From contig NVXU02000045.1 in assembly GCA_002734065.2 (NCBI GenBank), forward strand, positions 1 through 64,000: DNA of 64,000 nucleotides. Reading direction: 5' to 3'. The notes under the pieces were generated by a model. That model ran no database searches, was not told the origin of the DNA, and saw only the letters and a program-made list of their open reading frames with translations. This document shows positions 1 to 64,000 of the stretch, one piece after another (the first letter of the stretch is position 1; every line of letters begins with the position of its first letter). The DNA is from Fluviicola sp. (lineage in GTDB: Bacteria; Bacteroidota; Bacteroidia; Flavobacteriales_D; Crocinitomicaceae). Made by a program: the position numbers and the translations under genes.

Positions 1-94
1 AACACTCAACACTCAACACTCAACACTCAACACTCAACACTCAACACTCAACACTCAACACTCAACACTCAACACTCAACACTCAACACTCAAC
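1..94. repeat. Heptamer tandem array (AACACTC)n
   Basis: About 13 perfect head-to-tail copies of the 7-bp unit AACACTC run from the first base of the window, so the true left end is unknown. The array stops 9 bp before the stop codon of the minus-strand gene that follows, so it lies downstream of that gene. It is the cleanest example of the 7-9 bp arrays found in several gaps of this window. Confidence 0.97.
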
Positions 95-102
95 TCTCTT
101 TT

Positions 103-999
103 TCACCCATCATTAAAAGACAGCAACGTCATCCATGCTTCCTCTACTTTATTCTCTTTTAGTAATTTTTGTGCAATTGAGTGCAGTTCATATTCTAGTT
201 CAAAAGGTTTATCTCCCCAGTTAACAAACAGCTCACTCAATTCTATTAATTTGTAGTCGTTTACATCAGTTTCGTTAGGTAATTCTTCAACATTTCCCAA
301 TTGACCGAGATCATTACCACTTAATATACGACTTTTTTTGATATTTTCAGGAATGCCATCAAAACCAATACCAATTGTTGTAATTGGCTTCTGAATTTCG
401 AACATAGAATTTGCATCTGCTCTGCAATACCAGTTACCTCCCATTCTTGAAACCAAATCTATTTTGTGTTGGTCTATCGTTCCTTTATCGTTGAGAATTT
501 CTTCTGCGATGTGAATTTTTTGAACTTCACAAATAACCAAATTACCAGCACCACCTTCAGTGCCTAGTTCTTTTACTTCAATCACCTTGCATTCAAATTG
601 AACAGGTGATTCTACCACTCTTTTAGGTCGAATGGTCTCAGAATCAATGGCTGTAAATCCGGCTTTTTCAAATTCACTAATACCTGGGGCAAAGGGTGAA
701 CTTGCCAAGCTCATTTGATGCACGATGTCATAATTAACAACGTTAATCACAACCTCTGGAATTACTTTAACATTGTTATAAGTATCCTTTGTGGTGTTCG
801 TTCTTCCACTTCTTGCTGGAGAAAAAATAAGTATCGGCGGATTGGCACTGAAAACGTTGAAAAAAGAAAAAGGCGCCAAATTATCATTGCCATCAGCATC
901 AATCGTAGATGCAAAAGCAATAGGGCGTGGACCAATAGCACCTAACAAATAGTGATGCAGTTGTGGTACAGGTATTTCTTTTGGGTCAATCGTTAACAT
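103..999 (-). CDS. Flavin reductase-like FMN-binding protein
   Basis: This 298-residue protein resembles the flavin reductase / DIM6-NTAB family, which bind FMN on a split-barrel fold and either reduce flavin or act as flavin-dependent oxidoreductases. The N-terminal stretch has the family pattern GAIGPRPIAFAST followed by NLAPFSFFNVFSANPP, which contributes to the flavin site. There is no signal peptide, so it should be cytosolic. It is longer than the usual 160-210 residues; the C-terminal ~90 residues are an extension I do not recognise. The start ATG at 999 lies about 25 bases below a TAnnTTTG-type promoter motif in the repeat at 1009-1104. The substrate cannot be inferred. Confidence 0.8.
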   Translation of the reverse strand: MLTIDPKEIPVPQLHHYLLGAIGPRPIAFASTIDADGNDNLAPFSFFNVFSANPPILIFSPARSGRTNTTKDTYNNVKVIPEVVINVVNYDIVHQMSLASSPFAPGISEFEKAGFTAIDSETIRPKRVVESPVQFECKVIEVKELGTEGGAGNLVICEVQKIHIAEEILNDKGTIDQHKIDLVSRMGGNWYCRADANSMFEIQKPITTIGIGFDGIPENIKKSRILSGNDLGQLGNVEELPNETDVNDYKLIELSELFVNWGDKPFELEYELHSIAQKLLKENKVEEAWMTLLSFNDG

Positions 1000-1008
1000 T
1001 GTCTTTCT

Positions 1009-1104
1009 TTTAAGTCAAGAAGACAAAATTAAACTCTTTTAGCATCCTTTACTTAAAAAACAAGAGCGTTTTATCCACAATTTGAAGAAGATGTACACGA
1101 AATA
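1009..1104. repeat. Direct repeat copy 1, promoter-containing
   Basis: This ~95 bp stretch matches 1809-1900 in the same orientation with roughly 80 percent identity by eye and a few small gaps; the shared core reads TTTTAGCATCCTTTACT. On the minus strand it contains TAATTTTG (1024-1031), which fits the Bacteroidota -7 consensus TAnnTTTG, placed to drive the flavin reductase gene starting at 999. The two copies bracket the acetyltransferase gene at 1137-1703. Confidence 0.85.
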
Positions 1105-1136
1105 GTAATTTTGAGGGACGTATATTAAAGCATAGT

Positions 1137-1703
1137 CTATTTTAGCACCCCTTCTGGGTACATACCTAATTCTTTTGTTGTTTTACGAGAAATTATTTTA
1201 GCAGGATTACCAGCAATGGAAACATTGCTTTCGAAGCTTTTTGTTACGACACTGTTGGCCCCAATAGAAACATTGTCTCCTATGCTTATGTTTCCAAATA
1301 GTTTTGCTCCAGGTCCTATATATACATTGTTTCCGATTTTTGGGGTTCCATGATAATTCCCTATGCTAACTCCTGGATGAATTCTACAGTTTTTACCTAT
1401 TGTAGTAGAAGTCACAACAATAGTACCATAATGCGGGAGACACAAACCAGAATCGAAAGTGTTAATGGGAATTGTAAAGTTAAGCCTTATAGCCAGTCGA
1501 GTGTTAATAACGCGCAGATATTTACGATAAGCAGTGTGGATTAGTCCACTTTTACAGTTGGTCAAGTATTCAATTTTTCTAAGTCGTCTTTGAAATCGTA
1601 CTATTGGATTTTTGATATGTGTTGAAAGTGAGTACTTAGATAATTGATACGATAGAAGGTCTTTTTCTAAAAAAAGCTTATAGTCAGTTTTAGAATTAAT
1701 CAT
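1137..1703 (-). CDS. Serine acetyltransferase-like hexapeptide transferase
   Basis: This is a 188-residue acyltransferase of the left-handed beta-helix type. The C-terminal half (about residues 85-180) shows hexapeptide repeats of the I-G-x-N-x-x I-G pattern and the closing GNPAKII motif seen in CysE-like and other O-acetyltransferases. It is shorter than classical CysE (about 270 residues) and its N-terminal ~80 residues are basic and unlike the CysE helical domain. It could therefore make O-acetylserine or acetylate a sugar in surface polysaccharide; the sequence does not decide. The gene stands alone between two direct repeats, the upstream copy of which carries a candidate promoter 120 bases before the start. 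Confidence 0.75.
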   Translation of the reverse strand: MINSKTDYKLFLEKDLLSYQLSKYSLSTHIKNPIVRFQRRLRKIEYLTNCKSGLIHTAYRKYLRVINTRLAIRLNFTIPINTFDSGLCLPHYGTIVVTSTTIGKNCRIHPGVSIGNYHGTPKIGNNVYIGPGAKLFGNISIGDNVSIGANSVVTKSFESNVSIAGNPAKIISRKTTKELGMYPEGVLK

Positions 1704-1808
1704 AAATTATTGTTTTATTAATTTATCAGTGTGGACTAATTTCACAAAATATATTCCAATAGATAACAATATTAATTACTGCTTCAACTAAAATAAAGTT
1801 AGTCATTT

Positions 1809-1900
1809 TTTAAGTAAAGAACACAAAATTAAATTCTTTTAGCATCCTTTACTCAAAACCAAGGGTGTTTTATACACAATTTGAAAGATGTACGCGAATC
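1809..1900. repeat. Direct repeat copy 2, promoter-containing
   Basis: This is the second copy of the repeat at 1009-1104. It again contains the minus-strand motif TAATTTTG (1824-1831). Here it would start transcription about 115 bases upstream of the acetyltransferase ATG at 1703, giving a long leader, whereas copy 1 sits close to its gene. The rest of the 231-bp gap (1704-1934) is AT-rich with nothing else I can identify. Confidence 0.85.
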
Positions 1901-1934
1901 GTGAAAAAATTGACGAGATGTTAAATTAGCGAAC

Positions 1935-2330
1935 TTACTTTCGTCCCGCTCTACATGGCTCGTTTTCTGTGATGTTAATTTTATCGAATTTCGCCAATAA
2001 TTTTTTCGTTTCTTTCACAAATATGACTCTTTCTTTTTCAAACATAGCAATATTTTGAAAACAATAATCAACTTCTCCTTCTCGTCCCCAATAAATGGTT
2101 TCAAACTTTAATTCACTGTATTTTTCTTTTAAAAAGGCGTCATAAACGGCTTTGGCTTTTTCATTTATGCCGTTACCAGGACTATAGAAAGAAACGGTTA
2201 GATGCTTTGTCATTGTCGTGTTGCTTGATTGTTTATTCACTTCTTTAGTTGTTGCGCATGAAGTTAAAGCGGTCATACTAAGCAAAAGAATACCTGCTGT
2301 TAAGATGAAGTTTTGTTTACTATTCGACAT
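1935..2330 (-). CDS. Small lipoprotein, function unknown
   Basis: This 131-residue protein has a lipoprotein signal: a hydrophobic stretch from about residue 9 and the lipobox LTSC with Cys near residue 25, so it is probably exported and lipid-anchored. The mature part is charged, with the pattern KHLTVSFYSPGNGINEKAK and a later Cys pair spaced far apart. I do not recognise a family. It is monocistronic, upstream of repeat copy 2, and reads away from the tRNA gene. Confidence 0.6.
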   Translation of the reverse strand: MSNSKQNFILTAGILLLSMTALTSCATTKEVNKQSSNTTMTKHLTVSFYSPGNGINEKAKAVYDAFLKEKYSELKFETIYWGREGEVDYCFQNIAMFEKERVIFVKETKKLLAKFDKINITENEPCRAGRK

Positions 2331-2445
2331 ACCTTATTATTTATTTGAATATTAGTGTTTTAGTTCTCACTGTGAATACAATACTAGCAAATAATATTCC
2401 AAATAAGATAAACTTGTTTTTTTTTACGGATGAATTCCATTTTTC

Positions 2446-2477
2446 TTTGAGAAAACAGAAAAAATTCAATATCTTTG
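2446..2477 (+). promoter_or_regulatory. Predicted promoter of tRNA-Leu
   Basis: TTTG at 2446-2449 and TATCTTTG at 2470-2477 are separated by 20 bases, matching the Bacteroidota TTTG / TAnnTTTG promoter layout. The predicted start lies about 30 bases before the tRNA. Confidence 0.7.
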
Positions 2478-2511
2478 CACTCCATTTTAAAGTAAATGGT
2501 ATTGAAATATT

Positions 2512-2593
2512 GCGGATGTGGTGAAATTGGTAGACACGCTAGACTTAGGATCTAGTGCCGCGAGGTGTGTGGGTTCGAGTCCCTCCATCCGCA
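2512..2593 (+). tRNA. tRNA-Leu (anticodon UAG)
   Basis: The 82-nt sequence folds as a class II tRNA. The acceptor arms GCGGATG and CATCCGC pair fully, with discriminator A. The anticodon stem CTAGA/TCTAG closes the loop CTTAGGA with anticodon TAG, reading CUA and related leucine codons. The T arm contains GGTTCGAGTCC, and a short variable arm (TGCCGCGAGGTGTG region) is typical of leucine tRNA. The CCA end is not encoded. Confidence 0.96.
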
Positions 2594-2604
2594 CTTAGTT
2601 AAGG

Positions 2605-2636
2605 ATGGTATAAGATGATATCTTATGCCATTTTTT
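2605..2636 (+). terminator. Rho-independent terminator after tRNA-Leu
   Basis: A 12-bp stem (ATGGTATAAGAT with ATCTTATGCCAT, one G-T wobble) closes a 3-base GAT loop and is followed by a T run. It lies 11 bases after the tRNA and before trigger factor, separating the two transcripts. Confidence 0.8.
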
Positions 2637-2658
2637 ATTAGAACGATTTAAAAATAAA

Positions 2659-4014
2659 ATGATGAATATAGTTCGTGAAGATGTAGATGCGTTAAACGCA
2701 ACATTGAAAGTAGTTGTTTCTCCAGAAGATTACAAGGGAAAAGTGGATGATGTTTTGCAAAAATACCGCAAGACTGCCAATATACCTGGTTTTAGATCTG
2801 GAAAAATTCCGTTAGGAATGATTCAAAAACAGTACGGTAAAAGTGTTCTTTCTGAAGAATTGAATAAAATCGTGAACGAATCATTGCAAAAATTTATTTC
2901 GGAGAATAAAATCGAAATTTTAGGTAATCCTATTCCTTCTGAGGGGGGAGAATTTAAAGGTGACTTCGATAAACCAGAAGAATTTGAATTCAACTACCAA
3001 ATTGGATTGGTTCCTGATTTTAAAGTCGGAATTTCTGCAAAAAGTAAGTTCAATTACTACAAAGTAAAGGTTGATAAGAAATTAATCGATAAGCAAATTG
3101 AAGATTTACGTCGTCGTTACGGGAAATTGGTTTCTGCTGATATAGTTAGCGAGAAAGACATGATTTTAGCTCAATTTGTTGAATTGAACGCGGATGAATC
3201 AATCAACGAGGACGGAATTCTTCATTCTTCTACAATCTCAATGGAATTTATTGAGGATAAGAAAACGAGCAAAGAATTATTGGGCAAGAAAATTGGCGAC
3301 AAAGTAATCGTTGACCCTGCAAAAGTTTCCAAAGGAGGAAAAGACACGGCAGCAATGCTTGGAATTAAGGAAGAAGAGCTGGAAAATATTTCTGACAAGT
3401 TTCAATTGACCATTACAGAAATAAAAGCAATGGAAATGGCTGATTTGGATGCTGAATTGTACGAAAAACTATTCGGCAAAGATGCGGTTAAAGACGAGAA
3501 AGAATTGCGAGCGAGAATTTCTGCAGATATGGACGGAATGTTCGACAATGATTCTGACAAAATGTTAACGCGTTCTGTTTATGAAGAATTGATTGAAAAA
3601 ACGAAGCTTGAATTGCCAGATGCATTCATGAAACGTTGGATCAAATTGTCTAACGAAAAAGAAATTTCTGACGAGCAAGTTGAAGCAGAATATGAAGGTT
3701 ATGCAAAAGGATTGAAATGGCAACTGATTCAAGGGAAAATATTTAAGGATAACGACATCAAATTAGAGCAAGAAGAGGTTGTAGATTACACCAAAGGATT
3801 GTTGGTTAGTAACTATGCTCAATACGGAATGCCTGCTCCAGAAGATAAAGAATTAACAGCATCTGCTATGCAGGTTCTTCAAAATAAAGAAGAAGCAAAT
3901 CGTATTTATGATATGTTAGGCGAGCAAAAGTTAACGCGCTACTTCAAGGAGACTGTTAAGTTGAATCAGAAAGAAATTTCTTACGATGACTTCGTAGAAA
4001 TGGCGTCGAAGTAG
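2659..4014 (+). CDS. tig: Trigger factor, ribosome-associated chaperone
   Basis: Trigger factor binds nascent chains at the ribosome exit tunnel and assists early folding. The 451 residues match the family length. The N-terminal ribosome-binding domain carries the signature GFRSGKIPLGMIQKQYG (about residues 44-60), equivalent to the GFRxGKxP loop that docks on L23. The middle prolyl-isomerase domain is degenerate, as is common in Bacteroidota. The C-terminal half is helical and charged, as in the chaperone arms. Two consecutive ATG codons open the frame; the second (2662), giving MNIVRED, fits family starts equally well. The gene follows the tRNA terminator and ends 220 bases before a convergent gene. 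Confidence 0.95.
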   Translation: MMNIVREDVDALNATLKVVVSPEDYKGKVDDVLQKYRKTANIPGFRSGKIPLGMIQKQYGKSVLSEELNKIVNESLQKFISENKIEILGNPIPSEGGEFKGDFDKPEEFEFNYQIGLVPDFKVGISAKSKFNYYKVKVDKKLIDKQIEDLRRRYGKLVSADIVSEKDMILAQFVELNADESINEDGILHSSTISMEFIEDKKTSKELLGKKIGDKVIVDPAKVSKGGKDTAAMLGIKEEELENISDKFQLTITEIKAMEMADLDAELYEKLFGKDAVKDEKELRARISADMDGMFDNDSDKMLTRSVYEELIEKTKLELPDAFMKRWIKLSNEKEISDEQVEAEYEGYAKGLKWQLIQGKIFKDNDIKLEQEEVVDYTKGLLVSNYAQYGMPAPEDKELTASAMQVLQNKEEANRIYDMLGEQKLTRYFKETVKLNQKEISYDDFVEMASK

Positions 4015-4023
4015 GTTTTTTTT

Positions 4024-4057
4024 GGAGCTTTAGAGTGTTAGAGTTTTCGAGCGTTGG
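4024..4057. repeat. Degenerate octamer array
   Basis: About four 8-bp units of the form GAGNNTTN (complement of NAANNCTC) lie just after the trigger factor stop. Related arrays lie at 6583-6612, 36072-36155, 53452-53492, 61146-61190 and 61926-61961. Further along the same gap, around 4160-4192, a second palindrome pairs CCTGCC and TGTC with GACA and GGxxxxCAGG around a GGTA loop. Confidence 0.75.
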
Positions 4058-4235
4058 ATTACTTGACTGCTCGACAGCTTAACGAAAAAATCATATTACG
4101 TATACAACAACCTGCGTAAATCATAAAAATCAGCGTCATCAGCGTTCAATTTTGAAGTACCTGCCTATGTCGGTAGACAGGGCAAACAGGTTCGACTACT
4201 TGAGGGTTGAGGTTCTCGAAGCCCGATTTCCATTC

Positions 4236-5060
4236 CTAATACAGATAATCAATAAGATGACTCAACTTATCCGTCTGAATCATATCTGGATTTTTTGACA
4301 CGGCTTCTTTATTCTCTTTTGCAGAATTCACTCCCCAAATGGTTACGAAAAAACCTAAGTTATGCGCTATCAAAACTTGCTCCTTGGTGATGTTGTCAGA
4401 AGAAATAGTGATGCCAAATAAATTGTTGTTTTGTGCGATAGAAAGTCCGGTTTCAAACACTTGCGGATAGATAAACTGTCTAATTTGACTGTTCTTAATC
4501 GTGAGCTGTGTCATAAATTGCACCGATTGAGCTTCTACAAAACATTTTTGCTGCAAACTATATTTAGTGAATAAAGTGTCAACAACAGAAGAGAAATCAT
4601 CGATGTATAAATTGGCATCCTCTTGAGGACCCGGATTAATCTTGATGTCAAAAGTGAAAATGTAGTCGCTATAACTCGAAAAATTGTCAAATAAATCAGA
4701 AACGCGGAGAATTTTGTACTCCAAATAGGGCGTTGTTGTGTAGAAACCTTCTTGCAATTCTGACCATGTTTTTTCTCGAATAATGCCAGAAAGATTGGTC
4801 ATTCCATCCAATTTGGAATCGTGAAAGGCAACTAAGACATTGTCTTTGGTTATTTGAACGTCCAATTCTGTTCCGTTGGCTCCGTTGTTTAGGCAAGCAA
4901 TGAGTGATTCTCCGCTGTCGATAGGGTACAGGCTTGAAATTCCCATTCCAGCGTGACCGAGAACGTCAATTCGATTGCCATTGAGGTTGAGAATTTCATT
5001 TTTATTCTTCTTGCAAGAAAAAAGAGTAAATACGAGCAATATGGTGACGAAAATCCTCAT
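4236..5060 (-). CDS. Glycerophosphodiester phosphodiesterase family lipoprotein
   Basis: This 274-residue protein belongs to the GDPD family of TIM barrels, which hydrolyse glycerophosphodiesters to glycerol-3-phosphate and an alcohol. The family signature is seen as LGHAGMG, a GxELDVQITKD motif (metal-binding Glu/Asp) and VAFHDSKLDGMTNLSG with the catalytic His. The canonical first motif is HRG; here it is HAG, a conservative change. I chose the ATG at 5060 over the upstream 5093 because it directly starts a lipoprotein signal (MRIFVTILLVFTLFSC). This ATG overlaps the stop of the upstream gene by one base (TAATG), so the two are probably translationally coupled. Confidence 0.85.
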   Translation of the reverse strand: MRIFVTILLVFTLFSCKKNKNEILNLNGNRIDVLGHAGMGISSLYPIDSGESLIACLNNGANGTELDVQITKDNVLVAFHDSKLDGMTNLSGIIREKTWSELQEGFYTTTPYLEYKILRVSDLFDNFSSYSDYIFTFDIKINPGPQEDANLYIDDFSSVVDTLFTKYSLQQKCFVEAQSVQFMTQLTIKNSQIRQFIYPQVFETGLSIAQNNNLFGITISSDNITKEQVLIAHNLGFFVTIWGVNSAKENKEAVSKNPDMIQTDKLSHLIDYLY

Positions 5061-5575
5061 TAAAAAGCACAACCTAAAGAAAGTGAACCCCAATGTCTAA
5101 ATGTTTTATACCGAACAAGCATGGGGGTGTATGCAAGACCAATATAATATCCTTTTTTATGCAACCAAACTGCACCAATTGAGGTAAATCCACTTTGAGA
5201 ATTCTGCCGAGCAGGAGAGAATTTTTCTGAAAGCACAACAACCGAGGCAAAGGTGTTTCCAAGTTCAATTTTTGCGGCAAAAGCGCTCTTTTCCAATCTC
5301 TTAAAAGTGTAACCAAAAATAACACCAAGAGGAATGGTCAAATCGGGGTTGAAATTCTGAGTAAAATCTTTAAAACGAGTTGTTCCAATGCCAAATCTTA
5401 ACCCAATAGTCGTTTTTTCTTTCGTAAACAAGATTCTCTCATAGTTGATTGAGCCAATTATAGACGGTCCACCAGCTTGTAGATAAACGAGGTTGCTTTT
5501 TTGCTTTTCTTCATCTTGAGAGAATAAAGTCGAGTAGGAGGTCATGAAAACGAGAAGAGCAATGATAATTTTCAT
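5060..5575 (-). CDS. Small beta-rich exported protein, probably outer membrane
   Basis: This 171-residue protein has an N-terminal signal peptide (about 19 residues, ending near LFSQD) and then alternating hydrophobic/polar strands with many Gly and aromatic residues, ending in LGCAF. That pattern suits an eight-stranded outer-membrane barrel of the kind common in Bacteroidota. I do not recognise a specific family. It is coupled to the phosphodiesterase downstream by a one-base stop/start overlap and follows the hydrolase gene by 16 bases, so the three likely form one operon. Confidence 0.6.
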   Translation of the reverse strand: MKIIIALLVFMTSYSTLFSQDEEKQKSNLVYLQAGGPSIIGSINYERILFTKEKTTIGLRFGIGTTRFKDFTQNFNPDLTIPLGVIFGYTFKRLEKSAFAAKIELGNTFASVVVLSEKFSPARQNSQSGFTSIGAVWLHKKGYYIGLAYTPMLVRYKTFRHWGSLSLGCAF

Positions 5576-5591
5576 AGCAGTTGATCTTGTT

Positions 5592-6479
5592 TCATTTAGA
5601 AATGTTCAATAATTCATCAATTTTGTAAGAAATACTATCGATGTAGTATAAAGGACCTCGTACGTGTGGCTTTTCAATTTGATAAAACTTTTTTGGTTCA
5701 TTGGCAACCTCAAAAAGTCGTTCACCGTGTTTGAAGTCAATTCTGGCATCTTCCGTACTGTGAATAATCATTATGGGTTTGTGAAATTTCGGTAAGTTTT
5801 TTTCTGCGCTGTAAATTTCACGAACGAATATTCGTGCGAGTATTGGAACTTGATCTGCTGCAATGTCCTTGTGCGAGGAAAATGCTCCTTCAATGACTAA
5901 ACCATCAATTTTCTCTTGATTTTGCGTGGCAACTACTGCTGAAAGATGTCCTCCTAGCGATTGACCATAGATGAGTAATTTGTCGTATTTAACATCTTTT
6001 CTGCTGATTAAATAGTCCAATCCTTCGTTGGCATCTTTTAAAACGTCCTTCCTTTTGGACTTTCCTTCAGAGAATCCGTACCCCGAGTAATCAATTAAGA
6101 ATACCTGGTAGCCTTTTTTAGCAAAAGGTTCTGCCAATGGAAAGTTATAGGGAATATTAGCAGAATTTCCATGCAAGAAATAAATGGTCGTTCCGTTGTA
6201 ACTAGTTGGTTTCACCAACCATCCGTTGATTATTCGTTCTCGTGAACTTTTGAAATTGACATTCTCAATGGTATAAGAAAACTGCGCTAATTCTCCATTT
6301 GAACTTCGAATAACAGGTGTGTTGGTGTCTTTAAAAGAAAGTGAAAGTGTGTCTTGAAGTTCTGCCGAATAAAAATTTTGTTTAAAACCATTGTCCATAG
6401 GGTAAGGATTCAAAAACAACTTATTCATCGCGCAAGAAGACAGAATAAAAAGGAAGAAAAGGGCACTCAATTGTTTCAT
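5592..6479 (-). CDS. Alpha/beta hydrolase lipoprotein
   Basis: This 295-residue protein is an alpha/beta-hydrolase related to the ABHD13/BEM46-like group of serine hydrolases. Visible parts are the oxyanion stretch FLHGNSANIPYN, the nucleophile elbow GQSLGG (about residue 170), a probable acid in STEDARIDF and a probable catalytic His in EKPHVRG near the C-terminus. A signal with lipobox LSSC gives a lipid-anchored exported enzyme. The substrate is unknown; esters or acyl amides are possible. It appears to be the first gene of the minus-strand set running to 4236. Confidence 0.8.
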   Translation of the reverse strand: MKQLSALFFLFILSSCAMNKLFLNPYPMDNGFKQNFYSAELQDTLSLSFKDTNTPVIRSSNGELAQFSYTIENVNFKSSRERIINGWLVKPTSYNGTTIYFLHGNSANIPYNFPLAEPFAKKGYQVFLIDYSGYGFSEGKSKRKDVLKDANEGLDYLISRKDVKYDKLLIYGQSLGGHLSAVVATQNQEKIDGLVIEGAFSSHKDIAADQVPILARIFVREIYSAEKNLPKFHKPIMIIHSTEDARIDFKHGERLFEVANEPKKFYQIEKPHVRGPLYYIDSISYKIDELLNISK

Positions 6480-6510
6480 AGTCGGTAAAGGTAATTATTT
6501 AATGCTCTAA

Positions 6511-6612
6511 ATTAGCACGCAGATTTCGCAGATATTCGCAGATTTCACTAAGTTGAGTAGGTTTTTCCTATAAGAAGTCAAATCCAAAACTCTAATGCTC
6601 CAAAACTCCAAC
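6511..6612. repeat. Two short-period arrays in the gap before sppA end
   Basis: First comes a 9-10 bp array of CGCAGATTT-like units (about 6513-6547). Then at 6583-6612 there is an octamer array with units such as TCCAAAAC and TCTAATGC. The second array reaches to within two bases of the sppA stop codon at 6614. The gap otherwise holds no gene. Confidence 0.75.
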
Positions 6613-6613
6613 T

Positions 6614-8398
6614 CTACTCAATAACAACCTCATACGGCAATCTCATTTGAATTCCTTGCATTGCTTCCAGTTTTTTCAACTGAGAATAGTACTCTAGAAT
6701 AGATTCTGGCAACTCCATTTTTGCAGTAGAACTCACTTCACTTTCGTCTTCAAATTGTGCAATAAGTTCACCCAATACATCTTCCTTAACATGTGGGTAG
6801 TAAAGTGCTTTTACTTCCGTAATTCCTGCTTTTTTTGCGGCGAATGCAATGGCGTCTTTCAATCCTCCTAATTCATCTACCAAACCGATGCGTTGGGCAT
6901 CTCGCCCAGTCCACACACGGCCTCTAGCAATCACATTGACTTGTTCCTTGGTCATTCCACGGCCATCAGCAACGCGTGTTTTAAACAAATCATAGATGTC
7001 ATCAACTCCCTTTTGAATGAGGGTCATTTCGTCTTCTGTTAATTTACGATTAGTGGTCATAACAGCGTGCTTATTTGTAGATGCTCTATCGAAAGTCAAA
7101 CCGAGTTTATTTTCCATCATTTTTCCAGTGTAAGGGATCACCCCAAACACACCAATAGAGCCTGTAATTGTTGTTGGTTCTGCAAAAATAGTTGCTGCAG
7201 GAGCTGCAATATAATAACCTCCTGATGCGGCAACGTCTCCCATAGAAACGATTACTTTTTTAACATCGTTGGTCAATTTCACCTCTCTCCAAATTTCATC
7301 ACTTGCCAATGCGCTTCCTCCAGGACTATTGATTCTAAAAACAACTGTCTTAATTGATTCATTGTTTCGTGCATCTTGAAAAAGTTTGCAAATTTCGTCA
7401 GAAGTTAAGCCGTCTCCACTTTTTGCTACGCCACCTTCTGCTAAAATCACAGCTATATTTGGACTGTCTTCTTTTGCCAAAGTTTGGTTTTGGAAGAATC
7501 GTTTTTTAGCATACTTAGAGAATGCAAAAAGTTCGAGGTCCTCTCCTTTAGTCGTTTTTGCTTTCTCCATAACGATAGAAATAACTTCGTCTCTATACTT
7601 TACGGCATCAATGAGTTTGTATTCTACCGCATCAGAAACATCTTGAACGAGCGCATTTTCAGCAATATTATTTAATTCTTTTGCAGAAACTTTTCTGTCC
7701 GCTGCAATGTCATCTCTATAATCTTTCCACAGTCCTTTAAGATATGTTTCAATTTGCAAACGTGAAGAATCACTCATATTTGACCGAAAGAAAGGTTCAA
7801 CTGCACTTTTAAAGTCATTGTCAGAACCTCTAATTACTTGCATTTCAACTTCCAAATTGTCCAATGTGTTTTTGAAGAAAGAAAGTTCAGCTCCAAGGCC
7901 TAAAAATTGCATAGTTGAACTTGGAAATCCATAATTTTCATCAGCTGCAGAAGCAATGTAATATTCTAAGTGAGAAATCATTTCACCGCTGTTGTAAGCG
8001 ACAACAAATTTTCCTGATTTTTCAAAATCATTGATAGCATCTCTGATTTCTTTTGCCGTAGCAAAGCCACATTGCAATGCATCAATTTCGATAAAAACAC
8101 CTTTTATTTTGCTGTCTTTTTTTGCTTCTTCCAAACCGTGAAGGATTCCAGCCAATCCTAAAGTAACATCCATTTGAAAGGAAGAAGGATTGAATTTTGA
8201 CTGACCCTTCTCTCCAATACGACCGTCTAAAGTCATGTGAAGAACCGTCTTATCTTGTATATTCAATCCAGTTTTATTTCCACTAACGAATGAACTGATT
8301 ATGATTACCCAGATTAATAATCCAAGAATTGAAATGATTAAGGCTGCCCAAAGGCTCGGCCAAAATATTCTACCAAATGTTACTTTTTTTTCTGACAT
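6614..8398 (-). CDS. sppA: Signal peptide peptidase SppA, long (67K) type
   Basis: SppA is a membrane-anchored serine protease that degrades leftover signal peptides on the periplasmic side. The 594 residues match the double-domain 67K form. A single N-terminal membrane segment (about residues 12-36) anchors it. The Lys general base is seen in FKSAVEPFFR (about residue 200) in the first domain and the Ser nucleophile in MGDVAASGGYYIAAPA (about residue 395) in the second, followed by GSIGVFG. Both catalytic residues are present, so it should be active. It is divergent from the SBBP gene at 8608 and does not overlap neighbours. Confidence 0.93.
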   Translation of the reverse strand: MSEKKVTFGRIFWPSLWAALIISILGLLIWVIIISSFVSGNKTGLNIQDKTVLHMTLDGRIGEKGQSKFNPSSFQMDVTLGLAGILHGLEEAKKDSKIKGVFIEIDALQCGFATAKEIRDAINDFEKSGKFVVAYNSGEMISHLEYYIASAADENYGFPSSTMQFLGLGAELSFFKNTLDNLEVEMQVIRGSDNDFKSAVEPFFRSNMSDSSRLQIETYLKGLWKDYRDDIAADRKVSAKELNNIAENALVQDVSDAVEYKLIDAVKYRDEVISIVMEKAKTTKGEDLELFAFSKYAKKRFFQNQTLAKEDSPNIAVILAEGGVAKSGDGLTSDEICKLFQDARNNESIKTVVFRINSPGGSALASDEIWREVKLTNDVKKVIVSMGDVAASGGYYIAAPAATIFAEPTTITGSIGVFGVIPYTGKMMENKLGLTFDRASTNKHAVMTTNRKLTEDEMTLIQKGVDDIYDLFKTRVADGRGMTKEQVNVIARGRVWTGRDAQRIGLVDELGGLKDAIAFAAKKAGITEVKALYYPHVKEDVLGELIAQFEDESEVSSTAKMELPESILEYYSQLKKLEAMQGIQMRLPYEVVIE

Positions 8399-8607
8399 TG
8401 TAATTTAAGATTAGTTGATGTTGTAAATTTACACCCTTTGCTTTGGGTTTTACTCTAGAATTACACCAATGGTATTTTCTTGAAGATAAACGAGGTTTAT
8501 ATCGGATGGATGAATTTGAATATCTTCCTGTGAGCAAACCAACTTTTTTGTTAATTTAAACGTCTATTGTAAAACTATACAAATTCTTTTATAACAAAAT
8601 CAGCATA

Positions 8608-10371
8608 ATGAAATTCACGTTTTTTATCAGTTTATTTATTAGTAGTCTATTCTTGTCTTCAAACATTGCCCATTCACAAAGTTTTGAATGGTTAATTAAG
8701 GCAGGCGGGGTTAAGTCTGATAAATCATCAACAATTGTGGTGGATGATGCAGGAAACAGTTATGTGACGGGCTACTATAATGAAATTGCAGACTTCGGGC
8801 CGTTCAATACAGGCTTTTCTTACGCAAATAGCAAGGAGGTGTTTGTTGCTAAAGTTGATCCAAACGGCAACTATTTGTGGGTAAGAAATGGGACGAATTA
8901 CTATGACGACAGAGGTCTCGGTTTATGCTTGGATCCGCAAGGAAATGTGTATGTGACTGGCACGGTATGGGGGGGGGTAGTTTGGGGGAGTTTATCTGTT
9001 TACAACACAAGCTCTTATACAGATCAAATATTTGTTTTGAAGTTAGACAGTAATGGTAATGAAATTTGGCTAAAGAATGCTGGAGTTGATGCAGCTACAG
9101 GCTTCCCATACAATGATGACCATGGGCTTGACTTAATAAGTGACAGTCAAGGTAATATTTTTGTAACAGGTTTTTTGTCAAATGCCGATGTGGTGGATCA
9201 TCCTGCAACTTTTGATGCGATTCAATTCAATATGCCTGCAGGTGACTCTTTGGCATTTGTTGCAAAATTAGATAACAATGGAAACTGGCAATGGGTAGAA
9301 ACATTCGAAGGTATTTATAATCACAGAGACAATGCCATTGGAATTGATGATAATGGCGATGTTTATGTAACTGGAGGGTTTAAGGGAACGAAGACTTTCG
9401 GAAGTACGACAATTACCAGTTCTGGAAGTCAAGATATTTATGTTGTGAAATATTCAAACAATGGATTCTTCCTATATGTTGCACAAGCTGGTGGAATTTT
9501 AAAAGATAGGGGAGATGCCATTACTTATGGAAATGATGGGTACATGTATGTAACAGGGGAATTTCGTGATGTTTGCAACTTCGGACCTTCTTTGGCTTTG
9601 GATAATTATGGAGGGCCAAATGGACGGGATGTTTTTGTTGCCAAAATGACGAAGGATGGACAATGGGTTTGGGTGAATCAAGCTGGCTCAACAAAAGGAA
9701 GTGACAGGGGAACGGCAATTTGCGCAAATAATCAAGGAAATATTTTCGTTTCGGGTCAATATAGAGGAAATGCTTCTTTTGGAGGGATTCAAGTGAGTTC
9801 TGGCACAGATACTACTCAGGTTTTTGTTGCAGCAATAGATACTTTAGGTACATGGAGGTGGGTACTTGAAGGAGGTGGACCTGACTTTGACAGAGGAACT
9901 TACGTTGCTGTTGATACCTCATGCAATTTATATTTTACGGGCTATTTTAAACAAAGTATTGAACTTGGAGGGCCTGGCCTTGGAGCTCTCTCACTCACAT
10001 CTTCCGGGCACAACGATATTTTCATTTCCAAAATTAAGGATGCCTGTTTTGGGTATTCTCCACCGACACCGCCAGAGCCAACTCCAGACGAGGAAGACTT
10101 TACATTTGAACCCTACAATGTATTCAGTCCAAATGGTGATGGCGTGAACGACGTTTTATCTTTTGCTAATGGATTTAATCTCGAAGGAAGTATTGTTATT
10201 GTTAATCGTTGGGGGAATATCGTGTATCAATCGGCGGATTTAGCAAAATCATGGGATGGAAAGAATCTTATCGGTAACCCCGTAGCGGAAGGTGTTTATT
10301 TTTATAAATTTGAATACCAATTAAAAGGAGCAACGGAGAAAAAGAATGGGTTTATAACGGTTGTGAGATAG
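8608..10371 (+). CDS. SBBP beta-propeller-like protein, T9SS type B cargo
   Basis: This 587-residue secreted protein has a signal peptide (about 24 residues, to AHSQ). It carries about seven repeats of the SBBP type, each with a pattern like GNxYVTGxF followed by FVAKxDxxGNWxW, expected to build a beta-propeller. After a Pro-rich linker (about residues 488-500) the last ~85 residues form a T9SS type B sorting domain, seen in YNVFSPNGDGVNDVL and VNRWGNIVYQS with the terminal FITVVR. Such proteins are delivered to the cell surface or released by the gliding/T9SS machinery. The function is unknown. A G9 tract at 8969-8977 lies inside the coding frame. Confidence 0.9.
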   Translation: MKFTFFISLFISSLFLSSNIAHSQSFEWLIKAGGVKSDKSSTIVVDDAGNSYVTGYYNEIADFGPFNTGFSYANSKEVFVAKVDPNGNYLWVRNGTNYYDDRGLGLCLDPQGNVYVTGTVWGGVVWGSLSVYNTSSYTDQIFVLKLDSNGNEIWLKNAGVDAATGFPYNDDHGLDLISDSQGNIFVTGFLSNADVVDHPATFDAIQFNMPAGDSLAFVAKLDNNGNWQWVETFEGIYNHRDNAIGIDDNGDVYVTGGFKGTKTFGSTTITSSGSQDIYVVKYSNNGFFLYVAQAGGILKDRGDAITYGNDGYMYVTGEFRDVCNFGPSLALDNYGGPNGRDVFVAKMTKDGQWVWVNQAGSTKGSDRGTAICANNQGNIFVSGQYRGNASFGGIQVSSGTDTTQVFVAAIDTLGTWRWVLEGGGPDFDRGTYVAVDTSCNLYFTGYFKQSIELGGPGLGALSLTSSGHNDIFISKIKDACFGYSPPTPPEPTPDEEDFTFEPYNVFSPNGDGVNDVLSFANGFNLEGSIVIVNRWGNIVYQSADLAKSWDGKNLIGNPVAEGVYFYKFEYQLKGATEKKNGFITVVR

Positions 10372-10374
10372 TGG

Positions 10375-10498
10375 TTTAGCTTTTGGCTGTTGGTTTCGCT
10401 TGAGACCACTCGGACGACTGAACAATAAAAATTTAATGAATAGCTTTGTTAAGCATAAGCTGGCTAAAAGCTAAAAGCTAACAGCTAGTAGCCAAAAA
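10375..10498. repeat. Inverted pair of heptamer arrays
   Basis: Left of the gap are units related to AGCTTTTGGCTGTTGG. Right, from about 10459, are five 7-bp units GCTAAAA, GCTAAAA, GCTAACA, GCTAGTA, GCCAAAA. The two sides are roughly reverse complements, so the transcript downstream of the SBBP gene could fold into a long imperfect hairpin. The rest of this 183-bp gap shows no gene. Confidence 0.75.
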
Positions 10499-10554
10499 AA
10501 ACTATAAATTCAATTTTTCTCCTTAACTTGCCAAGCAACGCTAAAATTTGAACG

Positions 10555-12912
10555 ATGACTAGAATAACAACTCTCCTTTTCACCCTCTTTTTTTTCCATG
10601 GATTTTCTCAGAATTACTCCAAGGTTAAAATCTTTGCAAACGCACAGAGCTTAAGCCAGTTGGCATTTCTGGGAGTGCCTGTTGATCACGGTGAGCGAAA
10701 AGAAAACACCTTTATTATCAGTGATTTTTCTACAGAGCAAATAGAAATTATAAAAGCAAACGGCTTTCAATACGAAATATTAATTGACGATGTTCAGCAC
10801 TATTTTAGGACGCAGAATCAACTTAAAGGAGGAGCAAAAAATGCAACCTGTGCAACTGGAGCGGGAGGAAATTCTCCACAAGTTCCCGTAAATTTTGAAA
10901 CAGACCCAAATTCTTATGCTGGGATGTATCGCTATACAGAAATGTTGGCAGAATTAGATTCTATGGTTGCCTTGTACCCCAATTTAATCACTGTGAAATC
11001 ACCCATTTCTACTTTTCAAACATGGGAAGGACGACCTATTTATCACGTAAAAATTTCTGACAACCCTAACACCAACGAAAGTGCTGAACCAAAAGTTTTG
11101 TATTCTGCAATTCACCATGCAAGAGAACCTTTAAGCATGTCAGAAACCATCTTTTACATGTGGTATTTACTTGAGAATTATGCAACGAGTGAAGAAATTC
11201 AATTCTTAGTGAATAGCACAGAGATGTATTTTGTTCCTTGTGTAAACCCAGATGGCTATATTCGAAATGAGACCACTGATCCGAATGGGGGGGGGCTGCA
11301 CAGGAAAAATATGCGCAACGTTGGCACAACAAATCCTGGGGTTGATTTGAATAGAAATTACTCCTATGGTTGGAATACAACAGGTGTGAGTACCGACCCA
11401 AACAGTGATGTTTACCCGGGAACAAGTGCCTTTTCTGAACCTGAAACCCAAGCGATGAGTTGGTTAGTACAAGACGTTGGGTTTACATCTGCTTTTAATG
11501 CTCATACTTATGGGCAATTATTGCTTTATCCTATTGGAACGTCAACCACAGAAGTTGCCGACCATGTTGATTATTTTGCAGCCTATTCTGCCCACATGAG
11601 TTCTAAAAATGGTTATGTAGCACAAAAAAGTTCAGCTTTATACGCTGCTTCTGGCGATTCTGATGATTACATGTATAAAGTAGATATCGGTGTAGGTCAA
11701 AAGGATACAATTTTTGTCATCACACCAGAAGTTGGCTCAGCGTTTTGGCCCGCAGCGGTTGAAGTGATTCCAACTTGCCAAGAAATGGTATTCTCCAATA
11801 AAGTTCTTTCGCACATCACGCATTTATACCTTTCTGTGAACGAAACAGACCCTAATGCAATTACCTCGATGACGGGTAATTTCAACCATGATGTTCAACG
11901 ATTAGGGCTGCTAAACGGTGCGATAACAGTCTCAATAGATCCTTTACTTAACGTTCAATCTGTTGGTGCGCCAGTAATTTATAACCTGAACCTAAAACAA
12001 ACGGCATCTAACGGTATTTCTTATTCTCTTAACCCAAGCATACAATTAGGCGATGAGGTGAAGTATATTTTAAAGACAGAATATCCAACTTGGACGATGA
12101 GAGATACAATCACGAAGGTTTACGGTGCTCCGACTTTGCAATTCTCCGATGATGCGGTAAACACGACCAATTGGACAGGTAGTTGGGGGTTGACTTCTTC
12201 GGATTTCGTTTCTTCTCCAACAAGTTTTACAGAAAGTGCAGGTGGAAATTATCAAAGTAATGCCAATGATTCTTATGAACTTATCCAGACGGTTGATTTA
12301 ACGAATGCAACTTCTGCAGAAGTTTCTTTTTATGCAAAATGGCAGATAGAGGCAGATTATGATTATTGCCAATTTCAAGTTTCTACAAACGGCGGTGCTT
12401 CATGGATTGGTCAATGCGGAAATTATACAGTGGAAGGTTCTTCAACACCATGGAATGGAAGTGTGCAACCAGACGGTGAGCCGGTTTACGAAGGCACGCA
12501 AGCCAGTTGGGTCCTAGAAGAGATAAACTTGAGTGATTATCTAGGTCAGTCAATTAAGATGCGATTTGTCTTTGAATCTGACGGTGCTGTTAACCAAGAC
12601 GGTTTCTATTTTGATGACTTTAAAATTGCCTACAACACAAATAATGTTGGTTTGGAAGAGAATCAAATTGAAGTGAAATTATTTCCCAATCCTGCGAAGA
12701 ATGAAGTGGTAATAAGCACATCAAAAGCAATCACTAAAGGAGAACTTTTGATTTATGATCAGACAGGGAAATTGGCACTAAAAAAATCAATTAACAATCA
12801 ACTGAACCAACTAACGATTGATGTGGAGAATTTACCGCAAGGATTCTATACCGTTCAAATTTTGGACGATTCATTCGTTTCGAAAGCAGTGAAATTAGTC
12901 GTTATTCATTAA
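10555..12912 (+). CDS. M14 zinc carboxypeptidase, T9SS type A cargo
   Basis: This 785-residue enzyme belongs to peptidase family M14, which removes C-terminal residues with one zinc. A signal peptide ends near GFSQ. The zinc ligands are seen as HHAREP (HxxE motif, about residue 188) and a later His in AFNAHTYGQ; NPDGY and VDLNRNY are the substrate-binding and Arg/Asn motifs. The candidate catalytic Glu lies in ITPEVGSAFWP. After the peptidase comes a beta-sandwich region (residues ~550-700, with WGIxDDF-like strand patterns) and then a type A sorting domain (FPNPAKNEVVI ... GFYTVQI). It is probably surface-bound or released and digests environmental peptides. A G9 tract lies at 11287-11295. 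Confidence 0.92.
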   Translation: MTRITTLLFTLFFFHGFSQNYSKVKIFANAQSLSQLAFLGVPVDHGERKENTFIISDFSTEQIEIIKANGFQYEILIDDVQHYFRTQNQLKGGAKNATCATGAGGNSPQVPVNFETDPNSYAGMYRYTEMLAELDSMVALYPNLITVKSPISTFQTWEGRPIYHVKISDNPNTNESAEPKVLYSAIHHAREPLSMSETIFYMWYLLENYATSEEIQFLVNSTEMYFVPCVNPDGYIRNETTDPNGGGLHRKNMRNVGTTNPGVDLNRNYSYGWNTTGVSTDPNSDVYPGTSAFSEPETQAMSWLVQDVGFTSAFNAHTYGQLLLYPIGTSTTEVADHVDYFAAYSAHMSSKNGYVAQKSSALYAASGDSDDYMYKVDIGVGQKDTIFVITPEVGSAFWPAAVEVIPTCQEMVFSNKVLSHITHLYLSVNETDPNAITSMTGNFNHDVQRLGLLNGAITVSIDPLLNVQSVGAPVIYNLNLKQTASNGISYSLNPSIQLGDEVKYILKTEYPTWTMRDTITKVYGAPTLQFSDDAVNTTNWTGSWGLTSSDFVSSPTSFTESAGGNYQSNANDSYELIQTVDLTNATSAEVSFYAKWQIEADYDYCQFQVSTNGGASWIGQCGNYTVEGSSTPWNGSVQPDGEPVYEGTQASWVLEEINLSDYLGQSIKMRFVFESDGAVNQDGFYFDDFKIAYNTNNVGLEENQIEVKLFPNPAKNEVVISTSKAITKGELLIYDQTGKLALKKSINNQLNQLTIDVENLPQGFYTVQILDDSFVSKAVKLVVIH

Positions 12913-12920
12913 TTTAGAAC

Positions 12921-14561
12921 ATGAAATACATTCTTGCATTCTGCCTAATCGCAGTATCTTATTCTAGTTATTCTCAGCAGGAGAAGTCGCCCAAATTAAT
13001 CGTTGGCATTGTCATTGACCAAATGTGCTATGAATATCTTTACCGTTATTACGATAAATTTAGTGAAGGTGGCTTCAAAAGTTAATGACAGACGGGACGA
13101 ATTGCAGAAATACGCAGTACAACTACATTCCAACCTTTACAGGACCAGGTCATGCGTCTATTTACACAGGTACAACGCCGAGCAACCACGGAATTGTTGC
13201 TAATGATTGGTTCGATAGAGAAATAGACGCTGTGATAAATTGCGTTGCCGATTCAAACGTAACAACGGTTGGTTCAAATTCCGCTTATGGCTATTGTTCT
13301 CCAAAGAATTTAAAAACCAATACCATTACTGACCAGTTAAAAATGACTTATCCTAATGCGAAAGTGATTTCGATGTCCTTAAAAAATCGCGGTGCCATTC
13401 TCCCCGGAGGTCATCTCAGTGACGGTTCTTATTGGTTCGATTTTTCTACGGGTCAATTTATAACGAGCTCATTTTTTAAGAAAGAATTGCCAAAATGGGT
13501 CCTGGATTTCAATGCTCAAAAACAAGCCGACAATTATTTAGAGAAAGAATGGAACACTATTTTAGATATTTCTGAATACACAGAAAGTGGACCCGATGAT
13601 TCTCCCTATGAGCATTTATTGCCAGATAAAACGACTCCAACTTTCCCGTACAATTTGAAAGAAATGACTAGAGGACAAGCCAATTACGACTTGTTTACTT
13701 ACACGCCTTTTGCCAACACTTTTCTAACTGACTTTGCGATAGGTTCTATTTTAGAGGAAGGTTTAGGAGTTGATAATCAAACAGATATGCTTTGCGTCAG
13801 TTACTCTACTCCGGACATGGTAGGCCATGCTTTTGGACCTTATTCGGTAGAAATTGAAGATATTTACATCCGTTTAGATTTGGAGATTAAGCGCTTAATC
13901 GAAGAATTGGAAAAGCGAGTTGGAAAGAATGAGTTTATGCTTTTTTTAACAGGGGATCACGCCGTTGTTCCTGTACCTCAATATTTAATTGACAATAAAT
14001 TGCCTGGAGGGTACTTTTTTTGTAGATAGATTTGAACAGGGACTACGTAATGATTGTGTTAACGTTTTTGGCTCTGATTATATCTCAACGGTTGTGAATA
14101 ACAATATTTATCTTGACCATCATCGCATTATGATGGATGAACAAAGAAAAGAGAGAGTGGTTGAGTTCATTGCTGAAAAAGCTGCAGAAAATGAGAATGT
14201 AAAACGTGTTTTCACGGCAGAGCAATTGTACAATTCTTCTATCGATGATGAATGGATGTCAATGGCAAAGAATGGTTTTCATCACGCAGAAAGCGGCGAC
14301 CTTGTTTTTGTATTAGAACCGGGTTATTTGCCAAAAACAACTGATACAGAATTAAGCAGAAAAGGAACAAGTCACGGTTCTGCGTTTAATTATGACACGC
14401 ACGTTCCATTACTTTGGTACGGCAAAAATATTCCGCAAAAAGAAGTTTATCGAAAAATTGACATCACTGATATTGCGGCAACATTGGCGCATCTACTGTA
14501 CTTGCAAATGCCAAGTGCAACGACGGGGGAAGTGATATTGGAGGTTTTTAGTAATGAGTAG
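12921..14561 (+). pseudogene. PafA-like alkaline phosphatase, two frameshifts
   Basis: Joined across two frameshifts this gives about 546 residues of an alkaline phosphatase superfamily enzyme like PafA, the periplasmic phosphatase of Bacteroidota. Motifs are intact: nucleophile Thr in PTFTGPGHASIYTG, Asn in IVANDWFD, metal ligands in STPDMVGHAFGP, TGDHAVVP and a final His in YDTHVPLLWYG. The signal peptide is at 12921 (MKYILAFCLIAVSYSSYSQ). The first frame ends at TAA near 13083: one base is missing in AAAAGTTAATG. A second shift is an extra T in a T7 run at about 14015, which returns to the original frame. It follows the M14 gene by 8 bases. Either the gene is broken, or the shifts are sequence errors. 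Confidence 0.85.
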
Positions 14562-14723
14562 AGGGTAAGAGTTTCTTCGACAACCTAAACTTTCTCTGTT
14601 TTAACAGAACAACAGACGAACAAATAACCGATAAACAGGAAAAGTGTGGTTTTACTTCGTAACGAGAAGTCTTGCTTTATCTCACACTCCTCACTGGTTG
14701 CCGAGCCTGTCGAGGTACACTCC

Positions 14724-15800
14724 TCACCTCTTCGCATTCCGATACAACAAATACGCAACTCCCGCAAATAAAATATTAGGTACCCAAACAGCAATAGATG
14801 CTGGAAAACCAATATTTATGGCGGCAACGGTGGTTATTTTCATTGCAAAGATATAAATGAAGATGATAAGTAAGCCAAGGGCGATATTAATGCCCACCCC
14901 TCCTCGTTTTTTTCTACTTGCAACTGCAACGCCTATTATTGTGAGAATGTAAGTCGCAAAAGGGTAAGATGTCCTTTGGTACAACTCAACCTCGTAGGTA
15001 GCAACCATAGCAGATCCTTTTTTTCGTTCTCTGTCGATAAACTCTGTTAGTTCAAAATAGTCCATCGTCTCTGCTACATTCTCTCTTGTTGCCATTTCGT
15101 CGATGCTAAACTGAAAAACAGTGTCTTTTTTAGCTCCCACATTGATTTTATCATTCGGATAGCCGACTATTCGCTCAAAATAATTGTTCAACACCCATTC
15201 TTTCGAGCCTGGGAGATTAATTGCCGTTCCCGCTTTAAGAAAAGAGACCAACTCTCCTTTGTCGTTCCATTTTTCAATGGCAAAATTCGTAATGGTATTG
15301 TTACCACCATTGTAGTTGGTAAAAGACACTATTTCGTTGTTCGGGTATTCTGCGTGATAATCCTGCTCAGAAATGGTGTTTCTATAAAACCGTTCTTCAA
15401 AATCTAACCTTACTTTGTTAGAATGAGGAATGACCAAATGATTAAAAACTAAGGAAATAACCATTAAAAAAGTGGCTGCTATCATATAGGGACGAACAAA
15501 TCGACTAAACTTCCGTCCACTGTTCCAAATTGGGATAATTTCGGTGTCTTGTGCCATTTTCGCTGTAAACCAAATCACAGACACGAAAATAATCATCGAA
15601 GAAAAGGTGTTTCCATGAAAAAGAATGAAATTGAAGTAATATTCAATAGCGATTTCGTAAAAAGTGGCGTCTTTTGCAATGAATTCACCCAATTTATCAG
15701 AAATATCAAAAACCATTGCCAAGAGCATAATCACTCCCATCATAAAGAAGAAAGTGGTCAAGAATTTCTTGATAATGTATTTGTCAATGATTTTAAGCAT
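14724..15800 (-). CDS. LptF/LptG family permease
   Basis: This 358-residue protein is of the YjgP/YjgQ (LptF/LptG) family, the membrane half of the ABC transporter that lifts lipopolysaccharide from the inner membrane toward the outer membrane. It has the expected three N-terminal membrane segments (starting LKIIDKYIIKKFLTTFFFMMG), a periplasmic beta-jellyroll middle (about residues 120-280) and three C-terminal membrane segments. The sequence alone does not tell LptF from LptG. Its start codon follows directly on the tgt stop with no gap (tgt ends at 15801), so the pair is co-transcribed. Confidence 0.85.
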   Translation of the reverse strand: MLKIIDKYIIKKFLTTFFFMMGVIMLLAMVFDISDKLGEFIAKDATFYEIAIEYYFNFILFHGNTFSSMIIFVSVIWFTAKMAQDTEIIPIWNSGRKFSRFVRPYMIAATFLMVISLVFNHLVIPHSNKVRLDFEERFYRNTISEQDYHAEYPNNEIVSFTNYNGGNNTITNFAIEKWNDKGELVSFLKAGTAINLPGSKEWVLNNYFERIVGYPNDKINVGAKKDTVFQFSIDEMATRENVAETMDYFELTEFIDRERKKGSAMVATYEVELYQRTSYPFATYILTIIGVAVASRKKRGGVGINIALGLLIIFIYIFAMKITTVAAINIGFPASIAVWVPNILFAGVAYLLYRNAKR

Positions 15801-16931
15801 CTATAATCTATTCTGCAATTTTGGTACCATTTGATTCTTCCACGAAACAAAATCTCCCGCCTTAATGTGTTTTCTAGCCTCTGCTACTAACCACAAATAG
15901 AAGGATAAATTGTGAATCGTTGCAATTTGCATCGCCAAATGTTCTTTTGCGCGCATTAAATGACGTAAATAAGCCTTGGTGTAGGTCGAATCTACAAAAG
16001 ACTTGCCATTTGGGTCGAGCGGAGAGAAATCTTTCTCCCATTTCTTGTTTTTAATGTTGATGATGCCTTCAGAAGTGAAAAGCATTCCGTGGCGCGCATT
16101 CCTTGATGGCATCACACAATCAAACATATCCACGCCGAGCGCAATGCATTCTAAAATGTTGACAGGTGTCCCAACTCCCATTAAATACCTCGGTTTTTCT
16201 GTCGGTAGAATGTTGCACACCAAGTCAGTCATACCGTACAATTCTTCATCAGGTTCTCCAACAGAAAGACCTCCAATCGCGTTTCCGATAGCATCGTGTG
16301 AAGAAATGGTTTCTGCGGATTCTGTGCGCAAATCATTGTAAGTCGAACCTTGCACAATCGGAAATAAGGCTTGATTGTGACCGTAAAGAGGTTCTGTTTT
16401 ATCCATTTGAGTAAAACACCTTTTCAACCACCGGTGAGTCATGTGCATGGACTGTTTTGCGTAGTCGTAATCACAAGGATAAGGTGTGCACTCATCGAAT
16501 GCCATAATAATATCTGCTCCGATTGACCGTTGAATGTCGATGGCTTTCTCAGGAGAAAAAAAATGCTTACTTCCGTCAATGTGCGATTGAAAAGTGACTC
16601 CTTCCTCCTTTATTTTTCTTGCGCCAGAAAGAGAATAAACTTGATAACCTCCGCTGTCGGTCAAAATAGGACCGTTCCAATTCATGAATTTATGCAATCC
16701 TCCAGCAGGTTCAATAACCTCCAGTCCAGGACGTAAAAACAGGTGGTAAGTGTTGCCTAGAATGATTTGAGCCTCAATATCTTCTTTTAACTCGTGTTGA
16801 TGTACTCCTTTTACAGAACCGGCAGTTCCGACAGGCATAAAAATTGGTGTTTCAATAACACCGTGATCTGTGTGTAGTTTTCCAACCCTTGCTTTGGATT
16901 GAGAATCAGTTAATTCTAACTCGAAGTGCAT
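15801..16931 (-). CDS. tgt: Queuine tRNA-ribosyltransferase
   Basis: Tgt exchanges guanine 34 for the queuine precursor preQ1 in tRNAs with GUN anticodons. The 376 residues fit the family. Key motifs are LTDSGGYQVYSL (Asp acceptor region), FDECTPYPCDYD and DMFDCVMPSRNARHG, the last holding the nucleophilic Asp and zinc-site neighbourhood. I chose the ATG at 16931 (MHFELELTDSQSKARVG) over the upstream 16958 because bacterial Tgt proteins begin this way and a promoter-like TATCTTTG (minus strand, 16956-16963) overlaps the longer version. It is divergent from the glycosyltransferase at 17008. Confidence 0.95.
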   Translation of the reverse strand: MHFELELTDSQSKARVGKLHTDHGVIETPIFMPVGTAGSVKGVHQHELKEDIEAQIILGNTYHLFLRPGLEVIEPAGGLHKFMNWNGPILTDSGGYQVYSLSGARKIKEEGVTFQSHIDGSKHFFSPEKAIDIQRSIGADIIMAFDECTPYPCDYDYAKQSMHMTHRWLKRCFTQMDKTEPLYGHNQALFPIVQGSTYNDLRTESAETISSHDAIGNAIGGLSVGEPDEELYGMTDLVCNILPTEKPRYLMGVGTPVNILECIALGVDMFDCVMPSRNARHGMLFTSEGIINIKNKKWEKDFSPLDPNGKSFVDSTYTKAYLRHLMRAKEHLAMQIATIHNLSFYLWLVAEARKHIKAGDFVSWKNQMVPKLQNRL

Positions 16932-16955
16932 AAAATTGTTAATAAATTTAAGAGG

Positions 16956-16963
16956 CAAAGATA
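16956..16963 (-). promoter_or_regulatory. Predicted -7 element of tgt
   Basis: The minus strand reads TATCTTTG, a perfect TAnnTTTG -7 motif, 25 bases above the chosen tgt start. No clear -33 TTG is at the right spacing. Confidence 0.5.
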
Positions 16964-17007
16964 AATGTATTTAGCAAAGTGCCCCATATTTGTAGAAAGC
17001 ATTACGA

Positions 17008-18141
17008 ATGAAAGATTTTTTACCAGAATTGGATTATAACATCGAGACTTACGTCTTCTTGCTTTTCTGCCTAGTCGCTTTTATTCAGTTCTTGTTTTTG
17101 ACTTTGGTCTATAGTAGAATGGCCTTTCACAAAGATAAAAATGTCACAGAGAATAAGGACGGTGTCTCCATTATCATTGCGGCGAGAAACGAGTCGGACA
17201 ACATTTTTAAGCATTTGCCGTTTATTTTAGAGCAAGATTACCCCAATTTTGAGGTTATTATTGTCAATCATCAATCAACGGATGATTCTAAATTCATTCT
17301 CAACGCGTATAAAAGGCAATATCCCCACTTGAAGATCATTGAAATTGAAAAAAGTCCACATATAAAATACGGAAAGAAATTGCCATTAACAGTTGGAATA
17401 AAAGGAGCGAAATATGAGCAACTCTTATTCACTGATGCCGATTGCAAGCCAGCATCCGACCAATGGTTGCGAAGCATGGCAAATCATTTTTCAGAAAAGC
17501 ATGAAATCGTTTTGGGTTACGGCCCTTATCAAAAGCACAAAGGATGGGTCAATCGATTGATTCGCTTCGATACTGCATGGATAGCAATGAATTATCTTTC
17601 TTTTGCAAAAGCGAAGATGCCCTACATGGGAATAGGTCGGAATATGGCCTACACAAAGTCCGTTTTTAATAAAGTGGAAGGATTTAAGTCGCATTATTCC
17701 GTTTCTTCTGGAGATGACGATCTTTTTATTCAAGATGCAGCGAGAAAAAAGAATTACACCATAAATATTTCGCCCGATTCATATTGCTACTCACAAGCTC
17801 CTGAAACGTGGAAGGAGTGGATGAGTCAGAAGTCGAGACATTTTACCACAGCGAACCATTACAAGGTTATCAAAAAACTAATGTTAGGAATCTATCCGCT
17901 AAGTTTGTTAATCATGCTTGTTTCTTTTGTTACTTTACTTTTTGATAAGAATTTTGTATGGTTAACACTAGCAATATTCACGTTTATTCTTCTTCTAAAA
18001 TGGGTGATTTTAGGATTGTCTATGAAGAAATTGAAAGAGAATAAATTTATCGCATTTTTACCTTTGCTGGATATAGCTTACGCTTTTCTTGCTCCAGCAA
18101 TGTATTATTTGATTGATAGAAAAGACGAAAAAAAATGGTAG
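17008..18141 (+). CDS. Membrane glycosyltransferase, family 2
   Basis: This 377-residue glycosyltransferase has an N-terminal membrane segment (about residues 15-36), a GT-A catalytic domain (about 45-280) and two or three C-terminal membrane segments (from about 290). The nucleotide-sugar domain is recognised by VSIIIAARNESDNI, FTDADCKPASDQW (DxD-type motif) and SSGDDDLFIQDAA, followed by a QxxRH-like motif, QKSRHFTTA, typical of processive membrane GT2 enzymes. It probably builds a surface glycan or glycolipid; the acceptor is unknown. Its stop overlaps the sigma factor ATG by seven bases, so the two are coupled. Confidence 0.85.
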   Translation: MKDFLPELDYNIETYVFLLFCLVAFIQFLFLTLVYSRMAFHKDKNVTENKDGVSIIIAARNESDNIFKHLPFILEQDYPNFEVIIVNHQSTDDSKFILNAYKRQYPHLKIIEIEKSPHIKYGKKLPLTVGIKGAKYEQLLFTDADCKPASDQWLRSMANHFSEKHEIVLGYGPYQKHKGWVNRLIRFDTAWIAMNYLSFAKAKMPYMGIGRNMAYTKSVFNKVEGFKSHYSVSSGDDDLFIQDAARKKNYTINISPDSYCYSQAPETWKEWMSQKSRHFTTANHYKVIKKLMLGIYPLSLLIMLVSFVTLLFDKNFVWLTLAIFTFILLLKWVILGLSMKKLKENKFIAFLPLLDIAYAFLAPAMYYLIDRKDEKKW

Positions 18142-18740
18142 ATACAAGTCATTTATCGGAGAAGGCGCAAAAAGATTTGGCTTTTGTGCAGGCAGCCATA
18201 AAAGGCGACCAATCTGCTTATGCTTCTTTAATGGAGCGCTATCGAGAGTCTATTTACTATATGATGCTGAAAATGGTAAGCAATACGGACGATGCAGACG
18301 ACCTCACTATCGAAGCTTTTGGAAAAGCATTCAAACGACTGGAGCAATATTCTCCAAATTATGCATTTTCGACGTGGTTGTACAAAATCGCCTCTAATAA
18401 TTGTATCGATTTCATTAGAAAGAAGCGCATAAAAGTAACTTCCATGGATTCTGGAATAAAAACAGACGATGGAGAGACACTTTATTTTGATGCAAGAAGC
18501 AATACACGCGATCCTGAAGAAACGGTAATTCACAAGCAAAAAATGTTGCACATGCGTGAGTTGGTGAGCAAACTAAAGCCTCGTTATCGCTTACTGGTTG
18601 AGAAAAGGTATTTTGAAGAATTGAGTTATGAAGAAATTTCCAAAGAATTGAACCTGCCACTTGGGACAGTTAAAGCTCAACTTTTTAGAGCAAGAGATTT
18701 CTTGGCAAGTTTGATAGAAAAAACAAAAGACACCATTTAG
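18135..18740 (+). CDS. ECF-type RNA polymerase sigma factor
   Basis: This 201-residue sigma-70 family protein has region 2 (about residues 25-95: YASLMERYRESIYYM, DDADDLTIEAFGKAFKRL, FSTWLYKIASNNCIDFIRKKR) and region 4 (about 135-190: LVEKRYFEELSYEEISKEL and LGTVKAQLFRARDFL), the -10 and -35 recognition parts. It lacks regions 1 and 3, as in extracytoplasmic-function sigma factors. There is no anti-sigma factor beside it, which is common in this phylum. It overlaps the glycosyltransferase upstream and is followed by rsmG after 2 bases. Confidence 0.93.
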   Translation: MVDTSHLSEKAQKDLAFVQAAIKGDQSAYASLMERYRESIYYMMLKMVSNTDDADDLTIEAFGKAFKRLEQYSPNYAFSTWLYKIASNNCIDFIRKKRIKVTSMDSGIKTDDGETLYFDARSNTRDPEETVIHKQKMLHMRELVSKLKPRYRLLVEKRYFEELSYEEISKELNLPLGTVKAQLFRARDFLASLIEKTKDTI

Positions 18741-18742
18741 TA

Positions 18743-19369
18743 ATGGGTGTTGAATTGATAAAAAAACATTTCCCTTCACTTACTGAAGAACAAATAAGCC
18801 AATTTTCCTGCTTAGAAGAGCTTTATGCAGAATGGAATGCTCAAATCAATGTAATTTCACGAAAAGACACTGAAAATTTCTACGAAAGACATGTTTTACA
18901 TTCGCTTGCCATTGCAAAAGTTACAGGATTTGTTGATGGTACTAAAATTTTAGACATTGGCACGGGTGGAGGTTTCCCAGGCATCCCTTTGGCGATACTT
19001 TTTCCCAATTGTGAATTTGTTTTGGTTGATTCTATCGGCAAGAAAATTAAAGTAGTGAACGAGGTAGCAAAAGCACTCGGTTTACAAAACGTTATTGGAA
19101 TTCATGCAAGAGCAGAGAACGTGGATGGACAGTTTGATTTTATTGTAAGTCGTGCTGTAACAGCAATGCCTGCTTTTCTCAAATGGACGAAGGGAAAATT
19201 TCTAAAAGAGAATAAAAACGAGTTTAAAAACGGTATTTTGTACCTAAAAGGCGGTGATTTGACTGAAGAAATGAAGCTTGTAAAAAAAGCCATTCAATAT
19301 TTTGCCATTTCTGATTTCTTTGAGCTAGAATTTTTTGAAACAAAAAAGGTTGTTTACGTTAGAAACTAA
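18743..19369 (+). CDS. rsmG: 16S rRNA (guanine527-N7)-methyltransferase RsmG
   Basis: RsmG transfers a methyl group from S-adenosylmethionine to N7 of G527 in 16S rRNA. The 208 residues match the family. The N-terminal helix region (ELYAEWNAQINVISRKD) and the SAM-binding motif LDIGTGGGFPGIPLAI (about residues 72-87) are diagnostic, followed by FVLVDSIGKK and IVSRAV. It is the last gene of the three-gene plus-strand operon with the glycosyltransferase and sigma factor. Confidence 0.95.
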   Translation: MGVELIKKHFPSLTEEQISQFSCLEELYAEWNAQINVISRKDTENFYERHVLHSLAIAKVTGFVDGTKILDIGTGGGFPGIPLAILFPNCEFVLVDSIGKKIKVVNEVAKALGLQNVIGIHARAENVDGQFDFIVSRAVTAMPAFLKWTKGKFLKENKNEFKNGILYLKGGDLTEEMKLVKKAIQYFAISDFFELEFFETKKVVYVRN

Positions 19370-19489
19370 GCCTTAATTCATAGATTGTTATGGCAACCTT
19401 TTCAATAAAATTTCGTTACTAAAATGTAAAGCCGTATTTTGTGGCACAATCAACCTGTTTTTAGCAATAAAAACGTAGAACCGAATTAG

Positions 19490-19894
19490 ATGAAAACACT
19501 ACTTTTTAGTTGTTTTGTATTATTACAATTCAGCATTTTTGCTCAAGACTGGGCAACTTACTTCTCAGACGATAAATTGACCATAGATGTGGCAAAAGTC
19601 ATATACAAAGACAAGACTCATGGGCTTGAGCACGAAAGAATTGTTTTTCGGTATGTGAACAAGACACCGCAAGAAATTCATTTCAGTTTTTCAAGAATTC
19701 ATTCTTACGATGGTATAGAATTGCAGTCTTCTCCAGAAAGAGAGTTTGAAATTACTCTTTTGCCCAACGAAACAAGAGGATATTCTAAAAGCGTTGAGAA
19801 AAATAAACTGTACTACATTTTTAAGAAAGATAACAATGATTTTATTAAACGAAAGTTATCGTCGTTTGATGTTCTCACTATAATTTACCTGTGA
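19490..19894 (+). CDS. Small exported protein, function unknown
   Basis: This 134-residue protein has a clear signal peptide (MKTLLFSCFVLLQFSIFAQ). The mature part is a predicted beta-sandwich, with stretches such as ERIVFRYVNKTPQEIHFSF and a C-terminal strand ending IIYL. I recognise no family. Its stop TGA lies 2 bases before the ATG of the giant adhesin, so the two genes are probably co-transcribed and the small protein may help export or display of the adhesin; that is inference from position only. Confidence 0.6.
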   Translation: MKTLLFSCFVLLQFSIFAQDWATYFSDDKLTIDVAKVIYKDKTHGLEHERIVFRYVNKTPQEIHFSFSRIHSYDGIELQSSPEREFEITLLPNETRGYSKSVEKNKLYYIFKKDNNDFIKRKLSSFDVLTIIYL

Positions 19895-19896
19895 TT

Positions 19897-22800
19897 ATGA
19901 AGAAAATACTACTCGGAATTATCGGAATTACATTTATCGGTCAATTTGCCAATTCGCAATGTACCGTTTCTGCTATTGCGACACCCAGTCCAATTGTTTG
20001 TGGAGAAAGTGTAATTTTAAGTGCTTATGGATCTTCAACAGGTTCATTGGTTTTGGATGAAGATTTTAATACAGGAGGCTTTGGTCCAGGTTGGAGTTCT
20101 ACTCCTGGAGCGGTTAGTTTTGCAAATCCTTGTTCGCCGGCTGGTGTTGATGGAACGCCTCACGCTTGGATGGATAACAATACATCCGTTCCAAGAGCAT
20201 TGATTTCTGCACCCTATGATTTGTCTACAGCAACTGCTGGAGTTACCGTTTGTTTTGATATGCTTTTCGCAACTCAAGGAAATGCTGCTCCATGTGAAGG
20301 CCCTGATGAGCCAGATGAAGGTGTTTATTTGCAGTATTCTACTGATGGAGGAGTGACTTGGGTAACGATTAATTATTTCGATCCAAATGGAGGGAACGAC
20401 CCTCAGTTAACGACATGGAATAACTACTGTTTTCCATTGCCACCAGCTGCGATTACAAATAACACCATGATACAATGGTTTCAATCTGCCGATTCTGGTG
20501 CTGATTATGATCACTGGGGAATTGATAACGTGCAAATTTTCATGAACGACCTCAATTCTGAAGTAGTTTGGTTGCATGATGGTTATTCTTACGGAGTTGG
20601 AAGTGGTGGTGGAGATAATCCTACTCCCGTTACTCCAACAGTTACGACCACTTATACTTCTCAAATTACTACTGGAACAGGACAGGTTTGTACGCAAGAT
20701 GTAACAGTTGTTGTTACTTCGCCAGTGTTTGATGTAAATATGACTGCTGCTCCAGCAATCGTTTGTGTTGGAAATTGTGCGACAATAAGTGGTACAGCTC
20801 AAATTATTCAAGATCCAGGAGGAATTGAAACCTATGAGAACAATGAGTTTGATATCGTTACAGGAGGTTCAGCTTCTGTTAATATCAATGTCCAGGGAAT
20901 AAATACAAACACGATAACTACAGGTCTTATTCAGAACATAACAATTAACGGTTTTGACTTCTCTGGAACATTTGTTTGTACCAATTTTGGTGGTTGCCCT
21001 TGCGGAACTGGCTCTGTTGGTTTTGGTTCTACATGCTCGCTTGATCCAAGTAGTTTTACTGTGACACTTACGGCTCCTGGTGGTTGTACGATTATTCTTG
21101 CTCCTGCTGGTGTTGCGAATGGAAATTATTCAAACACCGTTTTTGTTCCCGTTGGTGGAACGGCATTTAATGGAACTTTTCCAAGTGGCGGGGTTTGGGA
21201 TCCGCAAGATCCAATGACGAATTTTAATGGATGTAACCCAAATGGTGTTTGGACCTTATCTTTTGATGCACCAGGCATTGGTATTGGTATCGGAACCTTG
21301 TTTGGTTGGAGCATCACTTTCGATGACCCTCCAATTTATCAACCTGTTTGTACAACTTGGTCACCAACAGCGGGACTTACAAGTCCTTCAACTTTAGTTA
21401 CTGATGCTTGTCCTGCAACAAGCACTGATTATGTTCTTACCGTTGGAAATTGTACTCCAGGTTGCCCAACTTACACGCAAACATTTACTATCATTGTTGA
21501 CCCATGTGTATGTACACCGCCTAACTTAATTATTACACCTTTGCAAGCTTGTAGTCCATTAACAGTTGATTTATCAACAGCAATTGGTGCAGGTTCTGAC
21601 CCAGCAACTTTAACTTATTACGCAACGCAATTAGATGCGCAGAATGGAACCAATCCTATTACAACGACAGTCTCAGTATCGGGTTCTTACTGGGTGAGGG
21701 CAGAAGATCCAACAGACCCACTATGCTTTTTAGAATATGAAATTATTGTGACGATAAGTACATTAACTTACTCTGCTTCTGTGGTTGATGAGAATTGCGG
21801 AGCAGGTGATGGGCAAATAAATTTAACACCAAACCCAGCAGGAACTTACACTTATTCTATTGACGGTGGAACAACTTCTCAAGCAGGAGGTAGTTTTACT
21901 GGATTGGTTGCAAATACTTACAATGTAATAATCACAGACCCTGCTACAGGTTGTACTGTGACTGGCACAGAAACGGTCGCAAACCTTGGTGGGCCTGCAA
22001 TTACAAGTGTTGTGCCAACAAATCCGACGTGTAATGGCGTGTGCGATGGAACTATAACTGTTACTGCGACAGGTGGAACTTTGCCTTATACTTATACATG
22101 GTATGATGGTATCGGAACTATCGTCGGGACAAATTCTGCAACCATTACAGGATTGTGTGCAGGGAATTACTCTGTTGATGTTTCAGATGCAACAGGAGGT
22201 AGTACCCAACTCTTTTTCGACGATTTTGAAAGTGGTGCAGCTGGATGGAATTTGAATTCTGTTCAGGGTGCTCAAGGTGCAGACCCTAACTTTTTCCAAG
22301 TGAATGACACAGAAGGTGGCGTTGCTGCTGGTGGTTGTGGCATTGGAGGAAATGGTGATGCAACTTTACACATTACCAGTGTTTTCAATCCTGCTGGAGG
22401 AGCAGCGTATGATGCTGGCGGTTTATGTGGGTTTTTATTCTGCCCGCAAACAAATGTTCAGGCAGAAAGTCCATTGATTAATACGGTTGGTCAAACTGGA
22501 TTGACACTTAATTTTGATTTTATCGCAGGTGGTGCTCCACCAACAGACCAAGCATCTGTTTGGTACAATTGTGGAGCTGGTTGGACACTATTGAGTACAT
22601 TGTTTTCTGGAACAGCAGGTTGTACAGGTCAGGGACTATGGACAGCTTTTTCGGCTCCTTTACCTCCGTTATGTGATGGTATAACAAACTTACAAGTTGC
22701 TATTCGTTGGGAGAATAATGACGATGGAGCAGGGAGTGATCCTTCTGTTGCCATTAACAATATTGAAGTAGTGACCTCAGCGGGAGCAAGTTGTGTGGTT

Positions 22801-25800
22801 AACCAACCAACTGCGCTAGTTGACCCTCCAATTATTGACCCTACCTTTATTTTAACAGACTTTTGCGCGGGTCTACCTAATTCAGCAACAGGAATAGTTA
22901 CTCCTGGTGGAACATTTACTTTCAATCCTGTTCCAACGGATGGAGCAGCGATTAATACGGCAACGGGAGAAATTACCAATGGAGTTATAGGAGCAACTTA
23001 TTCTGTAGAATATACAACTGCCGCTCCTTGTTCAGCGAGTCTTATTCTGACAGTGAATGTGAACGGCGTTTCATACACAGCAGTAGTTGTTGATGAAAGT
23101 TGTGGTGCTGGTGATGGTTCAATTACATTGACAGCTGCCCCAGCAGGAACTTATACCTATTCTATAGACGGCGGAACAACATCACAAGCAGGTGGAAGTT
23201 TCACAACATTAACGGCTAATACTTACAATGTAATAATCACAGACCCAGTTACAGGTTGTACTGCGACTGGCACAGAGACTGTTGCAAACCTTGGTGGAGC
23301 AACAATTGATCTTGTCACTCCTGTTGATGCATCTTGTAATGCCGTGTGCGACGGAAGTATCACAGTTACCGCTTCAGGCGGAGTCGGGCCTTTGAATCAT
23401 CAATGGCTAGACAACTTAGGAAACCCAATCGGAACGAATGCGAATTCTATCAATAGTCTTTGCGCAGGGAGTTATACCATTGAAGTAACCAACAACGACG
23501 GTTCTTGTTTGGTAACGGCTCCAGCTGTTATTCTTGAACCTGCAGTGGTAGATCCAACCTTTGTCTTAACAGATTTCTGTGCAGGTTCTGCAAATGCAGC
23601 AACGGGAATTGTAACTGCAGGTGGAACATTTGCTTTCAACCCTCTGCCTGGAGATGGAGCAACGATTAATACAGCAACTGGAGAAATTACTAACGGAGTT
23701 ATAGGAGCAACTTATTCTGTAGAATACACAACAGCTGCTCCTTGTTCTGCGAGTCTTATTCTGACAGTGAATGTGAATGGTTTAACTTACACGGCAGTAG
23801 TTGTTGATGAATCATGTGGATTGGGTGATGGTTCAATTACATTGACAGCCACTCCCGCAGGAACTTATACTTATTCAATTGATGGCGGAACAACGTCGCA
23901 AGCAGGAGGAATTTTCACAACATTAACTGCAAACACCTACAATGTAATAATCACAGACCTCGCTACAGGCTGTACTGTGATTGGCACAGAGGCGGTTGCA
24001 AACGTTGGTGGAGCAACAATTGATCTTGTGACTCCTGTTGATGCATCTTGTAATGCAGTGTGCGATGGAAGTATCACAGTTACCGCATCAGGCGGAGTCG
24101 GACCTTTGAATTATCAATGGCTAGACAACTTAGGAAATCCAATTGGAACGAATGCGAATTCTATCAATAGTCTTTGCGCAGGGAATTATACCATTGAAGT
24201 AACAAACAACGACGGTTCTTGTTTGGTAACGGCACCAGCTGTTATCCTTGAACCTGCAGTGGTAGATCCAACCTTTGTCTTAACAGATTTCTGTGCAGGT
24301 TCTGCAAATGCAGCAACGGGGATTGTAACTATCGGCGGAACATTTGCTTTCAATCCTGTTCCAACAGATGGAGCAACGATTAATACAGCAACTGGAGAAA
24401 TTACCAATGGAGTTGCGGGAACGCAATATTCTGTTGAATACACAACAGCTGCTCCTTGTTCTGCAAGCCTCATTCTAACAGTGAATGTAAATGCATTGCC
24501 AGTTCCTGTGATTACTGGGGCTTTAAGTTATTGCCTCGGTGGAAATTCTACACTTGATGCCGGTGCAGGTTATACAATCTATAACTGGTCAACGGGTGAC
24601 GCAACGCAAACAATAACCGTTCTTGCGCAAATAGGAATTACAGTAACCGTAACAGATGCAAATGGATGTGTGGGAACAAGTGCTCCTGTAGATGTGATAG
24701 AATCGACTTCGATAATAACCAATAACATCATTACTATTTGTCAAGGTGGTTCTGCTGTGATTCATGGAAATACGGAAACAGTTGCTGCCATATACTCTCA
24801 GACATTTATTTCAGTTTCTGGTTGTGACAGTATTGCCAATGTAGATTTAATTGTCAATCCAATACCGACTCCAGTGATTACAGGTCCTTTATCCTACTGT
24901 CAAGGCGGTGATGTTACATTAGACGCAGGCGGACCTTTCATCAGCTATTCTTGGAACATCGGAGGAACAAATCAAACATTGACAACAACTTCGGGTACTG
25001 GAATTTCAGTTACCGTAGAAGATGCAAACAACTGCTTCGGTACAAGTCCAACAGTTGATGTTGTAGAATTGCTACCTGTGGTGACTAATTCTACAATGAC
25101 TATTTGTCAAGGAGGTTCTGCTTTAATATTTGGAAATAACGAAACGGTAGCTACTGTTTATACGCAAATTAATGTCGGTCAGAATGGTTGTGATAGTACT
25201 TCCAATGTTACTTTGGTTGTCAATCCATTACCAACTCCTGTGATTACAGGACCTTTAACCTATTGTCAAGGAGCAAATGTTACATTAGACGCAGGTGGAC
25301 CTTTCATCAGTTATTCTTGGAATATCGGTGGAACAAATCAAACATTGACAACTACTTCGGGTACGGGAATTTCTGTTACTGTAGAAGATGCAAACAATTG
25401 CTTCGGTACAAGTCCAACAGTTGACGTGGTAGAATTGTTACCTGTGGTGACCAATTCTACAATGACGATTTGTCAAGGGGCATCAGCATTGATATTTGGC
25501 AACAATGAAACCGTTGCCGCTGTTTATACGCAAATTAACGTCGGTCAGAATGGCTGTGATAGTACATCCAATGTAACTTTGGTTGTCAATACATTGCCAA
25601 CTCCTGTGATAACAGGACCACTTTCTTATTGTCAAGGAGCTGATGTTACATTAGACGCAGGTGGACCTTTCATCAGTTATTCTTGGAACATCGGTGGGAC
25701 AAATCAAACATTGACAACAACTTCGGGTACAGGGATTTCTGTTACTGTAGAAGATGCAAACAACTGCTTTGGTACAAGTCCAACAGTTGATGTGTTAGAA

Positions 25801-27915
25801 TTGTTACCGGTGGTGACCAATTCTACAATGACTATTTGCCAAGGAGCTTCCGCTTTAATTTTTGGAAATAATGAAACTGTTGCTGCTGTTTATACGCAAA
25901 TTAATGTTGGTCAGAATGGTTGCGATAGTACTTCCAATGTTACCTTGGTTGTTGACAACAATCCAGTGATTGACGTTCTTAATTTCACAGAAGAATCTTG
26001 CCTTGGAGACGATGACGGAACGATTGACGTTGTTTCTGTGATTAACGGCTCAGGAACTTACACTTATTCTTGGGACATTGTTCCTGATCCTGCAACGGCG
26101 AATGTTAATTCTCTTTCTCCAGGAACTTACACAGTAACTGTGACGGATGCAAATACAACTTGTCAAACAACGGCGACAACAACCTTGAATGCAGCAGCTA
26201 TTTGTTGTGATGTGGTGATTGATACCACAGGTACTACAGCACCAAGTTGTGGCCAAGCAACAGGAATTATTGATGCAATCGCAACGGGTGGCGACGGAAA
26301 CTATATGTACAGTATAAATGGAGGTCCTTTTGTTGCAAGTGGTACTTTTAACGGTCTTGTTGCAGGCAATTATCAGATTGTCGTGCAAGACGGTTCGGGT
26401 GTTTGTAATGACCTAATTGATGTCGTTCTTGTTGACTTATTAGCACCGACGATTACTTCTGTTGCAGCGACTGATTTGAACTGTAATAATGATAATTCTG
26501 GAGCAATTACAATTGTTGCAAACGGCGGAAACGGAGTGCTGACCTACGGTATATCGGACGGTGTGAATGTGACAACAAACGCAACGGGCATTTTTACAGG
26601 CCTACCAGCAGGTAATTACACGGTGGTTGTAACGGATGCAAACGGTTGTTTTGTCAATGACGTTGCCGTTCTAATTGAACCTACTCCAGTGACTGTTTCT
26701 GCAATTGTGACCAATGTAAATTGTTTTGGTGATGCAACGGGAGAAATTGTTGTTACAGGTGGCGGTGGAACACCTAATTATACATTCTCCATTGATAATG
26801 GAACAACGTGGCTTACAAGTGCAACTTTCAGTGGGTTACTTGCGCAGAATTACGATGTAATGGTACAAGATGCAAACAATTGTCAGTCTTTGGCTAGTGT
26901 TGAGAACATTACAGAACCTACACAATTAGGCGTTGTTGTGAATGCAACAGACGAGCAGTGTTTTGCTGCTTGTGATGGAGAATTGACATGGGCAGGAAGT
27001 GGCGGAACAGCCCCTTATTCTTTCTCATATAATGGGCAGAACGGAAATGCATCGCCAATTTTCAACTTATGTGCATCAAATTACAATTATGTGATTACAG
27101 ATGATTTAGGATGTACTGTTAATGGTTCTGCAACGATTAACCCAGGAATTGAAATTATACCGGGTGTTGTAAGTATCGTTGATGACGGTTGTGATGAGAA
27201 TTGTAGCGGAGAAATTTCTATAACATCCAATACAGGAGTGAGTTACCAAATTACTGGGATGACAAGTCCAACCGGTGATTTTGTTGGTGTCTGCGCAGGA
27301 AGCTACAGCATTACTATTTTTGATGCAAACGGTTGTTTCACAATGGCAACAGCGCAAGTTGGAACAATGCCCGTGACAGAAGCTAATTTTACATTCTCAC
27401 CGGGTATTATTACGACCTTAGAGAATGAAATTACTTTCACAAACGCTTCAACAAATGCGGATGTTTACAATTGGACAATCACTGGGCCGAATGGTTACAA
27501 TGAGTCTTTCTCATCGGAGAATTTGACACATTTATTTCCATTAGATACTGGAACTTATACAATTTGCTTAACGGCGATTAACTCAACGGGTTGTACAGAT
27601 GTAATTTGTAGAAGTTTAATTGTGCGAGATGCAGAGGTACTTTACGTTCCAAATACGTTTACACCAGATGGCGATGAATTCAATCAAACTTTCAGAGCTT
27701 ACGCAATGGGAATTGATATTTACGACTACGAAATGTTGATTTTTAACCGTTGGGGAGAAATCATCTGGGAATCTCACGATGTTTTAGTCGGTTGGGACGG
27801 AACGTATAAAGGAAAAGTGGTACAAGTCGGAACTTACACGTGGAAGATTACCTTCAAAGATTTTTACGATGATGATAGAAAGATTTATCATGGTCATGTG
27901 AATATTGTGAGGTAG
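19897..27915 (+). CDS. Giant modular adhesin, T9SS type B cargo
   Basis: This 2,672-residue surface protein starts at ATG 19897, not the GTG at 19891, because MKKILLGIIGITFIGQFANSQ is an ordinary signal peptide. Modules in order: a jellyroll resembling a reelin/MAM subrepeat (~50-220), a proprotein-convertase-P-like domain (~310-480), SprB-like repeats with a second MAM-like insert (~770-970), a pair of 238-residue repeats, four 122-residue repeats, more SprB-like repeats (~2030-2490), a PKD-like domain (~2500-2580) and a type B sorting domain (VPNTFTPDGDEFNQTF ... HGHVNIVR). The SprB resemblance suggests adhesion or gliding, but no enzymatic motif is visible. Cysteines are frequent in each repeat. 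Confidence 0.9.
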   Translation: MKKILLGIIGITFIGQFANSQCTVSAIATPSPIVCGESVILSAYGSSTGSLVLDEDFNTGGFGPGWSSTPGAVSFANPCSPAGVDGTPHAWMDNNTSVPRALISAPYDLSTATAGVTVCFDMLFATQGNAAPCEGPDEPDEGVYLQYSTDGGVTWVTINYFDPNGGNDPQLTTWNNYCFPLPPAAITNNTMIQWFQSADSGADYDHWGIDNVQIFMNDLNSEVVWLHDGYSYGVGSGGGDNPTPVTPTVTTTYTSQITTGTGQVCTQDVTVVVTSPVFDVNMTAAPAIVCVGNCATISGTAQIIQDPGGIETYENNEFDIVTGGSASVNINVQGINTNTITTGLIQNITINGFDFSGTFVCTNFGGCPCGTGSVGFGSTCSLDPSSFTVTLTAPGGCTIILAPAGVANGNYSNTVFVPVGGTAFNGTFPSGGVWDPQDPMTNFNGCNPNGVWTLSFDAPGIGIGIGTLFGWSITFDDPPIYQPVCTTWSPTAGLTSPSTLVTDACPATSTDYVLTVGNCTPGCPTYTQTFTIIVDPCVCTPPNLIITPLQACSPLTVDLSTAIGAGSDPATLTYYATQLDAQNGTNPITTTVSVSGSYWVRAEDPTDPLCFLEYEIIVTISTLTYSASVVDENCGAGDGQINLTPNPAGTYTYSIDGGTTSQAGGSFTGLVANTYNVIITDPATGCTVTGTETVANLGGPAITSVVPTNPTCNGVCDGTITVTATGGTLPYTYTWYDGIGTIVGTNSATITGLCAGNYSVDVSDATGGSTQLFFDDFESGAAGWNLNSVQGAQGADPNFFQVNDTEGGVAAGGCGIGGNGDATLHITSVFNPAGGAAYDAGGLCGFLFCPQTNVQAESPLINTVGQTGLTLNFDFIAGGAPPTDQASVWYNCGAGWTLLSTLFSGTAGCTGQGLWTAFSAPLPPLCDGITNLQVAIRWENNDDGAGSDPSVAINNIEVVTSAGASCVVNQPTALVDPPIIDPTFILTDFCAGLPNSATGIVTPGGTFTFNPVPTDGAAINTATGEITNGVIGATYSVEYTTAAPCSASLILTVNVNGVSYTAVVVDESCGAGDGSITLTAAPAGTYTYSIDGGTTSQAGGSFTTLTANTYNVIITDPVTGCTATGTETVANLGGATIDLVTPVDASCNAVCDGSITVTASGGVGPLNHQWLDNLGNPIGTNANSINSLCAGSYTIEVTNNDGSCLVTAPAVILEPAVVDPTFVLTDFCAGSANAATGIVTAGGTFAFNPLPGDGATINTATGEITNGVIGATYSVEYTTAAPCSASLILTVNVNGLTYTAVVVDESCGLGDGSITLTATPAGTYTYSIDGGTTSQAGGIFTTLTANTYNVIITDLATGCTVIGTEAVANVGGATIDLVTPVDASCNAVCDGSITVTASGGVGPLNYQWLDNLGNPIGTNANSINSLCAGNYTIEVTNNDGSCLVTAPAVILEPAVVDPTFVLTDFCAGSANAATGIVTIGGTFAFNPVPTDGATINTATGEITNGVAGTQYSVEYTTAAPCSASLILTVNVNALPVPVITGALSYCLGGNSTLDAGAGYTIYNWSTGDATQTITVLAQIGITVTVTDANGCVGTSAPVDVIESTSIITNNIITICQGGSAVIHGNTETVAAIYSQTFISVSGCDSIANVDLIVNPIPTPVITGPLSYCQGGDVTLDAGGPFISYSWNIGGTNQTLTTTSGTGISVTVEDANNCFGTSPTVDVVELLPVVTNSTMTICQGGSALIFGNNETVATVYTQINVGQNGCDSTSNVTLVVNPLPTPVITGPLTYCQGANVTLDAGGPFISYSWNIGGTNQTLTTTSGTGISVTVEDANNCFGTSPTVDVVELLPVVTNSTMTICQGASALIFGNNETVAAVYTQINVGQNGCDSTSNVTLVVNTLPTPVITGPLSYCQGADVTLDAGGPFISYSWNIGGTNQTLTTTSGTGISVTVEDANNCFGTSPTVDVLELLPVVTNSTMTICQGASALIFGNNETVAAVYTQINVGQNGCDSTSNVTLVVDNNPVIDVLNFTEESCLGDDDGTIDVVSVINGSGTYTYSWDIVPDPATANVNSLSPGTYTVTVTDANTTCQTTATTTLNAAAICCDVVIDTTGTTAPSCGQATGIIDAIATGGDGNYMYSINGGPFVASGTFNGLVAGNYQIVVQDGSGVCNDLIDVVLVDLLAPTITSVAATDLNCNNDNSGAITIVANGGNGVLTYGISDGVNVTTNATGIFTGLPAGNYTVVVTDANGCFVNDVAVLIEPTPVTVSAIVTNVNCFGDATGEIVVTGGGGTPNYTFSIDNGTTWLTSATFSGLLAQNYDVMVQDANNCQSLASVENITEPTQLGVVVNATDEQCFAACDGELTWAGSGGTAPYSFSYNGQNGNASPIFNLCASNYNYVITDDLGCTVNGSATINPGIEIIPGVVSIVDDGCDENCSGEISITSNTGVSYQITGMTSPTGDFVGVCAGSYSITIFDANGCFTMATAQVGTMPVTEANFTFSPGIITTLENEITFTNASTNADVYNWTITGPNGYNESFSSENLTHLFPLDTGTYTICLTAINSTGCTDVICRSLIVRDAEVLYVPNTFTPDGDEFNQTFRAYAMGIDIYDYEMLIFNRWGEIIWESHDVLVGWDGTYKGKVVQVGTYTWKITFKDFYDDDRKIYHGHVNIVR
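23081..24507 (+). repeat. Two near-identical 714-bp repeats in the adhesin
   Basis: The unit starting at 23081 recurs at 23795, an exact 714-bp (238-residue) offset. Both copies share long runs such as AGTCTTTGCGCAGG and NNDGSCLVTAPAVI. A diverged third copy precedes them from about 21776 and is interrupted by a MAM-like insert. The pair ends where the next repeat series begins at 24508. Confidence 0.92.
24508..25971 (+). repeat. Four 366-bp repeats in the adhesin
   Basis: The phrase GTGATTACAGG-like recurs at 24508, 24874, 25240 and 25606, an exact 366-bp (122-residue) period. The last three copies are nearly identical at DNA level; the first has diverged. Each carries two cysteine-containing motifs (YCQGG and TICQGGSALIFGN). 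Confidence 0.95.
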
Positions 27916-27935
27916 GGCGTTAAAGCAACAATGGA

Positions 27936-28667
27936 ATGATAAGTTTAAAAACTTTTATTGTAATTCTTGCGATGTATTGTTTCAATACTGTGGCTCAAGA
28001 TATTATTACTTCAGACGGTCAATCAATGGGACCTAAATCAATTTTTATGGAAGTTTGCATGACAAACATGAGTGAAAATAGACCAAAGGTAGGTGCTCCC
28101 TATAGTGTTTACGATTTTTGTAATTGTATGGCAGATGAATTACTTCCAACATTCACTAAGGCTCAAATACATTACTATTTTGCTCAAGGTCATATGGATG
28201 AGATGTTAACCGATAGCGTATCAAATTACATCATTGTTAATTGTGTTGTTAAAAATATTTCATTTGATACTATCGCATCTCCACCTCTTGTTATAGAGGA
28301 AGCTATGACATTAAAGGAAAATGAACCTTTAGTTGATAGTATTGTTGTCATTTGCGATTATGAAGCAGCGTTTAACACTATTAGAAAACAAAGACTTATG
28401 TATTTTGCAAGTCAAAACGATTGGTCTGATAAAAAAATAAAAGAAATTGAGTCGAAGGTTAACTTTTTAGATTTTGACCAACGGAGGTACTATGGCGGCT
28501 ACTCTTTATATAGCAAAAATGATTTGTTGGCAATAATTGAATACTTTGGGTCCATGTCGCAAGAAGAACTTCAACAATCTGAGATTAGATATGAAAAAAT
28601 TATTCTAACAAATTTTGAAGAAGAGATTAACTATTCGATAAAAAAAGTAGGTGGTTTATTTCAATGA
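27936..28667 (+). CDS. Exported protein of unknown function
   Basis: This 243-residue protein has a signal peptide (MISLKTFIVILAMYCFNTVAQ) and a mature region with cysteines at MEVCMTNM, YDFCNCMADEL and IIVNCVV, a pattern seen in small periplasmic Bacteroidota proteins of unknown role. It begins 20 bases after the adhesin stop and could be co-transcribed with it. The stop overlaps the convergent gene at 28661 by seven bases. I do not recognise the family. Confidence 0.55.
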   Translation: MISLKTFIVILAMYCFNTVAQDIITSDGQSMGPKSIFMEVCMTNMSENRPKVGAPYSVYDFCNCMADELLPTFTKAQIHYYFAQGHMDEMLTDSVSNYIIVNCVVKNISFDTIASPPLVIEEAMTLKENEPLVDSIVVICDYEAAFNTIRKQRLMYFASQNDWSDKKIKEIESKVNFLDFDQRRYYGGYSLYSKNDLLAIIEYFGSMSQEELQQSEIRYEKIILTNFEEEINYSIKKVGGLFQ

Positions 28668-29410
28668 CAGCAATCCATTTGAACACTTGATTCTATTTCC
28701 GTTTCTCCATCTACTTTTTCTATTTTTTTCTCCACCATTTTCACTGTAGGACTGATAAAAGGTATCCCTAAATTCATGCCGCGGAGAATGATGAGCAGAC
28801 CGACAACAGTCAACAAATAAGGCACTGCTTTGCTCATTTTTTTGCGAGCAACAGTCGAGATTTTGTTCATCATGAAAATCACAGCAATCATTGCAGGTAG
28901 CGTCCCCACTCCGAATGCGAGCATTGCAAGTCCGCTGGAGAGAATGCTTCCAGTGAGGATGGCGTTTCCCAAGGCAAAGAAAACCATACCGCAAGGGAGC
29001 AAGCCATTGAGTCCACCGAGGAGCAATAATTTAAAGGGAGAATGAGAACGAATAATTTTTCCTAGTCCTTTATTGAGTGCTGATTGAATACCAAAATTGA
29101 AGGCTTTTGAAGGCAAAATCTTGCCGAAATATTTTCTCCATGCATAAAGAATCATGGCAACTCCCGCAGCGATGCTTAACCATTGCAACACTCCAAAAGT
29201 TTGGATGCTGATACCAATAATCCCAACTAATGCTCCGAGTAATGTATAGATGATGATTCTTCCAAAATTGTATTGCAATGCTCCTGAGAGAATGGTAAGG
29301 TTGTTCTTGCGATCAACAGGAATAGCCATGGCAATAGGCCCGCACATTCCAATGCAGTGAAAATTGGAAGTAAGTCCAATAATGAGTCCTGCAAGAATGC
29401 CTTCTATCAT
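28661..29410 (-). CDS. TauE/SafE-like membrane protein, cbb3 cluster
   Basis: This 249-residue multi-pass membrane protein resembles the TauE/SafE and UreH-type families. Its N-terminus has the pattern NFHCIGMCGPIAMAIP, a HC(x3)CGP arrangement seen in cytochrome-biogenesis-related members, and five or six membrane segments follow. The C-terminus ends in MDCCH, a possible copper or thiol site. It overlaps the ccoH stop by four bases (ATGA), making it the last gene of the cco operon; a role in copper handling or thiol transfer for the oxidase is inferred from this position, not shown. Confidence 0.75.
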   Translation of the reverse strand: MIEGILAGLIIGLTSNFHCIGMCGPIAMAIPVDRKNNLTILSGALQYNFGRIIIYTLLGALVGIIGISIQTFGVLQWLSIAAGVAMILYAWRKYFGKILPSKAFNFGIQSALNKGLGKIIRSHSPFKLLLLGGLNGLLPCGMVFFALGNAILTGSILSSGLAMLAFGVGTLPAMIAVIFMMNKISTVARKKMSKAVPYLLTVVGLLIILRGMNLGIPFISPTVKMVEKKIEKVDGETEIESSVQMDCCH

Positions 29411-29832
29411 TTAACCTTGATTTCGTGTTTTTGAATGTGCAATTCTCCCTCAAAATCATAAGATAAGATAGCGTGGTAATTGCCTTTTTTCAATTCATCT
29501 TTGGCAATCATAAAATTTTTGGTTCCACGAATGGAGAATGTTTTGTCCTCTCTATCATCGTTTGGTCTGCGAAGAAATAATTCTACATTCTTCAATTCAA
29601 TTACAGAAGATAGCTGAACAACATAATGATTCTCAGTTTCGATAAAAGTAGGTCGCGCTTTTAATTGATTATCACGTTTAACAGCATCTAATTCTGAGGA
29701 ATAATTAATCTCTTTTTGGTAATAATCTTCGCTGACCAAATCAATTTTAGTGGACATCATGGTAACCACCATGTACATAATGAATCCAATAAATAATGCA
29801 AGTGCGAGTGCTATTCCTTTTCCCCAATTCAT
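29407..29832 (-). CDS. ccoH: FixH/CcoH family protein
   Basis: This 141-residue protein has one N-terminal membrane segment (LALALFIGFIMYMVVTMM) and a beta-rich extracytoplasmic part, as in FixH/CcoH proteins needed for cbb3 oxidase assembly. The region YYQKEINYSSELDAVKRDNQL is the family's usual post-membrane helix. It lies between ccoG (10-base gap) and the TauE/SafE-like gene (4-base overlap). Confidence 0.85.
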   Translation of the reverse strand: MNWGKGIALALALFIGFIMYMVVTMMSTKIDLVSEDYYQKEINYSSELDAVKRDNQLKARPTFIETENHYVVQLSSVIELKNVELFLRRPNDDREDKTFSIRGTKNFMIAKDELKKGNYHAILSYDFEGELHIQKHEIKVK

Positions 29833-29842
29833 ATTCTCTTTT

Positions 29843-31270
29843 TTAAAGTAAAGGACCGATAAACTTTGTGTCTATGCGTTGTATCTCTTTGCCGTTTCCG
29901 TAAACAATAACTGTCAATATTTCTTTGCCATTGTGAATTGCTTCCATCGGCATTTTAAGAATTACTCGGTCTTTTAAACGCCCTTCTTTGGGCAAAGTTA
30001 AGCCTTTTACAACCAATTCTATGCTTGCCTTGTCATTGTTCTCAATTTCTAAGGTAATGACAAACTCATTTTGGGTCTTATTGGTTAAATTAATTTCAAA
30101 AATATTACTAATCAACCCCTGGCTTGTTGTTTGAAAGGTCGTTCCTCTCTGTCGAAGAAGTGTTACTTCGAAATCCTTACGAGTGACCAGTAAAAAGACA
30201 AGTAAGACAATCATTGATGTTAGCAAAACTGTATAAGCTTTTACGCGTTTTGTCCATTGGAAACCTGTTCTTTTTTTAATCCCGTCTTCAGAAACAAAAC
30301 GAATTAAGCCTTTTTCGAGCCCAACACTGTCCATCATGTGGTCACAAGCGTCTATACAGGCAGTGCAATTTACACATTCCAATTGAGTTCCATGACGAAT
30401 ATCGATTCCGGTAGGGCACACGTGAACACATTGATCACAATCAATGCAATCGCCTTTTCCTTCAGCTTTTCTGTCTTCGTTTTTTCTGAATTTTGCCCTG
30501 CCATTTTCTCCTTCTCCTCGAACGGTATCATATCCTACTACGATAGAGTTTTCGTCCAAAAGAACGCCTTGCAACCTTCCATAAGGACAAATAGTGGTAC
30601 AAACTTGTTCTCGCAACATGCTAAAAACAAGGTAGAATACAGTGGTAAAAACAACAATAGCAATCAGTCCGCCTAGATGTGTTCCTAATGGATCTGTTTG
30701 AATTTTCCATAACTCTTCAGAACCGATAATATAAGCGAGAAAGGTATTGGCTATGAGAAAAGAAATCACCCAAAAAATGAGATGTTTCAGCGTCTTTTTT
30801 CTAATTTTCTCTCCATTCCAAGGTCCCTTGTTGAGTTTTTTCTGTCTTGTCCAATCGCCTTCTATCCAATATTCAATTCTACGGAAAACCATTTCCATAA
30901 AAATGGTCTGGGGACAAACCCATCCACAAAATAGCCGCCCATAAATAACGGTAAACGTGATGACAAAGATGATTCCTATGATTATTGCGATGGCAAAGAG
31001 AAATAAATCTTGCGGCCAAAACACTTTGCCGAATAGAACGAATTTTCGTTCTATTATGTTGAATAGAATTGACTGATGACCATTAATGTAAACATGTGGA
31101 GCACCAAAAAGAAGAACCAATAGAAGGTAACTGACGATTTTTCTTCGGTTGTACCATTTCCCTTTCGGTTTTTTGGCATATACCCACTTTCGACTCCCGT
31201 CCTCGTTTACTGTTGAAATGGAATCTCTAAATTCCTCTTCATCTCCCTTTATTTTATCGTGTTCAGTCAT
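29843..31270 (-). CDS. ccoG: CcoG, cbb3 oxidase accessory iron-sulfur protein
   Basis: CcoG (FixG/RdxA) is a membrane ferredoxin-like protein that supports copper delivery to cbb3 oxidase. The 475 residues include several membrane segments and the two 4Fe-4S clusters, seen in CIDCDQCVHVCPTGIDI and CVNCTACIDACDHMM (about residues 268-320). The motif FCGWVCPQTIFMEMVFRRIE after the third membrane segment is diagnostic. A C-terminal Ig-like domain (about 390-475) is also typical. It sits between ccoP and ccoH. Confidence 0.95.
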   Translation of the reverse strand: MTEHDKIKGDEEEFRDSISTVNEDGSRKWVYAKKPKGKWYNRRKIVSYLLLVLLFGAPHVYINGHQSILFNIIERKFVLFGKVFWPQDLFLFAIAIIIGIIFVITFTVIYGRLFCGWVCPQTIFMEMVFRRIEYWIEGDWTRQKKLNKGPWNGEKIRKKTLKHLIFWVISFLIANTFLAYIIGSEELWKIQTDPLGTHLGGLIAIVVFTTVFYLVFSMLREQVCTTICPYGRLQGVLLDENSIVVGYDTVRGEGENGRAKFRKNEDRKAEGKGDCIDCDQCVHVCPTGIDIRHGTQLECVNCTACIDACDHMMDSVGLEKGLIRFVSEDGIKKRTGFQWTKRVKAYTVLLTSMIVLLVFLLVTRKDFEVTLLRQRGTTFQTTSQGLISNIFEINLTNKTQNEFVITLEIENNDKASIELVVKGLTLPKEGRLKDRVILKMPMEAIHNGKEILTVIVYGNGKEIQRIDTKFIGPLL

Positions 31271-31316
31271 TATTTTACTTCGTTACAATCACTATTCAAC
31301 ACTAAAATAACTTCCT

Positions 31317-32723
31317 TTACTCTTCTATAATATCTCCTTCAGGTGATTTACCTGTTGCCTCAGGCATCGACAACACGAAAGAAGCAACTTGCTGTAATTC
31401 TATTGGGTTCAATTTCGAAGCATGCTCAGGCATAGCGTTTTTAGTCCCGTTTTTTACAGTTGTAAAAACATCAACGATATTGTAGCCATAAATCCATGTG
31501 TTGTCTGTTAAGTTAGGACCGATTGTCCCTCCTCCGTTTGGTCCATGACAAGAAATACAGTTCACTTCAAATAAACTTTTCCCTGTTACTAAATCACTTT
31601 CGTCTTCCATTAACGTAACATTGGATTCGTCTATTTGCATACCTTGTTCGGCCAGATATGTATCAACTTTTTCTTGTTCTACAATCATTTCTTTGTCATA
31701 TTCTGCAATTTGGAGGTCTCCTGTTCCAAGAATGTGGTAATTGAAAATGTAAATAACACCGAAAATAATCGTTGCCCAAAACATCCAAACCCACCATGGT
31801 GGCAAATTGTTATCCAATTCTTTGATACCATCGTATTCATGCTCTAAAAGAATACTTTTTTCATCTTCAATGGGTACAATGTCCATTAAAACGCTATTCA
31901 TTTTACGTTTTTGACGTTTTGTAAGTGTTTTTTTCTTTTGTTCTTCTGTTTGTGGTCGAATGGTTTTTACCACTTCCATAAACAGTTTACGAACATGCAA
32001 GAAAATCAATAATAGGATAACATTAAGAACAACCAAGACTACTAAATCACTGTTTTCTACTAAAAGCCAAGGCGCACTACCTTCTGCTTGACCGGGTTCC
32101 ATAAAACTCAAAGCGCTGGATGTGTTAGTCGCTCCAATGAAGCCAAACATACCGATTATAGCCAAGACAGTATTCAGTCCTGTTTTTTTGATTTTATCCA
32201 ATTTTATCATTGATTTTAAAGCTCCTGTGACAGAGAAAAGAGCAATAATTTGAATGAGCAAAGCAGCAATTAACCAGTAGAATAATTTTAAATTCTTTTT
32301 GTAATTAGGGACATACTTAATCACTTTTTCAGAGGTGTCAGTACTTTTTACATCAGTTTTTTCTTCTGGAGGTGGTGCTGGAGCAAAGTCATTGACAAAA
32401 CTCAAAATGGCATCAATTTCTTCTCTTGAAACCATTGTTGGCGGCATAGGCATAGGACTGTATTCGTCTGCCTTTAACGCCATTGTACTTTTTCCAGATG
32501 CAATAAGTCCCATAGAGTTTTCAACCCATTCGTAAAGAAGTTCACTTTCTTCGGCATCTGCCCATTTTTGCTGGACGCCTTTTAAGTTGGGTCCAGTTCC
32601 ATCTTTACCAAGTAAATGGCAAGCTGCACAATTTACTTTAAACAATGATTCTCCATCTTGTGCATTACCTGCAAATGCAAAGAATGAGAATATAAATAGA
32701 ATAATTTGTCCTTTAAATTTCAT
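31317..32723 (-). CDS. ccoP: CcoP, cbb3 oxidase cytochrome c subunit, rearranged
   Basis: CcoP feeds electrons from soluble cytochromes to CcoO. The 468 residues have a signal peptide, a cytochrome c domain with heme motif CAACH (residues 32-36), two membrane segments (~150-200 and ~230-250), the CcoP/FixP N-terminal element around NLPPWWVWMFWATIIFGVIY, one more membrane segment and a final cytochrome c domain with CISCH (about residue 391). Compared with proteobacterial CcoP, which carries both heme domains after the membrane element, one heme domain is at the N-terminus here. It overlaps nothing and follows ccoQ by three bases. Confidence 0.93.
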   Translation of the reverse strand: MKFKGQIILFIFSFFAFAGNAQDGESLFKVNCAACHLLGKDGTGPNLKGVQQKWADAEESELLYEWVENSMGLIASGKSTMALKADEYSPMPMPPTMVSREEIDAILSFVNDFAPAPPPEEKTDVKSTDTSEKVIKYVPNYKKNLKLFYWLIAALLIQIIALFSVTGALKSMIKLDKIKKTGLNTVLAIIGMFGFIGATNTSSALSFMEPGQAEGSAPWLLVENSDLVVLVVLNVILLLIFLHVRKLFMEVVKTIRPQTEEQKKKTLTKRQKRKMNSVLMDIVPIEDEKSILLEHEYDGIKELDNNLPPWWVWMFWATIIFGVIYIFNYHILGTGDLQIAEYDKEMIVEQEKVDTYLAEQGMQIDESNVTLMEDESDLVTGKSLFEVNCISCHGPNGGGTIGPNLTDNTWIYGYNIVDVFTTVKNGTKNAMPEHASKLNPIELQQVASFVLSMPEATGKSPEGDIIEE

Positions 32724-32726
32724 AAT

Positions 32727-32924
32727 CTATTTTTTAGTGTGATCATTAATTACTATTTCATCTTCTAATGGAATGTTGCTCAATTCTTCAATATCAGACT
32801 TCTTCATTCTCACGACGTAATAAATTACGGCAACAAAAACGAGTACAAATATGAGGAGTGAGATGATTGGGTATATTTCAACCCCGTCAATTCCTGTTAA
32901 ATTATGTTTGATGTATCTTAACAT
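32727..32924 (-). CDS. ccoQ: CcoQ-like small membrane subunit
   Basis: This 65-residue protein has one hydrophobic segment (residues ~20-41, IISLLIFVLVFVAVIYYVVRM), followed by a charged tail, and lies between ccoNO and ccoP, the usual place of ccoQ. The sequence is too short for a motif-based call; position decides. CcoQ stabilises the cbb3 complex. Confidence 0.8.
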   Translation of the reverse strand: MLRYIKHNLTGIDGVEIYPIISLLIFVLVFVAVIYYVVRMKKSDIEELSNIPLEDEIVINDHTKK

Positions 32925-32935
32925 TATCTTTTGTT

Positions 32936-35152
32936 TTATTCAATTTCATCGGTTTCTTGTGCGTCCTCAGAAACAGACTCAATATCTCGACCTAAACGTT
33001 GTAGGTAAGCAATTATAGCAACGATTTCTTTCGTTTTTAATTCTGCTGTTTTCTTCTCAACATCGTACGATTTCTTTTGCTCGTCTGGCAGGTTGTCGAA
33101 AATAGATTGTGCAATATCAGCAGCAATTGTTTCTGCTTGCTCTTGCGCTGCAGCTTTTGCCTCCATGTCGAATCCTTCTGGATAGGGCACTCCCAGCGTT
33201 TGCATTGCTCTGATTTTTTTCTCGATGTAAGATAAATCCAAATCGTTTTCATTCATCCAAGGATAAGCAGGCATCAATGAACCTTGAGAAACATCTTTCG
33301 GACGAATCAAGTGCTCGTAGTGCCATTTATTATTCTTTCTGAGTTTTTTAGAACCTTCACGCGCCAAATCTGGCCCTGTTCGTTTAGACCCCCATTGGAA
33401 TGGATGGTCGTACACAAATTCTCCAGATTTAGAGTATTCTCCATAACGCGCTGTTTCAAAACGCAATGGTCTGACCATTTGTGAGTGACAATTGTAACAA
33501 CCTTCTCGGATGTATAAATCCCGACCTTCTAACTCTAATGCTGTGTAAGGTTTAACTTGCTCTATGGTTGGAACATTGCTTTTTACAATCATTGTTGGTA
33601 TAATTTCAACAGCTCCACCTATTGCTACTACTATGAGTGTAACAATCAAGAAACGAATTGGTTTCTTCTCAATAGAACGGTGCCAGAAATGTTTACCTTC
33701 CACTTTTGCAACTGCATTTCTCATGTTAACTGCCTCTGCTTCTTCGTTGGCAACTAATTGACCAGATTTCGCTGTTTTAATGAGGTTATAGAACATCATA
33801 CAAGCACCAATGATAAAGAGTAAACCACCTAGTGAGCGAAGCATATAATAAGGTTTAAGAGCTACAACTGTATCTAAGAATTCTCCGTTAACCAAAGTTC
33901 CGTCAGCATTAAAATCTTGCCACATTAGTCCTTGTACAAATCCTGCGATATACATTGGTACAGCGTAAAGAATAACACCCAAAGTTGCAATCCAAAAATG
34001 TTGGTTGGCTAATTTTTTAGAATATAATTTCGTTTTAAACATTCTTGGGAATAACCAATAGAGCATACCAAAAGTAAACATGGCATTCCATCCTAAACCA
34101 CCAACGTGAACGTGAGCAATGGTCCAATCAGTAAAGTGAGAAAGTGTATTCACTGATTTCAGTGAAAGTAAAGGCCCTTCAAAGGTGACCATACCATAAC
34201 AAGTTAAGGCAACCACCATGAATTTCAACATGACATCATCTCGAACTCTGTCCCATGCACCACGAAGAGTCAACAGTCCATTTAACATGCCACCCCAAGA
34301 TGGTGCAATTAACATTACGGAGAATACAACTCCTAATGTTTGTGCCCAATCCGGAAGAGATGTGTACAACAAGTGATGAGGTCCAGCCCATATATATAAG
34401 AATATCAATGCCCAAAAGTGAATAATGGATAATCTATACGAGTAAACAGGTCGATTAGCCGCTTTAGGAACGAAGTAATACATCAATCCTAAATACGGTG
34501 TTGTTAAGAAGAAGGCTACGGCATTATGTCCGTACCACCATTGCACCAGAGCATCTTGAACACCTGCGTACCAAGAGTAACTTTTCATAAAAGAAATAGG
34601 CAACGCAAATGAATTGAAGATGTGCAAAATAGCAACAGTTACAAATGTCGCAATGAAGAACCATATCGCCACATACATGTGCTTTACTCTTCTGATGAGA
34701 ATGGTTGCAAACATGTTGAAACCAAAAACAACCCATAGAATAGTGATGAGAATATCAATCCACCATTCTAATTCTGCGTACTCTTTACCTGATGTAATAC
34801 CTAAAGGAAGTGTTATAACTGCACAAACAATGATGAATTGCCAACCCCAAAAATTGATGTTACTCAACTTGTCACTCCACATCCTCGTTTTCAGAAGTCT
34901 TTGCAGAGAATAGTATATTCCCATAAAAATACCATTACCGACGAAGGCAAAAATCACGGCATTGGTGTGCAAAGGTCTTAAACGTCCAAATGACAGCCAA
35001 CTTAATGGTAAATAATCATTGTAAAAATCCGGCCATGCCAATTGAGTTGCAATAGTCAGACCAACGAGCATCCCTATGATACCCCAAATAATTGTTGCAT
35101 AAGCAAAATTCTTTACGATTTTATTATCGTAACTAAACTTTTCGATTTCCAT
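32936..35152 (-). CDS. ccoNO: Fused CcoN/CcoO cbb3 oxidase subunit
   Basis: This 738-residue fusion joins the heme-copper catalytic subunit CcoN (~1-470, twelve hydrophobic segments, with histidine-containing stretches such as WWYGHNAVAFFLT, GPHHLLYTS and DWTIAHVHVGGLGWN for hemes b and CuB) to the mono-heme cytochrome CcoO (~510-738, heme motif GCYNCHSQM). It reduces O2 to water with high affinity and pumps protons. The fusion is normal for Bacteroidota. I chose ATG 35152 (MEIEKFSYDNKIVKNF) over 35197 because it starts the conserved part and overlaps ccoS by 20 bases. Confidence 0.96.
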   Translation of the reverse strand: MEIEKFSYDNKIVKNFAYATIIWGIIGMLVGLTIATQLAWPDFYNDYLPLSWLSFGRLRPLHTNAVIFAFVGNGIFMGIYYSLQRLLKTRMWSDKLSNINFWGWQFIIVCAVITLPLGITSGKEYAELEWWIDILITILWVVFGFNMFATILIRRVKHMYVAIWFFIATFVTVAILHIFNSFALPISFMKSYSWYAGVQDALVQWWYGHNAVAFFLTTPYLGLMYYFVPKAANRPVYSYRLSIIHFWALIFLYIWAGPHHLLYTSLPDWAQTLGVVFSVMLIAPSWGGMLNGLLTLRGAWDRVRDDVMLKFMVVALTCYGMVTFEGPLLSLKSVNTLSHFTDWTIAHVHVGGLGWNAMFTFGMLYWLFPRMFKTKLYSKKLANQHFWIATLGVILYAVPMYIAGFVQGLMWQDFNADGTLVNGEFLDTVVALKPYYMLRSLGGLLFIIGACMMFYNLIKTAKSGQLVANEEAEAVNMRNAVAKVEGKHFWHRSIEKKPIRFLIVTLIVVAIGGAVEIIPTMIVKSNVPTIEQVKPYTALELEGRDLYIREGCYNCHSQMVRPLRFETARYGEYSKSGEFVYDHPFQWGSKRTGPDLAREGSKKLRKNNKWHYEHLIRPKDVSQGSLMPAYPWMNENDLDLSYIEKKIRAMQTLGVPYPEGFDMEAKAAAQEQAETIAADIAQSIFDNLPDEQKKSYDVEKKTAELKTKEIVAIIAYLQRLGRDIESVSEDAQETDEIE

Positions 35153-35324
35153 TCGATTCTGTTTTTTTGTTTTTAACTTGAATTTCTTCATCCTCAAAAA
35201 GGATTCTTACTGACGGGGCATAATCGTCATCAAATTGCCCGTTTTTAGTTGCCCAAAAAAAGCCTAGCAAAAAGATAATTGCAATGATGAAACTAACTAC
35301 TAACATGAGATAAATGACGCCCAT
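35133..35324 (-). CDS. ccoS: CcoS, cbb3 oxidase maturation protein
   Basis: CcoS is a short membrane protein needed to insert cofactors into the cbb3 oxidase. The 63 residues have one N-terminal membrane segment (YLMLVVSFIIAIIFLLGFFWA) and the conserved tail NGQFDDDYAPSVRILFEDE, matching the family pattern G(Q)(F/Y)DD. It is the first gene after the predicted Fnr-type promoter and overlaps ccoNO. Confidence 0.92.
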   Translation of the reverse strand: MGVIYLMLVVSFIIAIIFLLGFFWATKNGQFDDDYAPSVRILFEDEEIQVKNKKTESNGNRKV

Positions 35325-35351
35325 TTTTATTCTTTTGTGACAGTACTATGA

Positions 35352-35399
35352 CAAAAGTAATTTATTTCGTCAGTTAGAAACATGATTATTGTCATGTTT
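35352..35399 (-). promoter_or_regulatory. Predicted Fnr/Crp-activated promoter of the cco operon
   Basis: The minus strand reads TACTTTTG (35352-35359), a TAnnTTTG -7 element. Upstream is the perfect dyad AAACATGA-N6-TCATGTTT (35378-35399). Its centre lies about 33 bases above the -7 centre, about 41 bases above the predicted start. There is no TTG at the -33 position: the dyad's edge occupies it. This geometry is the class II activator layout of Crp/Fnr proteins. The rest of the 115-bp gap carries no gene. Confidence 0.7.
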
Positions 35400-35439
35400 G
35401 TTTTGCGAGTGACATTTTTTTTGATAATACAAGATTCAT

Positions 35440-37869
35440 TCACTTGCGAGAAAGTGCCAGAAGTGTACTGATAAGAACAATACTGATGGAACTTAAAGGC
35501 ATTAAAATAGCGGCAACTAAAGGAGTAAGGTTTCCCGATATGGCGAAGGCCAAACCAACAATGTTGTAAACGATAGAGAAAATGTAGCATATTTTCAAAA
35601 CGCTTTGAGAAAATTTTGCGGTTTCTATGTGATTTTTGAGTGAATAGAGTTTTGACGCTTCCAAAATAGCATCAGATTTGGGAGAAAATCGAAAGATGTC
35701 TTCAGAAATGGCAATTCCTGTATTGGCAACCTCCAAAGCTCCAGCATCGTTGAGTCCATCACCAATCATTAGCACTTTTCTCTGTCCATCTTGCAATTTC
35801 TTGATGTAATCCAATTTATCCTTCGGTGATTGCTCAAAAAGAAGGTGCTTGAGTTCTGGTACTTCTTTCTGTAAAATTTCTTTGTCCTTATCTTTATCAC
35901 CAGAAAGAACATGAAGTGTAAATTTCTTTGCCAATTCTCTCAGAACTTCAATAATACCAGGTCTAAATTCTGATTGAAAAACAAAACGACCTAAATAGTT
36001 ACCATTGATAGAAAGATGACTTGCTGTCTCGTTGGCAATTGGTTGAGCGTCAGAATGAACAAAAGAAGAAAAGGAGCTTTGGAGTGTTGGAGCTTTCGAG
36101 CGTTGGGAAAACCAATGCTCTAAAACTCTAGAGTTCCAAAACTCTAACGTTCCAATTTTTACTGTCTGATTCATTATTTCTCCTTCGATTCCTTTTCCTT
36201 CAATTTCTTGAAATTCAGTCAATTCAAGATTATTGGGAGTTGTCATATCCTTTAAATGACGAACAATAGACTTAGAAAGTGGGTGCGTGGATGAATTTAC
36301 CAATAAAATAACTTGGTTGATTTGTTCTTCAGTTAAAGGTGCACCGATAAAATCAACATGATTGCTACTATTTGTTGTAAGCGTTCCTGTTTTGTCAAAA
36401 ACAATGTCGGTTGTTGCATTGATTTTTTCAATGACCTCATTGTTCTTTAAATATAACCCTTTTCTGCCAAGAACACGCATAATATTGCCGTAAGTGAAAG
36501 GTTTCGACAAAGCCAAAGCACAAGGACAGGCGACAATCAAAATAGAAACAATAATTTCAGTTGTTCGGGCAGAATCATAGATGTACCAGTAAATCCCAGC
36601 GCCCAAAGCAATGGTAAGAAGAGCAAAAAGGAAGTAGGTTGACAGTTTATCCTTTCCTGTATCCTTCTTTTTCTCTTCTTTATTGACTTCGTTCCACAAT
36701 TGAGTAAGATGACTTCGATTGCTTTCTTTCTCGACAACTAATTCGCTTTTTTTTCCCAATAATTTTCCACCTGCATAGATAAAATCTCCTTTCTTTTTAC
36801 TGATTGGTATGGATTCTCCCGTAACAAAACTGTAGTCAATTTTAATTTCGTCAGAAAGTAAAATAGCATCGCAAGGTAAAACTTCTTGATTGCGAATGAT
36901 GATTTTGTCGCCAATTTTTACTTGGTCAATTTCTACAATTATTTCTTTGCTTCCCTCTAGTTTCGTCACTGCAACTGGGAAGTAGGCGGTGTAGTCTCTT
37001 TCGAAAGACAAAGATTGATAGGTTTTGCTCTGAAACCATTTACCAATCAAGAGGAAGAACACAAAACCAGCAAAACTGTCAATATAACCGGTCCCTTCTC
37101 CAGCGAAAATCTTGAAAACACTCTGCGCATAGAGGGCAAGAATACCAATAGAGATAGGCACATCTAGGTTGATGCTTCGGTATCTTAATGCTTTGAATGC
37201 AGAAATAAAGTAATCACTGGCAGAGTAGAGAATCACTGGGACAGAAACCAAAAAGGCAAGATAAGCAGAGAATTGGCTGATTTCAGGATTGCTTTTCGCG
37301 ATGTCAAAATATTCAGGAAAAGTCCATAGCATAATGCTACCAAAAGCAAAACCAGCAACTCCTAATTTGTAAAGGTAGGTTCTGCTTTGCTTCTTTTTTT
37401 GCTCCTCTCTACTACCAAAATTAGGTTCGTATCCTATTTTAGAAAGAAGATTCGCCAATTCTGAAAGTGGCATCTCTTTGTCGAAAATAAGCGTCGCTTC
37501 CCGCTTGGGAAAGTTCACTTGACACGATTTTACTTGTGGGTCTATTCTGTGTAGATTCTCCAGTAAATAAATACAAGAAGAACAGTGAATCTGAGGTAAA
37601 AACAAGGTGCTTCGAGCAGATGTAGCGTCTTCAAAGTCAATGTATTTCTTGCGAATGTCTGCAACATCCAAGAAAGCGTATTTGTGTTTATCTGCTTCTT
37701 TCGGTCGTGTGCCTGCTTGTGATTCTAAGTTGTAAAAAGTTCCTAAATCGTTGGATGAAAGTAATTGGTAAACACTTTTGCAACCATTGCAACAGAATGC
37801 TTTGTCATCAAGGTTAAATCCCTTACCGATGACATCATCGCCACAGTGATAACAGGATTTTTGACTCAT
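35440..37869 (-). CDS. ccoI: CcoI, copper-transporting P-type ATPase
   Basis: CcoI exports Cu(I) for cbb3 oxidase assembly. The 809-residue P1B-type ATPase has an N-terminal CYHCGDDV and CCNGCKSVYQLL motif, an HMA-like domain with HCSSCIYLLENL, the membrane copper site ACPCALAL, the phosphorylation site DKTGT, the nucleotide motif STHPLS and GDGLNDAGAL. I chose ATG 37869 (MSQKSCYHCGD) over 37938: it overlaps the hemN stop in the classic ATGA form, and family members begin this way. A 28-residue segment near residues 575-605 is encoded by an intergenic-type repeat (see 36072-36155). The phosphorylation and hinge motifs are intact. Confidence 0.93.
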   Translation of the reverse strand: MSQKSCYHCGDDVIGKGFNLDDKAFCCNGCKSVYQLLSSNDLGTFYNLESQAGTRPKEADKHKYAFLDVADIRKKYIDFEDATSARSTLFLPQIHCSSCIYLLENLHRIDPQVKSCQVNFPKREATLIFDKEMPLSELANLLSKIGYEPNFGSREEQKKKQSRTYLYKLGVAGFAFGSIMLWTFPEYFDIAKSNPEISQFSAYLAFLVSVPVILYSASDYFISAFKALRYRSINLDVPISIGILALYAQSVFKIFAGEGTGYIDSFAGFVFFLLIGKWFQSKTYQSLSFERDYTAYFPVAVTKLEGSKEIIVEIDQVKIGDKIIIRNQEVLPCDAILLSDEIKIDYSFVTGESIPISKKKGDFIYAGGKLLGKKSELVVEKESNRSHLTQLWNEVNKEEKKKDTGKDKLSTYFLFALLTIALGAGIYWYIYDSARTTEIIVSILIVACPCALALSKPFTYGNIMRVLGRKGLYLKNNEVIEKINATTDIVFDKTGTLTTNSSNHVDFIGAPLTEEQINQVILLVNSSTHPLSKSIVRHLKDMTTPNNLELTEFQEIEGKGIEGEIMNQTVKIGTLEFWNSRVLEHWFSQRSKAPTLQSSFSSFVHSDAQPIANETASHLSINGNYLGRFVFQSEFRPGIIEVLRELAKKFTLHVLSGDKDKDKEILQKEVPELKHLLFEQSPKDKLDYIKKLQDGQRKVLMIGDGLNDAGALEVANTGIAISEDIFRFSPKSDAILEASKLYSLKNHIETAKFSQSVLKICYIFSIVYNIVGLAFAISGNLTPLVAAILMPLSSISIVLISTLLALSRK
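36072..36155. repeat. Octamer array inside ccoI, in frame
   Basis: About 33 bp of 8-bp units (GAGCTTTG, GAGTGTTG, GAGCTTTC, GAGCGTTG) face about 44 bp of roughly complementary units (CCAATGCT, CTAAAACT, CTAGAGTT, CCAAAACT, CTAACGTT) across a short spacer. This could fold into an imperfect hairpin. The same kind of array lies in gaps at 4024, 6583, 53452, 61146 and 61926. Here it is translated as LEFWNSRVLEHWFSQRS and neighbours without a stop. Confidence 0.85.
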
Positions 37870-39245
37870 ATTGTTTTGGAGAACATGTTTTCTCGCTGTT
37901 GAGAGTCGGCTAAATCTTGGTCGAATGCCATGCAGCAATTTCTAACAAAAGGAATTCCAGCTTCAGTAACTGTCAATTGATTATTCTCAATGACGACCAA
38001 ATTATCTTCAACCATTCCAGCAAGTCTGTTGACAATCGCTGTTTGCAATTCTTTGTTGGGAGAATCACTGTCAAATGTCGTTTCAAAATGACACATTAAA
38101 TCGAGAATATACTGACGGATTTCTAAATCAATTTCATTGAGAAGGTGTCCTCTAAAAATGGGGATGATTCCTTGATTCACAATTTCGATGTACTTTTCTG
38201 TTGATTTTTCATTCTGCGCGAAGCCAAACCAGCTGTCAGAAATGGCAGACATTCCCAATCCGAGCAAAAACTTGGTGTTTTGAGTGGTGTAACCCATAAA
38301 GTTTCTGTGTAAGTTTTTTTCTTTGAACGCAATGGCTAAATCATCGTGCTCCAGAGCAAAATGATCCATCCCAATCTCGATGTATCCTTCTGCTTCGAGC
38401 ATTTTTTTTGCTTCTTCGTACAAGGCTCTTTTTTCAGAATCTTGTGGCAAATCGGAGTCGTCAAAACCTCGCTGTCCATTGCCTTTTATCCAAGGAACGT
38501 GTGCGTAACTGTAGAGTGCAATCCGGTCGGGACGCAATTGTAATGTTTTTTCTACAGTATCAATAATATCTGCCATTCTTTGCTTCGGTAAGCCAAAAAC
38601 AAGGTCATGACTGATGGATTTATAACCAATTCGTTTGGCATTCTCATGCACTTTTTTAACATCCTCAAAAGGTTGAATTCTGTTGATTGCTTGCTGTACC
38701 GTTGGACTGTAATCCTGAATACCCAAACTCAATCTTCTGAAACCAAAAGCGTGCAATTTCTCCAAATGTTCTTCGGAAGTATTGTTAGGATGCGCCTCAA
38801 AACTGAGTTCAGAATGATTGGGGTCTATTGATTCTTTGCCAAATATCGCTTTCACCAAACGAATTAATTCATCTGGAGCGAAAAAAGTCGGAGTTCCACC
38901 ACCAAAATGCAATTCTTTGATATCTGGCGAGAAGTTGAATTTTGCGGTGTACAATTCCCATTCTTTAATTACTGCATCAATATATGGCCCCTCAACAGCG
39001 TGATTTTTTGTTATTCTTTTATGGCAACCACAAAACGTGCACAAACTTTCACAATAAGGCAAGTGAATGTACAAGCTCATTTCTTCAGAGTTATATTCTT
39101 TAGAATTTTTAGCAATCGTTTTTACCCAGTCATCAACTGATAGCGGATTGTTTTTCCAAAATGGAACCGTAGGATAGGATGTGTATCTAGGACCTGGAAC
39201 ATTGTATTTCTCTACTAAATTCTTCACTTTCCAATATTTGTACAC
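37866..39245 (-). CDS. hemN: Oxygen-independent coproporphyrinogen III oxidase
   Basis: HemN is a radical-SAM enzyme that decarboxylates coproporphyrinogen III to protoporphyrinogen IX without O2. The 459 residues start near VPGPRYTSYPTVPFW, the family's usual N-terminus. The cluster motif is HLPYCESLCTFCGCHK (CxxxCxxC), followed by LHFGGGTPTFF. No ATG is available: the listed start is a GTG at 39245, and a GTG at 39227 is equally plausible because a promoter-like TAACTTTG (39245-39252) overlaps the longer version. It is coupled to ccoI by an ATGA overlap and supplies heme for the oxidase under low O2. It is divergent from the Fnr-like gene. Confidence 0.93.
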   Translation of the reverse strand: MYKYWKVKNLVEKYNVPGPRYTSYPTVPFWKNNPLSVDDWVKTIAKNSKEYNSEEMSLYIHLPYCESLCTFCGCHKRITKNHAVEGPYIDAVIKEWELYTAKFNFSPDIKELHFGGGTPTFFAPDELIRLVKAIFGKESIDPNHSELSFEAHPNNTSEEHLEKLHAFGFRRLSLGIQDYSPTVQQAINRIQPFEDVKKVHENAKRIGYKSISHDLVFGLPKQRMADIIDTVEKTLQLRPDRIALYSYAHVPWIKGNGQRGFDDSDLPQDSEKRALYEEAKKMLEAEGYIEIGMDHFALEHDDLAIAFKEKNLHRNFMGYTTQNTKFLLGLGMSAISDSWFGFAQNEKSTEKYIEIVNQGIIPIFRGHLLNEIDLEIRQYILDLMCHFETTFDSDSPNKELQTAIVNRLAGMVEDNLVVIENNQLTVTEAGIPFVRNCCMAFDQDLADSQQRENMFSKTI

Positions 39246-39309
39246 AAAGTTACCGAAGAAATTGTTTATAATTGAAGCTTATGTTGTAGAATTTGAATTT
39301 ATTTTATTC

Positions 39310-39317
39310 TATCTTTG
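39310..39317 (+). promoter_or_regulatory. Predicted -7 element of the Fnr-like gene
   Basis: TATCTTTG matches TAnnTTTG exactly and lies 16 bases before the start codon. The -33 side is unclear: TTTG at 39292 is too close and TTG at 39284 slightly too far. Confidence 0.5.
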
Positions 39318-39333
39318 AGCAAAACGAATTTTA

Positions 39334-40023
39334 ATGCTTGAAAAGTCTCATAAATATGTTAGTTGTGAACATTGCCTTGTAAGGGAAAATTCATTGTTCA
39401 AAGATTTTTGCAAGGAAGAGGTTGCTGGACTGGATGAACACAAATCGTGTTCTTTTTACAAGAAAAATCAACCTGTTTTTTTAGAGGAAGGTACACCGAG
39501 AGGTGTTTTTTGCTTGAACAGTGGGAAAATTAAAGTTTTTGCACGAGGAGAAGAAGGCAAAGAACAAATAATTCATGTAGCAAAAGAGGGAGAAGTTGTT
39601 GGGTTTAGAGCAATGTTTAGTGGAGAACCCTATCGTGTTTCTGCAACAACTTTGGAGGATTGTAATATTTGTTTTATCAGTAAATCAGAGTTTCTTGACT
39701 TGGTAGATACGAATGCATCTTTGAGGAATGGAATTTTGAAAGAGCTTTCTACGGAATTAGCTGATAGAGCAACGTTTATTACCAACATGGCTCAAAAATC
39801 AGTAAGAGAAAGGTTAGCATTTTCTTTGGTATTTCTTGATGACATATACAAAGGAGAAATGATAAACTTCTCCAGAGAAGACTTGGCAAATTTCGTTGGA
39901 ACAGCAACAGAGACATTGATTCGACTTTTAAAAGAATTGAAAGAAGACGAATTGATTAAAACACACGCTCGAAAAATAGAAATACTAAATAGAGAAGAGC
40001 TAATTCGTATGGCTGGGAATTAA
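39334..40023 (+). CDS. Crp/Fnr family regulator with N-terminal cysteines
   Basis: This 229-residue regulator has a cyclic-nucleotide-binding-type sensor domain (about residues 40-145, KIKVFARGEEGKEQIIHVAKEGEVVGF) and a C-terminal winged helix (about 155-225, FSREDLANFVGTATETLIRLLKEL, the recognition helix). The N-terminus carries four cysteines at residues 11, 14, 26 and 39, more than a cAMP-type sensor needs. A redox or 4Fe-4S sensor like FNR is likely but not proved; the spacing differs from E. coli FNR. It is divergent from hemN and next to the cco operon, whose promoter has a matching dyad, so it is the best candidate activator. Confidence 0.9.
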   Translation: MLEKSHKYVSCEHCLVRENSLFKDFCKEEVAGLDEHKSCSFYKKNQPVFLEEGTPRGVFCLNSGKIKVFARGEEGKEQIIHVAKEGEVVGFRAMFSGEPYRVSATTLEDCNICFISKSEFLDLVDTNASLRNGILKELSTELADRATFITNMAQKSVRERLAFSLVFLDDIYKGEMINFSREDLANFVGTATETLIRLLKELKEDELIKTHARKIEILNREELIRMAGN

Positions 40024-40053
40024 ACCACAACAATTTAATAGCCTACTTCCGCT

Positions 40054-40070
40054 AAAAGAGATTCTCTTTT
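40054..40070 (+). terminator. Hairpin between the two Crp/Fnr genes
   Basis: A perfect 7-bp inverted repeat (AAAAGAG, loop ATT, CTCTTTT) lies 30 bases after the first regulator and 20 bases before the second. It could be a weak terminator or attenuator, or an operator for one of the two regulators; no clear T run follows. Confidence 0.4.
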
Positions 40071-40091
40071 GCAGGTTAAATTTCATAAAGT

Positions 40092-40742
40092 ATGATAGAG
40101 AACGAAAAGCAGAAAGCATTAATTAAAGAACAAATAGGATTCTTATTTGAAGAAGCTCTTTTAGAAGAAATATACAGTGTTGGTCGAATTAAGAAGGTAG
40201 ATTTAGGTCAAGTTATCATGGATCCTGGAGAAGAGGTTCAATTCATCCCGTTTATTATCGAAGGTTCTTTAAAAGTATCGAGAGAGAATGTTGATGGAGA
40301 TGAGTTACTTTTGTACTACATAGAATCTGGAGATACCTGCGCTATGACATTGCAATGCTGTGTCACAAAAAGTACGAGTTCTATAAAAGCAACAGCGATG
40401 GAAGATTCTATTCTGCTAACGATACCTATGCAGTTCATGGAAGATTGGATGAATCGTTACGCTTCTTGGAGGCAATATATTTTAGAAAGTTACCACGTTC
40501 GTATTTCAGAATTAATGGAGACAATTGATGCCATTGCTTTTATGCGGTTGGATGAACGTTTGGACAAATACTTAAAGGACCAAGCAAAGTTGTTAGGTTC
40601 TCTGGAAATCAATCATACTCACCAGCAAATTGCAGAGGATTTACATTCTTCACGTGTTGTTATTTCTCGCTTACTAAAGCAAATGGAATCAAAAGGAATG
40701 ATACAGCTGAAAAGAAATAAGGTGATTTTGAAAGGGTTTTAA
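40092..40742 (+). CDS. Second Crp/Fnr family regulator
   Basis: This 216-residue protein has the same two-domain layout as its neighbour: a cyclic-nucleotide-like sensor (about 25-135, VIMDPGEEVQFIPFIIEGSLKVSRENVDGDELLLYYIESGD) and a winged helix (about 150-215, HQQIAEDLHSSRVVISRLLKQMESKG). The linker includes CAMTLQCCVTKST, a cysteine trio in the sensor domain. It is not a duplicate of the first, as identity is low by eye. The ligand is unknown. It ends two bases before the stop of the convergent aminotransferase. Confidence 0.88.
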   Translation: MIENEKQKALIKEQIGFLFEEALLEEIYSVGRIKKVDLGQVIMDPGEEVQFIPFIIEGSLKVSRENVDGDELLLYYIESGDTCAMTLQCCVTKSTSSIKATAMEDSILLTIPMQFMEDWMNRYASWRQYILESYHVRISELMETIDAIAFMRLDERLDKYLKDQAKLLGSLEINHTHQQIAEDLHSSRVVISRLLKQMESKGMIQLKRNKVILKGF

Positions 40743-40744
40743 TT

Positions 40745-41944
40745 TTAATAAATTTTCCCCGGATACACCTTCAACGCTTCTTCCAAGCAAGTCACGGCTT
40801 GTTTCAACGCTTCTTGATTCAAAACATAGGCAATTCTTGCTTCTTGCAGACCCTCTCCTTTGGTAGAATAGAATCCATTTGCAGGTGCCATCATCACTGT
40901 TGAACCTTCGTAATCAAATTCTTCGAGCAACCATTGACAAAAACGCTCGGCATTATCGACTGGAAATTTAGCAACACAATAAAAGGCACCGCTTGGTTTT
41001 GGGCAGAATACACCCTCAATATTATTCAATCCTTCGACCATGATGTTTCTTCGTTCGACGTACTCTGCAACAACATCATCAAAATAGGATTGCGGTGTTT
41101 GCAAAGCTGCTTCAGATGCAATTTGGTCAATTGTTGGGGGAGATAACCTCGCTTGTCCAAATTTTAAGGCCGCTGCCATTACGTTTTTATTCTTCGAAAC
41201 AAGACAACCAATTCTTGCCCCACACATAGAATAGCGTTTTGACACAGAGTCAATCATAATGACATTCTGATCAATGCCTTCAAGGTTCATTACAGAATGA
41301 GGAACGGCGCCGTCGTAGCAAAATTCTCGATAAACTTCGTCTGCAAATAAGAACAAATCGTGCTTGATGACGATGTCTCTTAGTTGTTCTAATTCTTCTT
41401 TAGAATATAAATAACCCGTCGGATTTCCAGGGTTACAAATCACAATTGCCTTGGTTTTAGCCGTAATTTTCTTCTCAATTTCCTCAATGGGGGGCAATGC
41501 AAAACCATTCTCAATGGATGCAGTTACTGGAACGACATTCAATCCTGCGGCAACCGCAAAACCGTTGTAATTCGCATAAAATGGTTCCGGAATTATAATT
41601 TCGTCGTCTGGATCGCAAGTGGACATGAAACCAAAAGCCAATGCTTCTGAACCTCCAGTTGTGATGATAATGTCTTCTGCATCGACATCAATGCCTGCAC
41701 TTTTGTAATAATCAGCCAATTTATCTCTGTAACTTTGAAAACCAGCAGAATGTGAATATTCTATCACCTTTCTGTCCATGTTTTTCACTGCATCCAAAGC
41801 AACTTTTGGTGTTTCAATGTCAGGTTGACCAATGTTTAAATGGTAAACATTAATTCCCCGAGCTTTTGCTTTCTCTGAAAAAGGAACCAATTTACGAATT
41901 GGTGATTCTGGCATTTTTATCGCCTTGTTGGATATCGTTGGCAT
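40745..41944 (-). CDS. PLP-dependent aminotransferase, class I/II
   Basis: This 399-residue enzyme is a fold-type I aminotransferase of the aspartate/aromatic type. Motifs visible: NIGQPDIETP, GGSEALAFGF, ICNPGNPTGYLYS, LFADEVYREF and the PLP-lysine motif SVSKRYSMCGARIGCL. It transfers amino groups from an amino acid to 2-oxoglutarate; the exact substrate cannot be set from sequence alone. There is no signal peptide. It stands between convergent and divergent neighbours, so is probably monocistronic. Confidence 0.9.
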   Translation of the reverse strand: MPTISNKAIKMPESPIRKLVPFSEKAKARGINVYHLNIGQPDIETPKVALDAVKNMDRKVIEYSHSAGFQSYRDKLADYYKSAGIDVDAEDIIITTGGSEALAFGFMSTCDPDDEIIIPEPFYANYNGFAVAAGLNVVPVTASIENGFALPPIEEIEKKITAKTKAIVICNPGNPTGYLYSKEELEQLRDIVIKHDLFLFADEVYREFCYDGAVPHSVMNLEGIDQNVIMIDSVSKRYSMCGARIGCLVSKNKNVMAAALKFGQARLSPPTIDQIASEAALQTPQSYFDDVVAEYVERRNIMVEGLNNIEGVFCPKPSGAFYCVAKFPVDNAERFCQWLLEEFDYEGSTVMMAPANGFYSTKGEGLQEARIAYVLNQEALKQAVTCLEEALKVYPGKIY

Positions 41945-42042
41945 TGTTTTATTATTTTGGAGCGAAATTAATAGAATACAAAGAATAAATACTTCGAATG
42001 CAAAAAAAATATGTTATTTTTAAACCTGCTAGCTTGTCTATG

Positions 42043-42855
42043 ATGTGGAGATACTTATTCATCCTGTTTGTGTTGATTTCTTGCCAAGAAAAGGAGAAAG
42101 AATTGATTTGTATTGTCCCGCCAGAACCTGAAAACGTCATTGATTCTGCAGAAATTCTATTGCAGTTTAAGGCTGAAACAATGAATCGATTGAATTCAAT
42201 TGACCTTGTCGATATTCAAGTTGTCAATCCAAGAATTGCGGTGGATTTGAAGTATGCAACTTCCGATAATTTTATGGGAATGGTGTTGTATGATACACTC
42301 AAAGTTGCCTATTTAAACAAGGAAGTGGCTGAGCGTTTGTCCAAATGTCAAGATTACCTTGATTCGATTCATCCGGGTTACAAATTACTCGTTTATGACG
42401 GTGTGCGACCGTGGCAAGTGCAAAAAGAAATGTGGGATGCACTCGATTCTATTCCTGTTCTGCGTAGAGGAAAATATGTTTCAAATCCAGCGAGAGGTTC
42501 TGTGCACAACTACGGTGCTGCTGTGGATGTAACGGTTGTTGATTCTCTCGGTCAAATTCTAGACATGGGCAGTGGCTACGACGATTTTTGCAGAATTTCA
42601 TACCCAAGCCTTGAGTGGCAATTCTTGAAAAGTGGAGAATTGAGCAAAAAGCAAATTGACAATAGAAAGTTGCTACGAAAAGTAATGAAATCACAAAGAT
42701 TTAGGAACATTCCGAGTGAATGGTGGCATTTTAATGCCTATTCTCGCGTAACAACTTCTCAAAAGTACCAACGATTATTGAACGAAAGCGGAAAGGCGGA
42801 TTGGTATAAGTTGAGTTATCCAAAAAAGGATTCTACCTTACAATTAACCAACTAA
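42043..42855 (+). CDS. D-alanyl-D-alanine dipeptidase, VanX-like lipoprotein
   Basis: This 270-residue enzyme is a peptidase family M15D D-Ala-D-Ala dipeptidase (VanX/DdpX type), which cleaves D-Ala-D-Ala released from or destined for peptidoglycan. The zinc motif SVHNYGAAVD and the EWWHFNAY motif with the catalytic Glu and third zinc ligand are present. I chose ATG 42043 over 41998 because it begins a lipoprotein signal ending in VLISC. So it is probably anchored in the envelope and acts in recycling or nutrition rather than vancomycin resistance; no vanH/vanA partner is present. Its stop overlaps the convergent gene by 23 bases. Confidence 0.9.
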   Translation: MWRYLFILFVLISCQEKEKELICIVPPEPENVIDSAEILLQFKAETMNRLNSIDLVDIQVVNPRIAVDLKYATSDNFMGMVLYDTLKVAYLNKEVAERLSKCQDYLDSIHPGYKLLVYDGVRPWQVQKEMWDALDSIPVLRRGKYVSNPARGSVHNYGAAVDVTVVDSLGQILDMGSGYDDFCRISYPSLEWQFLKSGELSKKQIDNRKLLRKVMKSQRFRNIPSEWWHFNAYSRVTTSQKYQRLLNESGKADWYKLSYPKKDSTLQLTN

Positions 42856-43573
42856 CTCCCGCAGAAATGTAGTTCATGTTGTAATTTAGACCCAATCCAA
42901 ACGAGAAATCAAATTGCAGGTTCTCTTGCAATAAATAAGTGAAACCAGCATCCATATTTGCCGCCAAAGATTGAAAATTCACCCATTCTCCATAAGGTTC
43001 AATATACATTCCGACTTTATCGCTTAGACCAATTCCGAGTGCGAGAGAATAAGTAAGGTCGCCGTCATACCCTTCAAAACTGTTGTAGCCAATGTTGTAA
43101 CCCAAGTCTAAATTTTCTCCCAAAGAATGCGAAATGGATAACTTATTAATTGTTCCATAGTTATTATTGGTAAGCTCTCTAGAGCCTGTTGGCAGAAGTA
43201 CATGAGACAATAATGCAATTTCTGTATTGATTGCAGAATTTTTGAGCAATTGAATTTTAGTCCCGATTTCGAGGTCACTAATTCCCTTTATGCGTTGATT
43301 ATTTCCAAATTTATTCGATTCAAATTGATTCAGAATTCTCAATTCTGCCCATTTAAAAACGCCGATTCTAAAGAGGGTAGTCGGCGCTAAAATTTCTTTT
43401 ACTGAAGTTCCATTGTTCTCGGAGAATTGAAAAATGACCCCGCTTTCTATTTGCAAACTATTCTTAGGAACTGTGGCAGAACTTTCTGTTTGATCAGGTC
43501 TGTCAGTGACAATTTTCTGTGCATTTAGACTTGTACAGAACGCAATTATTGCAGTTGTGAGAATTAATTTCAT
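42833..43573 (-). CDS. Outer-membrane beta-barrel protein
   Basis: This 246-residue protein has a signal peptide (MKLILTTAIIAFCTSLNAQ) followed by KIVTDRPDQTESSATVPKNS, the start of a family of transporter-like barrels (phenol-degradation MetA type, PF13557-like). The strands alternate and the sequence ends LIVR. I chose ATG 43573 because GGAG precedes it by five bases; the 43585 start is a TTG. It follows the ZIP transporter gene, so it may be the outer-membrane part of metal uptake; that is inference from position. Confidence 0.75.
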   Translation of the reverse strand: MKLILTTAIIAFCTSLNAQKIVTDRPDQTESSATVPKNSLQIESGVIFQFSENNGTSVKEILAPTTLFRIGVFKWAELRILNQFESNKFGNNQRIKGISDLEIGTKIQLLKNSAINTEIALLSHVLLPTGSRELTNNNYGTINKLSISHSLGENLDLGYNIGYNSFEGYDGDLTYSLALGIGLSDKVGMYIEPYGEWVNFQSLAANMDAGFTYLLQENLQFDFSFGLGLNYNMNYISAGVSWLIVR

Positions 43574-43586
43574 CATTCTCCTCAAT

Positions 43587-44399
43587 TTAACCTAATGCGA
43601 CATCTAAACTCATCATGACCACAAATCCCACCATAAAACCGAGCGTTGCAAGGTCGGTGTTGCCTTCTCTTTGTGTTTCTGGAATTACTTCTTCGACGAC
43701 AACAAAAATCATTGCTCCCGCTGCAAATGCAAGTGCATAGGGGAGGATAGGAGTGAAAGTAAATACTGCCCAAGCACCCAAAACACCTGCAATGGGTTCA
43801 ACAATGGCTGAAAGTTGGCCGTAGAAAAAACTTTTACGCCTGCTCATTCCTTGTCGTCTTAAGGGCATAGAAACGGCAAAACCTTCTGGAAAATTTTGAA
43901 TTCCAATTCCGACTGCGAGAACCATCGCTGCTTCGATACTTGCCCCTGGAAGTCCTGCTGCTACGGCACCAAAAAGAACACCGACAGCCAATCCTTCAGG
44001 GATGTTGTGCATGGTAATCGCAAGAACTAAAAGCTTTGTTTTGTGCCATTTCGTTTTGATACCTTCTTCCTCGTTATCTTTTGCGTTGATGTGAATGTGT
44101 GGCAGTATTTTGTCCAATCCGAATAAGAAAAATGCACCTAGCATAAATCCAATTGCTGCTGGAATCCAACTTCCGCCTGACAATTCTATGGCGGGATTAA
44201 GTAAACTCCAAAAACTGGCAGCGACCATTACTCCCCCTGTAAAACCAAGAGCAACGTCGAGAACAGTTCTGTTCATGGACTTAAAAAAGAACACAAATGC
44301 AGCTCCAAAGGCAGTAACTAACCATGTAAAGGTTGTTGCTACTAAAGCTGCAAAAATTGGGTCAATACTCTTGAACCATTCCGTTAATTCATTCCACAT
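43587..44399 (-). CDS. ZIP family metal transporter
   Basis: ZIP proteins carry Zn, Mn or Fe into the cytoplasm down an electrochemical gradient. This 270-residue protein has about eight membrane segments. The metal-site helices read TMHNIPEGLAVG and IQNFPEGFAVSMP, the two conserved HN(x)PEG-type motifs. A histidine-containing loop (ILPHIHINAKDNEEEG) separates segments 3 and 4, as usual. The ATG at 44399 was chosen because it starts the first membrane segment; the promoter motifs lie just above it. Together with the outer-membrane gene after it, it forms a small operon under the divergent DtxR-type regulator. Confidence 0.92.
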   Translation of the reverse strand: MWNELTEWFKSIDPIFAALVATTFTWLVTAFGAAFVFFFKSMNRTVLDVALGFTGGVMVAASFWSLLNPAIELSGGSWIPAAIGFMLGAFFLFGLDKILPHIHINAKDNEEEGIKTKWHKTKLLVLAITMHNIPEGLAVGVLFGAVAAGLPGASIEAAMVLAVGIGIQNFPEGFAVSMPLRRQGMSRRKSFFYGQLSAIVEPIAGVLGAWAVFTFTPILPYALAFAAGAMIFVVVEEVIPETQREGNTDLATLGFMVGFVVMMSLDVALG

Positions 44400-44416
44400 A
44401 GGTGCTATTTTATATG

Positions 44417-44469
44417 CAAAACTAATAAAGTTAGACGAGTCTAACAATTTATTTTAGACTAATTTAAAA
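44417..44469 (-). promoter_or_regulatory. ZIP promoter with DtxR/MntR-type operator
   Basis: On the minus strand TTG (44445-44447) and TAGTTTTG (44417-44424) are 20 bases apart, a complete Bacteroidota promoter. The 16-bp perfect dyad GTTAGAC-N2-GTCTAAC (44430-44445) fills the spacer, so a bound repressor would block polymerase. A second related palindrome (TTTTA-N8-TAAAA, containing TTAG) lies at 44452-44469. The divergent regulator at 44678 is the obvious candidate to bind here. Confidence 0.75.
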
Positions 44470-44523
44470 GTGAATGTATTTCGTGTAGTTTTAGGAATGA
44501 ATTTTACGAAGTAAAAATAACCG

Positions 44524-44642
44524 AATCCTCCCCCTAGCCCCCTCCAAAGGGGGGAGAAGCTGACAATTGGATCCGTCGTTAGAGTTCTATCTTTTATTTT
44601 GAGTATGGGTTTCCCCCTTTGGAGGGGGCTAGGGGGAGGATT
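44524..44642. repeat. G/C-rich palindromic element, copy A
   Basis: A ~33-bp left arm (AATCCTCCCCCTAGCCCCCT then CCAAAGGGGGGAG) and a ~32-bp reverse-complement right arm (44611-44642) enclose 54 bp. Each arm also has an inner palindrome around CCAAAGG. The second copy is at 56057-56161. It contains no gene; the open frame across it on the minus strand is the repeat itself. The arms are strikingly GC-rich against the AT-rich surroundings. Confidence 0.95.
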
Positions 44643-44677
44643 TACCAATTTTGATTTTTTTTGCTATTTTTGTTCCG

Positions 44678-45370
44678 ATGTTATCCTTCACAAAAGAGAA
44701 TTATTTAAAAACCTTAGTTCAGTTGACTGTTTTTGCAGACAACGCGCAAGAGGTAGGCGTGAGTAGTTTGGCGAAAAAGCTTTCTGTACAACCTGCAACG
44801 GTCAATGATATGTTGCGCAAGTTGAAAAGTAAATCTTTGGTGAATTACCAAAAGTACGGCAAAATCTCTTTAACGGAAGAAGGTCTTCTTCAAGGAATGG
44901 AGATTATTCGCCGGCATCGATTATGGGAAACTTTCTTGTACCAAGAGCTTGATTTTAGTTGGGATGAGGTGCATGAAATTGCCGAAGAATTGGAACACGT
45001 TCATTCGAAGAAATTAATCGATGGCTTGGATAAATTTTTGGATTATCCAGAATTTGATCCTCACGGAGACGCTATACCTAATGAGAAAGGCGAGATTAAA
45101 ATTCCGTATAGAAGTACATTGAGTGAGGTTGCTATAGGTAAATCGTGCAAGGTCGTTGCAGTAACGGACGAATCTATCGAGTTTTTGCAATATGCAGACA
45201 AAATTGGTCTTAAAATAAACGATGAAGTAATCGTTGTTTCCAAGGAAGCTTTTGATTCATTGACGACTATTCAGGTTGGAAAAGAATGTCACATTGTTTC
45301 TCCAAAATTCACTGATAATATCTTCGTTGTCTGTAATAAATGTGGAAAAGCAAAAGGTTGTAGTTGTTGA
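44678..45370 (+). CDS. DtxR/MntR-type metal-dependent repressor
   Basis: This 230-residue regulator has an N-terminal helix-turn-helix (about residues 15-65, VGVSSLAKKLSVQPATVNDMLRKLKSKSLV), a dimerisation/metal-binding domain (70-140, including HRLWETFLYQEL, HEIAEELEHVHSKKL and FDPHGDAIP) and a C-terminal FeoA-like SH3 domain (about 150-215). It ends in CNKCGKAKGCSC. It should repress metal uptake when Mn, Fe or Zn is abundant. The start at ATG 44678 is chosen; the listed TTG start upstream has no support. A -7 motif TATTTTTG lies at 44665-44672, so the mRNA may be almost leaderless. Confidence 0.92.
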   Translation: MLSFTKENYLKTLVQLTVFADNAQEVGVSSLAKKLSVQPATVNDMLRKLKSKSLVNYQKYGKISLTEEGLLQGMEIIRRHRLWETFLYQELDFSWDEVHEIAEELEHVHSKKLIDGLDKFLDYPEFDPHGDAIPNEKGEIKIPYRSTLSEVAIGKSCKVVAVTDESIEFLQYADKIGLKINDEVIVVSKEAFDSLTTIQVGKECHIVSPKFTDNIFVVCNKCGKAKGCSC

Positions 45371-45381
45371 AAAACTTCACG

Positions 45382-45495
45382 GTTAGCCTTTAGCCCTTGG
45401 TTGTGGTGAGAAAACAGGGATTCTCTCTTTTATTATTTGCGTTGGATTAGTTTTCGTAAGAAACGAGTTTACTTTCGAAGCCAAAAGCCAACTGC
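45382..45495. repeat. Inverted heptamer arrays after the DtxR gene
   Basis: Units TTAGCCT, TTAGCCC and TTGGTTG near 45383-45404 oppose AGCCAAA and AGCCAAC units at 45479-45495, again a 7-bp period and inverted layout, in the gap between the regulator and the convergent acetyltransferase. Confidence 0.65.
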
Positions 45496-45503
45496 CTTTC
45501 CCC

Positions 45504-45941
45504 CTACCGAATCCCATCTTTCTTCAAAACATTGATAAAATGAAACCCTCTGGGAACGTAATTTTGCTTGTAAAAGAATTTATGTGCTTTGAAATTGTCG
45601 GTGTAAGTATCTAATGCGAGCATGTTGCAGTTCAATTCTTCGGCTTTTTTCTCCATGAATTCAAACAGTATTTGTCCTACTTTTTTTCCTTGATGTTCTT
45701 TTGCAACAATGACATTGTCTAATTCCATGTATTTACCGCACCATAATTTTGTGCCAATCCAATAACCTGTCATTCCGATGCAATTATCGCCTTCAAAAAC
45801 GCAAACTTGACCGTAGTTGTGTTGAAGCATTTCGTCCAATTCTAAAGAATAATCTTCTACCGTCAAGCTGGGGTAAACTTCCAAAAGCAAGGAATGGTTT
45901 TTCAACATTTGCTCTTTCGATGTCAGTTCTATTATTTTCAT
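45504..45941 (-). CDS. GNAT family N-acetyltransferase
   Basis: This 145-residue enzyme belongs to the GNAT superfamily, which move an acetyl group from acetyl-CoA to an amine. The acetyl-CoA loop motif VIVAKEHQGKKVGQIL (about residues 77-92) is clear, with the following MEKKAEELNCNMLALDTY strand and FYKQNYVPRGF near the C-terminus. I chose ATG 45941 (MKIIELTSKEQ) because the longer start at 45974 runs through the terminator hairpin of the next gene. The substrate is unknown. Confidence 0.85.
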   Translation of the reverse strand: MKIIELTSKEQMLKNHSLLLEVYPSLTVEDYSLELDEMLQHNYGQVCVFEGDNCIGMTGYWIGTKLWCGKYMELDNVIVAKEHQGKKVGQILFEFMEKKAEELNCNMLALDTYTDNFKAHKFFYKQNYVPRGFHFINVLKKDGIR

Positions 45942-45949
45942 AGGGCTAA

Positions 45950-45983
45950 AATAAAAAAGCTCTCCGTAAAACACGAAGAGCTT
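45950..45983 (-). terminator. Terminator of the secreted esterase gene
   Basis: On the minus strand, AAGCTCTTCGT pairs with ACGGAGAGCTT (one mismatch) around a short loop and is followed by TTTTTTATTTT. It lies 22 bases after the esterase stop and just above the acetyltransferase start. Confidence 0.75.
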
Positions 45984-46005
45984 CCATTAAAATGATTTAA
46001 AAACG

Positions 46006-47280
46006 TTATTTAAACACAATTTTTGATGTATTCACAACGCCGTTAATTGTTGTTTTAAGAATATAAGTTCCTGCATTTAGATTGCTTCTCTTAATAACTA
46101 AGTTGCCGCCGTTGACCGTATATTCTTCAATTATTCTACCTGACAAATCGAGTAATGCTACTGTTTTAGTTCCATCATTGTCATTGAAAGAAATCGTTAC
46201 TTCGGTTTCAGCAGGGTTAGGATAAATAGCATCGATTATTTTCTGACCATTTTCATTAACAGATAAACTGCAGTATGTTAACGCGTATAATGTCGCTGTT
46301 CCGAATGGTGCGTTTTCTGGTTGCAACGCTGCATCTGTACATCCCATAATATCGATTAAGAAATCTCTCACAAAATTAACAGTTGTATCCATGTAGGCTG
46401 CAGAAGATGTATGTGGTACGTGTCCAGCACCGTAGTGAGAATAAAAGTTACTTTGAATCCCAAGTGCGTTAGCGTGTTCGTCTATCATTCTACTTCCGTC
46501 TAGCTCCATGATGTCAATTCCTGAAACGTTGACCATTCCTCTGCTATAGTTAACAGTTCCATCACTCGTTCCATGCGTCATGCAAACTGGAATATCACCA
46601 GGTTCCATCCAACCATAACTCGCAAGTGCACCTGCCAAACCAATTGTTCCGATGACATCTTGAGAATAACCAGGATTACCACTTGTTCCATCAATTCCAC
46701 CAAGAGCTGTTATGTCAGCAGCTGGAAGAAATTCGAGTAATTCACATTGTTTGTCTAGGTAAGCAAGATTGATTGCTGTGATTGCTCCGGCAGAAGTTCC
46801 CCCGATAAAAATCTTTGTTGTATCAATTTTGTAGGTGTTCGTTGTTGCTCTGTCTTGGTAAAAGAATCTTATTGATGCTTTCATATCTTGTACAGCTCTT
46901 ATAACTGCTTTTGTCGCGTTTGGTGCATTGATTGGCCACATTCCTAATCGGTAATTGATAGAAACAAACACAAATCCTTTTTTTGCAAAAGCATTGGCTA
47001 AAGTAACAACATCACCATCTGTTTTGGTGCCGCCGATAAAACTTCCGCCGTGCGCCCAAATAATTAAAGGTCTGGCCGTTTCTGTATCTCCAGTTGGCTC
47101 ATAAACATCTAAGTCTAATTGAGTAGTACTTCCTGTAAACGATGTGTTAGATCCATAATTGATTCCACTTGTAACCGTTACATTGGTAAAAACATCTGAT
47201 GCATATCTTCCTCCGGCGCATTGACCAAAAGAAAGCGTTGAAATCAGTCCTGATAAGGCAATAAAGTAAATTTTCTTCAT
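46006..47280 (-). CDS. Secreted carboxylesterase-like enzyme, T9SS type A cargo
   Basis: This 424-residue alpha/beta-hydrolase has a signal peptide (ending FGQ), the oxyanion motif WAHGGSFIGG, the nucleophile elbow GGTSAGAI (about residue 160) and probable Asp/His at the end of the fold (CMTHGTSDGTVNY, HYGAGHVPH). It resembles the hormone-sensitive-lipase/esterase group. The C-terminal ~75 residues form a T9SS type A sorting domain (IYPNPAETEVTISF ... GTYILKT). It is therefore a secreted or surface esterase; the substrate is unknown. It ends in a terminator hairpin. Confidence 0.9.
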   Translation of the reverse strand: MKKIYFIALSGLISTLSFGQCAGGRYASDVFTNVTVTSGINYGSNTSFTGSTTQLDLDVYEPTGDTETARPLIIWAHGGSFIGGTKTDGDVVTLANAFAKKGFVFVSINYRLGMWPINAPNATKAVIRAVQDMKASIRFFYQDRATTNTYKIDTTKIFIGGTSAGAITAINLAYLDKQCELLEFLPAADITALGGIDGTSGNPGYSQDVIGTIGLAGALASYGWMEPGDIPVCMTHGTSDGTVNYSRGMVNVSGIDIMELDGSRMIDEHANALGIQSNFYSHYGAGHVPHTSSAAYMDTTVNFVRDFLIDIMGCTDAALQPENAPFGTATLYALTYCSLSVNENGQKIIDAIYPNPAETEVTISFNDNDGTKTVALLDLSGRIIEEYTVNGGNLVIKRSNLNAGTYILKTTINGVVNTSKIVFK

Positions 47281-47315
47281 AATAGTTTATTTTTTAGATT
47301 GATTATTGTTATTAA

Positions 47316-48650
47316 TTAGGGAAAAATTATTCCAGAATATTTTGTAGGATCCGCAAAGGGAATGTTAGCATTAAAAAAGTTATTCATGAGTTTAATAAAC
47401 TTATTGGCAACCAAAGCTTGACCGCGTGGATTCAAATTAATACCATCCAAAGAGAACGCTCCACCTGAAACAAATTCAGTGTTCAATGAAATTCCATTAT
47501 AAACAGTCCCGGCTTTAAAATTCGCATACATTGTATTCAAATCTACAATTAAAACACCATAAGTCGCGGCAATCTGTCCAATAATTGCATTGTATTCATC
47601 AATTCTAGCTTTGATGCTGTCAATTTCCTCCAAAGTCAGAATGTATTTATCGGGTATAGGGTTCACAGATCCCATACCGTTGCATTTAACAGAGTCGAGC
47701 GGTATACTGAGTAGAATTAATTCTCCTGGCAACATTTTGCGCACGTTGAAAGGAGTGTTTGGGTCTTCAATCGTGAAAGCGTTTTTTCCAACTTGGAAAC
47801 TTATTCCAAGGGGGTTAAATACTTGGTTAAGTGTAATTGCTTGAGCGGCATCAATGTCTAAGCCATCATACGGAATGGTATTAAAGAAAGGATAATCCAA
47901 AACGTTGGGGATGTCTGCAATCATTCCTTTTGCTCCAGTTCCACTTAATGCAGATAAAGCTTCGTCCAAACTACCATCAAATCCTACTCCAGCAGGTCCA
48001 TTACTTATTGGAAGAGCAACTGTTCCTCCTTTGGTTGCAGAATTGAGAATGTCTTGTTCTCCCAAACGGACAGTGAAAAATGTGGGTGTTTGCGCCAACG
48101 CATCTCCTAAAATAGAGGCATTCACTTCATCCGATGCAATGCGAGAATAAAATTCATTGTAGTTTCCTGCTCCGTTTGCAGAATTTCCGTAACCTGTTAG
48201 ATTGACATCGAGCGCACTTAAATCTGGTGTTCCGAGGTTGTTAAATGCACCTGAACTGCCATAAATATTGTTGCCTAAAATCGTGTTGTCACCTGCTAAG
48301 GCATCTCTGACCGGAGAAAGTGAATTCTCCCCTTTGCAATCTGTTTTATAGCCCATTATTAAGCGAGAATTGCCGTCGAGATTAATTCCAATAGTGCTGA
48401 CTAGAGGTTGCTTAAAGCTGGTTGATGAAATCGCATCAAACTGCTTGGCGATAATTGCTGTGTAAGAATTTTCTTGTCCATTTAAGTTCAACGCACCGTC
48501 AGAATAACCTGCTGTACTTGAACCTCCAATAGCCACATAACTGGCAGTATTGATATCACCAAGACTTGCTTCTGTAATTTCAAATTTAGGTTTGCAAGAG
48601 AAGGTCAGTAAAGCAGCTGCAGAAAGAATAGATAGTTGTTTCAATGTCAT
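47316..48650 (-). CDS. SGNH-hydrolase-like lipoprotein
   Basis: This 444-residue protein starts at ATG 48650 with a lipoprotein signal (LLTFSC). The N-terminal block I block-like GGSSTAGYSDGAL contains a candidate catalytic Ser, and late DGINLNPRGQALVANKF could supply the Asp/His pair of SGNH/GDSL hydrolases. The middle has large insertions. It lies 4 bases after the FadL-type porin gene, a common pairing in Bacteroidota, and the two may act together on a lipid or ester at the outer membrane. Confidence 0.75.
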   Translation of the reverse strand: MTLKQLSILSAAALLTFSCKPKFEITEASLGDINTASYVAIGGSSTAGYSDGALNLNGQENSYTAIIAKQFDAISSTSFKQPLVSTIGINLDGNSRLIMGYKTDCKGENSLSPVRDALAGDNTILGNNIYGSSGAFNNLGTPDLSALDVNLTGYGNSANGAGNYNEFYSRIASDEVNASILGDALAQTPTFFTVRLGEQDILNSATKGGTVALPISNGPAGVGFDGSLDEALSALSGTGAKGMIADIPNVLDYPFFNTIPYDGLDIDAAQAITLNQVFNPLGISFQVGKNAFTIEDPNTPFNVRKMLPGELILLSIPLDSVKCNGMGSVNPIPDKYILTLEEIDSIKARIDEYNAIIGQIAATYGVLIVDLNTMYANFKAGTVYNGISLNTEFVSGGAFSLDGINLNPRGQALVANKFIKLMNNFFNANIPFADPTKYSGIIFP

Positions 48651-48654
48651 TCTA

Positions 48655-49872
48655 TTATAATTTATAAGTAATTTGAATTCCTGGAGCATAGACGCGTGTT
48701 TTAAAAGTTCCGCTCAATCCTGTTTCGAGATTGGTTGCTTCTCGCGTGAATTGTGTGAAAAGTAAGGAGGCATCCAAAATAAATTTTTCTGATAATTGAT
48801 AGCCTAAACCGATTGTAAAGTTGAATCGATTGGCATCTGGCGTTTCAGGAGTGACATAGTCGGTCAATACAGGTGATATCGCATAAGCGAACCCTGCTCT
48901 TGCTTTTATTTTCTCATTGATTTTATATTGTGCCCCCAACCGAACCGCGATTGAACCTACATATCTTCTCGCTGATTTTGTATCTTCGAGTGACTCAGTA
49001 TTGTTTTCATAGTCAAACGCAAGAGTGTCATAAGCCGTCCAGTCAGTGTAGTTGGCATCTAATGCAATTGATAATCTTTCATTAGGAGTGATTCCCAAAC
49101 CGAAAGTAAAAACAGCAGGCAAGGGCAGAGAAGAACTGAACTTTCCCGATGGAAATTTATCTTCCAAAGAGGAAGGAACATTAAATGTGGCATCACCCGA
49201 TTTGACATTCATATCTACTTTAGAACGATAAGTGATGGAAAAATTGGCGTGTTTTGTTAGTTTAAAAAATAGTCCGACATTAAAACCAAAACCGTTTCCT
49301 GAACCATCCAATTCAGCAGTTCCGTATTCTCCGCTGGCATCTTGGATAGGTAGATCTTTTTGCAGGTTTACTTTTCCATAGCTGTAAATAAATCCCGCTC
49401 CAATACCGATTTTATCCGTTAAACGATAACTAATGGTTGGTTGCACAAATATAGAAACTAGTTGTAAGCGTGTCAATGCAAATCGTCCAACCCATTCGTC
49501 TTCCCATTCTACAGTAGAACCAAAAGGTGTGTAAACGGCAAGTCCTAACTTTAACTTACTACTGTCTTTTATTTGGTAGAGTCCATAAAGTGAAAATGGT
49601 GTACCGACAGGAGAGGTCGTGTTTGCTGTTGCGTTTGTGTTATTCTCCAAGAAAGAAGTATTTCCAAAAGTCGGAGTTACATTAAGACTGATTTCATTGC
49701 TATGAATAAATGATGCTCCTCCAGGATTAAAAAATAGAGCAGAGGCATCTTGCATCAATGCAGAGCCAGCGCCACCCATTCCTTGCGAAACTTGTCCTTG
49801 CAAATTAACCTGATAACCTTGACCAAAAAATTGAAAAGGGAGAAGTAGTAAGAGAAAAAGGAGTTTTTGCAT
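48655..49872 (-). CDS. OmpP1/FadL family outer-membrane transporter
   Basis: This 405-residue protein belongs to the FadL family of outer-membrane barrels that take up hydrophobic compounds. A signal peptide (ending FGQ) is followed by QVNLQGQVSQGMGGAGSALMQDASALFFNPGGASF, the family's N-terminal hatch motif with conserved NPGG. The rest alternates strands and ends in QITYKL. It is the first gene of the pair with the SGNH-like lipoprotein. Transport substrate is unknown; fatty acids or aromatic hydrocarbons are typical. Confidence 0.9.
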   Translation of the reverse strand: MQKLLFLLLLLPFQFFGQGYQVNLQGQVSQGMGGAGSALMQDASALFFNPGGASFIHSNEISLNVTPTFGNTSFLENNTNATANTTSPVGTPFSLYGLYQIKDSSKLKLGLAVYTPFGSTVEWEDEWVGRFALTRLQLVSIFVQPTISYRLTDKIGIGAGFIYSYGKVNLQKDLPIQDASGEYGTAELDGSGNGFGFNVGLFFKLTKHANFSITYRSKVDMNVKSGDATFNVPSSLEDKFPSGKFSSSLPLPAVFTFGLGITPNERLSIALDANYTDWTAYDTLAFDYENNTESLEDTKSARRYVGSIAVRLGAQYKINEKIKARAGFAYAISPVLTDYVTPETPDANRFNFTIGLGYQLSEKFILDASLLFTQFTREATNLETGLSGTFKTRVYAPGIQITYKL

Positions 49873-50074
49873 TGATAAACAGTAATTTGTATGAGTATTT
49901 TGTGTGAAATTAAACTAAATTTGTGTCAATTGCAAAGTTGAAATGATGAACGGTTAATTTTCGGGAAGAGTTTAGCTAGTCGGGCTTAGATTGTTAGACT
50001 CAGTTCTTACTCATGACTCGACACGCTTGCTCCAGACTTAAGACTCTTTTCAAAAAGAAAATCATTTATTCTCA

Positions 50075-50125
50075 TTGATTATGCAATAAAATTGTATCTT
50101 TGCGCTCCTGTCTCGGGAAGGCAGG
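50075..50125 (+). promoter_or_regulatory. rpsP promoter and leader hairpin
   Basis: TATCTTTG at 50095-50102 is a perfect -7 element; TTG at 50075-50077 is 17 bases away. Just after the expected start, CCTGTC and GGCAGG (50107-50125, loop TCGGGAA) form a 6-bp stem followed by a T-rich stretch. The leader is about 70 bases long. The hairpin could be an attenuator or autoregulatory target; no function is shown. The remainder of the 304-bp gap before rpsP has no gene. Confidence 0.55.
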
Positions 50126-50176
50126 ATTAAATTTTTTTATAAATCGAGGTTTTGGACCTCAAACTGTAAACACATT

Positions 50177-50881
50177 ATGGCAACTAAAATTAGATTGCAA
50201 AGACACGGTAAGAAAGCAAGAGCATTCTACCACATCGTAGCTGCAGACACAAGAGCACCTAGAGATGGTAAGTTCATTGAGAAATTAGGAACGTACAATC
50301 CAAACACAAATCCAGCAACAATTGACATCGATTTCGATAGAACAATGTATTGGGTTCAAGAAGGAGCAGAAATGACTGACACGGCACGAGCATTATTATC
50401 TTACAAAGGTATCTTATACAAAAACCACTTGATTAAAGGAGTGGCAAAAGGTGCATTAACTGAAGAGCAAGTTGAAGAAAGATTTGCACAATGGTTAAAA
50501 GAGAAGGAAGATAAAATTGCAACAAAAACAAGTGGACTTGAAAAAGACGCTGTTAAAGCAAAAGCAGATGCATTGAAAGCAGAAGCTGATGTAAATGCTA
50601 CAAGAGCAAAAGAAATTGAAGCAAAAAACACTCCAGTAGAGGCAACTCCAGAAGTTGATGCTTCTGAGGAAACTGCTACGGAAGGTAATGAAACCGCAAC
50701 AGAAACTCCTGTTGTTGAAGAAGCACCAGTTGCAGAAGAAGTTGTTGAATCAGCTCCAGAAGTAACAGAAGCTGCTGAAGAGAAAGCTCCAGAAGTTGAG
50801 GCAAAAAAAGAAGAGGCACCAGCTGCAGATGCTTCGACAAGCTCAGCAACCGCTCCAACTGAAGAGCCAAAAGCTGAGTAA
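50177..50881 (+). CDS. rpsP: 30S ribosomal protein S16 with long acidic tail
   Basis: S16 binds 16S rRNA in the 30S body. Residues 1 to about 80 are canonical, from MATKIRLQRHGKKARAFYHIVAADTRAPRDGKFIEKLG to the INxxRAL-like helix, here MTDTARALLSYKG. After about residue 100 there is a ~130-residue extension rich in Ala, Glu, Val and Pro (VEEAPVAEEVVESAPEV), likely disordered. Total length 234, about twice the usual 80-120. Bacteroidota often carry such tails. It is followed by a strong terminator, before rimM. Confidence 0.96.
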   Translation: MATKIRLQRHGKKARAFYHIVAADTRAPRDGKFIEKLGTYNPNTNPATIDIDFDRTMYWVQEGAEMTDTARALLSYKGILYKNHLIKGVAKGALTEEQVEERFAQWLKEKEDKIATKTSGLEKDAVKAKADALKAEADVNATRAKEIEAKNTPVEATPEVDASEETATEGNETATETPVVEEAPVAEEVVESAPEVTEAAEEKAPEVEAKKEEAPAADASTSSATAPTEEPKAE

Positions 50882-50903
50882 TCGCTTTTTACAATAAATT
50901 TTT

Positions 50904-50941
50904 AGCGTTTCACTGCTTTTGCGGTGAAACGCTATTTTTTT
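50904..50941 (+). terminator. Strong terminator between rpsP and rimM
   Basis: A 13-bp stem (AGCGTTTCAC plus TGC, pairing with GCG plus GTGAAACGCT) with a TTTT loop is followed by ATTTTTTT. It ends 9 bases before the rimM start. It would stop most transcripts between two genes that are usually co-transcribed. Confidence 0.9.
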
Positions 50942-50950
50942 ATCGAAACT

Positions 50951-51481
50951 ATGAATAAAAAAGATTGTTTTCATTTAGGGAGAATTGCAAAATTGCACGG
51001 ATTCAAAGGAGAGGTTTCGTTGTTTTTAGATGTAACCAATCCCGAAGATTACGTATCATTGGATGCTATTTTTATTGACCTTGATGATTACCTGACACCT
51101 TTTTTTATAGAATCATTCAAATTGAAGAACAAAGGTTTTGCTGCGATGAAGTTAGAAGGCGTTACAGATGAGAATGCAGCGAAATTATTGCTTCGTAAAG
51201 AGGTGTATCTACCGGCTCAGATTCTTCCAGAGTTAGAAGGTTTAAATTTTTATGACCACGAGGTTGTCGGTTTTGCAGTGATTGACGAAAAGGCTGGAAA
51301 CGTTGGTGTCATTGAGCAAGTGGTTGATTTAAAAGTAAATCCACTCTTGCAAATAACAAAAGACGGCAAAGAAATCTTAATCCCACTTCTGAAAGACTTA
51401 GTCAAAAAAGTAGACAGAAAAAAGAAAGAATTGCACATCTTAGCACCAGAAGGGCTGATTGATTTGTACCTAGAATTGTAA
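50951..51481 (+). CDS. rimM: Ribosome maturation factor RimM
   Basis: RimM assists maturation of the 16S rRNA head region and binds S19. The 176 residues contain the N-terminal LGRIAKLHGFKGEVSL motif and the PRC-barrel half (FYDHEVVGFAV ... ILIPLLKDLVKKVD). I chose ATG 50951, since the upstream GTG at 50924 lies inside the terminator hairpin. It is placed after rpsP, as in many bacteria. Confidence 0.95.
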   Translation: MNKKDCFHLGRIAKLHGFKGEVSLFLDVTNPEDYVSLDAIFIDLDDYLTPFFIESFKLKNKGFAAMKLEGVTDENAAKLLLRKEVYLPAQILPELEGLNFYDHEVVGFAVIDEKAGNVGVIEQVVDLKVNPLLQITKDGKEILIPLLKDLVKKVDRKKKELHILAPEGLIDLYLEL

Positions 51482-51545
51482 TTAGTAATAGAAATAATCT
51501 CTATTAAATCGTTATACATTATACGCTATAACATTATACATTAAA

Positions 51546-52250
51546 ATGTTCCATTTCAAGCAATTCTCCATTAAGCAAGCAGACTCGGCAATGAAAGTGG
51601 GAACGGATGCTATGATTCTCGGAGCAGTGATTGATTGTTCAAATAAAACACGATGTTTAGACATTGGCGCAGGGACTGGAGTTCTCTCGTTGATGATGGC
51701 ACAGCAAAATTCTGACATTAAAATTGACGCAGTAGAAATTGATGAATTATCAGCGAAAGAATGTCAAGATAACTTTCAGAATTCTCCTTGGTTCGAGAGG
51801 TTGATCGTAAATCAGTTGGATTTTTTAGATTATTCTTCAGAAAAAAAATACGATTTAATTTTTTCCAATCCTCCGTATTATTCTACCACCAACCTTAACG
51901 AAGATGTTCGAAAAGCTCAAGCGCGCCATGTCGAAAGTCTTCCCGTTCGTGAAATGATTCTGAAAATCAAAACGCTTTTGACGGTTGATGGTGAATTCTG
52001 GGTGATTTTTCCCCATTCTGAAAAGACAAAATGGTTTTTAAACGCAGAATCGACCGGTTTGAGGGTGAAAACAGCAATTTCCATCCGTGGAAAGGCAGAA
52101 AAAGAAGCAAATCGCGTTATTCTGTGTTTCAACCGTTCGGCAATTCAAACAGAAGAAAAAGAATTTGTGGTTAGAAATGTGGATAATTCTTACACGAAAG
52201 AATACATTGAACTAACGAATGAGTTTCATTCAATTGACTTGAGAAAATAA
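51546..52250 (+). CDS. trmN6: tRNA1(Val) adenine37-N6-methyltransferase
   Basis: This 234-residue SAM-dependent methyltransferase matches the TrmN6/YfiC group, which methylates A37 of tRNA1(Val). The start MFHFKQFSIKQADSAMKVGTDAMILGA is diagnostic, followed by the SAM motif CLDIGAGTGVLSLMMAQ and the catalytic FSNPPYY motif (NPPY) for N6-adenine transfer. It follows rimM by 65 bases, with AT-rich sequence between. Confidence 0.9.
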   Translation: MFHFKQFSIKQADSAMKVGTDAMILGAVIDCSNKTRCLDIGAGTGVLSLMMAQQNSDIKIDAVEIDELSAKECQDNFQNSPWFERLIVNQLDFLDYSSEKKYDLIFSNPPYYSTTNLNEDVRKAQARHVESLPVREMILKIKTLLTVDGEFWVIFPHSEKTKWFLNAESTGLRVKTAISIRGKAEKEANRVILCFNRSAIQTEEKEFVVRNVDNSYTKEYIELTNEFHSIDLRK

Positions 52251-52288
52251 ATAGAGCACCCTAAAGAAGGTTAGAATCCGCGGAGATT

Positions 52289-52861
52289 TTAAACTTCTAC
52301 GTTAGTTGTCTCAGCAATCAAAGTTGCTAACTCATTAAAAGCTGATTGACCTTTGTCTTTGTTGTACCAAACTTGAATTGCAGCTTTTTTCTCTTGTGCC
52401 GTCATATCAGTATCTTTATTTCTCATAACCATTGCTTGGCATTCTGCAGGCCTTGAACCCCAAGTGAATAAATCCTCATCTTTGCTATTTCTAACAATCA
52501 ATTTTGGAACAGACTTACCCCCGTTGGTTAAATATTGCTCAATCAAGAATGGTTCGCTATCTCTTAATTGGATGTCTAAAGTGATATTATCGTTTGACTC
52601 TGCAATTTTATTAATGACAGGTGCCAAATTAGCCGCATCTCCACACCAATGTTCAACAATGAGAATCCATGTTTGAGGTTCATTAATTGCTTCGATGGTT
52701 GCTAATGCTTCTTCTGGAATTACTAATTTCTTATCCCAACGATTTAGTCGAGAATTATTCAATTTAACGTACTCTATGTACTCAGCGTTGTTGTAAGGTT
52801 TTTCCGCGAAACTACCGTCTAAGATGCTTGCAAATTTCGATGTGTATTCTATCCAGTTCAT
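52289..52861 (-). CDS. Thioredoxin-fold protein with lone cysteine
   Basis: This 190-residue cytosolic protein has a thioredoxin-like fold: the active-site position reads EHWCGDAANLAP, with the first Cys of CxxC kept and the second replaced by Ala. The strands ILIVEHW and VPKLIVRN fit the fold (thioredoxin-9-like group). So it may use a one-cysteine mechanism or have another role. It is downstream of the MreB-like gene with a 110-base gap. Confidence 0.75.
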   Translation of the reverse strand: MNWIEYTSKFASILDGSFAEKPYNNAEYIEYVKLNNSRLNRWDKKLVIPEEALATIEAINEPQTWILIVEHWCGDAANLAPVINKIAESNDNITLDIQLRDSEPFLIEQYLTNGGKSVPKLIVRNSKDEDLFTWGSRPAECQAMVMRNKDTDMTAQEKKAAIQVWYNKDKGQSAFNELATLIAETTNVEV

Positions 52862-52971
52862 ATCTATTAGAAGTTTGAGATGCTATTTTCTTACAAAAGT
52901 AAGGAACCTATTTGTAAGTAAATGTGATGTAAGTTACTTTTAGAAATGATTGGGTTGGAAAATGATTGATT

Positions 52972-53391
52972 TTATTCAGAACTCTGAGTTGCTAGTTTTA
53001 ATATTTCATCTTTGCCCAAAACCTTTTGTTCTTCAATCACAAAAACTTTTTTTGCTCCAAGATGCTCCATTGAGTCTAAATATGTTCTTTTTTCAACCGG
53101 TGCTATCTTTTTCATATTCTCATCAATGGGTTGAATTACAATTATTAACAGTTTAGATAGAATGCCTTTTTTAGGAATTAATTCTGCAATACACTCCTTT
53201 AAAAATTTTTCAGCATTCGAGAAATCAGCGATGATAAGTCGATCGTTTGAGAATTTAATCGGTGAAACTCTTTTTATAGAGTTTCCTCTTTTAATATTTC
53301 TCACATCAGCTGCATTTTTACTCAGCCTAATGTAGATTATTTCTGGAGGAAATAGTTTATCTACTAGTCTATTAGTTAATTTGGAAATCAT
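52972..53391 (-). CDS. Short MreB-like protein, half-length actin fold
   Basis: This 139-residue protein reads like the first half of MreB. The segments VSPIKFSNDRLIIADFSNAEKFLKECI and VEKRTYLDSMEHLGAKKVFVIEE correspond to MreB's PL-x-x-GVIADF and the VEKRAVxDSAExAGAxxVxxIEE strand. The N-terminal phosphate loop region is IYIRLSKNAADVRN, not the canonical DLGT. The second actin half with phosphate 2 and the adenosine motif is missing, so ATP binding as in MreB is unlikely. Full MreB has about 340 residues. It might bind or regulate a full-length MreB elsewhere; this is inference. No truncation or frameshift scar was seen. Confidence 0.55.
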   Translation of the reverse strand: MISKLTNRLVDKLFPPEIIYIRLSKNAADVRNIKRGNSIKRVSPIKFSNDRLIIADFSNAEKFLKECIAELIPKKGILSKLLIIVIQPIDENMKKIAPVEKRTYLDSMEHLGAKKVFVIEEQKVLGKDEILKLATQSSE

Positions 53392-53451
53392 TTAGTAATG
53401 ATTATTTTTAATAAGTTATTTGTTCTTTTCCCTCTCCGTAAACCACGTCAG

Positions 53452-53492
53452 TCCAACACTCCAAAGCTCTAACAGTGTCAGCGCATCGAACG
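53452..53492. repeat. Octamer array
   Basis: Units TCCAACAC, TCCAAAGC, TCTAACAG and a weaker tail make the same 8-bp family as at 4024 and 61146. It lies just downstream of the E1 gene and could act in transcription end formation. Confidence 0.65.
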
Positions 53493-53500
53493 ATCTTTTT

Positions 53501-55945
53501 TCAATAAATACTCGGATATCCTTCCGGATCAACCTCGTTCATCATTCCATACACTTTTTCCACAATATCATCGATGCTCGGCTTGGAGAAGTAGTCTCCG
53601 TCTGACCCGTAGGCAGGCCTGTGATTCTTAGAACTCAACGTTTCGGGTGCAGAATCTAAGTGATAATATCCTTTTTGTTCTACCAAAACCTTGTCTAAAA
53701 TGTAGGCGGTTCCTCCACTGCTCACATCCTCGTCAACAACTAAAAGGCGATTGGTTTTCCTTAAAGAATCAGCAATAACATGGTTGATATCAAAAGGCAA
53801 CAAAGTTTGCACATCAATCAATTCTACCGAAATATTTAGTTCTGCCAACTGCTGAACCGCAACTTGACAGAGGTTAAACGTTGAACCATAAGAAACAATC
53901 GTTAAATCAGTTCCTTCAACTGTGATTTCTGGAACGCCCAATGCTTCTCTAAAATCACCAATATTCGTTGGCATCGGTTCCTTTGTTCTGTATCCGTTCA
54001 ATGGCTCAATGACCAATGCAGGTTCGTCTGCTGCCATTAATGTATTGTAGAATCCTGCCGCTTTAGTCATGTTTCTCGGTACGCAAACGTACATGCCTCG
54101 AAGAGAATTGATAATCATTCCCATTGGAGAGCCGGAATGCCAAACACCTTCCAAACGATGTCCTCGGGTGCTGATAATTAAGGGGGCTTTTTGTCCACCT
54201 TTTGTACGGTATTGAACCGTTGCTAAATCGTCTGACATCACTTGAATTGCGTAAAGCAAGTAATCCAAGTACTGAATTTCTGCAATAGGTCGCAATCCTC
54301 TCATCGCCATCCCGATTCCTTGCCCAATGATGGTACATTCTCTAATTCCAGTATCTGCAACGCGCGTTTTACCGTATTTATCTTGCATTCCTTCGAGCGT
54401 TTGGTTGACACCGCCAATTTTTCCAGCGTCTTCTCCATAAACCAATGCTTGAGGATAGTTTTCTAATAATTTATCGTAGTTGTCACGAAGAATGATACGT
54501 CCATCCTCCATTTTTCCGTCGTCTCCATAAGTTGGTGCGACAGGTTCAACTTTCATAGCCGAAGAATCTGATTGAGAATGCAAGTGAGAACTGTATCTGG
54601 CAAAATTAGTTTGAATAGAATTCTGCACCCATGAAGAAAGGTTCACTTTTGAAGATGAATTTTCTTCACGAATCATTCTTAGCACTTTTCGAGTTGCAGT
54701 GAGGATATCTTTTCGAGTAGGTTCAAATGTACTCGCCAAATCTTCGCCAATTTTCTTGACAAAAACACCATTCGGACTTTCTTCCGCAACTGCAGCAATT
54801 AATGTTGTTGATTCTGCCAAGTCTTGTTTAATATCGTTGGTAAAATCTTTCCAAGCTGCTCGCTTATCTTCAGCCACACTTTTCTTTGTCTCCTTGCGAA
54901 TGGCGTCTAATTCTTCTTCCGTTGCAATATTCAGACCGTCAGCATCGAAAGCTATTATCCATGCTTTGAATTTGTTGATGCAATCAAAATCAGTTTCCCA
55001 TTGCAAGCGTTCTTCGTCCTTGTATCTTTCGTGAGAACCAGAGGTTGAGTGACCTTGCGGTTGATTCACTTCTTTGACATGAATGAGCACTGGAACGTGT
55101 TCTTCACGGGCAATTTTCACTGCTTTCTCATACGTTTGGCACAAATCGGTGTAATCCCAACCTTTTGTGACAAAAATTTCATAACCTGGCTTGTCTTTGG
55201 TGCGTTGCATTCCTGCTAATGCCTCCGAAATACTGTCTTTTGTTGTCTGGTATTTTCTTGGAACAGAAATTCCAAAACCGTCATCCCAAACAGACATAAC
55301 CATTGGTACTTGCAACACTCCTGCTGCATTTATTGTCTCCCAGAATGGACCTTCAGAGGTTGAAGCATCGCCAATTGTTCCAAAGGCAACTTCATTTCCA
55401 CCGTTGGTGAATTTTTTAAATTCGTCTAATTCTGCAAGTGTTTTATTCTCTTTGTAAATTTTAGATGCTTGTGCCAAACCTAATAATCTCGGCATTTGCC
55501 CTGCTGTTGGAGAAATATCAGCAGAACTGTTTTTTTGCTCCATCAAGTTGATCCAGTTGCCATTCTCATCCAAATTTCGCGTAGCAAAATGACCTCCCAT
55601 TTGACGGCCTCCGGATTGAGGTTCGAAATCTAAGTCCGTGTGTGCATACAATCCGGCGAAGTACTGTTTCACATTCAACTGGTCAATAGCCATCATAATG
55701 GTTTGGTCTCGGTAGTAACCCGACCTAAAATCACCGTTTTTGAATTGTTTTGCCAATGCAATTTGAGCCAATTCTTTTCCATCCCCGAAAATACCAAATT
55801 TAGCTTTACCAGAAAGCACTTCTCTACGTCCTAATAAGGAAGTTTCACGAGAAATACACGCCAGTCTATAATCATCAAGAACCTCTTTTTTGAAAGATTC
55901 AAAATCAACTGCTGTACTTTTATTTTCGAGAATTTCTTTTGCCAT
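53501..55945 (-). CDS. Fused alpha/beta 2-oxoacid dehydrogenase E1
   Basis: This 814-residue enzyme joins E1 alpha and beta in one chain, as usual in Bacteroidota. The alpha half (~1-420) has the thiamine diphosphate motif GDASTSEGPFWETIN...N and DDGFGISVP. The beta half (~465-814) contains LVYGEDAGKIGGVNQTL and RVADTGIRECTIIGQGIG. It decarboxylates a 2-oxoacid and passes the acyl group to lipoyl E2. The sequence does not fix pyruvate versus branched-chain substrate. A -7 motif TATATTTG lies 20 bases above the start. No E2 or E3 gene is adjacent. Confidence 0.92.
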   Translation of the reverse strand: MAKEILENKSTAVDFESFKKEVLDDYRLACISRETSLLGRREVLSGKAKFGIFGDGKELAQIALAKQFKNGDFRSGYYRDQTIMMAIDQLNVKQYFAGLYAHTDLDFEPQSGGRQMGGHFATRNLDENGNWINLMEQKNSSADISPTAGQMPRLLGLAQASKIYKENKTLAELDEFKKFTNGGNEVAFGTIGDASTSEGPFWETINAAGVLQVPMVMSVWDDGFGISVPRKYQTTKDSISEALAGMQRTKDKPGYEIFVTKGWDYTDLCQTYEKAVKIAREEHVPVLIHVKEVNQPQGHSTSGSHERYKDEERLQWETDFDCINKFKAWIIAFDADGLNIATEEELDAIRKETKKSVAEDKRAAWKDFTNDIKQDLAESTTLIAAVAEESPNGVFVKKIGEDLASTFEPTRKDILTATRKVLRMIREENSSSKVNLSSWVQNSIQTNFARYSSHLHSQSDSSAMKVEPVAPTYGDDGKMEDGRIILRDNYDKLLENYPQALVYGEDAGKIGGVNQTLEGMQDKYGKTRVADTGIRECTIIGQGIGMAMRGLRPIAEIQYLDYLLYAIQVMSDDLATVQYRTKGGQKAPLIISTRGHRLEGVWHSGSPMGMIINSLRGMYVCVPRNMTKAAGFYNTLMAADEPALVIEPLNGYRTKEPMPTNIGDFREALGVPEITVEGTDLTIVSYGSTFNLCQVAVQQLAELNISVELIDVQTLLPFDINHVIADSLRKTNRLLVVDEDVSSGGTAYILDKVLVEQKGYYHLDSAPETLSSKNHRPAYGSDGDYFSKPSIDDIVEKVYGMMNEVDPEGYPSIY

Positions 55946-55964
55946 AGGGAGATTTTTAGAGGTG

Positions 55965-55972
55965 CAAATATA
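55965..55972 (-). promoter_or_regulatory. Predicted -7 element of the E1 gene
   Basis: The minus strand reads TATATTTG, a perfect TAnnTTTG, 20 bases above the E1 start codon. No convincing -33 TTG is present at the right distance. Confidence 0.55.
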
Positions 55973-56056
55973 AGAAATTAAGGTCAGATTTAAAAGGAAA
56001 TCACTACTAATTCATAGCGAACTCATTTGACCTATTGCTTTGTAGAATGAACCATG

Positions 56057-56161
56057 AATCCTCCCCCTAGCCCCCTCCAAAGGGGGGAGTCCATAATAGG
56101 AAAAAAAATGAACTTACAAAAGTCTACTTCTTTCCCCCTTTGGAGGGGGCTAGGGGGAGGA
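56057..56161. repeat. G/C-rich palindromic element, copy B
   Basis: The arms (56057-56089 and 56132-56161) are nearly identical to those of copy A at 44524-44642; the 42-bp centre differs. It lies between the divergent E1 gene and the plus-strand genes that follow. Such a conserved-arm, variable-centre layout suits a mobile palindromic or MITE-like unit, but no target duplication was identified. Confidence 0.95.
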
Positions 56162-56270
56162 CGTATCGGTTTAACACACCAATTTCACCATTTTAGGAGG
56201 TAGTTGTAGCTGTTAATCACTTTGTTGAAGGATAAATTTATTAAATCATTTACTTTGCTTAACTTTGGTT

Positions 56271-56378
56271 GTGGATTTAAAAGAATCGTTTAAAAAATAC
56301 AAACCGTATTTCGTAGATGTATGGCAATACCTTGTGATTATCGTACTTTTTGCTCTAGCAGCAATATTCTTTCTTTGA
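56271..56378 (+). CDS. Small single-span membrane protein, 35 residues
   Basis: A short frame starts at GTG 56271 (or TTG 56265) and encodes VDLKESFKKYKPYFVDVWQY followed by a hydrophobic run LVIIVLFALAAIFFL and a stop. The layout (charged head, aromatic belt, one membrane span to the last residue) is that of a small membrane protein. It ends 24 bases before the ATG of the next gene, so they may share a message. Absence of a clear ribosome-binding site and of an ATG keeps confidence moderate. Confidence 0.5.
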   Translation: MDLKESFKKYKPYFVDVWQYLVIIVLFALAAIFFL

Positions 56379-56401
56379 ATCCGTCATTTAAAATTCAATT
56401 T

Positions 56402-58735
56402 ATGAAATTTATTCTTCTCCTTTTAATAATTACGCTCAGTTTTCTTTCAAACGCACAATTTAATGTGGACTCCATGTCGAATATACGCTATATCTCGACA
56501 CATGCTACTTTGGTCAATGATGTTTGGGGTTATACTGATGAATTTGGCAACGAATATGGTATAATTGGGGCCGAAAAGGGAGTAGCAATTGTAGATGTGA
56601 CAAATCCTTCAGTTCCCAACGAAATTTGGTGGGAGAATACAACTCAATCAATTTGGCGTGATGTCAAAACTTATGGAGACTATGCCTATGTCACTACAGA
56701 GGCAAATGTGGGATTGATGATTATTGACTTAACATCTTTGCCCGCAACAATTATTCCCCCAGCGACTTATTACACAGGGCCTGCTGGAAATCCTTGGTCT
56801 TCTGCTCATAATATTTATATTGATGACAATGGGTTTGCCTACATCTTTGGTGCCGATAGAGGTAATAATGGAGTGATTATTTTGGATGTTGCGACCGATC
56901 CATTAAACCCGATTGAAGTCGGTGTTTTTGATAACTGGTTAGTGCACGACGGTTTTGTACGCAACGACACGATGTTCTTGGCGCATATTTTCGAAGGTAC
57001 AATTAGTATGGTCGATGTTATCAATAAAGCGGCACCTGTTTTGCTTGGAACTCAATTTACTCCGGGTAATTTTGCTCATAACATTTGGGCGAATTCTACA
57101 GGTCAATACGCCTTTGCAACAGATGAAATTGTAGGAGGTTTTGTAAGTGCTTTCGACATATCGGACCCTTCTAATATAGTAGAAATTGATAAAATTAAGA
57201 GCTCACCAGATGTCGGGACAATTATTCCACACAACACGCACGTAAAAGGAAACCACCTTATTACCAGTTACTATTCTGACGGTGTTGTGATTCATGATGT
57301 AACCTATCCATACAACATGATTGAGGTTGGGAATTACGATACTTATCCTACGCAAACACCTAATTATGATGGATGCTGGGGGGTGTATCCTTTTTTCGCA
57401 TCAGGAACAATATTGGCAAACGACCGTTCAGAAGGTTTATTTGTTCTTTCTCCAACCTATATTCAAGCAAGTTATTTGGAGGGAATTGTAACCGATGCTA
57501 TCACAACAATTCCCTTATTGAATGTTGATGTCTCTATCGTTTCTGGAATTCAGAATGAATCAACGAGTGCAATTGGTTTTTACGCAACAGGTTCCGCAAT
57601 ACCTGGAACTTATGATGTGACCTATTCTAAAGTGGGTTATTTCCCGCAAACAATTACCGTGAGTATTGCAACTGGAATTATCACAACGCAAGATGTGCAA
57701 TTAACACCAATTCCTCCATACAACCTTACAGTCACTGTTTTAGAATTAGGAACATCCAATGTAATAACTGGTGCGGAAATTATTTTAGAGGTTCCAGAAA
57801 TAGCTCATCAAGGAGTGACAAATGGTGCTGGGGAGGATGCCTTTACGCTGTTTTACCAAGATAATTACCGAGTAACAGTTGGGAAGTGGGGGTATAATAC
57901 CGCTTGCTATACACAATTGATAGACAATACAACGGGCAACATAACAGTCTATCTAAAACCAGGTTATTACGACGATTTTTCCTTTGATTTTGGATGGGCA
58001 GTTTCAGGAAGTGCAACAACGGGCATCTGGGAAAGAGGTGTGCCGTTAGGAACAACAAGCGGTTCTGCTCCTTCAATGGATGATTCTTCCGATTGTGGTG
58101 AAATGGCTTTCGTAACAGGGAATTCTACGAACTTGCATCCAGACGCAGATGATGTGGACGCAGGAACTACGAATTTGAATTCTCCAATAATGGATTTAAC
58201 GACTTATGTGGATCCTTACGTGAATTATTCTCGATGGTTTTACAACGAGTTTGGTGCTAATGCCATAGATGATACCCTCCGGGTTCTGGTAAACAATGGT
58301 TCAATTACAGTCGAAATAGACAAAGTGGGAAAAGACCCTTCAACGTGGGATCAGTGGGTAGAAAAAAGCATAAGACTTCAAGATTTTATAACGATTACTT
58401 CAACCATGCAATTCTATTTTAGAACGAGTGATTTAGACCCTGACATTAATATTACAGAAGCTGGGGTTGACTACTTTTATATTGCCAATGCGGCAGAATT
58501 AGGACTTGAAGAATTAGAAATCAGCTATATCGCTTATCCGAATCCAACGTCAAGTTCTATTTCTATAATAGGAATTGATGCTCTCACAGATTATGTTCTG
58601 TATGATTTAAAAGGAACTGTAATCCTAAAAGGTGAAATTAGTTCCTCACAAAATTTAATTGATTTAACTCCTTTTCAAAATGGCATGTATTTCTTAGATA
58701 TTCAAAACAAGACTACGAAAGTGATTAAAGAATAG
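56402..58735 (+). CDS. Choice-of-anchor B protein, T9SS type A cargo
   Basis: This 777-residue secreted protein begins at ATG 56402 with a signal peptide (MKFILLLLIITLSFLSNAQ); the longer start at 56321 overlaps the small membrane gene in another frame. The N-terminal ~350 residues form LVIVP-type beta-propeller repeats, e.g. GAEKGVAIVDVTNPSVPNEI and ADRGNNGVIILDVATDP, typical of choice-of-anchor B proteins. Two carboxypeptidase-regulatory-like modules follow (about 385-545), then a jellyroll and a type A sorting domain (AYPNPTSSSISIIG ... GMYFLDIQ). Function unknown; surface-exposed or released. Confidence 0.88.
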   Translation: MKFILLLLIITLSFLSNAQFNVDSMSNIRYISTHATLVNDVWGYTDEFGNEYGIIGAEKGVAIVDVTNPSVPNEIWWENTTQSIWRDVKTYGDYAYVTTEANVGLMIIDLTSLPATIIPPATYYTGPAGNPWSSAHNIYIDDNGFAYIFGADRGNNGVIILDVATDPLNPIEVGVFDNWLVHDGFVRNDTMFLAHIFEGTISMVDVINKAAPVLLGTQFTPGNFAHNIWANSTGQYAFATDEIVGGFVSAFDISDPSNIVEIDKIKSSPDVGTIIPHNTHVKGNHLITSYYSDGVVIHDVTYPYNMIEVGNYDTYPTQTPNYDGCWGVYPFFASGTILANDRSEGLFVLSPTYIQASYLEGIVTDAITTIPLLNVDVSIVSGIQNESTSAIGFYATGSAIPGTYDVTYSKVGYFPQTITVSIATGIITTQDVQLTPIPPYNLTVTVLELGTSNVITGAEIILEVPEIAHQGVTNGAGEDAFTLFYQDNYRVTVGKWGYNTACYTQLIDNTTGNITVYLKPGYYDDFSFDFGWAVSGSATTGIWERGVPLGTTSGSAPSMDDSSDCGEMAFVTGNSTNLHPDADDVDAGTTNLNSPIMDLTTYVDPYVNYSRWFYNEFGANAIDDTLRVLVNNGSITVEIDKVGKDPSTWDQWVEKSIRLQDFITITSTMQFYFRTSDLDPDINITEAGVDYFYIANAAELGLEELEISYIAYPNPTSSSISIIGIDALTDYVLYDLKGTVILKGEISSSQNLIDLTPFQNGMYFLDIQNKTTKVIKE

Positions 58736-58772
58736 TAGATTGATTATATTTGTTGCAAACAAATTTTACACC

Positions 58773-59732
58773 TTGAAATTAAAATACGACATCTCAATAG
58801 TAGTTCCTCTATACAACGAGGTTGAATCTTTGCCAGAATTGCACAAATGGATTGTGAAGGTGATGACGGAGAATAATTTCTCTTACGAAGTCGTTTTCAT
58901 CGATGACGGAAGTAAAGATGGCTCATGGAAAGTTGTAGAAGAGTTAAATGAGAAAGATGCCAACGTTAAAGGGATAAAATTTCAGCGAAATTATGGTAAA
59001 TCTGCCGCCTTACAGAAAGGTTTTGAAGCAGTGCAAGGTGATGTTGTCATAACAATGGATGCCGATTTGCAAGATTCTCCAGAAGAAATTCCAGAGTTGT
59101 ACAAAATGATTATGAAAGATGATTTTGACCTCGTTTCTGGCTGGAAGAAAAAAAGATATGATCCTATTACGAAAACAATTCCAACGAAATTATACAATTG
59201 GGCAGCAAGAAGAATCACTGGCATCTATTTGCACGATTTTAATTGCGGACTGAAAGCATACAAAAACGTAGTCGTAAAAAGCATTGAAGTCTATGGCGAC
59301 ATGCACAGATACATTCCGCCATTGGCAAAATATGCAGGGTTCTCAAACATAGGAGAAAAGGTCGTGCAACACCAAGCTAGAAAGTACGGAACGACCAAAT
59401 TTGGACTCAATCGTTTTCTCAATGGACCTCTGGATTTGCTTTCTGTAGCTTTCATAGGGAAGTTTGCAAAGAAACCAATGCACTTTTTCGGAGCCATCGG
59501 CATGCTGATGTTTGTCATCGGTTTTGGTATCGCATTCTACCTCGGTTTCGTGAAGTTATTCATTGATACACACGGAATAAAAATTGCAGAAAGAACCTCT
59601 TTTTACATTTCATTGACAGCAATGATTTTAGGAACGCAATTCTTCCTAGCAGGGTTTATTGCAGAATTAATTGGACGTAGTTCTTCACAAAGAAATGTCT
59701 ATCTCGTAGAAAAAACAATAGATGTCGATTAA
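58773..59732 (+). CDS. Family 2 glycosyltransferase, DPM1/GtrB-like
   Basis: This ~319-residue enzyme resembles polyprenyl-phosphate glycosyltransferases that load a sugar onto a lipid carrier. The GT-A domain shows DISIVVPLYNEVESLPEL, VVFIDDGSKDGSW, MDADLQDSPEEIPEL and two C-terminal membrane segments (about 225-300). There is no in-frame ATG near the start; TTG at 58773 (MKLKYDISIVVP when read as Met) is the best start, although TTG 58740 is possible. The stop overlaps the downstream phosphatase by 11 bases. Confidence 0.88.
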   Translation: MKLKYDISIVVPLYNEVESLPELHKWIVKVMTENNFSYEVVFIDDGSKDGSWKVVEELNEKDANVKGIKFQRNYGKSAALQKGFEAVQGDVVITMDADLQDSPEEIPELYKMIMKDDFDLVSGWKKKRYDPITKTIPTKLYNWAARRITGIYLHDFNCGLKAYKNVVVKSIEVYGDMHRYIPPLAKYAGFSNIGEKVVQHQARKYGTTKFGLNRFLNGPLDLLSVAFIGKFAKKPMHFFGAIGMLMFVIGFGIAFYLGFVKLFIDTHGIKIAERTSFYISLTAMILGTQFFLAGFIAELIGRSSSQRNVYLVEKTIDVD

Positions 59733-60276
59733 GGACTGGGGAATCGATCAAACTTGGTCACTTTTTCTCGACAGAGACGGGGTGATAAATGAACGAATAT
59801 TTGGTGGGTACATTACTAAAATTGAAGACTTTCATTTTCTCCCAGAAGCATTAAACGCCATCAATCAACTGAGTAATTTCTTTCATTTGACCTTCGTTGT
59901 GACGAATCAACAAGGAATTGCAAAAAACTTGATGACGGAGCGTAACTTATTAGAAATTCACGCTTATATGTGTAATAAAATTCACCAAAACGGTGGAGAA
60001 ATTACAAAATGCTACTTTGCACCGAATTTAAAAAATGCCGAGGATGATATGCGCAAACCTGGACCAGCAATGGCGGAGTTAGCAAAAAAGGAATATCCAG
60101 AAGTTGACTTTAAACGATGCGTAATGGTGGGTGATACAGATTCTGACATTCTTTTTGGCAAGAATCTTGGTATGATAACAGTAAGAATCAATACTGAAGA
60201 AGTCATTACAGTGGAAGCGGATGTAACAGTAAGTAGTTTAGAAGAATTTGCAAATGAAATTAAGAATGAAATATAA
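59722..60276 (+). CDS. HAD phosphatase, heptose-bisphosphate type
   Basis: This 184-residue HAD-family enzyme matches the D-glycero-D-manno-heptose-1,7-bisphosphate 7-phosphatase (GmhB)/histidinol-phosphatase group. Motif I is FLDRDGVINE, motif II VVTNQQGIAK, motif III includes RKPGPAM and motif IV MVGDTDSDILFG. The zinc-binding Cys cluster seen in many GmhB proteins is reduced here. It overlaps the glycosyltransferase by 11 bases, supporting a role in surface glycan precursors. Confidence 0.85.
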   Translation: MSIKDWGIDQTWSLFLDRDGVINERIFGGYITKIEDFHFLPEALNAINQLSNFFHLTFVVTNQQGIAKNLMTERNLLEIHAYMCNKIHQNGGEITKCYFAPNLKNAEDDMRKPGPAMAELAKKEYPEVDFKRCVMVGDTDSDILFGKNLGMITVRINTEEVITVEADVTVSSLEEFANEIKNEI

Positions 60277-61066
60277 ATTAGTCATCTTCAGTCTCCTTTT
60301 AACAGGAATCACTTTCGCACAGACCAATCAAGTTGACTCTAAAGGAAGAAAACAGGGGGAATGGGCCAAAACTTACGAGGGAATCAGAGTCTATAAATAC
60401 AAAGGACAGTTTAAAGATGATAAACCCGTTGGCAAATTCACCTATTTTTATAAATCGTCCAAGGTGAAGGCAGTTATTAAGCACGACGAGAACAGCAGTC
60501 GTTCAGAGGCCTTTTTCTACCACGAAAATGGTTCGCTTATGAGTTATGGGATTTACCGTAACATGAAAAAAGACAGTATTTGGGTCAATTTTGGACCGTC
60601 TCAACGAATAAGCAACACCGAAACCTTTAAGAATGGCGAATTAAACGGGCCAAAAGTGGTTTTTTATGTTCCATCTGACCCTATGGACAAGTCTCGAAGA
60701 GCTGCCGCAGTTTATAACTATGTAAATGGAAAATTAGAAGGAGAAAGTAAAGAATTGTTCGAAAGCCAAGTAGTTAAAACGAAGGGCCAATACAAAAACA
60801 ACAAGAAAATAGGGAAGTGGTACACTTACTACGCAAGCAGAAAAAAAGCGACCATGACGCGGTACAATGAATTCGGACAAAGACATGGCTGGTGCACCGC
60901 ATTCAATCCGCTTGGAAAAATTGTTAACCGTGAATTCTATTATTATGGTAAAAAATTGGAAGGACAAAAACGCATCGCGAAAATCGACCAACTCATAGAA
61001 TTAGGGGTTGATTTAAGGGCTTTAGGTATTAATCCTGACAAGAGAATAACGCCTGACCGTAAGTAG
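60266..61066 (+). CDS. MORN-like repeat exported protein
   Basis: This 266-residue protein has a signal peptide (ATG 60266, MKYKLVIFSLLLTGITFAQ) and about seven MORN-like repeats of the pattern YKGQFKDDKPVGKFTYFY, as in many YwqK-like and toxin/antitoxin-type proteins of the phylum. The 11-base overlap with the phosphatase gene upstream suggests co-transcription. Function unknown. Confidence 0.7.
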   Translation: MKYKLVIFSLLLTGITFAQTNQVDSKGRKQGEWAKTYEGIRVYKYKGQFKDDKPVGKFTYFYKSSKVKAVIKHDENSSRSEAFFYHENGSLMSYGIYRNMKKDSIWVNFGPSQRISNTETFKNGELNGPKVVFYVPSDPMDKSRRAAAVYNYVNGKLEGESKELFESQVVKTKGQYKNNKKIGKWYTYYASRKKATMTRYNEFGQRHGWCTAFNPLGKIVNREFYYYGKKLEGQKRIAKIDQLIELGVDLRALGINPDKRITPDRK

Positions 61067-61145
61067 TTTTGGTGATTCAGGGATTTAATGTTCTAATGAT
61101 TTAATAAAACAGAGACCTTGGTGTTTTTCCACGAGCTGTCTAAAA

Positions 61146-61190
61146 ATCTAATGCTCCAAAGCTCGAATGCTCTAACAATCCAACGCTCTT
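61146..61190. repeat. Octamer array, left of the lipoprotein gene
   Basis: Units ATGCTCCAAA, GCTCGAAT, GCTCTAAC, AATCCAAC and GCTC give an 8-bp period. Its partner at 61926-61961 has the opposite orientation, so the pair brackets one gene as imperfect inverted repeats. Confidence 0.75.
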
Positions 61191-61231
61191 CTTTTCAAAC
61201 CAACCTTTTTTCACTATCTTCGTCTATAATT

Positions 61232-61915
61232 ATGATGAACAAGCACAACTTTTACTACATTTTCGCTTTAATTGCATTATTAGCAATGACTAATTCTTGC
61301 AAGAAAAAAGAAGCACCAAATTTTCATTTTGAATACATGGGTCTTTCAGAAGGACGTTATGTAATCTATGATGTCGTTGATATTACGCACGATATCGGAG
61401 CAACAATTCCACACGATACGCTTATTTATCAGTTAAAAACGCATTGGGGCGAAACTTATGTTGACAATGAAGGTCGAAACAGTCGTAAATTTAGAAGGTA
61501 CACCCGAAACACACCGGCAGATGCTTGGGCGTTAAAAGATACTTGGTACGGGTTAATTGACGGAATTCGTGGAGAATTGGTTGAAGAAAATCAACGCGTT
61601 GTGAAATTAGTTTTCTCACCAACACAACAAAAAGAATGGGATGCAAATGCGTATAACACTTTTGCACCTTTGGGTTGCTATTACGATGATATTCACAAAA
61701 GCAAAACAATTGGCGGTGTAAATTACGATTCAACAGTTGTCGTTGAGCAAGCAGATGAACAAAACGCAATTCTCAAAATTAGAAAATACGAAGTCTATGC
61801 AAAAAACATAGGATTGATTTCTAAATTCTACATGGACAATGATTTTCAACAATCCAGCATCCCAGAAAATGGGGTAGAACTTTACTACACAATAGTTTCT
61901 TACGGTTTCGAGTGA
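61232..61915 (+). CDS. Lipoprotein of unknown function
   Basis: This 227-residue protein starts at ATG 61232 (or 61235) with a hydrophobic signal and lipobox TNSC, then KKKEAPNFHFEYMGLSEGRYVIYDVVDITHD. The longer open frame from 61118 runs through an octamer array and is not supported. The mature part is beta-rich and has no motif I recognise. Octamer arrays in opposite orientation flank it. Confidence 0.65.
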   Translation: MMNKHNFYYIFALIALLAMTNSCKKKEAPNFHFEYMGLSEGRYVIYDVVDITHDIGATIPHDTLIYQLKTHWGETYVDNEGRNSRKFRRYTRNTPADAWALKDTWYGLIDGIRGELVEENQRVVKLVFSPTQQKEWDANAYNTFAPLGCYYDDIHKSKTIGGVNYDSTVVVEQADEQNAILKIRKYEVYAKNIGLISKFYMDNDFQQSSIPENGVELYYTIVSYGFE

Positions 61916-61925
61916 TTGTTTTAAT

Positions 61926-61961
61926 TTGGAGCATTGGAGCATTGGAGCACTAGAGCTTTGG
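61926..61961. repeat. Octamer array, right of the lipoprotein gene
   Basis: TTGGAGCA, TTGGAGCA, TTGGAGCA, CTAGAGCT and TTGGC units, inverted relative to 61146-61190. It lies 11 bases after the lipoprotein stop. Confidence 0.75.
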
Positions 61962-62059
61962 CAAAAAAAAGTGGAAATAAATAAAATTGATTTTTTTCTG
62001 TTTGACAAAAAAGAAATCATCGACTATATTCAATAAAGAATCACTACTTTCGTTCGTAC

Positions 62060-63175
62060 ATGAAAATTGCCTTGCTTTCTGTTTTTTATCCTTACCGCGG
62101 TGGAATCGCACAATTCTCAGCCATGCTTTATCGAGCACTAGAGAATGAGCACGAATTAAAAGCCTTCACGTTCTCTCGGCAATACCCCAACTTTTTGTTT
62201 CCAGGTTCTTCACAGTTTGTTACAGAGAACGATAAAGTAGATGAAATTCCAGCAGAAAGGACTTTAGATTCAGTCAATCCGATGTCTTTTCGGAAAACGG
62301 CAAGTAAAATCAATGCTTTTGCACCAGATTTATTCATCAGTCAATATTGGATGACTTTTTTTGGTCCTGCAACAGGCGGTGTGCAAAAAAGATTAACGAA
62401 AGGAATGAAAAGAATCAGTATTCTGCACAACGTAATTCCGCATGAAAAAAGGTTCTTCGATAACTTTGCTAACCGTTCTTTCATCAAGCACAACGAAGGA
62501 TTCATCGTTCTCAGTGATTCTGTTTTACAAGATTTACTGACCATTGCTCCCGATGCCAAATATTTGCGAATTGACCACCCTGTTTACAATCATTTTGGTG
62601 AGAAATTGGAAAAAGAAACGGCCATTAAGAAGCTTCATCTTTCTCCAAATAAAAAACAGCTGCTCTTTTTTGGCTTCATTAGAGAGTACAAAGGCTTGGA
62701 TATTTTACTTCGTTCTTTGGAGAATTTACCAGAAGAATTTGAACTGATAATTGCTGGAGAAATCTACGGTTCTTTTGACGTTTATCAATCCATCATTGAT
62801 GCTGCAGGATTGAAAAACCGAGTTCATTTATTCAACGAATACATCCCTGATGATGAGGTTGCGACTTATTTTTCTGCAGCCGACGTTTGTATTCTGCCCT
62901 ACAAAGGAGCCACCCAAAGCGGCATCACAGCGATTGCGCATCATTTTGACTTGCCCATAGTTGCAACCAATGTCGGAGGATTGAAAGAAACAATAGCTCA
63001 CGAAGAAACTGGATTGATTATTCAGCCTGACTCAAAAGAGCTAAGTGATGCCATAAAGCATATTTATTCTGAAGATAGATTGGAAAAATTTAGCGAAAAC
63101 ATTAAAAACTACAAAGCAAAAAACTCTTGGAGCAACTTCGCAAAGAAAGTGATTGAGTTTTCCAGTAAGCTTTGA
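62060..63175 (+). CDS. Glycosyltransferase, GT1/GT4-like
   Basis: This 371-residue enzyme has the GT-B fold. The N-terminal domain opens with KIALLSVFYPYRGGIAQFSAML (glycine-rich acceptor loop) and the C-terminal domain has LLFFGFIREYKGLDILLRSL, LIIAGEIYG and the nucleotide-sugar motif PYKGATQSGITAIAHHFDLPIVATNVGGLKE. It likely adds a sugar to a cell-surface glycan. It is monocistronic between the lipoprotein gene and secD. Confidence 0.88.
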   Translation: MKIALLSVFYPYRGGIAQFSAMLYRALENEHELKAFTFSRQYPNFLFPGSSQFVTENDKVDEIPAERTLDSVNPMSFRKTASKINAFAPDLFISQYWMTFFGPATGGVQKRLTKGMKRISILHNVIPHEKRFFDNFANRSFIKHNEGFIVLSDSVLQDLLTIAPDAKYLRIDHPVYNHFGEKLEKETAIKKLHLSPNKKQLLFFGFIREYKGLDILLRSLENLPEEFELIIAGEIYGSFDVYQSIIDAAGLKNRVHLFNEYIPDDEVATYFSAADVCILPYKGATQSGITAIAHHFDLPIVATNVGGLKETIAHEETGLIIQPDSKELSDAIKHIYSEDRLEKFSENIKNYKAKNSWSNFAKKVIEFSSKL

Positions 63176-63209
63176 TGCAGACGCTTGATTTTTAAGTAAT
63201 TGTTCTAAT

Positions 63210-63240
63210 TTCCAAATTCCAAATTCTGAATTCTGAATTT
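63210..63240. repeat. Heptamer array before secD
   Basis: Four 7-bp units (TTCCAAA, TTCCAAA, TTCTGAA, TTCTGAA) then TTT. The right half is itself palindromic around GAATTC. It lies upstream of the secD promoter. Confidence 0.75.
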
Positions 63241-63266
63241 GATTATCAAAATACCTCTACTTATTA

Positions 63267-63297
63267 TTGTCTTTAAGAAAGCAAAATTCTATATTTG
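63267..63297 (+). promoter_or_regulatory. Predicted promoter of secD
   Basis: TTG (63267-63269) and TATATTTG (63290-63297) are 20 bases apart, a close match to the Bacteroidota promoter. The start codon is 33 bases downstream of the -7 element. Confidence 0.7.
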
Positions 63298-63330
63298 CAG
63301 GCTTAATTAATAATAAACTAATTTACGAAA

Positions 63331-64000
63331 ATGCGTAATAAAGGATTTTTTTGGTTTTTAACCATTTTGTTGACAGTAATCTGTGTGTATCAGCTGTCAT
63401 TTACATTTGTTTCTAACGGAGTTGAGAAGAAAGCAGAGAAAGAAGCAACGACTAAAGTTGAGGAGTTAAAAAAGTTAGCTTTCGAAGGGGATACAACTGA
63501 AATTCTACCCAACGGTGTTGTTATCGATTTCAACAATCCAGAAGCGGAAGAAATTGCAAAATCAGCATACATCAATGACATCTTAAAAAACAAAGCAGAA
63601 AAGGCGGTTTACCCTCTTTTTGGTTCTTCGTTTAAAGAAGTTAAGAAAAGAAGTTTAGCCTTTGGTTTGGATCTTGTCGGTGGAATGAGTGTTACGGTAG
63701 AGTTATCTATACCAGAATTGGTAAAAAACTACGCACGAAACAAAAACGAAGCGAAATTTAAGAAAGTACACAAAGCAGCATTGGCTGAATACGGTAAAAA
63801 CGGAGGTGATTTCATTTCAATTTTTGTTGCCAAACATAACGAATTGAATCCAGACATGGACCTAGTTCGTTTATTTGCTATTTCAGACATCGACGAACTT
63901 AAAGTGAAGTCAACGGATGAAGAGGTTGTGGATTTCTTGAAAGGAAAAGAGTCTGTTTCTATGGACGGTGTTTCTGAAATATTGAGTCGTAGAATTAATC
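63331..64000 (+). CDS. secD: SecD or SecDF protein, N-terminal part
   Basis: The first ~223 residues are present; the gene runs off the window. They match SecD/SecDF, which uses the proton gradient to pull proteins out of the Sec channel. An N-terminal membrane segment (FFWFLTILLTVICVYQLSF) is followed by a long periplasmic region containing the family motif LAFGLDLVGGMSVTVEL. In Bacteroidota SecD and SecF are often one polypeptide; the missing 3' end is needed to tell. The start ATG lies 33 bases after a good promoter. Confidence 0.92.
   Translation, partial: MRNKGFFWFLTILLTVICVYQLSFTFVSNGVEKKAEKEATTKVEELKKLAFEGDTTEILPNGVVIDFNNPEAEEIAKSAYINDILKNKAEKAVYPLFGSSFKEVKKRSLAFGLDLVGGMSVTVELSIPELVKNYARNKNEAKFKKVHKAALAEYGKNGGDFISIFVAKHNELNPDMDLVRLFAISDIDELKVKSTDEEVVDFLKGKESVSMDGVSEILSRRIN

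Follow-up and report, generated by a model that had tools for sequence, protein, structure and literature searches.

The ccoI-like copper ATPase gene of Fluviicola sp. contains, translated in frame, a repeat of the kind that lies mostly between the genes of this genome. We estimate at roughly 60% the probability that a two-armed octamer array of the intergenic type entered the gene as a single 78-bp piece beside a native TTGGA, and that the encoded passenger peptide now sits in an N-domain loop that is probably flexible. Positions refer to the window, the whole stretch of 64,000 nucleotides that was analysed; the assembly could represent a metagenome bin. This genome is designated G000 and its relatives G031, G014 and so on, while L numbers stand for fetched stretches and C numbers for contigs.

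The gene occupies 35443-37938 on the minus strand (an open reading frame of 832 aa) and is flanked, as read from the translated proteins, by a ccoN/O-like gene on one side and a hemN-like gene on the other. From the CPC, DKTGT, HP and GDGLND motifs and the P1B fold, the product was classified as a CopA-type P1B-ATPase, and it matched the Pfam families E1-E2_ATPase (3.3e-32), Hydrolase and ATPase-cat_bd. The closest solved fold to the predicted model was ATP7B (7xuk; Z 24.7, rmsd 6.1, 601 aligned), followed by the bacterial and plant copper ATPases 7r0g, 8q75, 4bbj and 3rfu. The motifs C471-P472-C473, D515-KTGT and G726-DGLND showed no variation in an alignment of 38 CcoI sequences, and no second close CcoI was found in the own genome. 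Since the frame is intact, the catalytic motifs are conserved and a second close CcoI is absent, we infer that the pump still works and that the insert is tolerated.

The net insertion measures 78 bp (36073-36150, minus strand) and adds 26 residues (597-622), preceded by KIG and followed by FSSFVHS. In the simplest placement, read on the gene strand, AAAATTGGA is followed by the 78 bp (window 36150 down to 36073) and then by TTTTCTTC; because the native TTGGA (codons ATT GGA) resembles the start of a unit, the ends of the insert are uncertain by a few bases and neighbouring placements fit equally well. The first arm, on the plus strand, consists of the four octamers GGAGCTTT GGAGTGTT GGAGCTTT CGAGCGTT followed by GG (36073-36106), with periods of 8 and 16. 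It is separated by a fold-back loop, unpaired in the DNA fold (36107-36111), from an opposed arm on the minus strand, in which the tandem-repeat scan identified the five octamers TTGGAACG TTAGAGTT TTGGAACT CTAGAGTT TTAGAGCA (36116-36155); the outermost bases of this arm, 36151-36155, are probably native. Units within the arms differ from one another. The element folds back as DNA (z −3.27), and the RNA of the gene strand over the element reached −32.2 kcal/mol (z −4.31). The first-pass annotation had described an octamer inverted pair, of the same kind as the repeats in the gaps, inside the copper ATPase gene, and the arms, the fold-back and the genome-wide repeat counts given below all agree with this description. 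Its span of 36072-36155 nearly coincides with the octamer region (36073-36155), the net insertion being narrower, and its reading without stop or frame change stands, with the added length corrected from about 28 residues to 26. As to other identities, an intrinsic terminator (GC-rich stem, then T run) was rejected, with 0 found in 35400-38000 and a mean of 1.5 in shuffled sequences, and so was a known RNA family, no Rfam match to the element being found up to an E value of 1.

The presence of the insert in related organisms was examined with the CcoI protein as query against 60 genomes, the own one included, of which 43 gave a match. Besides the own gene, 29 matches were followed to their loci, and the 28 proteins readable across DKTGT were aligned, one fragment being left out; all 28 lacked the 26 residues. 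The residues were likewise absent in 37 of 37 stop-free proteins from a second set, partly overlapping the first, for which 46 were picked from 68 loci in named genomes (those ranking highest being mostly from Crocinitomicaceae and other Flavobacteriales) and 9 were dropped for internal stops. The alignment of related CcoI proteins that had been proposed as a check thus speaks for an insertion, and the outcome named in advance as contrary to it, the same residues carried by unrelated DNA, appeared in none of the aligned relatives. By parsimony the insert is a recent gain, presumably a gain in this genome rather than a loss in all others. The nearest relatives by CcoI identity are G031 (78%) and G014 (81% over part of the protein), and at the DNA level neither has an octamer array at this site. 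The spans compared there were 180 and 189 bases in this genome against 98 in G031 and 108 in G014, and the differences of 82 and 81 bases are made up of the 78 bp and small length changes alongside.

In an AlphaFold2 model of CcoI (38 sequences, mean pLDDT 76.5, pTM 0.63), a strand (591-596) is followed by a low-confidence helix (598-613), residues 605-633 with pLDDT below 50, and another strand (638-644). The segment 605-633 includes 18 of the 26 insert residues, and the model suggests that most of the insert probably forms a flexible N-domain loop, though a low pLDDT would be expected of a segment shared by no aligned relative, loop or not. The location next to the actuator domain that was first given must be abandoned: the insert is C-terminal of DKTGT (515-519), away from the actuator, in what we take to be the nucleotide-binding (N) domain of P-type ATPases. 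Of the surface loop that was proposed at the same time, the model supports, short of proof, the flexibility.

The octamers of ccoI belong to a family with the unit consensus TTVGAGYD, in which YD occupies positions 7-8 in 355 of 378 internal units. The sequence TTNGAGNNTTNGAGNNTTNGAG, a run of three units, was counted 190 times in the own genome and its reversed control 11 times, while 198 relatives have 0-4 copies per genome (4 in G014 and 1 in G031), indicating that the octamer expansion is specific to this genome. A BLAST comparison of the own genome with a 106-bp query covering the ccoI element, scored for 40 of 103 first-look candidates, gave matches at no fewer than 44 other places with E < 0.001 (best E 1.2e-9); with the limit raised to 10 there were at least 58. 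None of the scored matches was an identical donor array for the ccoI element, the best showing 77% identity over query positions 15-88 of 106.

A survey covering the window and some 370 kb of fetched stretches took in 85 elements, the stretches being picked from the listed places of TTNGAGNNTTNGAGNNTTNGAG and from BLAST matches, with contigs late in the list under-sampled. It yielded 94 arrays of 3-10 units of 8 bases each, with variable ends and lengths. Two arms were found in 9 of the 85 elements, which places the ccoI element among the few. Genes predicted by a simple ORF caller cover about 85% of the surveyed bases, yet 77 of the 85 elements are intergenic, 50 with co-oriented, 20 with convergent and 7 with divergent neighbouring genes; 5 lie in ORFs and 3 at edges. 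By bases, 85% of the surveyed DNA falls in ORFs and 8.2%, 1.7% and 2.7% in tandem, convergent and divergent intervals, respectively. In raw counts, 90 gene 3′ ends face an array, 43 of them within 25 bp, and 64 5′ ends do so, 16 of them within that distance. Two of the five elements in ORFs are left out of the coding tally: the one in L184, upstream of a later start that is the likelier one, and the one in L175, within an ORF of 96 aa. Open frames made up 272 of 492 in the 82 other elements and 520 of 1020 in flanking controls; selection for translatability does not seem to act on the family. Within the window the survey registered an intergenic array of 5 units at 4022-4059 (plus strand) that continues in register into TNGAC units, intergenic arrays of 4 units at 6582-6611 (minus) and 61926-61955 (plus), a short array of 3 units at 53451-53472 (minus), and an array of 6 units at 61138-61183 (minus) ahead of where the next gene probably starts.

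The arrays are polar, passing in register into non-GAG units chiefly at one end. Of the 94 arrays, 71 keep the xTxGA core in the next in-register unit downstream and 13 keep it upstream, while at six off-register offsets on the downstream side the figure is 0-3; the second downstream unit keeps it in 18 of 94, 11 of these ending in C. This one-end polarity fits rewriting of arrays in place, and equally a structured element having a TNGAC end. The succession GAG, GAT, GAC in one 8-base register was observed at the downstream end of several arrays, among them those at window 4022-4059, L161 156, L168 3000 and L182 9175.

With regard to the origin of the insert, the source would be a two-armed octamer array like those in the intergenic gaps of this genome, and a 78-bp piece of this kind would have been inserted at once next to the native TTGGA, in frame and free of stops, leaving a passenger peptide in the N-domain loop of the ATPase. 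With less confidence we would ascribe the spread and change of the arrays to copying linked to replication or repair rather than to a transposase, candidate routes being template switching and ectopic gene conversion between arrays, together with slippage of units; purifying selection would then leave the copies chiefly in intergenic regions, with a small number surviving in loops that tolerate them. We favour a template switch or array-to-array copying because copy-and-paste from a single master is disfavoured and because growth in place leaves the second arm unexplained. Runs of units shared among 85 arrays exceeded the shuffle mean at length 2 (224 vs 171), length 3 (15 vs 5.4) and length 4 (3 vs 0.1), that is, unit order is common to the arrays weakly, yet above nearly all shuffles. 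The weakness of this sharing indicates that the majority of arrays did not arise recently as copies of a single master, and an excess over shuffles is also expected from whole-array copying. The arm complementarity of the nine two-armed elements was reached by 124 of 1000 shuffles and therefore lends no support to copying from arm to arm.

Growth of the array on the spot, as a degenerate microsatellite that slippage extended from the native TTGGA, appears unlikely. The TTGGA is in register with the units, and identical adjacent units, 33 in number, are more frequent than in any of 500 global shuffles (mean 18.8, maximum 32), the latter pointing to slippage, but the excess is modest against within-array shuffles (mean 26.6; 14 of 500 reach 33). 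Furthermore, the units of the arms are not identical, an opposed second arm is not produced by slippage itself, and no intermediate unit numbers were found at the ccoI site in the two nearest relatives, G031 and G014. Somewhat less probable still is the insertion into ccoI of a MITE or REP-like element moved in trans by a RAYT-type Y1 transposase, for which one may cite the palindromic ccoI element, the dispersal of a family with 85 elements surveyed and the single Y1_Tnp protein of the genome, scoring 23.6 bits and thus barely above the cut-off of 23. Against such movement, the 94 arrays have neither constant ends nor a fixed length (3-10 units), two arms are confined to 9 of 85 elements, unit order is weakly shared, and no target duplication is visible on comparison with the relatives' ccoI site. 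Finally, that an ordinary CcoI loop resembles the repeats by chance is so improbable that we rejected it, for although the loop just C-terminal of the insert differs in length among CcoI proteins, the segment is missing from every aligned relative (28/28 and 37/37) and its matches recur genome-wide (at least 44 other places at E < 0.001; 190 copies of the triple vs 11 of the control).

In-frame octamers were also identified in a DUF255/YyaL-like gene (TNGAG octamers at L196 2976-3005; counterpart L277 in G031) and in a thiE-like gene (L193 2987-3032, in C25 of G000; counterparts L278 in C204 of G031 and L288 in C291 of G014), both named by sequence reading. The peptides encoded by the arrays in the ccoI, thiE-like and DUF255-like genes differ. 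Among 29 aligned DUF255 relatives an insert at that place was found in G031 only, a full-length DUF255 match being absent from G014, and among 21 aligned thiE-like relatives, some of them fragments, in G031 and G014 only, where the inserts are longer than here and made of other octamers at the same protein position. The coding inserts of the relatives thus differ in sequence, being in-register octamers with the core TNGAC as against TNGAG here. As a DNA query in four genomes, the DUF255 insert of G031 gave only its own copy at E up to 0.2, and 8-mers enriched in small samples from related genomes gave no lead.

Comparison of the 85 elements with 43 stretches of relatives gave 11 array sites with both flanks in one stretch, at which units were counted in a single 8-base register with 1000 shuffles per site; the share of occupied sites is biased upward because the relatives' stretches were partly picked for holding repeats. 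At 5 of the 11 sites the relative carries a different vocabulary, each count being reached by at most 1 in 1000 shuffles. These are the intergenic sites L174 (5 TNGAG units here, 4 TNGAC in G014), L193 7802 (6 units here, 5 TNGAC in G031 and 3 in G014) and L202 3060 (4 units here, 3 AATG units in G031), the DUF255 site (3 units here, 4 TNGAC in G031) and the thiE site (4 units here, 3 TNGAC in G031 and 4 in G014). TNGAG units are kept in relatives at 3 of the 11, namely L183 8791 (3 units), L202 3564 (2 units; 3/1000 shuffles) and L191 (3 units in a long interval; 19/1000), and at the ccoI, L192 and L204 sites the relatives' units were not above chance in 1000 shuffles each. The vocabularies are not fully exclusive, since the DUF255 insert of G031 also has two in-register TNGAG units (7/1000 shuffles) and some intervals of this genome have two in-register AATG units (1 to 43/1000).

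From the vocabulary swaps at two coding and three intergenic sites, the site and the sequence of the arrays seem to turn over separately. A tentative extension, to which we give clearly less than an even chance, is that octamer arrays in this genus are lasting sites, block-rewritten to a species-specific vocabulary (TNGAG here, TNGAC or AATG in the nearest relatives) in intergenic and genic positions alike; concerted turnover of dispersed arrays would then repeatedly rewrite the loops of conserved proteins at the peptide level, with ccoI as its newest coding target.

Several other repeats were observed. In a search of 60 genomes the AATG pattern was counted 27 times in G000, 17 times in G014, 6 times in G031 and a single time in G051. 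An octamer array of ATTTAATG lies at the 3′ end of the thiE-like gene (G000 C25:28929-28960; G031 C204:3603-3626), and the family-level relative G036 has long arrays, mostly of perfect TTGGACTA, with 49 pattern matches (C28, C63, C160 and C175). The window itself begins with fourteen near-perfect AACACTC heptamers (1-98), carries twice a second palindrome whose arms contain TCCTCCCCCTAGCCCCCTCCAAAGGGGG (44509-44657 and 56059-56161), and includes an ORF of 2674 aa with a 366-bp tandem repeat (24819-25952; 3.1 copies at 88%).

The ccoI insert shows plainly how a repeat typical of intergenic DNA can turn into protein sequence, no such report from Bacteroidota being among the literature matches listed, and the thiE-like and DUF255-like genes display different repeat vocabularies at one protein position in close species. 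If the swap represents true concerted evolution, the spread and homogenisation of non-coding repeats in bacteria would become testable on close genomes.

Among known systems, STRR (short tandemly repeated repetitive) sequences are dispersed tandem arrays of short degenerate units, mostly intergenic, with heptamer units in cyanobacteria. The present family has the same traits, with 94 arrays of 3-10 units and 77 of 85 elements intergenic, and differs in its unit of 8 bases instead of the cyanobacterial 7. MITEs and REP/BIME elements are short multi-copy palindromes found mostly between genes; the octamer elements are likewise short, numerous and mostly intergenic, and the ccoI copy is palindromic, but constant terminal inverted repeats are absent, a target duplication is not seen at the ccoI site, and the candidate cognate transposase of the RAYT kind is the one borderline Y1_Tnp match. 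Set beside a simple microsatellite, whose nearly identical units grow by slippage, the arrays show a slight excess of identical neighbours, together with differing units and second arms. Among the literature matches listed, judged by title or start of abstract, none dealt with octamer arrays of the present kind, and the literal unit sequences brought up unrelated titles only. The arrays of the heptamer TAACTGA described from Beggiatoaceae, cyanobacteria and five Bacteroidetes (PMC4679880) are, in the available part of that paper, similar in being dispersed, in consisting of few short units and in including Bacteroidetes; they differ in the unit of 7 rather than 8 bases, and that part reports neither in-frame copies in conserved genes nor swapped units at one site. 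Closest to the event in ccoI are the Rickettsia palindromic elements, which, according to the portion of the source available, are palindromes of about 150 bp with a conserved peptide that also occur in frame within conserved genes (PMC10969869). Like these as there described, the octamer repeat is found both between genes and in frame, in the ccoI, thiE-like and DUF255-like genes. Unlike them, it measures 78 bp in ccoI, is built from degenerate 8-bp units whose order is not conserved, is mostly one-armed, belongs to Bacteroidota and encodes different peptides in the three genes. As an event, the ccoI insert therefore resembles the in-frame palindromes in genes already known from Rickettsia, here in a different phylum and with a different anatomy.
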